Source: Elusimicrobiota bacterium (GTDB lineage: Bacteria; Elusimicrobiota; Endomicrobiia; Endomicrobiales; Endomicrobiaceae). From it: a stretch of DNA of 39,347 nt. Shown piece by piece: positions 1 to 39,347 of the stretch; positions within the stretch are counted from its first letter, which is position 1; each line of letters starts with the position of its first letter. Both the position numbers and the translations under genes were made by a program. The stretch lies in assembly GCA_031287735.1 (NCBI GenBank), contig JAITSO010000008.1, positions 1 through 39,347 of the forward strand, read 5' to 3'. The notes below the pieces were generated by a model. It saw only the letters and a list, made by a program, of their open reading frames with translations, was not told the DNA's origin and ran no database searches.

Positions 1-803
1 TCAATGCCAATCCATTGACGTCCGAGCTTTTCCGCAACGGCTATTGTGGTTCCGCCGCCCATGAAAGGATCTAAAACGACATCACCTTTATTGGATGATG
101 CTTTGATGATGCGTTCAAGCAAGGCTTCGGGCTTTTGGGTTGGGTAACCGATGCGTTCTTTGGCGGACGTATTAACTATGGGTATATTCCATACGGTATT
201 TAAGTTTTTGCCTTTTTGAATTACTTCGTCAATATATATTCTATAATCATGACTTTTTCCCTTACCAGCATGCCCCCATATCCATCTTCTACTATTTTCG
301 TCAACATGAACTTCTTGCCTTTTCATTTTTATGTAATCTTGTTCATGTATAGGTTCTGTTATTTCATTTAACTTATGCTTTTTTGCTTTTGCGTAAAAAT
401 AAATAGTGTCATGTTTTTCACAAAAACTTTTCACGCTATACATCAATCTACCAGTATACGACCAGATAATCTCGTTTCTAAAATTATTCATTCCAAAAAT
501 CTTATCCAAAATATAAACTCTTATATACGCGTCTGCATGCCAATCACAGTGAAGGTAAATACTTCCCGTTGGTTTTAAAATCCGGTGCATTTCGACAATT
601 CGTTCTTTTAGCCATGCGATATAATGCTCTATCCCACCTGACCATCTATCTTGGAAACTGCGTATTTCGCCTGCGTCTCCCCAGATTACTTCGTAATTGC
701 GGTTTGAGAAAAACGGTGGGTCTAAATAAATTAAATCTACAGTTTCGCTATCTAATTTTCTTAGAATTTCGAGATTGTCTCCAAGAATAAGTTTGTTTAC
801 CAT
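1..803 (-). CDS. DNA methyltransferase, beta class (partial, 3' end outside window)
   Basis: The minus-strand frame is open from an ATG at 803 to the window edge, about 267 residues with no stop. A DPPF catalytic motif (about residues 28-31) comes first, then a variable target-recognition stretch, then YPTQKPEALLERII and the AdoMet-binding motif DPFMGGGTT near the edge. This order of catalytic motif before AdoMet motif is the beta class of N6-adenine or N4-cytosine methyltransferases. AAAGGAG lies upstream of the ATG and supports the start. The product would methylate an exocyclic amino group in a short DNA site. No restriction enclosure is visible on the upstream side (804-1212 is repeats); a partner could lie beyond the left edge, so solitary versus restriction-modification is undecided. 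The AdoMet motif is close to the usual C-terminal region, so probably little is missing. Confidence 0.9.
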   Translation of the reverse strand, partial: MVNKLILGDNLEILRKLDSETVDLIYLDPPFFSNRNYEVIWGDAGEIRSFQDRWSGGIEHYIAWLKERIVEMHRILKPTGSIYLHCDWHADAYIRVYILDKIFGMNNFRNEIIWSYTGRLMYSVKSFCEKHDTIYFYAKAKKHKLNEITEPIHEQDYIKMKRQEVHVDENSRRWIWGHAGKGKSHDYRIYIDEVIQKGKNLNTVWNIPIVNTSAKERIGYPTQKPEALLERIIKASSNKGDVVLDPFMGGGTTIAVAEKLGRQWIGI

Positions 804-860
804 AATGAAATTGACTCCTTTAATTTATTTTTCCCAATTCAAAAATGCATCCTGTCCTTT

Positions 861-1021
861 AATTCCACCTTTATTAAAGGGGTGCACTGCTTGCAGCACG
901 GAGTGTTTCAAATATCGGGAATTACTTTTAGGTAAGTGTCTAACGAGTATACTTTATATTTTAGGTTTTAAAACCCCCGGCCGTGCGTAGCCCGTCCACC
1001 CCCTTTAAAAAAGGTGGAATT
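861..1021. repeat. 161-bp MITE-like element with ~25-bp terminal inverted repeats
   Basis: The left end (861-884, AATTCCACCTTTATTAAAGG then GGTG) and right end (997-1021) are inverted copies of each other with one mismatch and one indel. The interior contains no credible gene. The right part includes a complete copy of a ~60-bp unit (962-1021) that recurs at 1128-1189 and 38465-38523. Either this is a small non-autonomous mobile element, or two oppositely oriented repeat units happen to face each other. No target-site duplication could be settled by eye. Confidence 0.5.
962..1021 (+). repeat. Dispersed ~60-bp palindromic repeat, copy 1
   Basis: The unit starts with TAGGTTTTAAAACCCCCGG, which contains the perfect palindrome GGTTTTAAAACC, has a GC-rich middle with GTGCGTAGCCC, and ends with CCCCTTTAAAAAAGGTGG followed by AATT. 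Copies with the same two ends occur at 1128-1189 on this strand and at 38465-38523 on the other strand. The GC-rich core stands out from the AT-rich surroundings. Confidence 0.75.
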
Positions 1022-1127
1022 GCAACACACTATTCGTAGTTGAGTCGCAACTATTCGCTTTTAATTTCCACTTTTTAATTTGAATTTAATTTTTTAAATA
1101 AAATTGTATGTAAATTGGGTGAAATTG

Positions 1128-1189
1128 TAGGTTTTAAAACCCCCGGCTGTGCGTAGCCCACCCCCCCCCCCTTTAAAAAAGGTGGAATT
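1128..1189 (+). repeat. Dispersed ~60-bp palindromic repeat, copy 2, with an 11-C tract
   Basis: This has the same architecture as the copy at 962-1021: TAGGTTTTAAAACCCCCGG, then a near-identical core with GTGCGTAGCCCA, then a CTTTAAAAAAGGTGGAATT end. It differs mainly in an uninterrupted run of eleven C (1161-1171). It lies just past the end of thrC, so transcripts of that gene may run into it. Whether it acts as a terminator is unknown. Confidence 0.75.
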
Positions 1190-1212
1190 TCCGGCAAATA
1201 TTTTTGATGGAC

Positions 1213-2277
1213 TTATATATCCAACACTGACACAATGTCTTCCAATTGTGATCCGATTTTTTTAACCCCAACTGAATTTGCTGTTGCAAAGTCACTATCT
1301 TTTAAACCATTACCTGTAAGAACACAAACAACTTTAACCGGGTTTTTGTTTTCAAAATGTTTTTGTTTTATGCACTTTATAAGCCCAGCTATTGATGCGG
1401 CAGAAGCAGGTTCGCAAAAAATACCTTCCGTATTTGCAACGATTTTATAAGCTTCCAATATTTCATCATCAGTTACTTTGTCAATTATACCTCTAGATTC
1501 ATCACGCGCTACTTGAGCACTTTTCCACGAAGCTGGATTGCCTATTCTTATTGCAGTCGCTATTGTTTCAGGTTTTTCTATTGGATAACCTTCTACTATC
1601 GGCGCAGCACCTGCAGCCTGAAAACCCATCATTTTTGGAAGTGCAAATTTTTCGGGATTTTGTGCATTGTATTCTTTGTATCCTTTCCAATAAGCTGTTA
1701 TATTTCCGGCATTTCCAACAGGCATAAATTGATAATCTGGCGATTGTGCCAATGCTTGGCATATTTCAAAAGCAGCTGTTTTTTGACCTTCTATTCTGAA
1801 AGGATTTATTGAATTTACAACAGTTAAAGGATAATTTTGGCTTAATTGCCTTACAAGTTCCAATGCTGTGTCAAAGTTGCCATCGATAGCTATAACTTGT
1901 GCTCCATGTATTAATGCTTGCGAAAGCTTTCCTAAAGCGATTTTTCCTTCAGGTATCAACACAACGCATTTAATTTGTGCTCTTGCACAATAAGCGGCCG
2001 CCGATGCAGAAGTATTGCCTGTGGAAGCACAAATAACAGCTTTGCTACCATTTTCCACAGCTTTTGAGACGGCCATAGTCATACCTCTGTCTTTAAAAGA
2101 ACCTGTTGGGTTTAACCCTTCAAATTTAAAATAAATTTCTCCGTTAAATTTAAGATTAGTGGCAAGATTTCTAGCTAAAATAAGAGGCGTATTTCCCTCG
2201 CAAAGTGAAATTATTGGGGTAGAACCTGACACCGGCAAGTTTTTTCTGTACTTCTCAATAAGACCTTTGTAAATCAT
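1213..2277 (-). CDS. thrC: Threonine synthase
   Basis: This PLP enzyme converts O-phosphohomoserine to threonine, the last step of threonine synthesis. The protein has 354 residues, the short form of the family. The PLP-binding lysine is K62 in the motif GSFKDRG, followed by the glycine/serine loop [15 protein letters not shown] (about residues 84-98) that binds the cofactor phosphate. The start ATG at 2277 is preceded by GAGGAG. The gene stands alone on the minus strand: 115 bp of divergent spacer separate it from the lptC-like gene, and downstream is the repeat-rich gap. No thrA or thrB homologue is in view. No truncation or missing key residue was noticed. Confidence 0.95.
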
Positions 2278-2334
2278 TTTTTCTCCTCAATTTAATATAC
2301 GACGTTTCAATACACGTCATTTGTTGCAATTTAG

Positions 2335-2340
2335 TATAAT
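2335..2340 (+). promoter_or_regulatory. Candidate -10 box upstream of the LPS export genes
   Basis: A perfect TATAAT lies 52 bp before the lptC-like start in the 115-bp divergent spacer. No good -35 hexamer is visible at 16-18 bp spacing, so this is a weak call resting on the -10 match and position only. Confidence 0.35.
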
Positions 2341-2392
2341 GTGGACTGTCTATTTTTAGCTGTTTAAATTTTATTGTCAGCATCAATTATGT

Positions 2393-2908
2393 ATGAGATT
2401 TTACAAAAAAATTTTTTTAATTTTTTTTCTGGCTGTTTTGAGTGCTTGCGAAAAAGAAATTATTCCCAAAAAGCATACTTCATTTGACAAACAAAGAATA
2501 GAACAATTTGTTTTAACTGAAACAAAAGATGGAAAACTAAAAACCATTCTTGCCGCTGATTATGCTGAAATAGATGAAAAAAACAACACTACTCATTTAA
2601 GAAACCCTGAAATAAAATTTTATTCTGACGGTAAATACACATCAACCTTAACTTCTGAAAGTGCAGATGTAAATTTAACTTCTTATGATGTTTCCGGAAA
2701 TGGAAAATGCTCTATTGAAGGGTGCGATGGCGAAAGATTAGATACAACAGATTTGAAATACGATGCCGAAAAAGATTTATTTTATAGTGATAATCCAGTA
2801 AAAATTAAAAAAGGTGGCAAAACGCTGTATGGGCAATCTTTTAAATCAGATACTAAACTTAGTAAAATAACTATTGAAAAGCAAGTGATAGAAATTGAAG
2901 AAAAGTAG
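2393..2908 (+). CDS. lptC: LptC-like LPS export lipoprotein
   Basis: A 171-residue lipoprotein. The N-terminus MRFYKKIFLIFFLAV is followed by the lipobox LSAC with the acylated cysteine at residue 19, giving a periplasmic protein anchored in a membrane. The rest is rich in short alternating strands of the type found in LptC/OstA jellyroll proteins (for example KTILAADYAEIDEKN and THLRNPEIKFYSDGK, with paired features recurring every 20-25 residues). LptC passes LPS from the inner-membrane transporter to LptA. E. coli LptC has a membrane helix instead of a lipobox, so the assignment rests mainly on the strand pattern and on the adjacent LptA-like and LptB genes. No LptF or LptG permease is present in the window. 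Confidence 0.75.
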   Translation: MRFYKKIFLIFFLAVLSACEKEIIPKKHTSFDKQRIEQFVLTETKDGKLKTILAADYAEIDEKNNTTHLRNPEIKFYSDGKYTSTLTSESADVNLTSYDVSGNGKCSIEGCDGERLDTTDLKYDAEKDLFYSDNPVKIKKGGKTLYGQSFKSDTKLSKITIEKQVIEIEEK

Positions 2909-2946
2909 CTTTTTATAGAGTTAGAGCTAAAACAAGTAGAAAATTT

Positions 2947-3624
2947 ATGCAAAAAACATTTATTTTATCTTTTATGGTTTTGATTTTCCCTGTTTTTGTC
3001 TTTTCATACAATATTGAAAAAAAAACAATACTAACTGGTGATACTATGGAAATTTTAAATAATGGCGAAATTGCAATATCAAAAGGCAATTCCAAAGCTA
3101 TCAATGGCGGTACTATCATAACAGCTGACAAAATGGCTTTCAATGAAAAAAACTCAACAGTTAAAGCTAATGGAAATGTCAAAATGGTTTCCCAAACTCA
3201 AGATAAACTTCCAATAGTTGCTAAAGGCAAAACCGTTTTTTACAGCTTAAAATCTCAAATGGGTAGCTTTAGTGGCGATATGTCACAAATTGAGTATTTT
3301 GTTAAAAATTCTACAGTGCCGGCTTCTTTAAAAGCAAAAAGCATTTATGTTGATAAAAATAATGAAAATGCAGTTGCTTTTAAAAACGTTGAAGTTTTCA
3401 CATCTTCAGGTGCTATAACTTCCGACAATGCTTTTTATTTCAAAAAACATTCAGCTGTTCTTTTTAAAAAAGATGCGAAGCGTCCTATTGCAGATGTTTT
3501 TTATGATGGAAAGAAAGGAAAGTATGAAGCAGATGCAATGGTGTTCTATAACTTAAACAATTCAAAGAAAATAATAATGTATGGAAATATTGTCGGCAAA
3601 ATTGAAATGGAAAACATAAAATGA
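2947..3624 (+). CDS. lptA: LptA/OstA-like periplasmic LPS transport protein
   Basis: A 225-residue exported protein with a cleavable-type signal sequence (KKTFILSF-like start, hydrophobic residues 4-20, ending VFVFS). The mature part has repeated strand units of the OstA type, such as TIITADKMAFNEKNSTVKANGNVKM written across residues 58-82 and the later segment around SIYVDKNNENAVAFKNVEV. Such proteins polymerise their jellyrolls into a periplasmic bridge that carries LPS to the outer membrane. It begins 38 bp after the lptC-like gene and overlaps the lptB start by four bases (ATGA at 3621-3624), which suggests translational coupling. It is somewhat longer than E. coli LptA (about 185 residues). 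Confidence 0.8.
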   Translation: MQKTFILSFMVLIFPVFVFSYNIEKKTILTGDTMEILNNGEIAISKGNSKAINGGTIITADKMAFNEKNSTVKANGNVKMVSQTQDKLPIVAKGKTVFYSLKSQMGSFSGDMSQIEYFVKNSTVPASLKAKSIYVDKNNENAVAFKNVEVFTSSGAITSDNAFYFKKHSAVLFKKDAKRPIADVFYDGKKGKYEADAMVFYNLNNSKKIIMYGNIVGKIEMENIK

Positions 3625-4340
3625 TATTAAAAACTCACGAGCTTTTTAAAAAATACAAGCATAGAATGGTTGTAAATGGCATAAGTATAAGTGTTAACCA
3701 AGGCGAAGTTGTAGGTCTTTTAGGACCAAACGGTGCTGGTAAAACCACTACTTTTTATATGACGGTAGGACTTGTAAAACCTTACGATGGAAAAGTTTTT
3801 ATAGACGATGCAGAAATTACATCTTGGCCTATGTACAAAAGAGCTCGTGCTGGTGTTGGGTATCTCGCTCAAGAATCTTCTATTTTTAGAGGTCTTAGTG
3901 TTGAAGATAATCTAAACGCAATTGCACAAATGCTTCCAATTTCTGCTAAAGAAAAAAAAGAAAAAGTTGATTTTTTGCTATTTGATTTCGGTTTAACCAA
4001 ACTAAGAAAACAAATGAGCGTAACTTTATCTGGCGGCGAAAAAAGAAGACTTGAGATAGCTCGTGCTTTAATTACAAATCCAAAATTTTTGCTTTTAGAT
4101 GAACCTTTTGTAGGTATAGATCCTGTTACTGTTGATGATATTCAAAAAATCATAAAAAAATTGCGAGATCAAAACCTTGGAATTTTAATAACAGACCATA
4201 ATGTTCGCGAAACTTTTGAAATTATAGATAGAGCCTACATAATTTACGATGGCAAAGTTTTGACTTCAGGAAGCGTAAAGAACTTGCTTGAAGATGAAAG
4301 TACGCGCAAGGTTTATCTGGGATCCAACTTTAAAATGTGA
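3621..4340 (+). CDS. lptB: LPS export ABC transporter ATP-binding protein
   Basis: ATPase that powers extraction of LPS from the inner membrane. All nucleotide-binding motifs are present: Walker A GPNGAGKT (residues 35-42), Q-loop glutamine in YLAQESS (Q84), signature LSGGEKRR (136-143), Walker B FLLLDEP (156-162) and the switch histidine in ITDHNVRET. YLAQESSIF and the C-terminal RKVYLG are typical of LptB and not of general importers. The 239-residue length is normal for the family. The ATGA overlap with the upstream lptA-like gene places it in one transcript. The permease partners LptF and LptG must be encoded elsewhere. Confidence 0.93.
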   Translation: MILKTHELFKKYKHRMVVNGISISVNQGEVVGLLGPNGAGKTTTFYMTVGLVKPYDGKVFIDDAEITSWPMYKRARAGVGYLAQESSIFRGLSVEDNLNAIAQMLPISAKEKKEKVDFLLFDFGLTKLRKQMSVTLSGGEKRRLEIARALITNPKFLLLDEPFVGIDPVTVDDIQKIIKKLRDQNLGILITDHNVRETFEIIDRAYIIYDGKVLTSGSVKNLLEDESTRKVYLGSNFKM

Positions 4341-4367
4341 GGCAAAACGCTGCACTTGTAGAATTTT

Positions 4368-5186
4368 ATGTATATGAAAAGTAAATTCGTAAAAAAAATT
4401 ATTTCTATTGTTTTTGTCAGTTTTTTGTTAAATTATTGCTTTATGCATGATTTATTAGCGTATAGCGGTGGGCAATATCATGATTACGATGAAAATGCAC
4501 AATCTGCCTCGCCGGTACGTATTTTATACGGTGCTTTTTTACTGATAGGCGGAATATTTTTAACTTACGATGGTTTTAGATTGGTAAAAAAAGAATTGCA
4601 TCCTAATAATAGTGTTAAAGATCATGTTAGTTTTGAATTTTCGTCACTTTGGTACGAACGCAACCCTTCTTATGTATTAAATGCCTATGGAACAATAACA
4701 AATACAAGCAGGTACACTTTAACCGATGTTGTAATTTACGCGGCATTCTTATTTGAAGATGAGTTTGGCAATAAGCGGCAGGAACCATCTTTTGGTAGTC
4801 CAATTGAGGATGAAGAACAAGGGTTCATTTTAAAACCAGGCGAAAAACGAAATTTCACTCATGAATTTATTGTTAACCGAATGACTACCGCTGACAAACC
4901 TTATGGCGAACAAGGTATCCCGCAAAGCAACAAAGAAGAACCTACGCTTTTCCAAATTGTCAACATCACCGGAAACATGCCATCTGAAACCAAGTATGAA
5001 GAAAAAATGAATAACGTATATGAAGGATTAGGCGGCGTTATTCTTATAGGAATTGGAATTTATATACTTGTAGACTATTTTGCAAATATAAAAAAATATG
5101 GCTATTGGCTGAAAAAAAACAATATGGAATTTTATGTTACAAATGCTGCTGATGAATTTAAACTACATATTTCAAAAAAAGTTTAA
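4368..5186 (+). CDS. Membrane protein of unknown function
   Basis: I do not recognise this 272-residue protein. It has a signal-like hydrophobic N-terminus (about residues 9-30), a membrane segment around residues 50-66 (ILYGAFLLIGGIFLTY), a long extramembrane middle, and a second strong membrane segment near residues 225-240 (GGVILIGIGIYILVDYF). The middle contains GTITNTSRYTLTDVVIYAAF, a pattern resembling the extracytoplasmic beta-sandwich domains (FxLyD-like) that describe soluble Ig-like folds; this is a weak match by eye. A second in-frame ATG lies two codons downstream at 4374 and could be the true start. It follows lptB by 27 bp, so it is probably co-transcribed with the LPS export genes, but no role there can be shown. 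Confidence 0.75.
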   Translation: MYMKSKFVKKIISIVFVSFLLNYCFMHDLLAYSGGQYHDYDENAQSASPVRILYGAFLLIGGIFLTYDGFRLVKKELHPNNSVKDHVSFEFSSLWYERNPSYVLNAYGTITNTSRYTLTDVVIYAAFLFEDEFGNKRQEPSFGSPIEDEEQGFILKPGEKRNFTHEFIVNRMTTADKPYGEQGIPQSNKEEPTLFQIVNITGNMPSETKYEEKMNNVYEGLGGVILIGIGIYILVDYFANIKKYGYWLKKNNMEFYVTNAADEFKLHISKKV

Positions 5187-5228
5187 GCTTTTCTGTTGTT
5201 TTGTAAAATATCAAAAAGGAGTTAGGAA

Positions 5229-6941
5229 ATGATAATTGAGAAATCTTTAGATACATTGAGGCATTCTGCAGCACATGTAATGGCAGCGGCAGTAGTGGAA
5301 CTTTTTCCAGGAACAAAAGTGGCCATAGGACCATCTATAGAAGACGGGTTTTATTATGATTTTGACAGTCCCGAACCTTTTAACCCGCAAGATTTAATAA
5401 AAATAGAAGAAAAAATGCACGAAATAGCAAAACAAAATATTTCTTTTATACATTCTACAATGATTAAAAAGCAAGCAATAGAGAATTTTTTAAAACATGG
5501 AGAAAAATATAAAGCTGAAATAGCTTCTCAAATTGAAGATGATGAGGTAAGCATATACAAATCTGGAAATTTTACTGATTTGTGCAAAGGCCCGCATATT
5601 GAAAATACGCAAGAACTTAAAAACTTTAAACTTTTATCAATCGCTGGAGCTTATTGGCGAGGCGATTCTTCACGCGAACAGCTTCAAAGAATTTATGGAA
5701 CAGCATTTTTCACAAAGCAAGAGTTAGATGATTATTTAGTAAAGCTTCAGGAAGCGCAAAAAAGAGATCACAGGAAACTTGGCAAAGATTTAGATTTATT
5801 TAGTATACATGAAGTTGTCGGAGGTGGTCTCGTTTTGTGGCATCCTAAAGGTGCTCTTTTAAAAAATTTGATTGAAACTTATTGGAAAAACTTTCATTTT
5901 GAAAATAATTATGAATTATTAGCCTCACCGCATATCGCAAGCGAAGAGCTTTTCAAAATAAGTGGTCATTTGCAAACTTATTCTGAAAATATGTATGCAC
6001 CTATGGAAATAGAAAATAAACCTTATCGAATAAAACCTATGAATTGTCCTATGCATTTGATGATATACAAAACAAAGTTGCATTCTTACCGCGAGCTCCC
6101 AGTAAGATATGGCGAGTTGGGAACTGTCTACAGATTTGAAAAATCTGGAGTTCTGCATGGACTATTGCGTGTTAGGGGTTTTACGCAGGATGATGGTCAT
6201 ATTATAGTTGCACAAGAAGAATTGGAAACAGAAATGCTTGGCGCTTTTAACATGGCCATAAAATGTCTTAAAACTTTTGGGTTTAACGATTATAAAATTT
6301 ATCTTGCAACAAGACCTGTAGAAAAATTTGTGGGCGAAATATCAAACTGGGACAAAGCTCAAAAATCTCTTGAAAACGCTTTAATTAAAACCGGGTACGA
6401 ATATGAAATAGACGAAGGCGGAGGTGCTTTTTACGGCCCAAAAATTGACATTAAAATAAAAGATGCTCTTGGCAGGCTTTGGCAATGTTCCACAATACAA
6501 TTTGATTTTAACTTACCTGAAAAGTTTGATATTTCATACATTGATGATTCTGGAAAAAAAGCAAGACCTTATATGATTCACAGAGCACTTTTGGGTTCTT
6601 TGGAAAGATTTATAGGTATTCTTTTAGAGCATTATGCTGGTGCATTACCTTTTTGGTTGTCACCTGTTCAAACGGTTATCGCAAATATCAATGAAGAGCA
6701 GATTGAATACGCTAAAAGTATTTTAAAAAAGCTAAAACAAGCCGGTATAAGAGCGTCTATTGATTTAAGGAATGAAAAAATCGGATACAAAATAAGAGAA
6801 AATGCATTGCAAAAAATTCCTTATATTATTGTGGTAGGGAATAAAGAAATGGAAAACAATTCTGTCGCTGTGCGGGCAAGAGGAAACAAAGATTTGGGAA
6901 CAATGTCTGTTGATGGGTTTTTAGATTTAGTATCAGAGTAG
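5229..6941 (+). CDS. thrS: Threonyl-tRNA synthetase lacking the TGS domain
   Basis: Charges tRNA-Thr. At 570 residues it is about 70 shorter than E. coli ThrRS because it begins directly at the editing domain: HSAAH (H12, H16) with C119 and H123 in the CKGPH motif form the editing site that removes serine. The class II catalytic core follows with the zinc-binding cysteine in MNCPMH, the histidine in DDGHII, and motif 3 MIHRALLGSLERF. The C-terminal anticodon-binding domain is intact, with GYKIRENALQKIPY. The N-terminal TGS (N1) domain is absent. The start is well fixed by AAAGGAG about ten bases upstream and there is no room for TGS upstream. Threonine synthase lies in the same neighbourhood but on the other strand. 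Confidence 0.96.
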   Translation: MIIEKSLDTLRHSAAHVMAAAVVELFPGTKVAIGPSIEDGFYYDFDSPEPFNPQDLIKIEEKMHEIAKQNISFIHSTMIKKQAIENFLKHGEKYKAEIASQIEDDEVSIYKSGNFTDLCKGPHIENTQELKNFKLLSIAGAYWRGDSSREQLQRIYGTAFFTKQELDDYLVKLQEAQKRDHRKLGKDLDLFSIHEVVGGGLVLWHPKGALLKNLIETYWKNFHFENNYELLASPHIASEELFKISGHLQTYSENMYAPMEIENKPYRIKPMNCPMHLMIYKTKLHSYRELPVRYGELGTVYRFEKSGVLHGLLRVRGFTQDDGHIIVAQEELETEMLGAFNMAIKCLKTFGFNDYKIYLATRPVEKFVGEISNWDKAQKSLENALIKTGYEYEIDEGGGAFYGPKIDIKIKDALGRLWQCSTIQFDFNLPEKFDISYIDDSGKKARPYMIHRALLGSLERFIGILLEHYAGALPFWLSPVQTVIANINEEQIEYAKSILKKLKQAGIRASIDLRNEKIGYKIRENALQKIPYIIVVGNKEMENNSVAVRARGNKDLGTMSVDGFLDLVSE

Positions 6942-7277
6942 CCTGCCCGTATTGCAAAAGAATACTATTATACCCACATTCAAATAGCTCAAATTTTAAA
7001 AAGCAATGCCGGTATTTTAGCCACTGAAATACAAGCAATTTACGGATGAGTATTGGGATTTATTTGAGTTGTCGATAAATCAGATAAGAATGAAATCTAA
7101 TCGGGAGTAGCTAAACAGGTCGCGACATGGGCTTAGAAACGACCAAACTTCTAAAGACTACGGTGCCAAATTTTTGCTGCGTGCAAAGTTTTTATATAAA
7201 AGAGTAGAAGCTTGAAAAACCGCTAAAAAGGTGGAATTAAAGGCAAAAGCTTCATTAAATCAAATATAAAATATCTG
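6942..7277. other. Gene-free gap, possible decayed ORF remnant
   Basis: No intact gene is visible on either strand between the converging thrS and atpA. The plus strand starting at 6944 reads CPYCKR and, about 20 residues on, KKQCRYFSH before a stop. A zinc-ribbon layout like this is seen at the start of some IS1-type transposases. A different frame from about 7047 reads DEYWDLFELSINQIRMKSNR before another stop. This could be an eroded transposase, but the evidence is thin. A half copy of the dispersed repeat (AAAAAGGTGGAATTAAAGGC) lies at 7225-7244. Confidence 0.3.
7225..7246 (+). repeat. Half copy of the dispersed repeat end
   Basis: AAAAAGGTGGAATTAAAGGC followed by AA matches the outer end of the dispersed repeat family and its immediate flank: the inverted form at 853-874 and the inverted form at 38454-38475 share AAGGTGGAATTAA, then GG and CA. 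The GGTTTTAAAACC half of the unit is missing here. Confidence 0.5.
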
Positions 7278-8807
7278 TTAAGAAGCTCCGTAACCGTTGT
7301 CTTTTTTAAATTTTGTAATTTCTTCTTTGATTTCTGCTTTTAGTGCATCGTCAATTTTTGCACTTGAGGAGAGTTTTTTTACAGTTTCAGGATATGTATT
7401 TTTGATATGTTCTATCATCCGCTTTTCAAACGAACTGACTTGTTCAACAGCAATATCGTCAAAAAAACCAGTGGTTACAGCAAAAATTGACAATATTTCA
7501 GATATTTCATCAAAAGGTTTGTATTGGGGTTGTTTTAAAATTTCAGTGATACGCTTGCCTCTCTCAAGACTTTTTAGCGTATCTTCGTCTAAATCGCTTC
7601 CAAATTGTGCAAAAGATTGGAGTTCTCTAAACTGCGAAAGCTCAAGACGTACCGGACCAGCAAATTGTTTCATAGATTTTGTTTGGGCAGCTCCTCCTAC
7701 GCGCGAAACAGAAAGACCCACATTAATAGCAGGACGTATACCGGCATTAAACAAATCAGCCTCAAGATATATCTGACCATCTGTAATAGATACAACATTT
7801 GTGGGTACATAAGCTGATAAGTCGTTACCTTGCGTTTCTATAATTGGAAGAGCTGTGAGGGTTCCGCCACCGTTTTTATCAGACATTCTTGCCGCTCTTT
7901 CTAATAACCTTGAATGTAGGTAAAAAATATCTCCGGGATAAGCTTCGCGACCTGCAGGTCTTTTTATTAAAAGGGAAATTTGTCTGTAAGCCCAAGCATG
8001 TTTTGTGAGATCATCATAAACCACTAAAACATCTTCGCCTTTATCCATAAAATATTCGCCAATCGCACAAGCTGCCAGAGGAGCAATATATTGCATTGAA
8101 GCAGGATCAGAAGCGGTAGCGGCAACAATGACAGTGTAATCTAAAGCACCTTCTTCTTTTAATTTAGCAGTGATACTTGCAAGATTTGATTTTTTCTGAC
8201 CTATGGAACAATAAATGCAGGTAACCTTTTTTAAACCCATATCAAGTTTTTTTTGATTTATAATTGTATCAATGGCAATTGCAGTTTTTCCTGTTCCTCT
8301 ATCTCCGATAATAAGCTGTCTTTGACCTCTACCTATAGGTGTCATAGCATCTATGGCTTTAATTCCAGTTTTGAGCGGTCTATCAACAGAACCTCTCAAA
8401 ATAATTCCGGGAGCAATTTTTTCAACTGGATAATTGACAGAATTTATGTGATTTAGTTCCAAACCGTCGATGGGTTCGCCTAAAGTATTTACTACTCTGC
8501 CCATAAGTTTATCTGAAATTGAAATGCTTAAAATTTTTCCTGTAGCAATTGCTTTCATGCCTTCTGAAAGCTTTCCGCTATTTTTAAGCAAAACAATAGA
8601 AACAGAATCTTCATCTATATTTAAAATAAAACCAACAGAACCATCTTCAAAAGCGATTTCTTCATAATAACCTGCATTGGAAAGACCGGAAGTTTTTACA
8701 ATTTCGTCACCGATAGATTCAACTATTCCAAAATTTATGAGTTCCGGATTAGTTTGCACAGATTGCAATTCTTTTTCAATTTTTTGAATTACTTCACTAA
8801 CATTCAT
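7278..8807 (-). CDS. atpA: F-type ATP synthase alpha subunit
   Basis: Non-catalytic nucleotide-binding subunit of the F1 sector. The 509-residue length is full size. The beta-barrel N-domain is followed by the P-loop GDRGTGKT (residues 168-175) and the family signature PAINVGLSVSRVGGAAQ, with the conserved RPAGREAYPGDIFYLHSRLLERAA before it. The P-loop has glycine where most alpha subunits have glutamine (GDRQTGKT). The start ATG at 8807 is preceded by AAGGAG. Unusually no other ATP synthase gene flanks it: upstream is tRNA-Glu and downstream a gene-free gap, whereas atpH and atpG normally sit on either side. The other subunits must lie elsewhere. The tRNA promoter at 8930-8958 could drive it by read-through. 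Confidence 0.95.
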   Translation of the reverse strand: MNVSEVIQKIEKELQSVQTNPELINFGIVESIGDEIVKTSGLSNAGYYEEIAFEDGSVGFILNIDEDSVSIVLLKNSGKLSEGMKAIATGKILSISISDKLMGRVVNTLGEPIDGLELNHINSVNYPVEKIAPGIILRGSVDRPLKTGIKAIDAMTPIGRGQRQLIIGDRGTGKTAIAIDTIINQKKLDMGLKKVTCIYCSIGQKKSNLASITAKLKEEGALDYTVIVAATASDPASMQYIAPLAACAIGEYFMDKGEDVLVVYDDLTKHAWAYRQISLLIKRPAGREAYPGDIFYLHSRLLERAARMSDKNGGGTLTALPIIETQGNDLSAYVPTNVVSITDGQIYLEADLFNAGIRPAINVGLSVSRVGGAAQTKSMKQFAGPVRLELSQFRELQSFAQFGSDLDEDTLKSLERGKRITEILKQPQYKPFDEISEILSIFAVTTGFFDDIAVEQVSSFEKRMIEHIKNTYPETVKKLSSSAKIDDALKAEIKEEITKFKKDNGYGAS

Positions 8808-8841
8808 AAAGTACTCCTTGTAGTGTATATAAAAAAACTAT

Positions 8842-8915
8842 CGCCGCCAACGGGATTTGAACCCGTGATCTCCGCCTTGAGAGGGCGATGTCCTAAACCG
8901 CTAGACGATGACGGC
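8842..8915 (-). tRNA. tRNA-Glu (anticodon CTC)
   Basis: The minus strand folds into a complete cloverleaf. The 7-bp acceptor stem pairs GCCGTCA with TGGCGGC (one G-U pair), the D arm carries CTAGCGGTTTAGGAC, the anticodon stem-loop is TCGCC-CTCTCAA-GGCGG with CTC as anticodon, and the T arm contains GGGTTCAAATCCC. The discriminator is G and CCA is not encoded. It ends 34 bp before atpA on the same strand. Confidence 0.95.
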
Positions 8916-8929
8916 TTTTGTAGTTGTGA

Positions 8930-8958
8930 ATTGTATTTCATATGGAATATATTTGCAA
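8930..8958 (-). promoter_or_regulatory. Sigma70-type promoter of tRNA-Glu (and possibly atpA)
   Basis: Read on the minus strand, TTGCAA (8958-8953) is followed by exactly 17 bp and then TACAAT (8935-8930). The -10 box ends 14 bp before the first tRNA base, leaving a leader of about seven bases, which is a normal tRNA promoter layout. Because atpA follows the tRNA closely on the same strand it may use the same promoter. Confidence 0.65.
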
Positions 8959-9069
8959 ATTTACGCAAAAACAGTAAAAAACTGATTTGAAACTCTTAAA
9001 AACAGCCAATTTAACTAATTTAACTAGTTTATTCACTAAATTATTGATGCAGATGGAAATGATAATTTT

Positions 9070-9585
9070 TTAATATTTGGTTTTTCTAGATCGTCGTTGA
9101 CGTGAAGGATTAACGGGTTTTTTGTCTTTCCATAAGCCTGCTTTACGACCTCTTGCATTTCTTTCGGCTCTCTCATAGTCTTTTCTATCAGATAATTTAT
9201 TATATTTTTTGTAATTCCAAGCATAACCGTCTTTTACCATCTGTTTATTGATGTTCTTTTTCTTATTGCTGACAACTCCAACTGAACGACCGTATTTATC
9301 AGTATCATATATTTTAACTTCGACCTGTTTGCCTGCTACCATTTTAGTCAAATGTTTTTTGGAGAGATTACCGTAGGCTTGCTTTCTTTCCGGAGCATCT
9401 ATTCCATAAAGCCTAATTTTTTTATTTTGGTTGTTTTTTGTCAAAACAGTTATTGTGTCGCCATCTGATATATTTACAACTTTACCTTTAATTATTTTTT
9501 TCGGTTCTTTGGATGCAAATGCAAAACAAGTAAAAAGCAGACAAGAAATAAAAGCAAAAAGTTGCTTTTTGTCTAAAATTTTCAC
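9070..9585 (-). CDS. Secreted thermonuclease (SNase family)
   Basis: A 171-residue staphylococcal-nuclease-like endonuclease for DNA and RNA. A signal sequence (residues 1-25, hydrophobic LFAFISCLLFTCFAFA) precedes an OB-fold. The catalytic and calcium-site residues are all recognisable: D43 in DGDT, R58 in IRLYGIDAPE, D63, E66, and R100 in DKYGRSVG. The lysine/arginine-rich tail (PVNPSRQRRSRK) is usual for these proteins. The start is GTG at 9585 with AAGGT upstream. That GTG overlaps the TGA stop of the small gene at 9582-9743 (GTGA), so translation of the two is likely coupled. It probably acts in the periplasm or outside the cell in nucleic-acid scavenging; that role is inference. Confidence 0.9.
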   Translation of the reverse strand: MKILDKKQLFAFISCLLFTCFAFASKEPKKIIKGKVVNISDGDTITVLTKNNQNKKIRLYGIDAPERKQAYGNLSKKHLTKMVAGKQVEVKIYDTDKYGRSVGVVSNKKKNINKQMVKDGYAWNYKKYNKLSDRKDYERAERNARGRKAGLWKDKKPVNPSRQRRSRKTKY

Positions 9586-9743
9586 TTTTTTGATACCTTA
9601 AAAATAGATAATACAAGCCTACCTATTTTCCTTTCTATTCCAGATTTTGTTGTTGGAATTCCAGTCTTTCTGGCAATTTTTTGTCTAGCAGATGATATTC
9701 CTAATGCTCTTTTCCAAGAAAAAGAAAAACCGTATTTTTTCAT
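9582..9743 (-). CDS. Small basic protein, 53 aa, coupled to the thermonuclease gene
   Basis: An ATG at 9743 preceded by AAAAGGAG at good spacing opens a 53-codon frame. It begins MKKYGFSFSWKRALGISSAR and continues with QKIARKTGIPTTKSGIERKI and GRLVLSIFKVSKK. The protein is strongly basic, with no acidic residue except one glutamate and no signal peptide or membrane segment. The layout (SWKRALGIS, then arginine/lysine-rich, then KxGIPxTKSGxxRKIGR) resembles, from memory, a family of conserved ~50-residue basic proteins of unknown function in other bacteria; this was not checked. Its TGA overlaps the GTG start of the nuclease by four bases, strong evidence that it is a real gene. The PH-like gene ends 40 bp upstream. 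Function unknown; nucleic-acid binding is a guess from charge. Confidence 0.8.
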   Translation of the reverse strand: MKKYGFSFSWKRALGISSARQKIARKTGIPTTKSGIERKIGRLVLSIFKVSKK

Positions 9744-9783
9744 TTTACACTCCTTTTAAGCTCTTGAAGTTATTTACAAAACC

Positions 9784-10302
9784 TTAAGTTTTGCTATTGT
9801 TAACTGCTTTGCTGTAAAAAATATTAAATAACATTTTCCAACGCATAAAATCATAAAATGCCTTTTGACGCATAGTGCCTTTGTCAGGAAAATTGAAAAC
9901 ATAGTTCTTTACGGTTGTGCTTCTTTTATTTTGAAGTTGGATTATAGCTGTTTTGTCATCAAATATTTTTCGTATAATGCTTTTGTATTCATGGCTTACA
10001 GTTGCTCTGCTGCTTAGAAAAATAGCTCTTTTATTAGTTATAACCAAAAATCCTGCATCAGTTTTACAAAAAACTTCACATATAGGACAATACGCTTGCT
10101 CATCTTTTTCTAATACTATTTCTTCAATTACCAAAGGATCATAATCGCCGTTTAAATAACGCAATATATCGTTTTCAAATTTCTGATCCAATTCTGATTT
10201 TTCTTGTTTCCGCTTTACGTATCTATCTCTCTCCGGACTAATGAAACACATAAGCCAAAAAATAAACAACACGAATACTGCTATTCCCGCTACAACTGCC
10301 AT
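9784..10302 (-). CDS. Membrane-anchored PH-like domain protein, function unknown
   Basis: A 172-residue protein with one N-terminal membrane helix (MAVVAGIAVFVLFIFWLMCF), a charged linker (residues 22-45), and a C-terminal domain in which GFLVITNKRAIFLSS is followed by strands ending VFNFPDK. A 'ITNKRAIF' strand followed by a residue that sets a threshold is typical of bacterial PH-like domains that bind membranes or proteins. A pair of cysteines in AYCPIC precedes it. The frame is open 28 codons further upstream, but AAGGAG at 10311-10316 lies eight bases before the ATG at 10302, so that start is preferred. It leads a minus-strand set with the 53-aa protein and the thermonuclease. No specific function can be assigned. 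Confidence 0.75.
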   Translation of the reverse strand: MAVVAGIAVFVLFIFWLMCFISPERDRYVKRKQEKSELDQKFENDILRYLNGDYDPLVIEEIVLEKDEQAYCPICEVFCKTDAGFLVITNKRAIFLSSRATVSHEYKSIIRKIFDDKTAIIQLQNKRSTTVKNYVFNFPDKGTMRQKAFYDFMRWKMLFNIFYSKAVNNSKT

Positions 10303-10310
10303 TTTAAATT

Positions 10311-10316
10311 CTCCTT
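10311..10316 (-). promoter_or_regulatory. Ribosome binding site deciding the start of the PH-like gene
   Basis: AAGGAG on the minus strand, eight bases upstream of the ATG at 10302. The longer in-frame start at 10386 has no comparable site, and the extra 28 residues would place a charged segment ahead of the membrane helix. Confidence 0.65.
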
Positions 10317-10497
10317 GGAGGCGTGTTTGGAGCATGCTTAAAGCGTGCAATGAAGCAAATTTTGAATCTATTTCTTTGAATTGCAATCAAAATAAGGGTT
10401 TTTTACTAAAACTACTCAAGCGCCAATGCATTTTGACAACCTTTTGATTTTTTTGTTACGGTTCAACAACAATCGTTACCTTATTTTGCAAATTATA

Positions 10498-10570
<73 letters not shown>

Positions 10571-10588
10571 AATTACTTCAATTGTTTA

Positions 10589-11692
10589 TCAAATGCTAGC
10601 TTTTTCCAACATAATAACAGCTATTTCACTTGTATTTCCAAGCCTCATAGGTGGTCCCCAAAGTCTTGTGCCTGATGTTATATACATAAAAGAATTGCTG
10701 TTTTTATATAATCCATAATTGTATTTCATTAAACGTCTTATTATCTCAAAAGGTGGGATTTGCCCTGCATGGGTATGTCCTGAAAGTTGTATTATATTTG
10801 CTTTTTCTTGCGATGCAATATCAAAACTCTCAGGTCTATGGCTTAAAAAAAGCGTTGGCAAATCATTATTTATTGATGAAAAACTTTTAGCAATTGCTTT
10901 TTGACGCTTATAATCGACATCATTTATTCCAGCAATATTTATAACATCTTTAACTGTAAAATTTTCGTTCTTCAAAACTTTAAACCCTAGTTTAGACATC
11001 ATAGAAAAGTAAGCTTTTGTTCTTGTGTAGTATTCATGGTTTCCTGTAATCGCATAAACACCATAAGGTGCTTTTAATTTCGCAAAACCATAGTTATGAA
11101 ATTTATCATCTTTATTTATGTCTGTGTCGATAACATCACCAGTTATAGCTATCATATCTGGTTTTAAAGACATAGCTTTATCAAAAATTTTGTTTATTGT
11201 TTTAGCCGATGTAAAAGCATTGATATGAATATCTGATAAAAGCACTACTTTTAAAGAATTTACCCCAAGATTAGGAACTTCAATTTTTACTTCTTTAACT
11301 CTCAAAATGAAAACAAAGTTTAACAAAGCCCAAGCACAAAAAATAAGGCTTAACAACACAGCAAATTTGGTGGAATAAACTTTAAAATTATTGACTTTAA
11401 AAGCGATAGAATTTACGAGGTTTAAAACATCAATTGCAATGAAAACTGTAAAAGTGATAGCCCAAACACCCATGCAAATGTAACCTAAAGGCGAGATATT
11501 TGTAAGAACAGGAATGTACTTTCTGGTTCCAAAAAAAGACAAAATGCTTAAAAGCATCATAGTCATCGATAATATATATAGAAGTTTAGCGTAATTTTGA
11601 GAGATATTTAAAGCTGAATTTATTCTCCACGAAATATAAAAATGACTTACAGAAAAAACAATAAATGATGTAAAAAACATCAACGTTTTCAT
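10589..11692 (-). CDS. Membrane metallophosphoesterase (YkuE/YaeI-like)
   Basis: A 367-residue calcineurin-like phosphohydrolase. The first ~135 residues hold four hydrophobic membrane segments (about 4-21, 36-54, 70-95 and 108-131). The catalytic domain follows with the complete metal-binding set: LLSDIHI (D154, H156), ITGDVID (D186), ITGNHEYY (N218, H219), LSHRP, and SGHTHAGQ near residue 305. Related proteins hydrolyse phosphoesters such as UDP-linked lipid intermediates or act on membrane lipids; the substrate here is unknown. The start ATG at 11692 is preceded by GAGG. It lies alone on the minus strand between tRNA-Ala and a DUF4416-like gene, 117 bp from the latter. Confidence 0.9.
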
Positions 11693-11809
11693 ACCGCCTC
11701 TTTTTGGTATTGTTGCAAAATCTATAAAAGTCGCTGGGTTTTTAAGAAAATGTGTTTAAAAGAAAAATAGCATTGCCAGCCGTTGATTTGTTTTCCTAAA
11801 AATAAAATT

Positions 11810-12343
11810 TTATGCATTGAGTGCTCGTAAAGACTTTAATAAATCCAAACGAGCTTTTGTAAAGAAATTTACAGCTATTTTGGATAGGTAATCAGGATAA
11901 GACCAAGGAAGTTTTATAAACCCAGTTTTTTTATATATTGTAGTAACTTCTCCATAAATTCCTTTTGAAAGGTAAATTCTGTGGCTGTAATTTTTTGTAG
12001 TGGCAAGTATGATGTTTGCAGCGGTAACATAACCAGGATCTATATTTATTTTTCTGTTTGAATTTTGAGCAAGACCGTCCTCTACTGAATTTGTAAATAC
12101 TTTTATTCCGGCAAGCTCATCTTCAAGTATTAAATTTTTAAAAGAAACCCAAAAACGGCTCAAATTTTTGCCCATTTCAGGTTCATAGTAATTTGAAAAA
12201 TCAAAAGACATAACTTCGCTTTTAAAATCAATAGTTCCGAACTTTCCTTCAAGATGTTTGAAAGCTTGTTCTTCAATAGACTGGTCAGATGAGATTATTC
12301 CGCAAAATAACTTCACGCTTTTAGGTTTTCCGATTGTTCCCAT
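11810..12343 (-). CDS. DUF4416-family protein
   Basis: A 177-residue soluble protein with no signal or membrane segment. The features match what I know of DUF4416: VKLFCGIISSD at the start, FDFSNYYEPEMGKNLSRFWV at about residues 48-67, IKVFTNSVED, the strongly conserved NIDPGYVTAANIILATTKN near residues 99-117, HRIYLSKGIYGE and LPWSYPDY. The family is widespread in anaerobes and deep-branching Gram-negatives and has no established function. The start ATG at 12343 directly follows TAAGAGGAAT on its strand. The plus-strand secreted-protein gene diverges 92 bp away. Nothing in the neighbourhood indicates a role. Confidence 0.8.
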   Translation of the reverse strand: MGTIGKPKSVKLFCGIISSDQSIEEQAFKHLEGKFGTIDFKSEVMSFDFSNYYEPEMGKNLSRFWVSFKNLILEDELAGIKVFTNSVEDGLAQNSNRKINIDPGYVTAANIILATTKNYSHRIYLSKGIYGEVTTIYKKTGFIKLPWSYPDYLSKIAVNFFTKARLDLLKSLRALNA

Positions 12344-12435
12344 TATTCCTCTTATTATCCGAAATTGCGTTATAAATTTTACTACAAGAAATTAAAATTG
12401 TAAACTGCACGCGGATTTTATTTAGGAACCTGAAT

Positions 12436-12921
12436 ATGTTAAAAACTTTTACATTGCTGCTATCATTGTTTGCTTTTGCAGTAGCAGCATTTGCTCAAAC
12501 TTATCAAGAAGGCAGCGACTACACAGTATCGTTTACAGAAAAACCAGCAGGTTATGCTTGTGTATTGCATATAAATTTTTCAAACACTACTACTACTTCT
12601 CATGAGAAAGTATTGGAAGCTTTAAAACATCAATTAACTATCTATGGAAACAAATTTGTGCATAACTCAAAGATGAAAAACGCAAATATAATAGGATCCG
12701 CTTGGTATTTTAATGAAACAACAGGCGAAAATACAAAAATTAAGTTTCAAGATGATTTAGGTTCTTATGTGTGGTTTAGTAGAGAAAAAAGGGTAATACC
12801 TTTCCCAACTTATATTGCACTCCTCAAAAAAAGCAAAAAAACAAAATTAGCAAAAGAAAAAAGAAACAAAAGAATAAATAAAGCATTAAAACAACAGCAA
12901 TCTGCAACCAAAAGTACTTAA
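12436..12921 (+). CDS. Secreted protein of unknown function with lysine-rich tail
   Basis: A 161-residue protein that I do not recognise. Residues 1-20 are a clear signal peptide (LLLSLFAFAVAAFA, cut probably before QTYQ). The mature part has about 100 residues of mixed strands with no cysteine pair or known motif, apart from one serine/threonine-rich stretch (NTTTTSHEK). The last ~40 residues are an extremely basic tail (KKSKKTKLAKEKRNKRINKA) that could bind nucleic acid, LPS or peptidoglycan. The spacing from the transketolase gene is about 80 bp, so it may be transcribed separately. It could be an envelope-associated protein; that is only a localisation inference. Confidence 0.65.
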   Translation: MLKTFTLLLSLFAFAVAAFAQTYQEGSDYTVSFTEKPAGYACVLHINFSNTTTTSHEKVLEALKHQLTIYGNKFVHNSKMKNANIIGSAWYFNETTGENTKIKFQDDLGSYVWFSREKRVIPFPTYIALLKKSKKTKLAKEKRNKRINKALKQQQSATKST

Positions 12922-13000
12922 AAGCTTTCTTGTATGATAGAAAAGCATAAAACGCCATTGCACATAAATCATACGAGGCTAATCCTATAGGAGAGATTTT

Positions 13001-13951
13001 ATGATAGAAGTTTTAGGAAATAAAGCTACAAGATATGGTTTTGGCGATGCTCTTTTAGAACTTGGAAAAAAAAATCCGAAAATTTTCGTTTTAGGAGCCG
13101 ATACAGCGGCTTCAGTTTCTATAGATGGTTTTGCAAAAGCCTTTCCAGACAGATTTATAAATGTAGGTATAGCAGAATCCAATTTGATAGGAATGTCTGC
13201 TGGTCTTGCTGTTGCTGGGTTCATTCCTTTTGCCGCTACTTATGGAGTTTTCGCTTCAGGAAGACCTTGGGAACAAATCAGAACCACTGTGTGTTACTCT
13301 AATTTAAATGTAAAAATTGGTGGTTCGCACTCAGGATTACTAGTCGGACCTGATGGCGCCACGCATCAAGCTTTAGAGGAAATTGCAATTATGCGTGTTT
13401 TGCCAAAAATGAAAGTTATAGTTCCCTGCGATTACACTGAAACAAAAAAAGCTGTTATGGCAAGTGCTTATTGCAATGGGCCAATTTACATAAGGTATGG
13501 TAGAGAAAATACTCCAATATTTACAAAAGATGGTGATTTTTTCGAGATAGGCAAAGCAAACGTTTTAGTCCAAGGAAATGACGTTGCTATCATTGCCTGC
13601 GGAACGCTTGTTTACGAAGCTCTGTCGGCAAACGATATTTTAGAAAAAAAAGGCATTAAAGCAAGAGTTATAAACATGCACACCATTAAACCAATAGACG
13701 AAAAAGCGATTATTGCAGCTGCAAGTGAATGTAAAGCTATAGTAACTGCTGAAGAACACCAGATACATGCAGGTTTAGGGTCAGCTGTTTCAGAAGTTAT
13801 TGTGAAAAAATACCCGGTTCCTGTAGAAATGGTTGCCGTAAACGATACTTTTGGCGAATCGGATACTGGTTCGCATTTGATGGAAAAATTCGGATTAAAA
13901 GATGTAAATATTGTCCAAGCAGCAATTAAAGCTTTGGAGAGAAAATTTTAG
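13001..13951 (+). CDS. Transketolase, C-terminal (pyrimidine-binding) subunit
   Basis: The C-terminal half of a split transketolase: 316 residues covering the pyrimidine-binding domain and the regulatory C-domain. Motifs include VLGADTAASV, INVGIAESNLIGMSAGLA (the glutamate that activates thiamine diphosphate), FAATYGVFASGRPWEQIR, GGSHSGLLVGPDGATHQALE, and the C-domain segments VYEALSAN and TAEEHQIHAGLGSAV. The enzyme moves two-carbon units in the non-oxidative pentose phosphate pathway. In split forms the N-terminal thiamine-binding subunit gene is usually directly upstream, but here the upstream neighbour is the lysine-rich secreted protein. GGAGAG precedes the ATG. The partner must be elsewhere on the chromosome. 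Confidence 0.9.
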   Translation: MIEVLGNKATRYGFGDALLELGKKNPKIFVLGADTAASVSIDGFAKAFPDRFINVGIAESNLIGMSAGLAVAGFIPFAATYGVFASGRPWEQIRTTVCYSNLNVKIGGSHSGLLVGPDGATHQALEEIAIMRVLPKMKVIVPCDYTETKKAVMASAYCNGPIYIRYGRENTPIFTKDGDFFEIGKANVLVQGNDVAIIACGTLVYEALSANDILEKKGIKARVINMHTIKPIDEKAIIAAASECKAIVTAEEHQIHAGLGSAVSEVIVKKYPVPVEMVAVNDTFGESDTGSHLMEKFGLKDVNIVQAAIKALERKF

Positions 13952-14038
13952 TGGTTTTTATAGTCGAAATCGGGAATTTCTAAGAAATTTCATCAATGTG
14001 CTTCGTATATGGTCAATAGAATCGCAAAAAGAGGCAAA

Positions 14039-15619
14039 ATGTCAAAATATATTTTTATTACCGGCGGCGTAGTAAGTTCTTTAGGAAAAGGAATATCTGG
14101 TGCAAGTATCGGAAAACTGCTGCAATTGCGCGGGTTTAAAGTGAATATGATAAAGTTTGACCCTTACATAAACGTGGATCCAGGAACAATGAATCCTTAT
14201 CAGCATGGAGAAGTTTTTGTGACAGTTGACGGTGCGGAATCAGATTTAGATTTAGGAACTTACGAAAGGTTTTTAGACATTTACACAAGTAAAGCTAATA
14301 CAAACACTGCTGGGTCAATTTATCAAACAGTAATAGACAATGAAAGACGTGGCAATTATAATGGCGATACAGTTCAAGTTATTCCACATATTACAGACGA
14401 AATAAAAAAACGCTTTCTTGCATTTAAAAACACATACGACATCACAATAATTGAAATAGGTGGCACTATTGGAGATATCGAAAGTTTACCGTTTATAGAA
14501 GCTGCCAGGCAGTTTCAATTGGAAAATAAAAAAGACGTTTTAAGTATTCACGTTTCTTATATTCCCTACATTGCAGGTGCTCATGAGTTAAAAACAAAAC
14601 CTACACAACATTCTGTAAACAAACTCAGAGAAATAGGAATTTCCCCCGATATTATAATTTGCAGAACCGAACATTGTCTTGACGAAGCTATTAGAAAAAA
14701 GATCTCGCTTTTTTGCAGTGTAGAAAAAGATTGTGTTTTAGAAGCTCTCGACGCGTCTTCAATCTATTATATCCCTGAAAATCTCCACAAGCAAAATGCT
14801 GATGCTTTAATAATGAAAAAACTTAACATAAAACCAAAAAATAAGATTGACAATGCATGGTTTGCCAGAATAAAAAAAATAGAAACTTTCACTAAAAAAG
14901 TAAAAATCGCAATTGTTGGCAAATATGTAAACTTAAGGGATGCTTACAAATCTATAGTAGAATCTTTAAAAATTGCCGCCGCTCATCTAAATGTTCAACC
15001 GGAAATTTCTTACATAAACTCACAAGACAAGAATTTAATCACTAAACTTGAGGGTTTTGCTGGTATTCTTGTTCCTGGCGGGTTTGGAAAAAGAGGTGTA
15101 GATGGGAAAATTAAAGCTATAAGTTATGCCAGAGAAAACAAAATTCCTTTTCTTGGAATTTGTCTTGGGATGCAGTGTAGTGTCATAGAAGCAGCAAGAA
15201 ATTTAGCAAAACTCAAAAACGCAGATTCAACAGAGTTTAACGCTAATACGAAATTTCCAGTGATAAAGTTTCTTGAAGAACAAAAAAATATTGAATATCG
15301 TGGGGCAACTATGAGGCTTGGAAGTTATAAATCTAATATATTAAAAAATTCTTTAGCTTATAGTTTGTACAAAACGACAGAAATTGCGGAAAGACACAGA
15401 CATAGGTATGAAATGAACCCAGAATTTGTAGATATTCTTAAAGAAGCAGGTCTAAAAGTGACAGCTTACCATAAGGATATTTTGCCAGAAATTGTAGAAA
15501 TAGCAAATCATCCGTTTTTTATTGGAGTTCAATTTCACCCAGAATTTGGTTCGAGATTAACAAAACCGCATCCACTTTTTAGAGGTTTTGTAAGTGCAGC
15601 TTTAGAAAAACATAAATAA
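14039..15619 (+). CDS. pyrG: CTP synthase
   Basis: Makes CTP from UTP, ATP and glutamine. The 526-residue protein has the synthase domain first (KYIFITGGVVSSLGKGI, DPYINVDPGTMNP, EIGGTIGDIES) and a class I glutaminase domain after about residue 285 with the nucleophile cysteine in LGICLGMQC and the histidine-glutamate pair in FHPEFGSR. An in-frame ATG exists ten codons earlier at 14009, but AGAGG lies just before the ATG at 14039 and all homologues begin with this K-Y-I-F-I-T-G-G segment, so the later start is chosen. The autotransporter gene follows after 17 bp. Confidence 0.95.
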   Translation: MSKYIFITGGVVSSLGKGISGASIGKLLQLRGFKVNMIKFDPYINVDPGTMNPYQHGEVFVTVDGAESDLDLGTYERFLDIYTSKANTNTAGSIYQTVIDNERRGNYNGDTVQVIPHITDEIKKRFLAFKNTYDITIIEIGGTIGDIESLPFIEAARQFQLENKKDVLSIHVSYIPYIAGAHELKTKPTQHSVNKLREIGISPDIIICRTEHCLDEAIRKKISLFCSVEKDCVLEALDASSIYYIPENLHKQNADALIMKKLNIKPKNKIDNAWFARIKKIETFTKKVKIAIVGKYVNLRDAYKSIVESLKIAAAHLNVQPEISYINSQDKNLITKLEGFAGILVPGGFGKRGVDGKIKAISYARENKIPFLGICLGMQCSVIEAARNLAKLKNADSTEFNANTKFPVIKFLEEQKNIEYRGATMRLGSYKSNILKNSLAYSLYKTTEIAERHRHRYEMNPEFVDILKEAGLKVTAYHKDILPEIVEIANHPFFIGVQFHPEFGSRLTKPHPLFRGFVSAALEKHK

Positions 15620-15636
15620 TTTGGAGGAAGTTTTAA

Positions 15637-18600
15637 GTGAAAATTCTTGCTTTATTTTCAGCATTATTTTTATTTAGTTTTTGTGACGTAGCTTTTGCAC
15701 AAGATACAATAAACAGTTGGGACATTATTAGAAGTTCTTATTCTCAAGCAGCAGACAATCAAACATTAACAATCGGTCAAGATATTACAGCAGATAGCAA
15801 TTCGTCCATACCAAATGCTGGTGATTGGAATTCAATAACTCTTGCCGGCAGCGAAACAGTAAGAACAATAGACGCCAATCAAAACTCAGGTTTTTCATTT
15901 AGCAAATCAGGGCAAACTTTAAATATAGAAGATTTGGTATTTACTAATTTTAAAAGTGATGGTGATGGTTCTGTTATTTTATCTGCAACAAATGGCTCTA
16001 AAATATCTATCATTCAAGCGACAGCCACTTTTAACAACAACTCATCACAAAACGGAGGGTCTGTTTCTTTATCTTTGACAACTTCTTTAGAAACTTCTGG
16101 GGCAATAGTCAGTTTTGCTTCCAATTCAGCTTCAACAGCTGGTGGTGCTCTTTTCGTCTCTGATAGCAATTTGAACTTTGGCAATTCCAAAATTGTATTT
16201 GAAGACAATTCGGCTGGAAGCCACGGTGGTGCTATTTATATAGGTGAAACATCTACTTTAAGTTTCGTAAACTCAAACTTAGTTTTTTCAAACAATATCG
16301 ACAGCAGCAACAATACTGCAGTTTATTTTAAAGACGATTCAAGCACGATGACAATTTCAGGTGGTTCAATAGAATTTTCAAGCAAATTAGACAATTGGAG
16401 GTTCACAAACAATTTAGAGTCAATAGATTTTAAACCACTAGAAATTAGATTTACGGCAAATTCGCACTCTAATGGTGTAAATGTCGCTATGATAGATTTT
16501 TCTGAAGTTGTTTTTAAAAGTTCTTTAACTTATACAACGGCAACAGGTAACACTTCTGCAAATAATGGAGGCTTTTTAAATCTCATAAATTCAGATTCAA
16601 TGTCTTTTACTTCTGGAATAAATTTTAGCAGCAATACAGCTGAAAACTTTGGTGGAGCTGTTTACTTAAACGATAAATCAAGCTTAATTTTTAACTCAAC
16701 AGCTAAATTTGACAGTAATATTTCCACGCATTCTGGTGGAGCAATTTATGCTGAAAATGGAAATTTAATTGAATTTAACGGAGATAAAGAGATAATTTTT
16801 GCAAATAACATCTCATCAGCCGGATTAGGTGGTGCTATTTTTGTAAAAGATTCCACTATAACTTTTAATGGTTTTGGAAATTTCAATACTAATGTAGCGG
16901 CAAGTTCCGGCGGAGCGGTTTATGCAGCAAGTGGAAGTTCTTTGTCATTTAATGCCACCGGAGGTGACATAATTTTTCAAGATAATAAAATAACCTATAC
17001 AGCTGAAGAAGTAGATACATCAAAACCTAATGATTTTTTCCTAGAAAGCAATGTTGTTTTAAATTTTTCTGGAAGTTCTAACACCGTTATTTCAGGTGGC
17101 ATTTTAAGTGCTAGCAATTCTTCAGACATAGTAATAAACAAAACAGGTATGGGTATTTTAGCTTTTGGCGGCGAAAATGAGATTTACGGTAAACTTAATA
17201 TTATGGAAGGTTCTCTAAGAATTTTACCTACCCTTGAAAGTGACGCTACCTTACATTCTAATATTTTCAAAGAAATGACCATTTCTAAAAACGCAAAATT
17301 TGATATGGCAAACGGTACAGTAACGATCGCAAATATAGAAAAACTTACCCTACAAGGTGACGATAATGACAGCAACTCTAGTGCTGTATTTGATGTTTGG
17401 CTTTATAAAGACAATGAGCGAAAAAACAACGATAAAGTAAACAGTTCAAGCGTAACCATAAACAATGCAATAGTGGAATTAAATATAGTAAACAAAGTAA
17501 AAATTGGTGTGTATAAAAATGTAGAATTTGAAATAATAACATCTACTTCTGATCAAAATTTGTACGTGGATTTAGATTCAATAAAAGCAAAAATTGTTAA
17601 CAATGATAAATTGAAAGTCGCAATTGTTACTGACGAAGCAAACAAAAACATAATTGCCTCTATAGCTGGCGAAAATAGTTCATGTTTTAGCACAATAGAC
17701 TATCTTTCTACAGATGAGCAAAACATAGCAAATGTTTTAGATAAATTGTCTGTAACGATAGATGAAAATTCGAAACTATTTAATTTGATAGATGAAGTCT
17801 GGGACGGCGAAAACGACGATTTAGAACCAAACAAATTGTTTCTTAGCCAAGCGTCAGGACATTTCCTATCAAATGTTATTAGAGGTACTGCTATGGGAAA
17901 TGAGTACAGAGATGTTTATCTTAAAATGTCAGGAATTCAAAACGATAGAGATAATTATTGGACACAAGCGATAGGCGGCAATGAGCAGTATGTAGCAAGT
18001 TCCTCATCGGCTTTTGTGCATCACAAAAACAATTCTTATGGAATAATGGCAGGTGCAGATAAGTATTTATTTAGCAATGTAAGAATAGGTTTGTTTGGAA
18101 AATACGCAAAAAACTCTATAACAGAAGGTGGAAGTGCAGCTGATATTGACAGTATTGGCGGTGGAATTTATGCCGGCTTTTTTGGCCGGTTATTTGAATT
18201 AAAAGCATTAGTTTCACAAATGAACAACAAGTACGACACAAGCCGAAACATAAACATTTACAGCAAATATCTTGAAGGAAACACAGCAAACGCAAACTTT
18301 ACAGGGTCATCTTTTGGCGCAGACGTTGAAGCAGCAGTTAAATTAGACTTAGGAAAAAATATAATTTTGTCATATTTTACAGGTGTTGAGCTAAAAGACA
18401 TCACTTACGAAAGCTTTAAAGAAAGCGGTGCTTACCCTCTCGCACTCTATGTAAAAGATGATGCACGTTATGTTAGAAATACAGCACGATTTGGCGGGCG
18501 CATAATGTACAGCAACAATAATAACTTTTGCTTTTATTGGCATATTGAAGGTTTGTATTTACTAAAAGGCGAAAGTGTGGATTTAAAAACTTCACTTATT

Positions 18601-18921
18601 GCAGATGATAACAACTTTCAATTTGTCAGTAATGGTATTGACGGAAACAAAGAAAAAGTTTTTTCAATGAATGTTGGTTTTGGAATTTCACAAAATGTAA
18701 CTGAAAATCTAAAACTATATCTAACCGGTTCTTGCTATGGTGCATTGGGCTATAAAAACATAAACGGTGTATTGGGTATAAATTATGCTGTAGGCGGTGC
18801 AAAAGCAAGAAAAGAGTCGCAAGATAAACTAAACCAAAACACTGATGATGAGGATTTGCAAAAAAACAATTCTTTCAACCAAACTATGCCTCCCATACAA
18901 AATTTTTACTGGGCGTTTTAA
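15637..18921 (+). CDS. Autotransporter with POMP-like GGAI/V repeats and beta-barrel
   Basis: A 1094-residue surface protein. A signal peptide (residues 1-21) starts at a GTG with GGAGG nine bases before it. The passenger (about 22-770) carries about nine repeats of the chlamydial polymorphic-membrane-protein style, with FxxN followed by GGAhY, for example FSSNTAENFGGAVY, FDSNISTHSGGAIY and FEDNSAGSHGGAIY. These form a right-handed beta-helix that is displayed outside. From about residue 773 (YWTQAIGGNEQY) a beta-barrel domain of about 320 residues begins, matching the autotransporter translocator. After the predicted last strand (GVLGINYAVGG) a charged ~40-residue tail follows and ends in FYWAF. 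It sits between pyrG (17 bp) and tmk (3 bp), so it is probably co-transcribed with housekeeping genes. Ligand unknown. Confidence 0.92.
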   Translation: MKILALFSALFLFSFCDVAFAQDTINSWDIIRSSYSQAADNQTLTIGQDITADSNSSIPNAGDWNSITLAGSETVRTIDANQNSGFSFSKSGQTLNIEDLVFTNFKSDGDGSVILSATNGSKISIIQATATFNNNSSQNGGSVSLSLTTSLETSGAIVSFASNSASTAGGALFVSDSNLNFGNSKIVFEDNSAGSHGGAIYIGETSTLSFVNSNLVFSNNIDSSNNTAVYFKDDSSTMTISGGSIEFSSKLDNWRFTNNLESIDFKPLEIRFTANSHSNGVNVAMIDFSEVVFKSSLTYTTATGNTSANNGGFLNLINSDSMSFTSGINFSSNTAENFGGAVYLNDKSSLIFNSTAKFDSNISTHSGGAIYAENGNLIEFNGDKEIIFANNISSAGLGGAIFVKDSTITFNGFGNFNTNVAASSGGAVYAASGSSLSFNATGGDIIFQDNKITYTAEEVDTSKPNDFFLESNVVLNFSGSSNTVISGGILSASNSSDIVINKTGMGILAFGGENEIYGKLNIMEGSLRILPTLESDATLHSNIFKEMTISKNAKFDMANGTVTIANIEKLTLQGDDNDSNSSAVFDVWLYKDNERKNNDKVNSSSVTINNAIVELNIVNKVKIGVYKNVEFEIITSTSDQNLYVDLDSIKAKIVNNDKLKVAIVTDEANKNIIASIAGENSSCFSTIDYLSTDEQNIANVLDKLSVTIDENSKLFNLIDEVWDGENDDLEPNKLFLSQASGHFLSNVIRGTAMGNEYRDVYLKMSGIQNDRDNYWTQAIGGNEQYVASSSSAFVHHKNNSYGIMAGADKYLFSNVRIGLFGKYAKNSITEGGSAADIDSIGGGIYAGFFGRLFELKALVSQMNNKYDTSRNINIYSKYLEGNTANANFTGSSFGADVEAAVKLDLGKNIILSYFTGVELKDITYESFKESGAYPLALYVKDDARYVRNTARFGGRIMYSNNNNFCFYWHIEGLYLLKGESVDLKTSLIADDNNFQFVSNGIDGNKEKVFSMNVGFGISQNVTENLKLYLTGSCYGALGYKNINGVLGINYAVGGAKARKESQDKLNQNTDDEDLQKNNSFNQTMPPIQNFYWAF

Positions 18922-18924
18922 ATC

Positions 18925-19650
18925 ATGGAAAACAAAGGAAAGTTTATTGCAATCGAGGGCGGGGATAGAGTAGGTAAAAGTACTCAAGCTGAGCTTTTAA
19001 AGCAATACCTTATTGAAAAAGGTTTTGACGTAATTTTGACGAGAGAACCCGGCGGTGTTTCTCTAGCAGAAAAGATAAGAAACCTCCTTTTAGATCCTGA
19101 AGAAAAACATATAGATCCTTTAAGTGAACTTTTTCTATACGAAGCAGCACGAGTTCAACATATGAAAAACGTCATTTTGCCGGCTTTAGACGAAAATAAA
19201 GCAGTTATCTGCGATAGATTTACGCTTTCTACAATAGCCTACCAGGGAGCTGGTAGGGGAATAAGTTTAGAGCTTATAGAAAATTTTAACAAAGCAGCAA
19301 GCTTTGGCAAATTCCCGACTTTGACAATTTGCATAGATGCTGATCCGAAAAAAATGCTAAAAAATGTGCCAAGCACAGCGTCACGTAAACACACTATAGA
19401 TAAAATATCTAAATCAGCGATAGACCTAGTCCCGAAAACCCAGAAAGAAACAGCAAATTTAATAAAATACGGAAGCAAATTTGACAGAATTGAGCTCGAA
19501 AATTTGCAATTTCACATAAGAGCCCGCAAGGAATTTTTAGAGCAAGCGCGAAAGCATCCTAACGAAATAAAAGTTGTAAAAAGACAACGCTCTATACCGG
19601 GAACACGTGATAAAATTAAAAAAATAGTAGATGCTGTTTTGGGTCTATAA
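18925..19650 (+). CDS. tmk: Thymidylate kinase with an extra ~35-40 residue insertion
   Basis: Phosphorylates dTMP to dTDP. Walker A GGDRVGKST is at residues 12-20, the dTMP-contact TREPGG at 39-44, and the catalytic DRFTLSTIAYQGAGRG at 97-112. Normal enzymes are about 205-215 residues; this has 241 because a basic, serine/threonine-rich stretch lies between the DADPKKM strand (138-144) and KFDRIE (185-190), where other kinases have the short LID loop. The insertion contains RKHTIDKISKSAIDLVPKTQ. The start is three bases after the autotransporter stop and the stop is followed two bases later by the delta-prime gene, so the three form one transcript. A remaining catalytic function is likely. 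Confidence 0.93.
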   Translation: MENKGKFIAIEGGDRVGKSTQAELLKQYLIEKGFDVILTREPGGVSLAEKIRNLLLDPEEKHIDPLSELFLYEAARVQHMKNVILPALDENKAVICDRFTLSTIAYQGAGRGISLELIENFNKAASFGKFPTLTICIDADPKKMLKNVPSTASRKHTIDKISKSAIDLVPKTQKETANLIKYGSKFDRIELENLQFHIRARKEFLEQARKHPNEIKVVKRQRSIPGTRDKIKKIVDAVLGL

Positions 19651-19652
19651 AG

Positions 19653-20609
19653 ATGTTAAAAAATATACTTGGACAAAAAAAAGTTAAGCAAATTCTTTCC
19701 GGCCAAATAAAAAACAATAAATTCGCTCATGCGTATATTTTTACTGGCGAAGATGGCATAGGAAAAAAGACCGTTGCATTTGAATTTGCCAAAATTTTAA
19801 ATTGCAAAACTAATGATTTTTTAGAAACAGATGCTGGGGCTTGCGGTCGGTGCGAAACATGTTTGAAAATATCAAAAAATTCTTTTGCAGATTTTCATTT
19901 TATTGATTTTAAGAAACAACTAGATATCAATAAAAAAGCTCCAAAAAAAACAGAGTCTATTTTAATAGGTACTATCCGAATAATACAAGAATGGCTATGT
20001 TTAAAAACCAATGAGGGCAAATACAAGTTTTGCATCATAGACCCTGCCGACAAATTAGGAAAGGATGCTGCAAATGCACTGCTTAAAATGCTTGAAGAAC
20101 CGACGAAAAACACAGTAATAATTTTAATCGCAAAACACAAAGATTCCATTATACGCACAATCATTTCGCGCTCGCAAGTTTTGTTTTTCCAACCTCTTTG
20201 CGAGGAAGATATCATAAATTGGTTAATTCTAAATCACTCTTTAGATTTTGACAAAGCACGTGAAATTGCACGTTTAAGTGAAGGCAGTATAGAAAAGGCA
20301 ATTGCTATTGCAAGTGACACTGAAGCAGATGGCGTACTTATATGGCAAAAATTTAAAAGTGGAAATTTATATATTTCAGACGCTCTGAAAATTTCAAAAA
20401 ATATTTCAGCAAAAGAACGAGCACATGTTTTAAAATGCATTGACGCTATAACCGCTTGCGTAAAAAATGATTTCAGATCACATCCTAAAGTCTATTCTCA
20501 ATTAATTAAATTTTTAATAGATGCTAAATCCAAATTGCAACAAAATGCCAATATACAAATAGTGTTAGACAATCTATTCTCATATTTATCAACTGTTTAT
20601 AGAAACTAA
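19653..20609 (+). CDS. holB: DNA polymerase III delta-prime subunit (clamp loader)
   Basis: A 318-residue AAA+ clamp-loader subunit. The N-terminus reads LGQKKVKQILSGQI and YIFTGEDGIGKKTVAFEFAK, a P-loop at about residues 32-39 followed by a zinc module (C49, then CGRCETC around residues 66-72). The Walker B area KFCIIDPADKLGKDAANALLKMLEEP and the arginine-containing TIISRSQVLFFQPL are typical of DnaX/HolB proteins. HolB differs from DnaX in length and in the altered Walker B, which fits here. It is adjacent to tmk, a frequent arrangement in bacteria. It loads the beta clamp onto primed DNA during replication. Confidence 0.9.
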   Translation: MLKNILGQKKVKQILSGQIKNNKFAHAYIFTGEDGIGKKTVAFEFAKILNCKTNDFLETDAGACGRCETCLKISKNSFADFHFIDFKKQLDINKKAPKKTESILIGTIRIIQEWLCLKTNEGKYKFCIIDPADKLGKDAANALLKMLEEPTKNTVIILIAKHKDSIIRTIISRSQVLFFQPLCEEDIINWLILNHSLDFDKAREIARLSEGSIEKAIAIASDTEADGVLIWQKFKSGNLYISDALKISKNISAKERAHVLKCIDAITACVKNDFRSHPKVYSQLIKFLIDAKSKLQQNANIQIVLDNLFSYLSTVYRN

Positions 20610-20760
20610 AACAGAATTTTAGATTAAAAATTTTATTTATAGCGGGCAAAAAATTTGATTTATATTATAAAAATTTTTAGCATTTGCACTGCTTCTTAAC
20701 GTTATTTAAGTGTTTTAACCACTGTCTGCAAAACATTCTAAACAAAAACTGGAGGTACAA

Positions 20761-20934
20761 ATGAAACTACATCTGATTAAAAGAAATAAGGGACAGGGAA
20801 TGGTGGAATATATTTTGATAATCGCTGTAGTGGTTGGAATAATTTTTGCTACTTACAAATTATTTGGTTCAAGAGTTAAGGAACAGTTTCAAAAAGCCGC
20901 TGACACAGTCCAAACTGCTGATGAGGAAATATAG
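20761..20934 (+). CDS. Flp-type pilin, 57 aa
   Basis: A 57-codon frame that begins at 20761 with CTGGAGG nine bases before the ATG. A short basic leader (KLHLIKRNKGQG) is followed by MVEYILIIAVVVGIIFATYK. This leader, glycine, hydrophobic helix and the invariant glutamate five residues after the cut are the pattern of Flp/Fap pilins, cut by TadV-type prepilin peptidase. The end is hydrophilic (FQKAADTVQTADEEI). The size, about 57, matches Flp pilins. It stands four bases before cpaB and shares its transcript, which supports the call. It would assemble into an adhesive pilus or a secretion pseudopilus. Confidence 0.85.
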   Translation: MKLHLIKRNKGQGMVEYILIIAVVVGIIFATYKLFGSRVKEQFQKAADTVQTADEEI

Positions 20935-20938
20935 CTGA

Positions 20939-21754
20939 ATGGACAAAAAACCTCTTGTGTATGCCTCTATTTGTGCTGCTTTTTCTGTTTTTTTTGCATA
21001 CATTTGCATACATAGTCTAAAAACTACAACAAATGAAAAGAGAGAAGTATCTAGCGTTGTTATTGCAGATAAAAAAATACAAGCTGGAACACTGATTTTA
21101 AAAAACATGCTTTCCGAAAAACAAATCCCAAAAGAATACATTCAACCGAAAGCTTTTAGTTCTATAAAAGAGCTATTCGGACCAGATGGCAATGCTCTTT
21201 ACACAACATTAGCAACTGTTGAAGTGTCGGAACAAGTTTTGCTTACAAAAGTCGCTAAATCTGGCGAGCTAGGCGAAATACTCGCTTTAATTCCAGAAGG
21301 GAAAAAGGCAATTCCAGTTAAATTTAGTGAGTCAAATTCTGTAATTTTAAAGCCGGGAGTAAAAATAGATATTTTCGCTATTATAGATAGCATCGATATT
21401 AACAAGGAACGCCGACAACACATTGTTTTGATAGCTCAAAATATATTGGTGTTGGCAGTTGGAGATAATTTTTTAGGAATGCAGAAACAAACATCTTCAA
21501 GGGATACGTCACAAGACACCACAGTAACTTTATCCGTATCAGATAAAGAAGCCCAAAAAATTCTCATAGCTGGCCAAAGTGGACATTTAAAATATGTAGT
21601 GCGTCCTTCCGGTTCTGACGGAACAGTTGAAGCAGACCCTATGAAACTATCTGCAATTATTGAAGGCGAAACATCAAAACCTGCTACAAATAAAAACAAT
21701 ACAGCCCAAAAAGAAATAATAGAAATCCTAAAAAATTATACTAGTTCAGATTGA
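20939..21754 (+). CDS. cpaB: CpaB/RcpC-type Flp pilus assembly protein
   Basis: A 271-residue protein with one N-terminal membrane segment (residues 6-26) followed by a SAF-type domain with VVIADKKIQAGTLILKNML and a second part with GKKAIPVKFSESNSVILKPG followed by VKIDIFAIID, and a long hydrophilic tail. This is the layout of CpaB/RcpC, an inner-membrane-anchored periplasmic protein of the tight-adherence (Tad) pilus that works with the secretin. It starts four bases after the Flp pilin stop. No secretin (CpaC), ATPase (CpaF) or TadB/TadC gene follows: an unrelated M16 gene comes next. So this is a minimal pair whose partners must be elsewhere or lost. Confidence 0.88.
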   Translation: MDKKPLVYASICAAFSVFFAYICIHSLKTTTNEKREVSSVVIADKKIQAGTLILKNMLSEKQIPKEYIQPKAFSSIKELFGPDGNALYTTLATVEVSEQVLLTKVAKSGELGEILALIPEGKKAIPVKFSESNSVILKPGVKIDIFAIIDSIDINKERRQHIVLIAQNILVLAVGDNFLGMQKQTSSRDTSQDTTVTLSVSDKEAQKILIAGQSGHLKYVVRPSGSDGTVEADPMKLSAIIEGETSKPATNKNNTAQKEIIEILKNYTSSD

Positions 21755-21815
21755 TCTTGGGGTTTTTCATATTTAGTTTTTAAGCGTATTCATTTGAAAT
21801 ACCTGCGGAGGTGAA

Positions 21816-23036
21816 ATGAAAAGTTGGAATCTGAGCAATAACATTAAAGTGGTTTTTAAGGAAACCAACGGCATGGATGCGTGCTCTGTTAAGCTTGCTA
21901 GCTCTGTATCAGTAATAAACGAAGAAGTGCAAAACGCGGGTGTTTCTTATTTGACGGCAACACTTATGGGGAAATCCACTAAAAGTCGTACGTCTAAAGT
22001 TCTTGCAAACGACATAGACAACATCGGAGCAGATTTATATGGCACGGCTGAATATGATATGTCGCTTTTTAACGTAAGTTGTCTCAGTCAATATTTTGAC
22101 AAGTCGGCTGAAATTCTTTCCGATATAATTTTAAATCCTGATTTCAAAGAGCAAGAATTAACTTTTGAAAAGCAAAACGTATTGGCATCTTTAACAGCAC
22201 GCAAAGACAGTATTGGTGCCACAGCTTTGGATGAGTTTTTAAAGTTATTTTATAAAAGTGATCCTTATTCAAACCCCGTGATAGGAAATCACAAAAGCGT
22301 AGAAAAAATTACAATTCAAGATTTAAATGATTGGCATAAACATTCTTATAATAGTGAAAGTATTTTGCTTTCTGTCGTAGGAAATTTAAAAGAAGATGTT
22401 GTCCACAAAACTTTGGAAAAATGTTTTGGAAGCATCCCAAAATGCACGAAAATTAAACAAGCTAAAATTCCACCTGTTTTTTCAGAAAGCATAAAAAACG
22501 AAGTCGACGGAAAATTTAATCAAGCTTATATTTATCTAGGTTTTACAGCTCCAAAGTGTTTGAGCAAATACTCAGTGCCATTAAAACTTGCAAGTGCTGT
22601 TTTAGGCGGCAGGATGACAAGTAGACTTTTTGTAGAACTTAGAGAAAAGCTTGGGCTTGCCTATGAAGTAAGTGCTGTTTATCCATCGCGCAAAGAAGAA
22701 AGTTATTTTGCAATTTATATAGGTCTTGATAAAAAAAACATAGAGCTTACTTTAAACAAAATTAACGAGATTTTAAAAAATTTTTGTTCAGCTGAAATTT
22801 CACAACAAGAATTGAAAGATACAAAAAACTATATGAAAGGTCTTTACATAATGGATAGACAAACTGTTGGCAAACAATCTTATTATTATGTTTGGCGTGA
22901 AATTATAGGTCAAGGCTATCAATACGATGCACAATATCTTGAAAATATAGAAAACGTTACAACGCGTGAGATTGTTGACATCGCAAATAAAACTTTCAAT
23001 TCTCCTTCTGTAACAGTAGTTATAAATCCTAAATGA
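21816..23036 (+). CDS. M16-family peptidase homologue without the HxxEH zinc motif
   Basis: A 406-residue two-domain M16B-type fold. The expected N-terminal zinc motif HxxEH sits at GVSYLTATLMGKST (42-55), where Y45, A48 and T49 replace His, Glu and His, so this subunit cannot bind catalytic zinc. The C-terminal domain keeps the arginine/tyrosine feature in SRLFVELREKLGLAYEVSAVYP at about residues 269-290, the part that contributes to substrate binding in the partner subunit. Many bacteria pair an active and an inactive M16B protein in one operon; no active partner is in view. RBS GGAGG precedes the ATG. It may be a partner for an M16 protease elsewhere or have gained another role. Confidence 0.88.
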   Translation: MKSWNLSNNIKVVFKETNGMDACSVKLASSVSVINEEVQNAGVSYLTATLMGKSTKSRTSKVLANDIDNIGADLYGTAEYDMSLFNVSCLSQYFDKSAEILSDIILNPDFKEQELTFEKQNVLASLTARKDSIGATALDEFLKLFYKSDPYSNPVIGNHKSVEKITIQDLNDWHKHSYNSESILLSVVGNLKEDVVHKTLEKCFGSIPKCTKIKQAKIPPVFSESIKNEVDGKFNQAYIYLGFTAPKCLSKYSVPLKLASAVLGGRMTSRLFVELREKLGLAYEVSAVYPSRKEESYFAIYIGLDKKNIELTLNKINEILKNFCSAEISQQELKDTKNYMKGLYIMDRQTVGKQSYYYVWREIIGQGYQYDAQYLENIENVTTREIVDIANKTFNSPSVTVVINPK

Positions 23037-23053
23037 AATTTTAAAGAGAAAAA

Positions 23054-23482
23054 ATGAAAAAAATTCTTATTATAAATGGACCCAATATAAATTTGCTTGG
23101 AAAACGCGAACCTGCAATTTATGGCAATTTTTCTTTGCAAGATATTGAAAATAAAGTCTATTCGCTTGCAAAACAGCTTGTGGTTGAAGTTGAATTTTTC
23201 CAGTCTAATTGCGAGGGAAAAATTGTAGACAAAATCCAAGGAGCAGCAAAAGAAATTTCGTCAATAATTATAAATCCGGCAGCGTTTACTCACACGTCAA
23301 TAGCTATAAGAGATGCTCTTTGTGCACTAAATTTGCCGATAATAGAAGTGCATGTGTCAAATATTTACGCAAGAGAAGAATTTAGACATAAATCTTTTGT
23401 TGCACCAGTTGCCGTCGGTCAAATTACTGGGTTAGGTGTAGATGGATATTTATTTGCTCTACAAAAACTTTCATCTCTTTAG
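23054..23482 (+). CDS. aroQ: 3-dehydroquinate dehydratase, type II
   Basis: Third step of the shikimate pathway. The 142-residue length is typical for type II. The N-terminus IINGPNINLLGKREPAIYG holds the catalytic tyrosine (Y23) and arginine, FQSNCEGKIVDKIQ the conserved segment with glutamate, INPAAFTHTSIAIRDAL the substrate loop, and EVHVSNIYAREEFRHKS the histidine and arginine. It starts 17 bp after the M16 gene in the same transcript direction and precedes the Sua5-like gene by 47 bp. Nothing unusual was seen. Confidence 0.95.
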   Translation: MKKILIINGPNINLLGKREPAIYGNFSLQDIENKVYSLAKQLVVEVEFFQSNCEGKIVDKIQGAAKEISSIIINPAAFTHTSIAIRDALCALNLPIIEVHVSNIYAREEFRHKSFVAPVAVGQITGLGVDGYLFALQKLSSL

Positions 23483-23529
23483 AACACACAATGTTTTTTG
23501 TCAGATTTTGTTTTAGAAAAAAGTAAAAA

Positions 23530-24144
23530 ATGAAAAAAGCAATTGAAATTTCAACAAGAAAGAAAGACGCTCATAAAATAACCGCAAAAGTACTAAAAAA
23601 CGGCGGTATTGCCATTATCCCTACAGAAACAGTTTATGGGTTCGCGGCAAGTGCTTTTAATACTTCAGCCATGGAAAGAATTTATGAGGTTAAAGGAAGA
23701 GATTACAAAAAGCCTTTAATAATAATGGCTGCAAATATAGAAGCATTAAAAATTCTTGTAAACATTTCAGATAAAGTATTAAAAATTGCCAGCCATTTTT
23801 GGCCAGGACAGTTAACACTAATACTTCCGACAACTGAAATAGGGAAGATACTTTCTGGCGGAAAAAGCAATTTGGGCGTTAGGATCCCAAATTCTAATTT
23901 TATGCTTAGTTTTTTAAGAGAAATAAAAATTCCCATTTGGACTACTTCAGCAAATATTTCAGGGCGTGAAAGCATAAAAGATGCTTCCGAAATTTATAAT
24001 TTTGAAACAAATGTAGACATTGTTGTAAACGGAGGAAAGTGCAAATTTTCTTTTGAGTCTACTGTCGTGGATATGGTGGCATACCCTTATACAATTATCC
24101 GCAAAGGTTGCTTGGATACGGGTAAAATCTTGAAGTTTTTATAA
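23530..24144 (+). CDS. Threonylcarbamoyl-AMP synthase (Sua5/YrdC family)
   Basis: A 204-residue YrdC-domain protein. The fold is shown by GGIAIIPTETVYGFAASAF, the KGRDYKKPLIIMA strand with the lysine, FWPGQLTLILP, LGVRIPNSNFMLSFL and TTSANISG, all in the order expected. The enzyme makes threonylcarbamoyl-AMP from threonine, bicarbonate and ATP, the first step of the t6A37 modification of ANN-decoding tRNAs. The length matches the short single-domain form (TsaC), and lacks the Sua5 C-terminal domain. The cinA gene begins seven bases after its stop, indicating one transcript. tsaD, tsaB and tsaE are not in the window. Confidence 0.92.
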   Translation: MKKAIEISTRKKDAHKITAKVLKNGGIAIIPTETVYGFAASAFNTSAMERIYEVKGRDYKKPLIIMAANIEALKILVNISDKVLKIASHFWPGQLTLILPTTEIGKILSGGKSNLGVRIPNSNFMLSFLREIKIPIWTTSANISGRESIKDASEIYNFETNVDIVVNGGKCKFSFESTVVDMVAYPYTIIRKGCLDTGKILKFL

Positions 24145-24151
24145 ATTGATT

Positions 24152-25447
24152 ATGAAAATAGCACTTATATGTTCCGGGAGCGAATTACTCAACGGAAAAT
24201 TAAACACCAATGCGGCTTACATTGGCTCTCGAATTTTTGATATAGGTCTGCACTTGACATCAGTAATAAATGTAGGCGATAGAAAAGAAGATTTAGAAAG
24301 AATTTTTAACAGTGCTTTCAAAAATTGCGATATTGTAATTTCCACAGGTGGGTTAGGACCTACTTTTGATGATATAACAGTTGAAACGGCCGCTCAATGT
24401 CTAGCACTTGAAATTTACAAAAATGAAAATGTGCTGAATTCTATTAAAAACTATTTTGAAAAACGAAAGCTTTTAACCTTTACAAAAAACAACGAAAAAC
24501 AAGCAAATATTATCAAAGGTGCAAAAGTTTTAGTCAATAATTATGGTACAGCTCCCGGACAAATGCTGCACTTTGAGTTTAAAGATGTACAAAAACAAGT
24601 AAGAAAAACTTTGTTTTTACTGCCTGGACCGCCTAAAGAAATGAAACCTATGTTTGAGGAAAACGTAGTTTCCTTTTTGAAGTGCTATTCTTCAAAGATA
24701 ACAAAAAGCATGGGTATAAAAGTTTTTGGACTTGCCGAATCTGAAGTTGAACAAATGATAATGCCTGTTATAAAAGATTCAAGCTTTGGCGACAATAATT
24801 CAATAGAATTTGGAATTATTGCTTCTAATAGTGTCATAGAAGTAAAGTTTTCAGTTTCAGGTGATGACGAACTTTTAACAGACAAAAAACTTTTAGAATT
24901 AAAATTTAGCTTTGAAAATATCTTAAAAGAAAATATTTTTGGCTACGGAAATGAGACGCTTGCAAGCGTTGTAGGTAAACTTCTAACAACTGCAAAAAAA
25001 ACTATTTCTTTTGCTGAATCCTGCACTGGTGGTTTAATCAGTTCAGCTTTAACAGATGTTCCTGGTAGTTCTCTGTATTTTAAGAATAGCATTATTTCTT
25101 ATTCCAATTTTGCAAAAATTAAAATATTAGGCGTAAAAGAAGGAACTATTTTAAATACCGGAGCTGTAAGTGAAGAAACCGCAAAAGAAATGGCAGTTGG
25201 TGTTTTAAAGCTTTCTGAAAGTGATTATGCTCTTTCAGCAACCGGAATTGCAGGACCATCTGGTGGCACCAAAGAAAAACCTATCGGACTTGTCTGTATA
25301 GCTTTTGCAGACAAAAAAAAATGCGAAGCTTTCAAATTCAACTTTACAGGAACCCGAGACAACATTAGAGAAAGAACTGTCGTCACAGCATTAGATATTA
25401 TCAGGCGTAGAATTCTTTTTTCACGGCTAAAAAATACTGACAAATGA
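24152..25447 (+). CDS. cinA: CinA-family nucleotide pyrophosphatase/NMN deamidase
   Basis: A two-domain protein of about 431 residues. The N-terminal MoCF/COG1058 domain contains ICSGSELLNGKLNTNAAYIG, STGGLGPTFDDITVE and LLPGPPKEMKPMF. The C-terminal domain holds FAESCTGGLISSALTDVPG and the segment ALSATGIAGPSGGTKEKPIG, characteristic of nicotinamide-mononucleotide amidohydrolase. It clears NMN made by DNA ligase and is often near DNA repair genes; an AddB-like nuclease follows here. A TTG two codons upstream (24146) is in frame, but the ATG at 24152 begins with the conserved M-K-I-A-L-I segment and is preferred, giving a seven-base gap to the gene before. Confidence 0.93.
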   Translation: MKIALICSGSELLNGKLNTNAAYIGSRIFDIGLHLTSVINVGDRKEDLERIFNSAFKNCDIVISTGGLGPTFDDITVETAAQCLALEIYKNENVLNSIKNYFEKRKLLTFTKNNEKQANIIKGAKVLVNNYGTAPGQMLHFEFKDVQKQVRKTLFLLPGPPKEMKPMFEENVVSFLKCYSSKITKSMGIKVFGLAESEVEQMIMPVIKDSSFGDNNSIEFGIIASNSVIEVKFSVSGDDELLTDKKLLELKFSFENILKENIFGYGNETLASVVGKLLTTAKKTISFAESCTGGLISSALTDVPGSSLYFKNSIISYSNFAKIKILGVKEGTILNTGAVSEETAKEMAVGVLKLSESDYALSATGIAGPSGGTKEKPIGLVCIAFADKKKCEAFKFNFTGTRDNIRERTVVTALDIIRRRILFSRLKNTDK

Positions 25448-25472
25448 AGCATTAAACAAAAGGTGGTTTGAC

Positions 25473-28277
25473 GTGCCAGGAAAAATAATAAACATTGCTT
25501 TTGATGAGAATGTAATTGACTTTTGTGCAGATTATATAGCTAATAAAAAACATAAAATAGCTTTAATTGCAGGCGGAAAAAGAACTTTTTTGTTTTTAAA
25601 AAAAAGACTCGCCAAATCTTTTGGAAAAGCGTTTTTCCCATATGATTCTTTCACAAACGAAGAATTTATTGAAAAAATTATTTTTGAAAACACGCAATTA
25701 ACAAAAATTTCTGAAATATCAGCAGCTTTTATTCTTTATAATTTGGTAAGAGATACCTATCCAAAACTTTTAAACGGTGAAAAAACTTTTGCACAATCTA
25801 TGGGTTGGCTTTTTGAGCTCTTAACATTCATAGAACAATTAAACTTGGAAAAAGTTTCTAACGCAAAATTGGAAAACATAAAAAACAATGCAGAAATTGG
25901 GTATGATGTTCCAGCCAACGTTAACGACCTATTGAAAAATATACTTAACATAAGAGAAGAATTTTGCAAAATTTTAGAAAAGGAACAGCATACTTTAAGA
26001 GGCTTAAATTTTTTAAAAGTTGAGAATATGGATGTTTCTAAAATTGTAGGTGACTATCAAGAAATAATAATGCTTGCACCATTTTATTTAGCTAAAACAG
26101 AACTCGAAATTCTAAAAAAAATTTATTTAGCTGGTAAGTTGACAGTTATCCTTCATGGAAACCCAAAAGAGTATGAGATATTAAAAGACTTTTATAAGTT
26201 TTTTGAAGTTCAACCACCAGAAATAAATAGTATTCAAAAAAAGTATAACTTAAATATTTATTCAGGATTAGACGATCAGTCACAAGGAGCATTAATAAAA
26301 AACCTTATAAAAGATTTCAGTAGTGAAAAGTTAGACAAAACTGTTATAGTTGTTCCTGATGCAAAAGGTCTTCAATCCGTAATTTCTGAAATTTCAAATA
26401 TCACAGATAAATTCAATGTATCAGCAGGGTTTAATGCAGATAAAACCTCACTGTTTTCACTAATCAGCACAATTGTTGAATCGCAGATTTCCAAAAGGGA
26501 AAACTCTTACTATGCAAAAAATATTGTTAAAGTTTTATCCAATCCATTGATGAAAAACATGCGCTTTCTCTCGAACAGTGCAGTAGCAAGAATTATAGCT
26601 CACAAAATTGAGGAGTATTTGTCAGCAAATTCAAAAAGCATGCTAAGCGGAAAAAACTTTGTTTCTTTTCACGAAATTCTCGATTGTGAAGAAATCATAT
26701 CTGATATGAGTTCAACTATAACTCAAGCTTGGGAATATGTATCTGCTGAAAAAGTTAAAAAAGTTTTAGAAGAAATTTTTGAAACATTTTTTACTTCTTT
26801 GGAAAATATTGAAACGTTAGAGTGTTTAGCTAAACAACTACTTAAAATTATAAAAAAAATTTATTCACTAAGTTCAATAGGAAGCTATTCTTTAAATGTA
26901 GATGCTTTAGAAATTTTAATGGTTGTGATTAAAGACATATCAACCTGCCAAGCTGCAAAAGCTAAATTCGACACTGAGGATATCTTAAATATTTTTAAAA
27001 ACTTAATTAGAAATAAAAAAATAAGTTTATTGGGAACACCTTTGGCTGGTCTTCAATTGCTAGGTTTTTTAGAAACACGCAATCTTTCGTTTGAAAATGT
27101 CTTTATTGTGGGCATGACAGACAGCTCTATTCCAGGTGTAAAACGAACTTATGCTCTCATACCAAAGGAAATAATGTTTTCTTTAGGTCTTAAAAGAGTA
27201 AAAAAGGAATTTGAAATACAAAAATACCACTTTTACCGTTTAATTTCAGCGGCTAAAAACGTCTCATTCATCTACCCTGACAATGAGAAAGAAGAAAGGA
27301 GCAGATTTATAGAAAGCATTGTGTGGTCAGAACAGTTCAAGAACAAAAATATTGATGCTGTGCAGGTTAAAAAGTTTGCTTTGCCAAAGATTGCGGTCTA
27401 TTCGAAAACCAAGCGAAAATACGAAAAAACAGAAGAAATCAAAAAATACTTAAAAAACTTGTCGTATAGCTACAGTAAAATTGACGCATATTTGAAATGC
27501 GAACTCAACTTCTATTTTAAATACATCTTATTGCTTGACGATAAAACCAGAATTGGAGAAGAACTATCTGCAAGCAACATAGGCGATTTCATACACAATT
27601 TTTTAAAAAACACTTTTTGTAGAAATACCTTAAAAGAAACGTTGAGTTCTCAGAAATTTGAGGAAAAATTTTACTCTAATTTAGAAAATAGTTTTGCCGA
27701 ATCAGTATTTTTCAAATCTAGGGAAGATGCTTTCATAATAAAAGAGGTTTTATTTTACAGAATGGGAAACTTCTTAAAATCTGAAAAGGAAAGAAATTTT
27801 GAGAAGGTTTACGACTGCGAAAAGCAGTTTTTTTCAGAAATTCACATTGTCGAAAATATCTACAAACTAGACTGTCGGATTGACAGAATTGACAAAACCA
27901 ACACAAACTTTGCTATTTTAGATTATAAAACTAAAGTAAGCTACGATAAAATAATAACAGGTAAGTTTTTTGAGTTACTAGATGATGCAAATAATTTTAA
28001 TGTCAAAAACATCAAAGCTGCTGTAGCATCTTTGCAATTGCCATTGTATAAGTTTGTTTTTGAGAAGGCTTGTGGTTTTCAAGTTGATTTCCTTGGAATT
28101 TATGATTTAAGAAAAGCAAAAATTGTAGAATTTCCACTACTTGATAGAACCTATGAAAAATGCATTGAGCTAATAAAATACGTTATTTCAGACATAAACT
28201 CCGATAAACCTTTTGAGATGTCTAGTACCGAACAGCAATATTGTAAAGATTGCAACTATTTTAACATATGCAGGTAA
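25473..28277 (+). CDS. AddB-like PD-(D/E)XK nuclease with Fe-S cluster cysteines
   Basis: A 934-residue protein related to AddB of the RecBCD/AddAB double-strand-break repair complexes. The first ~650 residues are a helicase-like region with no Walker A motif (GGKRTFLFLKK is the only similar stretch), so an inactivated helicase. From about residue 665 the nuclease domain begins: YSYSKIDAYLKCELNFYF with C676, then RIDRID and ILDYKT (D817, K819) as the PD-(D/E)XK core, LQLPLYKFVFEKACG, and the final YCKDCNYFNIC with C924, C927 and C933. The four cysteines C676/C924/C927/C933 match the Fe-S staple of AddB. A GTG start at 25473 follows AAGGTGG. No AddA gene is adjacent. It would resect broken DNA ends. 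Confidence 0.88.
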   Translation: MPGKIINIAFDENVIDFCADYIANKKHKIALIAGGKRTFLFLKKRLAKSFGKAFFPYDSFTNEEFIEKIIFENTQLTKISEISAAFILYNLVRDTYPKLLNGEKTFAQSMGWLFELLTFIEQLNLEKVSNAKLENIKNNAEIGYDVPANVNDLLKNILNIREEFCKILEKEQHTLRGLNFLKVENMDVSKIVGDYQEIIMLAPFYLAKTELEILKKIYLAGKLTVILHGNPKEYEILKDFYKFFEVQPPEINSIQKKYNLNIYSGLDDQSQGALIKNLIKDFSSEKLDKTVIVVPDAKGLQSVISEISNITDKFNVSAGFNADKTSLFSLISTIVESQISKRENSYYAKNIVKVLSNPLMKNMRFLSNSAVARIIAHKIEEYLSANSKSMLSGKNFVSFHEILDCEEIISDMSSTITQAWEYVSAEKVKKVLEEIFETFFTSLENIETLECLAKQLLKIIKKIYSLSSIGSYSLNVDALEILMVVIKDISTCQAAKAKFDTEDILNIFKNLIRNKKISLLGTPLAGLQLLGFLETRNLSFENVFIVGMTDSSIPGVKRTYALIPKEIMFSLGLKRVKKEFEIQKYHFYRLISAAKNVSFIYPDNEKEERSRFIESIVWSEQFKNKNIDAVQVKKFALPKIAVYSKTKRKYEKTEEIKKYLKNLSYSYSKIDAYLKCELNFYFKYILLLDDKTRIGEELSASNIGDFIHNFLKNTFCRNTLKETLSSQKFEEKFYSNLENSFAESVFFKSREDAFIIKEVLFYRMGNFLKSEKERNFEKVYDCEKQFFSEIHIVENIYKLDCRIDRIDKTNTNFAILDYKTKVSYDKIITGKFFELLDDANNFNVKNIKAAVASLQLPLYKFVFEKACGFQVDFLGIYDLRKAKIVEFPLLDRTYEKCIELIKYVISDINSDKPFEMSSTEQQYCKDCNYFNICR

Positions 28278-28280
28278 AGT

Positions 28281-28285
28281 GGAGG
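28281..28285 (+). promoter_or_regulatory. Ribosome binding site deciding the start of the DUF4833-like gene
   Basis: GGAGG lies eight bases before the ATG at 28294. A longer in-frame start at 28213 would overlap the nuclease gene by 65 bp and would put 27 residues ahead of the signal peptide, so the later start is taken. Confidence 0.7.
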
Positions 28286-28293
28286 CAGAAAAT

Positions 28294-28812
28294 ATGAAAT
28301 TTTTTTTCAAAACCATGCTGTTTTTATACGTTGTGCTATTTTTTAATTTCTTTGCACAAGCCCAGCCAAAAACAGAAAACCTATTCAAAATAGAAAGAAA
28401 TAAAAATGCCAACATAGTTATGTACGACGTGAAAACAGATATGAATGGCAATATACCCACAGAAGAACCGATAGATGCTTATTGGATTCTATTTGCAAAA
28501 GATGGAAGAAGAGAAGAGCTAGGAAGTATCGATAAAAAAGCCTATGGCTATAAAACATCGTCTGTTTCAGTCAATTCTTTCATTTTAACTTTGAAAGCGG
28601 TTCCCCAAAAACCTATAAGAATTTCTATTGTTAATGGAAATCCAAAAGCTCAAATCGAAATCAATAAAAGACAATCATATCTTTCAAAAGTTTATGTTTT
28701 TGCAAAACCCGGTCTTATTCCAACTGTCTTATATTACACTCTTACTGGAATAGACATAGAAACCGGTAAAGAAATTAATGAACAAGTTAACGTTGTAAAC
28801 CAAAACAAATGA
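28294..28812 (+). CDS. Secreted DUF4833-like protein
   Basis: A 172-residue exported protein with a signal peptide (MKFFFKTMLFLYVVLFFNFF, then AQAQ). The mature part begins with FKIERNKNANIVMYDV and continues with EEPIDAYWILFAKDGRREEL and YGYKTSS, a beta-rich pattern that resembles what I know of DUF4833, whose members have the same NPIDVYWI and GRREELS pattern and are found in Gram-negatives. Function of the family is unknown. It starts 16 bp after the nuclease stop, but is probably unrelated to it. Its end, EINEQVNVVNQNK, is polar. crcB follows 67 bp later. The family call is from memory and was not tested. Confidence 0.7.
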   Translation: MKFFFKTMLFLYVVLFFNFFAQAQPKTENLFKIERNKNANIVMYDVKTDMNGNIPTEEPIDAYWILFAKDGRREELGSIDKKAYGYKTSSVSVNSFILTLKAVPQKPIRISIVNGNPKAQIEINKRQSYLSKVYVFAKPGLIPTVLYYTLTGIDIETGKEINEQVNVVNQNK

Positions 28813-28879
28813 TAAAAATTATACATTGGCATTAATGAATTTAAAGAGTAGCTTATAAGACATTAAAACAGGAATTTCT

Positions 28880-29254
28880 ATGATTACAAATGCAGCCGCT
28901 GTGTTTTTAGGTGGAGGTTTTGGTGCGTTGTGTAGGTTTTTATTATCGGAGTTGGTTCCATTAAATAAATGGGGAATACCGTTTACGATAATATCAGTAA
29001 ATTTTTTAGGTTGTTTTTTAATCGGTATTTTTGGTGCTTTTTTTATGGTCTTTATCCCACCTCATAAAATCAGACACTTTATAATAACAGGTTTTATTGG
29101 TGGTTTTACAACCTTTTCATCTGTTTTTTTAGAAATAGAAATTCTTGCAAGAAATAACATAAATGGAACTGTTTTTTATGTTCTGCTGACAATTATTTTG
29201 CCTTCAATAGGCTTTTTTATTGGGCAGACGTTGGTAAAACTAATTTTTAAATAG
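28880..29254 (+). CDS. crcB: Fluoride channel CrcB/Fluc
   Basis: A 124-residue membrane protein with four hydrophobic segments: near residues 3-21, 33-54 (IISVNFLGCFLIGIFGAFF), 64-85 (FIITGFIGGFTTFSSVFLEI) and 99-122. The motifs GGGFGALCRF, SVNFLGCFLIG and GFIGGFTTFSSV are those of the dual-topology fluoride channel that removes toxic fluoride. The 124-residue length is usual. The functional channel is an antiparallel homodimer, so a single gene is sufficient. I looked for a fluoride riboswitch in the 67-bp upstream space and saw none. Confidence 0.93.
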   Translation: MITNAAAVFLGGGFGALCRFLLSELVPLNKWGIPFTIISVNFLGCFLIGIFGAFFMVFIPPHKIRHFIITGFIGGFTTFSSVFLEIEILARNNINGTVFYVLLTIILPSIGFFIGQTLVKLIFK

Positions 29255-29269
29255 ATGAAAAGAACTTAA

Positions 29270-30646
29270 ATGAACTTAACTATTCCAGAGAAATATAAAT
29301 CTATTATTGAAAAAATTAATTCTGTTGCAAGAGAAATTAATGTTGATGCTTTTATCGTTGGCGGTTTTGTTCGTGATTTATTGCTGAAAAGAGAGCCAAA
29401 TGATTTAGATATTATGATTGCGCCAAAAACGCCAAGCAGTTTGGAGAAATTTTGCGGCATAAATTTTGCCAAAACTCTATCTAAAAAATATGTGCTTCCC
29501 ATATCCGTTTTCGAGCAATTTGGAACCGCAAAACTTAATATTGAAAACGAAGAAGTTGAATTTATAATGCCGCGTAAAGAAATTTACGACAAAAATTCAA
29601 GGAATCCGCAAACTTTTCCTGCCTCTTTGCAAGAGGATGCTTTTAGAAGAGATTTTACAGTCAATGCTTTATTTTTAAAAATTGATAATTTAGAGATCAT
29701 AGATTTAACTTCAAACGGTCTACAAGACATTGAAAACAAACTTATAAGAGTTACAATTGCCGGTGATGAACAAAGGATTTTTTGCGAAGATCCTTTAAGG
29801 ATTTTACGTGCGATAAGACAGAGCTTACAACTTGATTTTCAAATTGAAAGTAAAACTTGTGAAGCTATGAAATTTGCGGCAAATAAAATAGACATTGTCT
29901 CGCCTGATCAAATAAGAGATGAATTAAATAAAATCCTTATTGTGCAAAACCCTTCTAAAGCTTTTTTGGCTATGGACAGCATTGGTTTGCTTGGTAAAAT
30001 TTTTCCAGAACTTTCAAAATTAAAAGATATAGTGCAACCTAAAAAATATCACAATGTCGATGTTTTTTGCCATACTTTGAAAGTTGTGGATAGAGTGGGA
30101 AACAATCTAATTTTAAGAATGGCCGCGTTGCTTTGCGATATCGGAAAATATGAAACATTTAATTTAAAAGACAAAACAATTACTTTTTATAAGCATGAAA
30201 TAATCGGTGCCAAACTTGCGGAAATAGCTTTAAAACGTTTGAACTATCAAAAAGATTTTTGCTTAAAAGTTGCTGAAATTATTAAAAATCACTTATACCC
30301 TAAAATGTACAATGATGATTGGACAGACGCAGCGGTGAGAAGGTTTTTGCAAAGATGCGGCGATAATCTGGGCTTAATTTTAAAAATTTCAAAAGCCGAT
30401 TATGGCAAGGATATTGGAGAAGAAAAACTCATAAAATTAGAGAATAGGATTGAAGTTTTAAAAAATAAAAACCTGCTTTTTCCTAAAGAAGAACTTTTAA
30501 ACGGTTCTGAACTTATTGAAATCTTTAAAAAGCCTGCTGGCAAATGGATACGCTTTGCCAAAGAAAAAGTAAACGAAATGCTAATAGAAAACCCCACACT
30601 GACAAAAGAAGAAATAATAAAAAGTTTAAAAAAAAGCCAAAATTGA
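29270..30646 (+). CDS. CCA-adding tRNA nucleotidyltransferase / poly(A) polymerase family, HD-domain variant
   Basis: A 458-residue protein of the class II nucleotidyltransferase fold. The N-terminal VGGFVRDLLLKREPNDLDIMI gives the GG and DxD motifs (L-D-I with the catalytic aspartates), RRDFTVNALFL motif B, and EDPLRILRAIRQSLQLDF motif D. A helical neck follows, and then a C-terminal HD-like region with HTLKVVDRVGNNLILRMAALL. In place of the metal-binding His-Asp pair this reads C289-D290 (LCDIGK), so the phosphohydrolase site is probably inactive. Neither encoded tRNA in the window has genomic CCA (Glu, Ala, Pro all end at the discriminator), so a CCA-adding enzyme is needed. A strict split between CCA-adding and poly(A) activity cannot be made from the sequence. 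Confidence 0.9.
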   Translation: MNLTIPEKYKSIIEKINSVAREINVDAFIVGGFVRDLLLKREPNDLDIMIAPKTPSSLEKFCGINFAKTLSKKYVLPISVFEQFGTAKLNIENEEVEFIMPRKEIYDKNSRNPQTFPASLQEDAFRRDFTVNALFLKIDNLEIIDLTSNGLQDIENKLIRVTIAGDEQRIFCEDPLRILRAIRQSLQLDFQIESKTCEAMKFAANKIDIVSPDQIRDELNKILIVQNPSKAFLAMDSIGLLGKIFPELSKLKDIVQPKKYHNVDVFCHTLKVVDRVGNNLILRMAALLCDIGKYETFNLKDKTITFYKHEIIGAKLAEIALKRLNYQKDFCLKVAEIIKNHLYPKMYNDDWTDAAVRRFLQRCGDNLGLILKISKADYGKDIGEEKLIKLENRIEVLKNKNLLFPKEELLNGSELIEIFKKPAGKWIRFAKEKVNEMLIENPTLTKEEIIKSLKKSQN

Positions 30647-30802
30647 ATTGCAGTGCAAAACGCCGTGGACAGAACGTTTAAGCCACGCTGTGTTTTTTGC
30701 AAGCGTTCCTGAAATAACAGCTGCTAGTAGCAATGAAAACAAAGCATCGTAAAAATTACGCTATATTTTATGGCAGTTTGAAATCTGTTCTTTAAAACCA
30801 TA

Positions 30803-31567
30803 TTAATTTTTTATCAGCTTCAGAAAATTTTCCACTGAAATTCTTTCAGGTCTTAAAGAAGCATCTAAATTGCACTGCTCTATTATTTTAGCTGCTGTGG
30901 TTTTATCTGATTTTATAAAAGAACTCAAAGAGTTTAAAATTGTTTTTCGCCGCATACTAAAAGCAAATTTAACAAAATCAAACAATACTTTATCAGCTTT
31001 TGGCGGAAATTTGTTTGTAAGCTTTACCACTGTAGAAACAATTTTGGGCTGAGGTCTAAAACACTTTTTGGAAACGTCAAACAGTATGTCGCATTTCGCA
31101 TAATAAGAAGTAAAAACTGAGATATAGCCGTAATCTTTTGTTTGCATTTTAGCACAAAGCCTATGTGCAACTTCTTTTTGAAGCATAAAAACTGCAGTGT
31201 CCCAAATCTGTAAAGGTAAAATTTTTTGAATGATTCTTGTTCCTACATTGTAAGGAAGATTTGAGATAATTTTGATTTTTTCAGACAAAAGTGATGAAAA
31301 AACAGACTCTAAATTTGTTTTCAAAAAATCTTCATTGATTATCTTGATATTTTCAAATGCGAAATACTTGCTTAAGTTTTTGGCTAAATCTTTATCTATT
31401 TCAATAGCAGTTAAAGATCTAGCTTGTTGTTGGATAATTTTTGTGAGAATACCTTTTCCTGGTCCGATCTCAAGAACGCTGTCTGTTGGACGAAGTTGAG
31501 CTGATTTGACTATATTGTTTGCTATGTTTGGATCTGTTAAAAAATTCTGACCATGTTTTTGACGCAT
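30803..31567 (-). CDS. rsmA: 16S rRNA dimethyladenosine transferase
   Basis: Dimethylates A1518 and A1519 of 16S rRNA; also known as KsgA. The 254-residue protein begins MRQKHGQNFLTDPNIANNIV, contains the AdoMet motif EIGPGKGILT (about residues 35-44), the catalytic NLPYNVGTRI (about 103-112) and the C-terminal basic region with FAFSMRRKTILNSL and the segment LRPERISVENFLKL. The lead codons follow the upstream permease by 11 bp, so it is likely the last gene of the sugar importer operon and shares its promoter. Length and motifs are normal. Confidence 0.95.
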   Translation of the reverse strand: MRQKHGQNFLTDPNIANNIVKSAQLRPTDSVLEIGPGKGILTKIIQQQARSLTAIEIDKDLAKNLSKYFAFENIKIINEDFLKTNLESVFSSLLSEKIKIISNLPYNVGTRIIQKILPLQIWDTAVFMLQKEVAHRLCAKMQTKDYGYISVFTSYYAKCDILFDVSKKCFRPQPKIVSTVVKLTNKFPPKADKVLFDFVKFAFSMRRKTILNSLSSFIKSDKTTAAKIIEQCNLDASLRPERISVENFLKLIKN

Positions 31568-31578
31568 AAAACAAAAAA

Positions 31579-32430
31579 CTAACCTTTCAATGCGCCCGCT
31601 GCAATGCCTTTTATTATATGTTTTTGCATATAAAGATACACTATGACAATTGGAATCGTTGCTATTGTAAGACCTGCCATAAGTAAAGGGTAATCTGTCA
31701 CAAAAGTTCCCTGAAATACCATTAAACCTCTTTGAATTGGCATTTTAGCTTTATCTTGGAGAACAACTAAAGCAAGCAAAAATTCATTCCATATCGTAAG
31801 AGCATTCATAATTACTAAAGTGGCTATTGCTGGTTTTGCAAGCGGCAAAGCTATTCTGTAGTAAATTCCAAATCTTGAACATCCATCTATTAAAGCAGCT
31901 TCTTCTACTTCTTTAGGTAGTTCGTCAAAAAAACCTTTCAGTAGAAAAATTGCAAACGCCAATCCATTGCTTATATAGCAAAGCAAAAGACCTGTTCTTG
32001 TATCGAGCAGTGAAAGATTTTTTAAAAGTAAAAAGAGAGGAACAAAAACTCCTGGAATAGGTATTAAAAGTGTTGCAATTAAAAGATAAAAGAAAAAGCT
32101 TTTTCCAAAAAATTCAAGCCTTGCGAAAGCATAGGCGGCAAGTGTAGATATAAAAATAACAAAAAATACTCCGACAACGGTATAAAAAACACTGTTTAAA
32201 AAATATTGACCAAAGTCAGCTTTTACAAAAGCTGTAACGTAATTGCTCCAATTCCATGTTGAAGGTAAAAGAGACATTTTAGAAAATACTTCTTCTTGAG
32301 TTTTTAGCGATGAAGAAACCATCCAAAAAACTGGAAACACACAGGAAAGAGAAACTATTATAAGTATAAAATGCGTGATCGTTGCAGAAATAGACCTTTT
32401 TAATTTTGGGAAATCCACTTTAAGCTCCAC
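31579..32430 (-). CDS. Sugar ABC transporter permease (MalG/UgpE type)
   Basis: A 283-residue inner-membrane permease with six hydrophobic segments and the EAA loop reading EAALIDGCSRFGIYYRIALP near residues 181-200, which docks on the ATPase. The N-terminus HFILIIVSLSCVFPVFWMVSSSL and the C-terminal IKGIAAGALKG are typical of MalG-type carbohydrate permeases of the CUT1 family. It lies 8 bp after the MalF-type gene. The window has no ATP-binding subunit; a shared MsmK/UgpC-like ATPase encoded elsewhere is usual in such systems. Confidence 0.92.
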   Translation of the reverse strand: MELKVDFPKLKRSISATITHFILIIVSLSCVFPVFWMVSSSLKTQEEVFSKMSLLPSTWNWSNYVTAFVKADFGQYFLNSVFYTVVGVFFVIFISTLAAYAFARLEFFGKSFFFYLLIATLLIPIPGVFVPLFLLLKNLSLLDTRTGLLLCYISNGLAFAIFLLKGFFDELPKEVEEAALIDGCSRFGIYYRIALPLAKPAIATLVIMNALTIWNEFLLALVVLQDKAKMPIQRGLMVFQGTFVTDYPLLMAGLTIATIPIVIVYLYMQKHIIKGIAAGALKG

Positions 32431-32438
32431 AGCAAGTA

Positions 32439-33317
32439 TTATTTAAATTTTTTAGAGAAATAAATCTGAGCATAAGAAATTACAAGGAGGACAACACCAA
32501 AAACGACAGCCATTGCTGTTGAATACCCAAATTCTCCATTATTCATATATTCATAAATCTTTGTAATCGGAACATGCGTGTGACCTGCCGGGCCGCCGCG
32601 AGTCATAGAATAAATCAAATCAAAAATTTGCATAGTGCCTAAAATTGTAAGAATGGAAACTATTGTAAAAATTGGCATAAGCAGTGGAAGTGTTACATTT
32701 TTAAATTGCTGCCAAGAGTTTGCCCCATCTACGCGTGCTGCTTCGTAGAGTTCCACAGGTATTGTTTGAAGACCGGCAAGCAAAATAATAAATCCATACC
32801 CAAAGCCTTTCCACATATGAACAACCGCAACAGAAGAAATAGCTGTTTTGATTTCTGAAAGCCAAGCATAATCATGAAATTCCTTAAACCCTAATCCATA
32901 TAAAAAATGATCTAAAATTCCAAAATTTCCATCAAAAACAAACTTCCAAATTAAACCCACAACAACGCCTGATAAAACTGGTGGTAAAAAAAATATCGTC
33001 CTGTATATATTTTCGCCTTTTACATTTTGATTTACAAGCAAAGCCAGAAGAAGAGCGAGTCCATTTTGAATTGTAAGAGCAAGAAGCGTTATATAGCCAG
33101 CGTTTAACATAGATTTCCAAAAAGAAGGATTATTAAACAGAATATCTTTATACTGAGCAAACCCAACAAAAACCATGTTTTTATCAACGCCATTCCACTG
33201 AAACACACTGAGTTCGAAAGTTCTAACAATAGGGTATAAGCTAAACACTAAAAACAAGATCAAAGCCGGAATAATAAAACAAAAATTAGTCATCTTTTCT
33301 TTATTGGTTATTTTCAT
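32439..33317 (-). CDS. Sugar ABC transporter permease (MalF/UgpA type)
   Basis: A 292-residue inner-membrane permease with hydrophobic segments starting at residues 9-27 and the EAA loop EAARVDGANSWQQFKNVTLP around residues 184-203. The LSGVVVGLIWKFVF and GGPAGHTHVPITKIYEYMNN segments are common in UgpA-type carbohydrate permeases. It pairs with the MalG-type gene 8 bp downstream and follows the binding protein gene after 2 bp, so the three form the membrane and capture parts of one importer. The substrate cannot be told from the permease. Confidence 0.92.
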   Translation of the reverse strand: MKITNKEKMTNFCFIIPALILFLVFSLYPIVRTFELSVFQWNGVDKNMVFVGFAQYKDILFNNPSFWKSMLNAGYITLLALTIQNGLALLLALLVNQNVKGENIYRTIFFLPPVLSGVVVGLIWKFVFDGNFGILDHFLYGLGFKEFHDYAWLSEIKTAISSVAVVHMWKGFGYGFIILLAGLQTIPVELYEAARVDGANSWQQFKNVTLPLLMPIFTIVSILTILGTMQIFDLIYSMTRGGPAGHTHVPITKIYEYMNNGEFGYSTAMAVVFGVVLLVISYAQIYFSKKFK

Positions 33318-33319
33318 TT

Positions 33320-34615
33320 TTATGCGGTAGCCTTCTTATTTTTCATTTGTCGTGCTTTTTCATCTTGAACATCTTTTGCGGCTTTTTGTGGCGTTTTTTC
33401 GCCAATAATTACAGACTGCAAACTTGTGTTTAAAACATTTACAACTTGCCAATCTTCAATTTTTTGAAGCTGTCCAAAAGTATTCGCTATGCTTTCGGCA
33501 AAAATCTTCAAAATTGGTGGCAAATCGCTGGAAGCATTTTTATTGGCCGGGATATTTGAAGTTGCTTTGGATAGGAAACTTTGCTGCTCTTCGCTTGTGA
33601 ACCATTTTAAAAAATCTATAGCTTTTTGCTTATTTGGAGATTTGCTATTAACATAAAAAGCTGAACCTTCGCCACCGAAAAACCTCATAGGGTGCTGTGC
33701 TTCTGGAAGTATTGGAAGATAGAAAACTCCATAATTTAAATTTGGGTTCATTGAATTGTAAACGTTTACCCCCCACGAACCATTAAAAGCCATCGCAAAT
33801 TTTCCAGTAGCAAAACCACGTTCTGCATCTTTGTTTATCATTGTGACGACACCTGTAGCTAATAAATTATTGTCCTTCAATTCTTTAAAAAGGTTAAAAA
33901 TTTTGACCCAACGTGCATCAGTATACGGAATTACTCCGTCTATTGTGCTTAAAATTCCTTCTTTACCAAAAAGTTCCCATTGATAAGACTGAGCAAAAGC
34001 ACCAATAATCCAGTTTTCTCCAAATCCGCTTACAAAAGGTTGTATATCGTTAGCTTTTAATTTTTTTGCAAACGCAACAAACTCTCCCCATGTTTTTGGA
34101 GTTATCTCAGGGTCTAATCCGGCTTGTCTGAATAAATCTTTATTGTAGTAAATCAACATAGAAGAAACGTCAATAGGTACACCGTAAATTCCAGATTTAA
34201 CACCCCACTCATTATTTTCTTCAAAAGAGAGATTTTCTAAAGCTCTTTGAAAAAACACATCTTTCCAATTATCCTTATTCATGTCATCTGTAATATCTGC
34301 TACGAACCCAGCATTTATGTAAGAAGCTATTTCTTTTTTATTGGCCATAGGATTAAAAATTTCAGGAAGGAGATTTGCGGTTGCTGCTGCAGAAATTTTG
34401 TTTTTATAAACATCACTTGGCGCATAAGTCTCAAAAATAACTTTTACTCCAGTTTTTGTGAAATAATCTTTTGCCAATTTTTCAAAAGCATCTTGTCTAT
34501 CTGTCATCCAATGCCACACCATCACATCTACATCTAACTCTACTGCTTCTTTGGAACAAGAGCTAAAAAAAAGCGCGGAAACAGCGAACAGACACAGCAC
34601 AGCTCTCAACATCAC
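33320..34615 (-). CDS. Sugar ABC transporter substrate-binding lipoprotein
   Basis: A 431-residue solute-binding protein of family 1. The N-terminus has a signal with a cysteine at residue 20 in ALFFSSCSKE, so it is probably a lipoprotein (the residues before C are less strict than the usual LxGC). The mature part contains VMVWHWMTDRQDAFEKLAKD, GVPIDVSSMLIYYNKDLF, TPKTWGEFVAFAKKL and GSWGVNVYNSMNPNLNYGVF, typical of CUT1 sugar-binding proteins. The tail is lysine/alanine-rich. It is first in the operon with the two permeases and rsmA. A strong sigma70-type promoter lies at 34681-34709. The sugar is unknown. Confidence 0.92.
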   Translation of the reverse strand: MMLRAVLCLFAVSALFFSSCSKEAVELDVDVMVWHWMTDRQDAFEKLAKDYFTKTGVKVIFETYAPSDVYKNKISAAATANLLPEIFNPMANKKEIASYINAGFVADITDDMNKDNWKDVFFQRALENLSFEENNEWGVKSGIYGVPIDVSSMLIYYNKDLFRQAGLDPEITPKTWGEFVAFAKKLKANDIQPFVSGFGENWIIGAFAQSYQWELFGKEGILSTIDGVIPYTDARWVKIFNLFKELKDNNLLATGVVTMINKDAERGFATGKFAMAFNGSWGVNVYNSMNPNLNYGVFYLPILPEAQHPMRFFGGEGSAFYVNSKSPNKQKAIDFLKWFTSEEQQSFLSKATSNIPANKNASSDLPPILKIFAESIANTFGQLQKIEDWQVVNVLNTSLQSVIIGEKTPQKAAKDVQDEKARQMKNKKATA

Positions 34616-34680
34616 GCCTCCTTCTTTTTGCTAAAATAAAAAATAAAATGATATAAACCACCGGAACGATTGCGGATGGG

Positions 34681-34709
34681 ATAGTAACAAAAACAACAAT
34701 TCAAGTCAA
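34681..34709 (-). promoter_or_regulatory. Sigma70-type promoter of the sugar ABC importer operon
   Basis: On the minus strand TTGACT (34709-34704), a 17-bp spacer and TACTAT (34686-34681) form a near-consensus promoter. The start codon is at 34615, so the leader is about 60 bases and includes the AAGGAGG ribosome binding site before the ATG. The divergent rdgB gene has no equally good box in this space. Confidence 0.72.
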
Positions 34710-34746
34710 TAAATTAATGAGAGCTTAAGTAACGAGAGAAATAAAA

Positions 34747-35349
34747 ATGGCAAAAGAAATAATTCTTGCTACAGCTAACGAGCATAAAGTAGCAGAAATA
34801 AAAATTTTTTTTAAAGACTTGAAAACCAAATTCACCTCGATGACTTCTTTTGAAAAATATCCACACGTCATAGAAGATGGCAAAACACTGGAAGAAAATG
34901 CTGTAAAAAAAGCTAAAATTGTCGCAAAGTTCTTTAATCAATGGACGCTTGCCGACGATACAGGTTTGGAAGTTGATTTTTTAAATGGAAAGCCGGGTGT
35001 TCACACAGCAAGATATGCCGGAAATAATTGTTCATACCAAGATAATAGCAACAAGCTTCTTGAAGTTTTAAAAGATGTTTTGCCGCAAAAAAGAACTGCT
35101 GTTTTTAAGACAGTAATTGCATTAGCAAACCCCGCTGGAGGCGTTTTTTTGGCAGAAGGCAAATTGTTTGGTATAATTTCGACGTTTCCTTGTGGTAATT
35201 GTGGGTTTGGTTATGATGCTGTATTTTATCTTCCGGAATGCAAAAAAACTTTAGCAGAATTTAGCTTGGAAGAAAAAAGTTCTTTAAGTCATAGGGCAAA
35301 AGCTTTAAAAGCTGCAAAAAAAATTATAGAAGATTTAGTCGGGGAGTAG
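34747..35349 (+). CDS. rdgB: dITP/XTP pyrophosphatase (RdgB/HAM1 family)
   Basis: Removes non-canonical purine triphosphates to prevent their incorporation in DNA and RNA. The 200-residue protein begins with ILATANEHKVAEIKIFF, contains LADDTGLEVDFLNGKPGVHT with ARYAG and CGFGYDAVFYLP, and ends with FSLEEKSSLSHRAKALKAA, all standard for the family. Its last codons GGG GAG TAG coincide with bases of the following tRNA-Pro: the stop TAG (35347-35349) forms tRNA positions 8-10. The gene is divergent from the sugar importer operon, 131 bp away. The overlap means a transcript may be either translated in full or processed into the tRNA. Confidence 0.94.
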   Translation: MAKEIILATANEHKVAEIKIFFKDLKTKFTSMTSFEKYPHVIEDGKTLEENAVKKAKIVAKFFNQWTLADDTGLEVDFLNGKPGVHTARYAGNNCSYQDNSNKLLEVLKDVLPQKRTAVFKTVIALANPAGGVFLAEGKLFGIISTFPCGNCGFGYDAVFYLPECKKTLAEFSLEEKSSLSHRAKALKAAKKIIEDLVGE

Positions 35350-35413
35350 CGTAGTTGGCTAACGCGCCTGCTTTGGGAGCAGGAGATCGCAGGTTCAAGT
35401 CCTGTCTCCCCGA
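35340..35413 (+). tRNA. tRNA-Pro (anticodon TGG), overlapping the end of rdgB
   Basis: A 74-nt cloverleaf. The acceptor stem pairs CGGGGAG with CTCCCCG including the C1-G72 pair of bacterial tRNA-Pro. The anticodon stem-loop is CCTGC-TTTGGGA-GCAGG, giving anticodon TGG, and the T arm contains AGGTTCAAGTCCT. The discriminator is A, with no CCA encoded. The first ten bases lie within rdgB on the same strand, including its stop codon. The hldD start is 24 bp after the tRNA. Confidence 0.96.
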
Positions 35414-35436
35414 TATTTTTTTAACGGAGTGTTTTA

Positions 35437-36399
35437 ATGGTAGTTCTTACTGGCGCCGCAGGTTTTATAGGAAGTTGCTTTTTATGGAAATTGAACAAAG
35501 AAGGCATTAAAGATATTTTAATTGTAGACCACTTAGATGATGACGAAAAATGGAAAAATTTGATTGGAAAAACTTTCTCTGATTACATGCAAAAAGAAGA
35601 TTTTTTAAGTGCTGTTGTAAGCAAAAAAATTCCTAAACCAGATAAAATAATACACCTCGGTGCTTGTAGTTCAACCACTTTCACTGATGCAAATTATTAT
35701 GTGAAAAATAACTATGAATTTTCAAAAGTTCTTGCACTTTGGTCGTTTGAAAATAATGCCCATTTCATTTATGCATCTTCTGCAGCAACATATGGAAGTG
35801 GTCAATACGGATATGATGACAGCGTGGATATAATTGCAAAATTATCACCATTAAATCTTTATGGCTTTTCAAAACATATGTTTGATTTATGGCTTTTAAG
35901 TAATGGGTATTTAAATAAAGCCACAGGGATAAAATTTTTTAATGTTTTTGGTCCTAATGAGTATCACAAAGACGACATGAGAAGCGTAATTTGCAAAAGT
36001 TACGATGATGTTTCGCAAAAGGGAATTATAAAACTATTTAAATCTTACAACAGCAATTATCCAGACGGTGGTCAAAAAAGAGATTTTGTTTATATTAAAG
36101 ATGTAGTAGAAGCAATGTTTTTTTTATTTCAAAACCCAAACCAAACGGGCGTTTTTAACCTGGGAACTGGAAAAGCTATGTCGTGGAACGATGTGGCAGT
36201 GTCAATGTTTGCAGCTGCCGGAAAACTAGTAAACATAGACTATGTTGGGATGCCACCGCATTTAAAAGCAAAATACCAATATTTTACTCAAGCTAAAATG
36301 GATAATTTAATAAATGCTGGCTACAAAAAACCTTTTACGCCGTTAGAAGATAGCATTCGCGATTATTTTTCTTACCTCAAAAATAAAACTTACTTGTGA
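35437..36399 (+). CDS. hldD: ADP-glyceromanno-heptose 6-epimerase
   Basis: Epimerises ADP-D-glycero-beta-D-manno-heptose to the L-glycero form used in LPS core. A 320-residue short-chain-dehydrogenase-like protein with the NADP site TGAAGFIGSCFLWKLN at residues 5-20, the family-specific IVDHLDDDEKWKNL, HLGACSSTTFTDANYY, the catalytic YGFSKHMFD (Tyr and Lys) and KFFNVFGPNEYHKDDMRS. The length is normal. It begins 24 bp after tRNA-Pro and is followed by the heptose kinase and kdsB, so the three form an LPS core operon that may be initiated within the tRNA region. Confidence 0.95.
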   Translation: MVVLTGAAGFIGSCFLWKLNKEGIKDILIVDHLDDDEKWKNLIGKTFSDYMQKEDFLSAVVSKKIPKPDKIIHLGACSSTTFTDANYYVKNNYEFSKVLALWSFENNAHFIYASSAATYGSGQYGYDDSVDIIAKLSPLNLYGFSKHMFDLWLLSNGYLNKATGIKFFNVFGPNEYHKDDMRSVICKSYDDVSQKGIIKLFKSYNSNYPDGGQKRDFVYIKDVVEAMFFLFQNPNQTGVFNLGTGKAMSWNDVAVSMFAAAGKLVNIDYVGMPPHLKAKYQYFTQAKMDNLINAGYKKPFTPLEDSIRDYFSYLKNKTYL

Positions 36400-36404
36400 A
36401 AAAT

Positions 36405-36410
36405 AGAGGT
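36405..36410 (+). promoter_or_regulatory. Ribosome binding site deciding the TTG start of the heptose kinase
   Basis: AGAGGT lies seven bases before TTG at 36418. The alternative GTG at 36409 overlaps this site and has no purine-rich element ahead of it, so the TTG is preferred. Confidence 0.5.
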
Positions 36411-36417
36411 GCCCAAA

Positions 36418-37404
36418 TTGGCGCTTTCAAAAATTATAAAAATTATAGATTTATTTAAGAAACAAACAGTTCTAGTTATCGGCGATGTAATGATAGATAA
36501 ATTTATTTGGGGTAAAGTTTCTAGAATTTCTCCGGAGGCGCCAGTTCCAGTTGTTGAAGTAGCTAAGGAAACAGAAGTTTTAGGCGGAGCCGCAAATGTC
36601 GCAAGCAACATAACGTCACTTGGCGCCAAGTCTTTTATTATCAGTGCAATAGGTAACGATTATAATGGAAAGCTTTTGACAAACCTGTTTGCTGAAAAAA
36701 AAATAAATACAAATTTTTTAGTTTACGAAAACAAAAGACCTACTATTACAAAAACAAGAGTTATTGCAGCAAGTCAACAGCTTATCCGGGTTGATAGAGA
36801 AATAAAAGGTCATTTTTCGCATTTAACTGAAAATGAAATTATTAAAAATATAACAGATATTTTACCTAAAACGAATGCTGTGATAATTTCAGATTATGGC
36901 AAAGGAGCAGTATCGCCTAATATATTAAAAAAAATTATTTCGCTTGCTGAAAAATGCAAAATCCCCGTTACAGTAGACCCTAAAATTGAGTACTTTAAAA
37001 AATATAGAAAAGTTACTACAATAACGCCGAATACAAAAGAAGCGATAGAAGGAATGAACGCTAAAAACATAAAAACTGATGACGCACTTGCAAAATTAGG
37101 AAGAAAAATATTAAAGACTTTGCGATCAAAATCAGTTCTCATAACTAGAAGCGAAAAAGGCATGATGTTGATAGAAAATGATAAAATTACTAATATACCT
37201 ACAAGGGCGAAAGAAGTTTATGATGTTACAGGCGCCGGCGACACAGTTATTTCAGCTATGACTTTAGCGCTCTCGGCAAAGGCAGATCTTGTAAGTGCAG
37301 CTGAAATTGCAAATTTCGCAGCTGGAATTGTAGTTGCAAAACTTGGTACAGCAACAACATCTACCGAGGAATTAAAAAAAGTTATAACGGATTTTTACAA
37401 ATGA
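36418..37404 (+). CDS. D-glycero-beta-D-manno-heptose-7-phosphate kinase (HldE N-domain-like)
   Basis: A 328-residue PfkB-family kinase that phosphorylates heptose-7-phosphate at C1. It shows VIGDVMIDKFIWGKVSRISP, GGAANVASNITSLGAKSF, ISDYGKGAVSP, TVDPKIEYF and the ATP/anion-hole motif DVTGAGDTVISAMTLAL, all in the order found in HldE/RfaE domain I. The cytidylyl- or adenylyltransferase domain II of HldE is absent, so the protein is the kinase only (HldA-type) and the adenylyltransferase HldC must be elsewhere. The start is chosen as TTG at 36418 (AGAGGT before it); a GTG at 36409 would add three residues. Its stop overlaps kdsB by four bases (ATGA). Confidence 0.92.
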   Translation: MALSKIIKIIDLFKKQTVLVIGDVMIDKFIWGKVSRISPEAPVPVVEVAKETEVLGGAANVASNITSLGAKSFIISAIGNDYNGKLLTNLFAEKKINTNFLVYENKRPTITKTRVIAASQQLIRVDREIKGHFSHLTENEIIKNITDILPKTNAVIISDYGKGAVSPNILKKIISLAEKCKIPVTVDPKIEYFKKYRKVTTITPNTKEAIEGMNAKNIKTDDALAKLGRKILKTLRSKSVLITRSEKGMMLIENDKITNIPTRAKEVYDVTGAGDTVISAMTLALSAKADLVSAAEIANFAAGIVVAKLGTATTSTEELKKVITDFYK

Positions 37405-38126
37405 AAACAGCAATTATTATACCAGCAAGATATGGTTCTAAAAGATTTGAAGGCAAACCCTTGCATTTGATAAATGGCAAGCCGCTCATTGCTTATACTT
37501 TGGAAGCAGTTAAAAAGTGCAAAACAGCAGATTTTATGGCGGTGGCTACCGATGATAAACGTATACATGATGTTGTTAGAGATTTAAATGTTAATGTTTT
37601 TATGACACCTCAAGAATGCAAAAGTGGAACAGATAGAGTGGCATGGCTTGCAAAACATTACCTGCAAAAATACTCTGTTTTCATAAATGCTCAGTGCGAT
37701 GAACCGTTGATAGATTCTGAAGTTATTGATGACCTTTCAGCAACGCTGAAAGCAGACAAAAGCGTTCAGTATGCCACCGTGGCATTTCCAATAAAAGACA
37801 GAACCCTTGCAGAAGATCCAAATATTGTCAAAGTAGTTTTTGACAATAAGCAAAATGCGTTGTATTTTTCGAGGTATCCGATACCATACAACAGAGATAA
37901 AAATAAAATTGACTATTACAAACATATTGGTGTTTATGCTTATAAAAGAAAATTTTTAATAGACTTTATAGAGAGTAACACTTCTTCTCTAGAAAGTGCC
38001 GAAAGTCTAGAGCAACTGAGAGCTTTAGAAAACGGGCAAAAAGTAAAAATTATTATCTCTAATAAAGACTCTATCAGCGTAGACGTTCTGCAGGACATAC
38101 CAAAAATCACGAAATTTTTAAAGTAG
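37401..38126 (+). CDS. kdsB: 3-deoxy-manno-octulosonate cytidylyltransferase
   Basis: Activates KDO to CMP-KDO for lipid A/LPS inner core. The 241-residue protein begins with IIIPARYGSKRFEGKPLHLI, contains VATDDKRIHDVVRDL, TPQECKSGTDRVAWL, NAQCDEPLIDSEVI and YKHIGVYAYKRKFLIDF, and ends with SISVDVLQDIPKI, all typical of KdsB. The catalytic acidic pair is in the DEP context. It overlaps the heptose kinase by four bases (ATGA at 37401-37404), showing an operon. It is the last gene before the repeat-rich gap. Length and motifs are normal. Confidence 0.95.
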   Translation: MKTAIIIPARYGSKRFEGKPLHLINGKPLIAYTLEAVKKCKTADFMAVATDDKRIHDVVRDLNVNVFMTPQECKSGTDRVAWLAKHYLQKYSVFINAQCDEPLIDSEVIDDLSATLKADKSVQYATVAFPIKDRTLAEDPNIVKVVFDNKQNALYFSRYPIPYNRDKNKIDYYKHIGVYAYKRKFLIDFIESNTSSLESAESLEQLRALENGQKVKIIISNKDSISVDVLQDIPKITKFLK

Positions 38127-38209
38127 CTCATCCCCCGCGATTTTAATTTTTTTTAGATGAGATATTTATCCAGTTTTGCTTTTTAAATCCTCGTGCTTTC
38201 CAAGCGTTA

Positions 38210-38231
38210 CCACACCTTCAATAAGGTGTGG
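38210..38231. repeat. Perfect 9-bp stem / 4-base loop hairpin
   Basis: CCACACCTT, loop CAAT, then AAGGTGTGG. It is 83 bases downstream of kdsB and is not followed by a T run, so it need not be a terminator. It could be a processed-transcript stabiliser or a fragment of the repeat family. Confidence 0.5.
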
Positions 38232-38389
38232 ACTCTGCTTCCTTTTTGAAAATGCCTCGCATTAACTTTAACTACACCTTTACTAAAAGTACCCACCATC
38301 TTTGCATTTAAGCCACCCTTTTTTAAAGTACGGTCGTTTTGCAAGACTTGGCAGCTATTCACCATTCCCAAAGAGAGTCGCAAGCTGTA

Positions 38390-38464
38390 AATTCCCACTT
38401 TCTTTGTCGTACGCACTTTTGCATTTAATTCCCATTTTTCTTGTCGTGTGCGTCCCTTGCCCTT
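38390..38464. repeat. Two degenerate tandem units, period 37-38 bp
   Basis: Two units begin with AATTCCCA(C/T) at 38390 and 38427, and a third similar start, AATTCCACC, at 38465 opens the dispersed repeat. Both share TTTGTCGT or TTGTCGT followed by (A/G)(C/T)GC and a following run of TTTGC or CTTGC. Further worn segments resembling this unit occur at 38272-38320. There is no conserved-repeat plus unique-spacer structure, so it is not CRISPR. Confidence 0.45.
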
Positions 38465-38523
38465 AATTCCACCTTTTTTAAAGGGGGTAGGCAGCGATAG
38501 CTGACCGGGGGTTTTAAAACCTA
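38465..38523 (-). repeat. Dispersed ~60-bp palindromic repeat, copy 3 (inverted)
   Basis: Read on the minus strand this starts TAGGTTTTAAAACCCCCGG, has a variant core (TCAGCTATCGCTGCCTA) and ends CCCCTTTAAAAAAGGTGG with AATT. Both ends match copies at 962-1021 and 1128-1189; the middle is diverged. It lies about 37.5 kb from them, in the opposite orientation. Confidence 0.75.
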
Positions 38524-38677
38524 AACACCAAGACCTAAACCCCACACAAATTTACTTAAAAAAATAAATATGAGTGTTTTATGCTAGAATTCACAAGAAT
38601 TTCACATTTGGGATTGATTTTAATTGCAAAAAATAAATAGAATGCACGTGAACTTGGAACACTCCGGTTGTTAAAAT

Positions 38678-38697
38678 CTAAATTTTTAAAAATTTAG
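38678..38697. repeat. Perfect 20-bp AT palindrome
   Basis: CTAAATTTTTAAAAATTTAG reads the same on both strands. It is followed by TTGTTTTG. It could be a binding site for a dimeric protein or an AT-only cruciform; nothing decides between these. Confidence 0.45.
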
Positions 38698-38720
38698 TTG
38701 TTTTGTCTTCAATTTTTGCT

Positions 38721-38795
38721 CTTTTTAATGGAATTTTTGAAAACAAGTTTATAAATTAAATCTACTGCGTTTTTCGAGATGTATCCATTAAAAAG
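38721..38795. repeat. Perfect 12-bp inverted repeat, 51-bp spacer
   Basis: CTTTTTAATGGA at 38721-38732 is the exact reverse complement of TCCATTAAAAAG at 38784-38795. A further weak pair, TTGAAAAC (38737-38744) and GTTTTCAA (38813-38820), interleaves with it. No gene is inside. Confidence 0.45.
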
Positions 38796-38964
38796 CGGAA
38801 GACTTGTTGTGCGTTTTCAAGTAAAAAAATTTTTTAACCAACCAAATTCCACTTTTTTTAAAAATATTTCTAAAAAATGAATAAGAGATGAACATAAATT
38901 TAATAGTTTATTTAATTTAAGCTTGTCGTAAAATAAAAACAGAAGCACGAGGAGGGTAGTAGCA

Positions 38965-39347
38965 ATGAGTAAGTTAAGCGGGTGTGTTAAGAAAAATTTT
39001 GGTGTTGCAGAGTTTTTTAAGGCGTTTATCAGTGCAGTTGTTTTGTCGATTAGCAGTTTGAGTTATGTGCGTGTGATATCGATAATATTAGTAAATGCGA
39101 TGTTATTGTCATTTGTTTATGGTGAAGGATTATCGATGGTGCTGGGAGGAGTTCGCGAGAGCGGGAAATTCAATCAAATATTTAAAGATTTTGCATTGCC
39201 GTACACGTATGGCAGCATAACGAACGCTCGGGATAGCGGCAGCGACAGCGTCGTTGTTTTGGTTCAAGATTTGCATATGCATAGTGGAGTTCAAGGAAAT
39301 ATAAGCAAAATAATAGGAGCATTTGACGAGAAATATGGAGTAAAAGA
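38965..39347 (+). CDS. Exported protein of unknown function (partial, 5' end)
   Basis: An open frame from ATG at 38965 (GAGGAGGG about eight bases before it) to the window edge, 127 codons seen. Residues 1-17 are polar and basic (MSKLSGCVKKN), followed by a long hydrophobic stretch up to about residue 53 (FFKAFISAVVLSI, then VISIILVNAMLLSFVYG), an extended signal or two membrane helices. After residue 54 comes GVRESGKFNQIFKDFALPYT and the segment VVVLVQDLHMHSGVQGNISK. A 'VLVQDxHxxxxxQxNIxxI' pattern recalls large proteins of unknown function in Elusimicrobiota and Omnitrophota; this is from memory and untested. Codon use looks more GC-rich at third positions (GCG, TCG, CGT, GTG) than in neighbours. 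It sits just after the repeat-rich gap. Function unknown. Confidence 0.75.
   Translation, partial: MSKLSGCVKKNFGVAEFFKAFISAVVLSISSLSYVRVISIILVNAMLLSFVYGEGLSMVLGGVRESGKFNQIFKDFALPYTYGSITNARDSGSDSVVVLVQDLHMHSGVQGNISKIIGAFDEKYGVK

Follow-up and report, generated by a model that had tools for sequence, protein, structure and literature searches.

The stretch of DNA analyzed here, 39,347 nucleotides long and referred to below as the window, comes from a member of the Endomicrobiaceae (Elusimicrobiota) that has Candidatus Endomicrobiellum and Endomicrobium as its closest named relatives and a 1.36-Mb draft genome in 60 contigs. On the plus strand, the ORF list places rdgB at 34747..35349, coding for a 200-aa XTP/dITP diphosphatase of the RdgB/HAM1 family. 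TIGR00042 aligned with residues 4-193 of the 200 at 165.5 bits (cut-off 145.35), which places the protein in this family, and the identity of the ORF as RdgB is secure. The protein ends at the usual place, 17 residues past the conserved SHR, where the C-terminus ...EDLVGE is followed by a TAG stop codon at 35347-35349.

A tRNA-Pro(UGG) gene, in which CCA is not encoded, lies on the same strand at 35340..35413 and was detected by Rfam RF00005, by ARAGORN and in a census of the tRNAs of the genome. RF00005 matched over its full model (1-71) at 69.4 bits, with every arm intact in a complete cloverleaf; ARAGORN called Pro with anticodon TGG, its ends being one base wider than those from Rfam. This is the sole tRNA-Pro with anticodon UGG found in the genome, the other tRNA-Pro genes in the census having GGG and CGG. 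The sequence, the ORF list and RF00005 together define a ten-base overlap of rdgB and tRNA-Pro (35340..35349, plus strand), the shared bases being CGGGGAGTAG, in which the TAG of rdgB forms tRNA positions 8-10. The anatomy given in an earlier note on this DNA, namely that the last ten bases of rdgB are the first ten of the tRNA and that the stop codon lies within them, was confirmed by the ORF list, RF00005 and TIGR00042. Only this one of the 43 tRNAs of the genome is entered by a recognizable same-strand upstream CDS. Several others start 7-25 nt past a long ORF, and since they trail these ORFs so closely, co-transcription of mRNA and tRNA is plausible in general in this genome.

A terminator between rdgB and tRNA-Pro was considered and rejected, as there is no space for one before the stop codon and a terminator scan found none nearby. 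With no space for a terminator ahead of the stop, every full-length rdgB message has to extend ten or more bases into the tRNA, and a co-transcript spanning rdgB and tRNA-Pro is thereby predicted, compelled in part by the anatomy. Two bases behind tRNA-Pro begins a run of seven T (35416..35422, plus strand), and the scan found no terminator-like hairpin near either this run or the rdgB/tRNA-Pro junction. Transcription may end at the T run with the tRNA itself acting as the hairpin, or may read through into hldD at 35437. Similar T-rich runs lie behind tRNA-Pro in several relatives. The hldD (rfaD) gene, encoding ADP-glyceromanno-heptose 6-epimerase (35437..36399, plus strand; TIGR02197, 372.2 bits), starts 23 nt 3′ of tRNA-Pro and is followed by a gene for an hldE/rfaE kinase domain (TIGR02198, 390 bits) and then by kdsB (TIGR00466, 192 bits).

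Gene order and overlap among relatives

Among the Endomicrobiaceae, symbionts of termite-gut flagellates have undergone progressive genome erosion (PMC11257099). The order of rdgB followed by a same-strand tRNA-Pro(UGG) was found throughout the order to which the family belongs. It is not confined to that group: Bacillota, Eisenbacteria, Nitrospiraceae and others share it, and Arg and His tRNAs often lie 3′ of the pair. Loci of other phyla with this order include L136, L139, L145, L149, L162, L172 and L175, together with L177, L178, L143, L150, L164 and L191; at such loci Gly, Arg or His tRNAs often come next, and a TTGACA-type promoter usually stands just before the tRNA. As judged from these sequences, the gene order is old and the overlap is not.

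Within the clade of the window, which comprises Endomicrobium, Endomicrobiellum and the genus of the window itself, 44 loci could be compared: 14 have an overlap, 18 a spacer of 0-9 nt and 12 a longer spacer. In 13 of the 14 the overlap spans ten bases and TAG occupies tRNA positions 8-10; in the remaining one, in genome G080, it spans 15 bases and the stop is TAA at positions 13-15. Besides the window, ten-base overlaps occur in 12 further genomes of the order and the 15-base overlap in one more; Ca. Endomicrobiellum calonymphae, a named MAG, has a ten-base overlap too. A tree of RdgB, which is one short gene sampled from genomes many of which are drafts, and in which the window's sequence has a long branch, requires six changes of overlap state, at least four of them forced by well-supported branches. 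An ancient, conserved overlap was rejected by both the spacing series and the tree.

Two pairs of sister genomes show how the reading frame came to enter the tRNA. Genomes G082 (TTA TAG CAAA/CGGGGAG) and G068 (TTA TCG CAAGC/CGGGGAG) differ by loss of the stop codon and a one-base change in the spacer, and between G017 and G063 a one-base deletion shifts the frame, so that the old TAA is now out of frame. The next in-frame stop in both pairs is the tRNA's own TAG, which is present at positions 8-10 in 49 of 52 of these tRNA-Pro genes. The comparison shows an overlap that arose repeatedly as the spacer between rdgB and the tRNA shrank. A pattern search of 295 genomes of the phylum found the close arrangement in Endomicrobiaceae only, apart from two chance-looking matches outside the family. 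Genome G077 has two diverged copies of rdgB (L111 and L112), each with a similar tRNA-Pro behind it that carries one extra D-arm base; either a duplication of the whole pair or the presence of two strains in one bin could account for them.

Promoter-like sequences before tRNA-Pro and inside rdgB

In the outgroups, a near-consensus promoter stands directly before tRNA-Pro (TTGACA-18-TATAAT in L118, TTGACA-17-TATAAT in L030, and also in L029). Parendomicrobium, a member of the same family (L024), likewise has a promoter before tRNA-Pro, the TATAAT of which shares bases with the rdgB stop codon. The sequence directly before the tRNA scored 14-15 at these four loci. A TTGACA promoter was found 12-42 nt before tRNA-Pro at 10 of 13 loci from other phyla, and several family members that carry this tRNA elsewhere in their genomes also have a near-consensus promoter before it. 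The corresponding scores in the window's clade were 8-11.5, which is background (null median 9, 99% 12). A promoter immediately 5′ of the tRNA was rejected for the clade, the scores being at background and mostly no higher than those of synonymous shuffles.

A promoter scan of the window detected a candidate inside rdgB instead. It consists of a −35 element, TTGGCA (35149..35154, plus strand; codons TTG GCA, Leu-Ala), and an extended −10 element, TGG TATAAT (35169..35177, plus strand; within codons TTT GGT ATA ATT), to which conservation also pointed. TTGGCA-17-TATAAT matches the consensus at 11 of 12 positions across the two hexamers and has TG ahead of the −10; in its hexamers, its spacing (within 16-18 nt) and its TG it agrees with a sigma-70 type extended −10 promoter. 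It is the single exact match to TTGNNA-N14-TGN-TATAAT in the 39-kb window and lies 162 nt before tRNA-Pro. A transcript is predicted to start near 35184, with a leader of ~155 nt to the tRNA. The only in-frame start codon that this transcript would carry is a TTG at 35266, which lacks an obvious ribosome-binding site.

Almost every clade locus with a short spacer has the element at matching codons, 162-172 nt ahead of the tRNA. Most have TTG at the −35, and at the −10 either the codons TTT GGT ATA ATA or GGT ACA ATA, the latter giving TACAAT. Some clade members have a weak −35 (TTATTA in L087, TTTGCA in L110) or a weak −10 (TAAGAT in L112, TACCAT in L105). The element was absent from all 18 family loci in which no tRNA-Pro follows rdgB, where the protein mostly reads KGYI or similar and the Gly codon is mostly GGA. 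To assess synonymous constraint, 41 sequences of the clade were aligned over 188 codons. The Gly codon was GGT in all 41 (1.00 observed, 0.28 expected), the top synonymous excess of the 188 codons; the highest three-codon window of constraint was the −10 itself, and the −35 Leu codon ranked 6th of 188 with an excess of 0.48. The codons at 34750, 34903, 35125 and 35302 are also under strong synonymous constraint, without evident cause.

Two relatives retain the element where rdgB is failing. In G079 (L257), the rdgB before tRNA-Pro has decayed, with many stops and frameshifts, and TTGTCC-17-TATAAT with its TG is intact 132 nt before the tRNA; from the pattern rate in the window, ~0.004 nested-type sites with one mismatch would be expected per 360 nt on one strand. 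The promoter stretch is the only part of this relic that is intact. In G093, rdgB is partly broken, and both the nested element and the overlap are kept. In G070, where rdgB is gone, TTGACG-17-CATAAT with TG lies 163 nt before the tRNA, and because it has two mismatches to the pattern it is only suggestive of a relic of the nested promoter. No such relic was found in G085, where tRNA-Pro lies behind another gene. The rdgB gene is apparently lost or broken in some flagellate-symbiont genomes (G079, G070, G085 and others), and incomplete bins could be the reason for some of these absences.

These patterns bear on a simple account of the junction in which genome compaction suffices, tRNA-Pro being made from the rdgB transcript alone and TATAAT arising as a by-product of encoding F-G-I-I in an A+T-rich gene. 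The close spacing of several other tRNAs behind long ORFs is consistent with such an account, and the motif is indeed partly conserved at the protein level (FGII/FGTI). However, GGT is invariant in the 41 sequences and peaks above all other codons of rdgB in synonymous constraint; changes from Ile to Thr mostly give TACAAT or TACTAT DNA, the family members without the tRNA lack such DNA and mostly read KGYI, and the element has outlived its reading frame in G079. We consider this account unlikely.

The nested element can be taken as the promoter of tRNA-Pro with good but not complete confidence. When tRNA linkage was compared with promoter presence across the tree, there was one usable independent pair, and the association has no independent replicates because the gain maps to one branch. 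The case for the link is consequently one of conservation and of survival after gene decay rather than of replication.

Origin and consequences of the shared stop codon

The reading that we favor, with a probability of about 0.75, is that the promoter of tRNA-Pro relocated to the inside of rdgB, that the spacer wore away, and that rdgB came to stop at the fixed UAG of the tRNA. In the ancestor, tRNA-Pro(UGG) would have followed rdgB and been preceded immediately by a promoter of its own, an arrangement seen today in the outgroups and in other phyla. In the clade of Endomicrobium, Endomicrobiellum and the window's genus, the front promoter would have been lost and a sigma-70 type extended −10 promoter established inside rdgB, where the conservation of the sequence is observed and its activity is presumed. 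The intergenic spacer would then have come down to a few bases because nothing was left to preserve between rdgB and tRNA-Pro. Loss of the old stop codon or a frameshift, both seen in the sister pairs, extends rdgB into the tRNA; an in-frame UAG would be supplied there by U8-A9-G10, bases that tend to be fixed by tRNA structure.

Two kinds of transcript would follow from this arrangement. Transcripts starting at the nested promoter would be short and untranslated; they would yield tRNA-Pro and could fold and be cut freely. Longer rdgB messages would be translated up to the UAG. If RNase P acted first on a long message, that copy would become stopless and pass to tmRNA or decay. On this scheme, loss of the stop codon to RNase P would be a price tolerated by the cell, not a means of regulation.

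The earlier note had instead proposed a single transcript from which RNase P removes the stop codon, so that translation and tRNA maturation compete and the supply of RdgB is coupled to growth. Part of this proposal agrees with the sequence. There is no terminator space ahead of tRNA-Pro, and a cut at 35339/35340 leaves a message ending in ...TTA GT that has no stop codon; the bases left before the cut at the overlap loci are GT, TC, AT, GC, AC or AA, with a whole codon left in L119. In this way RNase P may turn a fraction of the full-length rdgB transcripts into non-stop RNA, and tmRNA and SmpB, both found in the window genome, could handle them. The special need for tmRNA rescue that had been suggested was not supported, because tmRNA is equally common in relatives with and without the overlap, and tmRNA was rejected as a marker of such a need.

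The regulatory part of the proposal fared worse. It was to be abandoned if a separate tRNA promoter lay within rdgB, together with an rdgB terminator, or if relatives lacked the overlap in an unchanged gene order; the conserved nested element is predicted from its sequence to be such a promoter, able to supply tRNA-Pro independently, and the 44-locus comparison found the overlap to come and go in the clade, mostly absent, while the gene order stayed the same. Nor is the pair needed as a unit: G093 has kept the overlap with a degenerate rdgB, and in G079 rdgB has decayed. Nothing ties the dose of RdgB to growth, and the suggested link between nucleotide cleaning and growth found no support. Production of tRNA-Pro is probably independent of the rdgB transcript, and since this tRNA most likely has its own promoter in rdgB, the two genes are probably not tied in the proposed regulatory way, which leaves coupling as a distinctly improbable explanation. 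That the overlap is an artefact of a wrong tRNA end, a pseudo-tRNA or misassembly has almost no probability even in a draft of this kind, given the full cloverleaf and the normal end of rdgB, and it is refuted because overlapping junctions are shared by relatives (13 other genomes of the order and the named MAG).

Known systems and a second junction

In Escherichia coli, secG-leuU gives a polycistronic mRNA-tRNA transcript from which the tRNA is freed by RNase P or RNase E. Such E. coli transcripts are reportedly linked with the work of Mohanty and Kushner from 2008. The rdgB/tRNA-Pro locus is similar in that a protein gene precedes a tRNA; however, the stop codon of secG-leuU lies outside the tRNA. 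Sigma-70 type promoters that lie inside genes and drive downstream genes are common in bacterial start-site maps. The one in rdgB would differ from the usual nested promoter in replacing an ancestral promoter adjacent to the tRNA, in being visible as a synonymous-site footprint and in persisting after decay of its host gene.

The arrangement also resembles the tRNA punctuation of mitochondria, where a same-strand tRNA abuts or overlaps a CDS and its excision would set the 3′ end of the mRNA. In animal mitochondria, excision leaves an mRNA ending in T or TA, which polyadenylation extends to a complete stop codon (PMC4624183), and in rodent mitochondrial annotations TAG stops overlap trnI and trnW by two bases (PMC4624183). 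In contrast, the overlap here is of ten bases, tRNA-Pro apparently has its own promoter, and in the window the message would be cut after GT, an incomplete sense codon. Completion of a stop codon by polyadenylation does not apply to the rdgB/tRNA-Pro overlap loci, because the residual bases given above are such that no added A can make a stop. Bacterial stop codons at tRNA positions 8-10 did not turn up in a search of the open-access literature, which is weak evidence of novelty.

If the stop codon was captured as we propose, these genomes would record a stepwise route to shared bases, from a tRNA-adjacent promoter to a promoter within the CDS, erosion of the spacer and capture of UAG. Closely related genomes whose spacers range from +9 to −15 nt would offer a natural series for the competition between ribosome termination and RNase P. 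The nested promoter would also explain the conservation of silent sites in part of rdgB. A caution for annotation is that pipelines would clip or reject a CDS that enters a tRNA. More broadly, U8-A9-G10 could be a recurrent, mutation-resistant emergency stop in shrinking bacterial genomes, each capture adding an RNase P leak; fast tRNA processing would then lower the level of the protein, and trans-translation would be in routine use on such genes, although we regard this generalization as doubtful.

A second junction of the same type was found in genome G080 (~0.4 Mb), where a 901-aa ORF (L249:9293-11998) ends in a TAG that forms positions 8-10 of tRNA-Arg(CCG). From a reading of its sequence, we take this ORF to be an alanyl-tRNA synthetase (alaS-like). 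This case indicates that stop capture would not be special to rdgB or to tRNA-Pro. Homologues of similar length to the 901-aa ORF were found in the other genomes searched, and the spacers between alaS and tRNA-Arg in relatives of G080 are 10, 77-199 and ~1000 nt.
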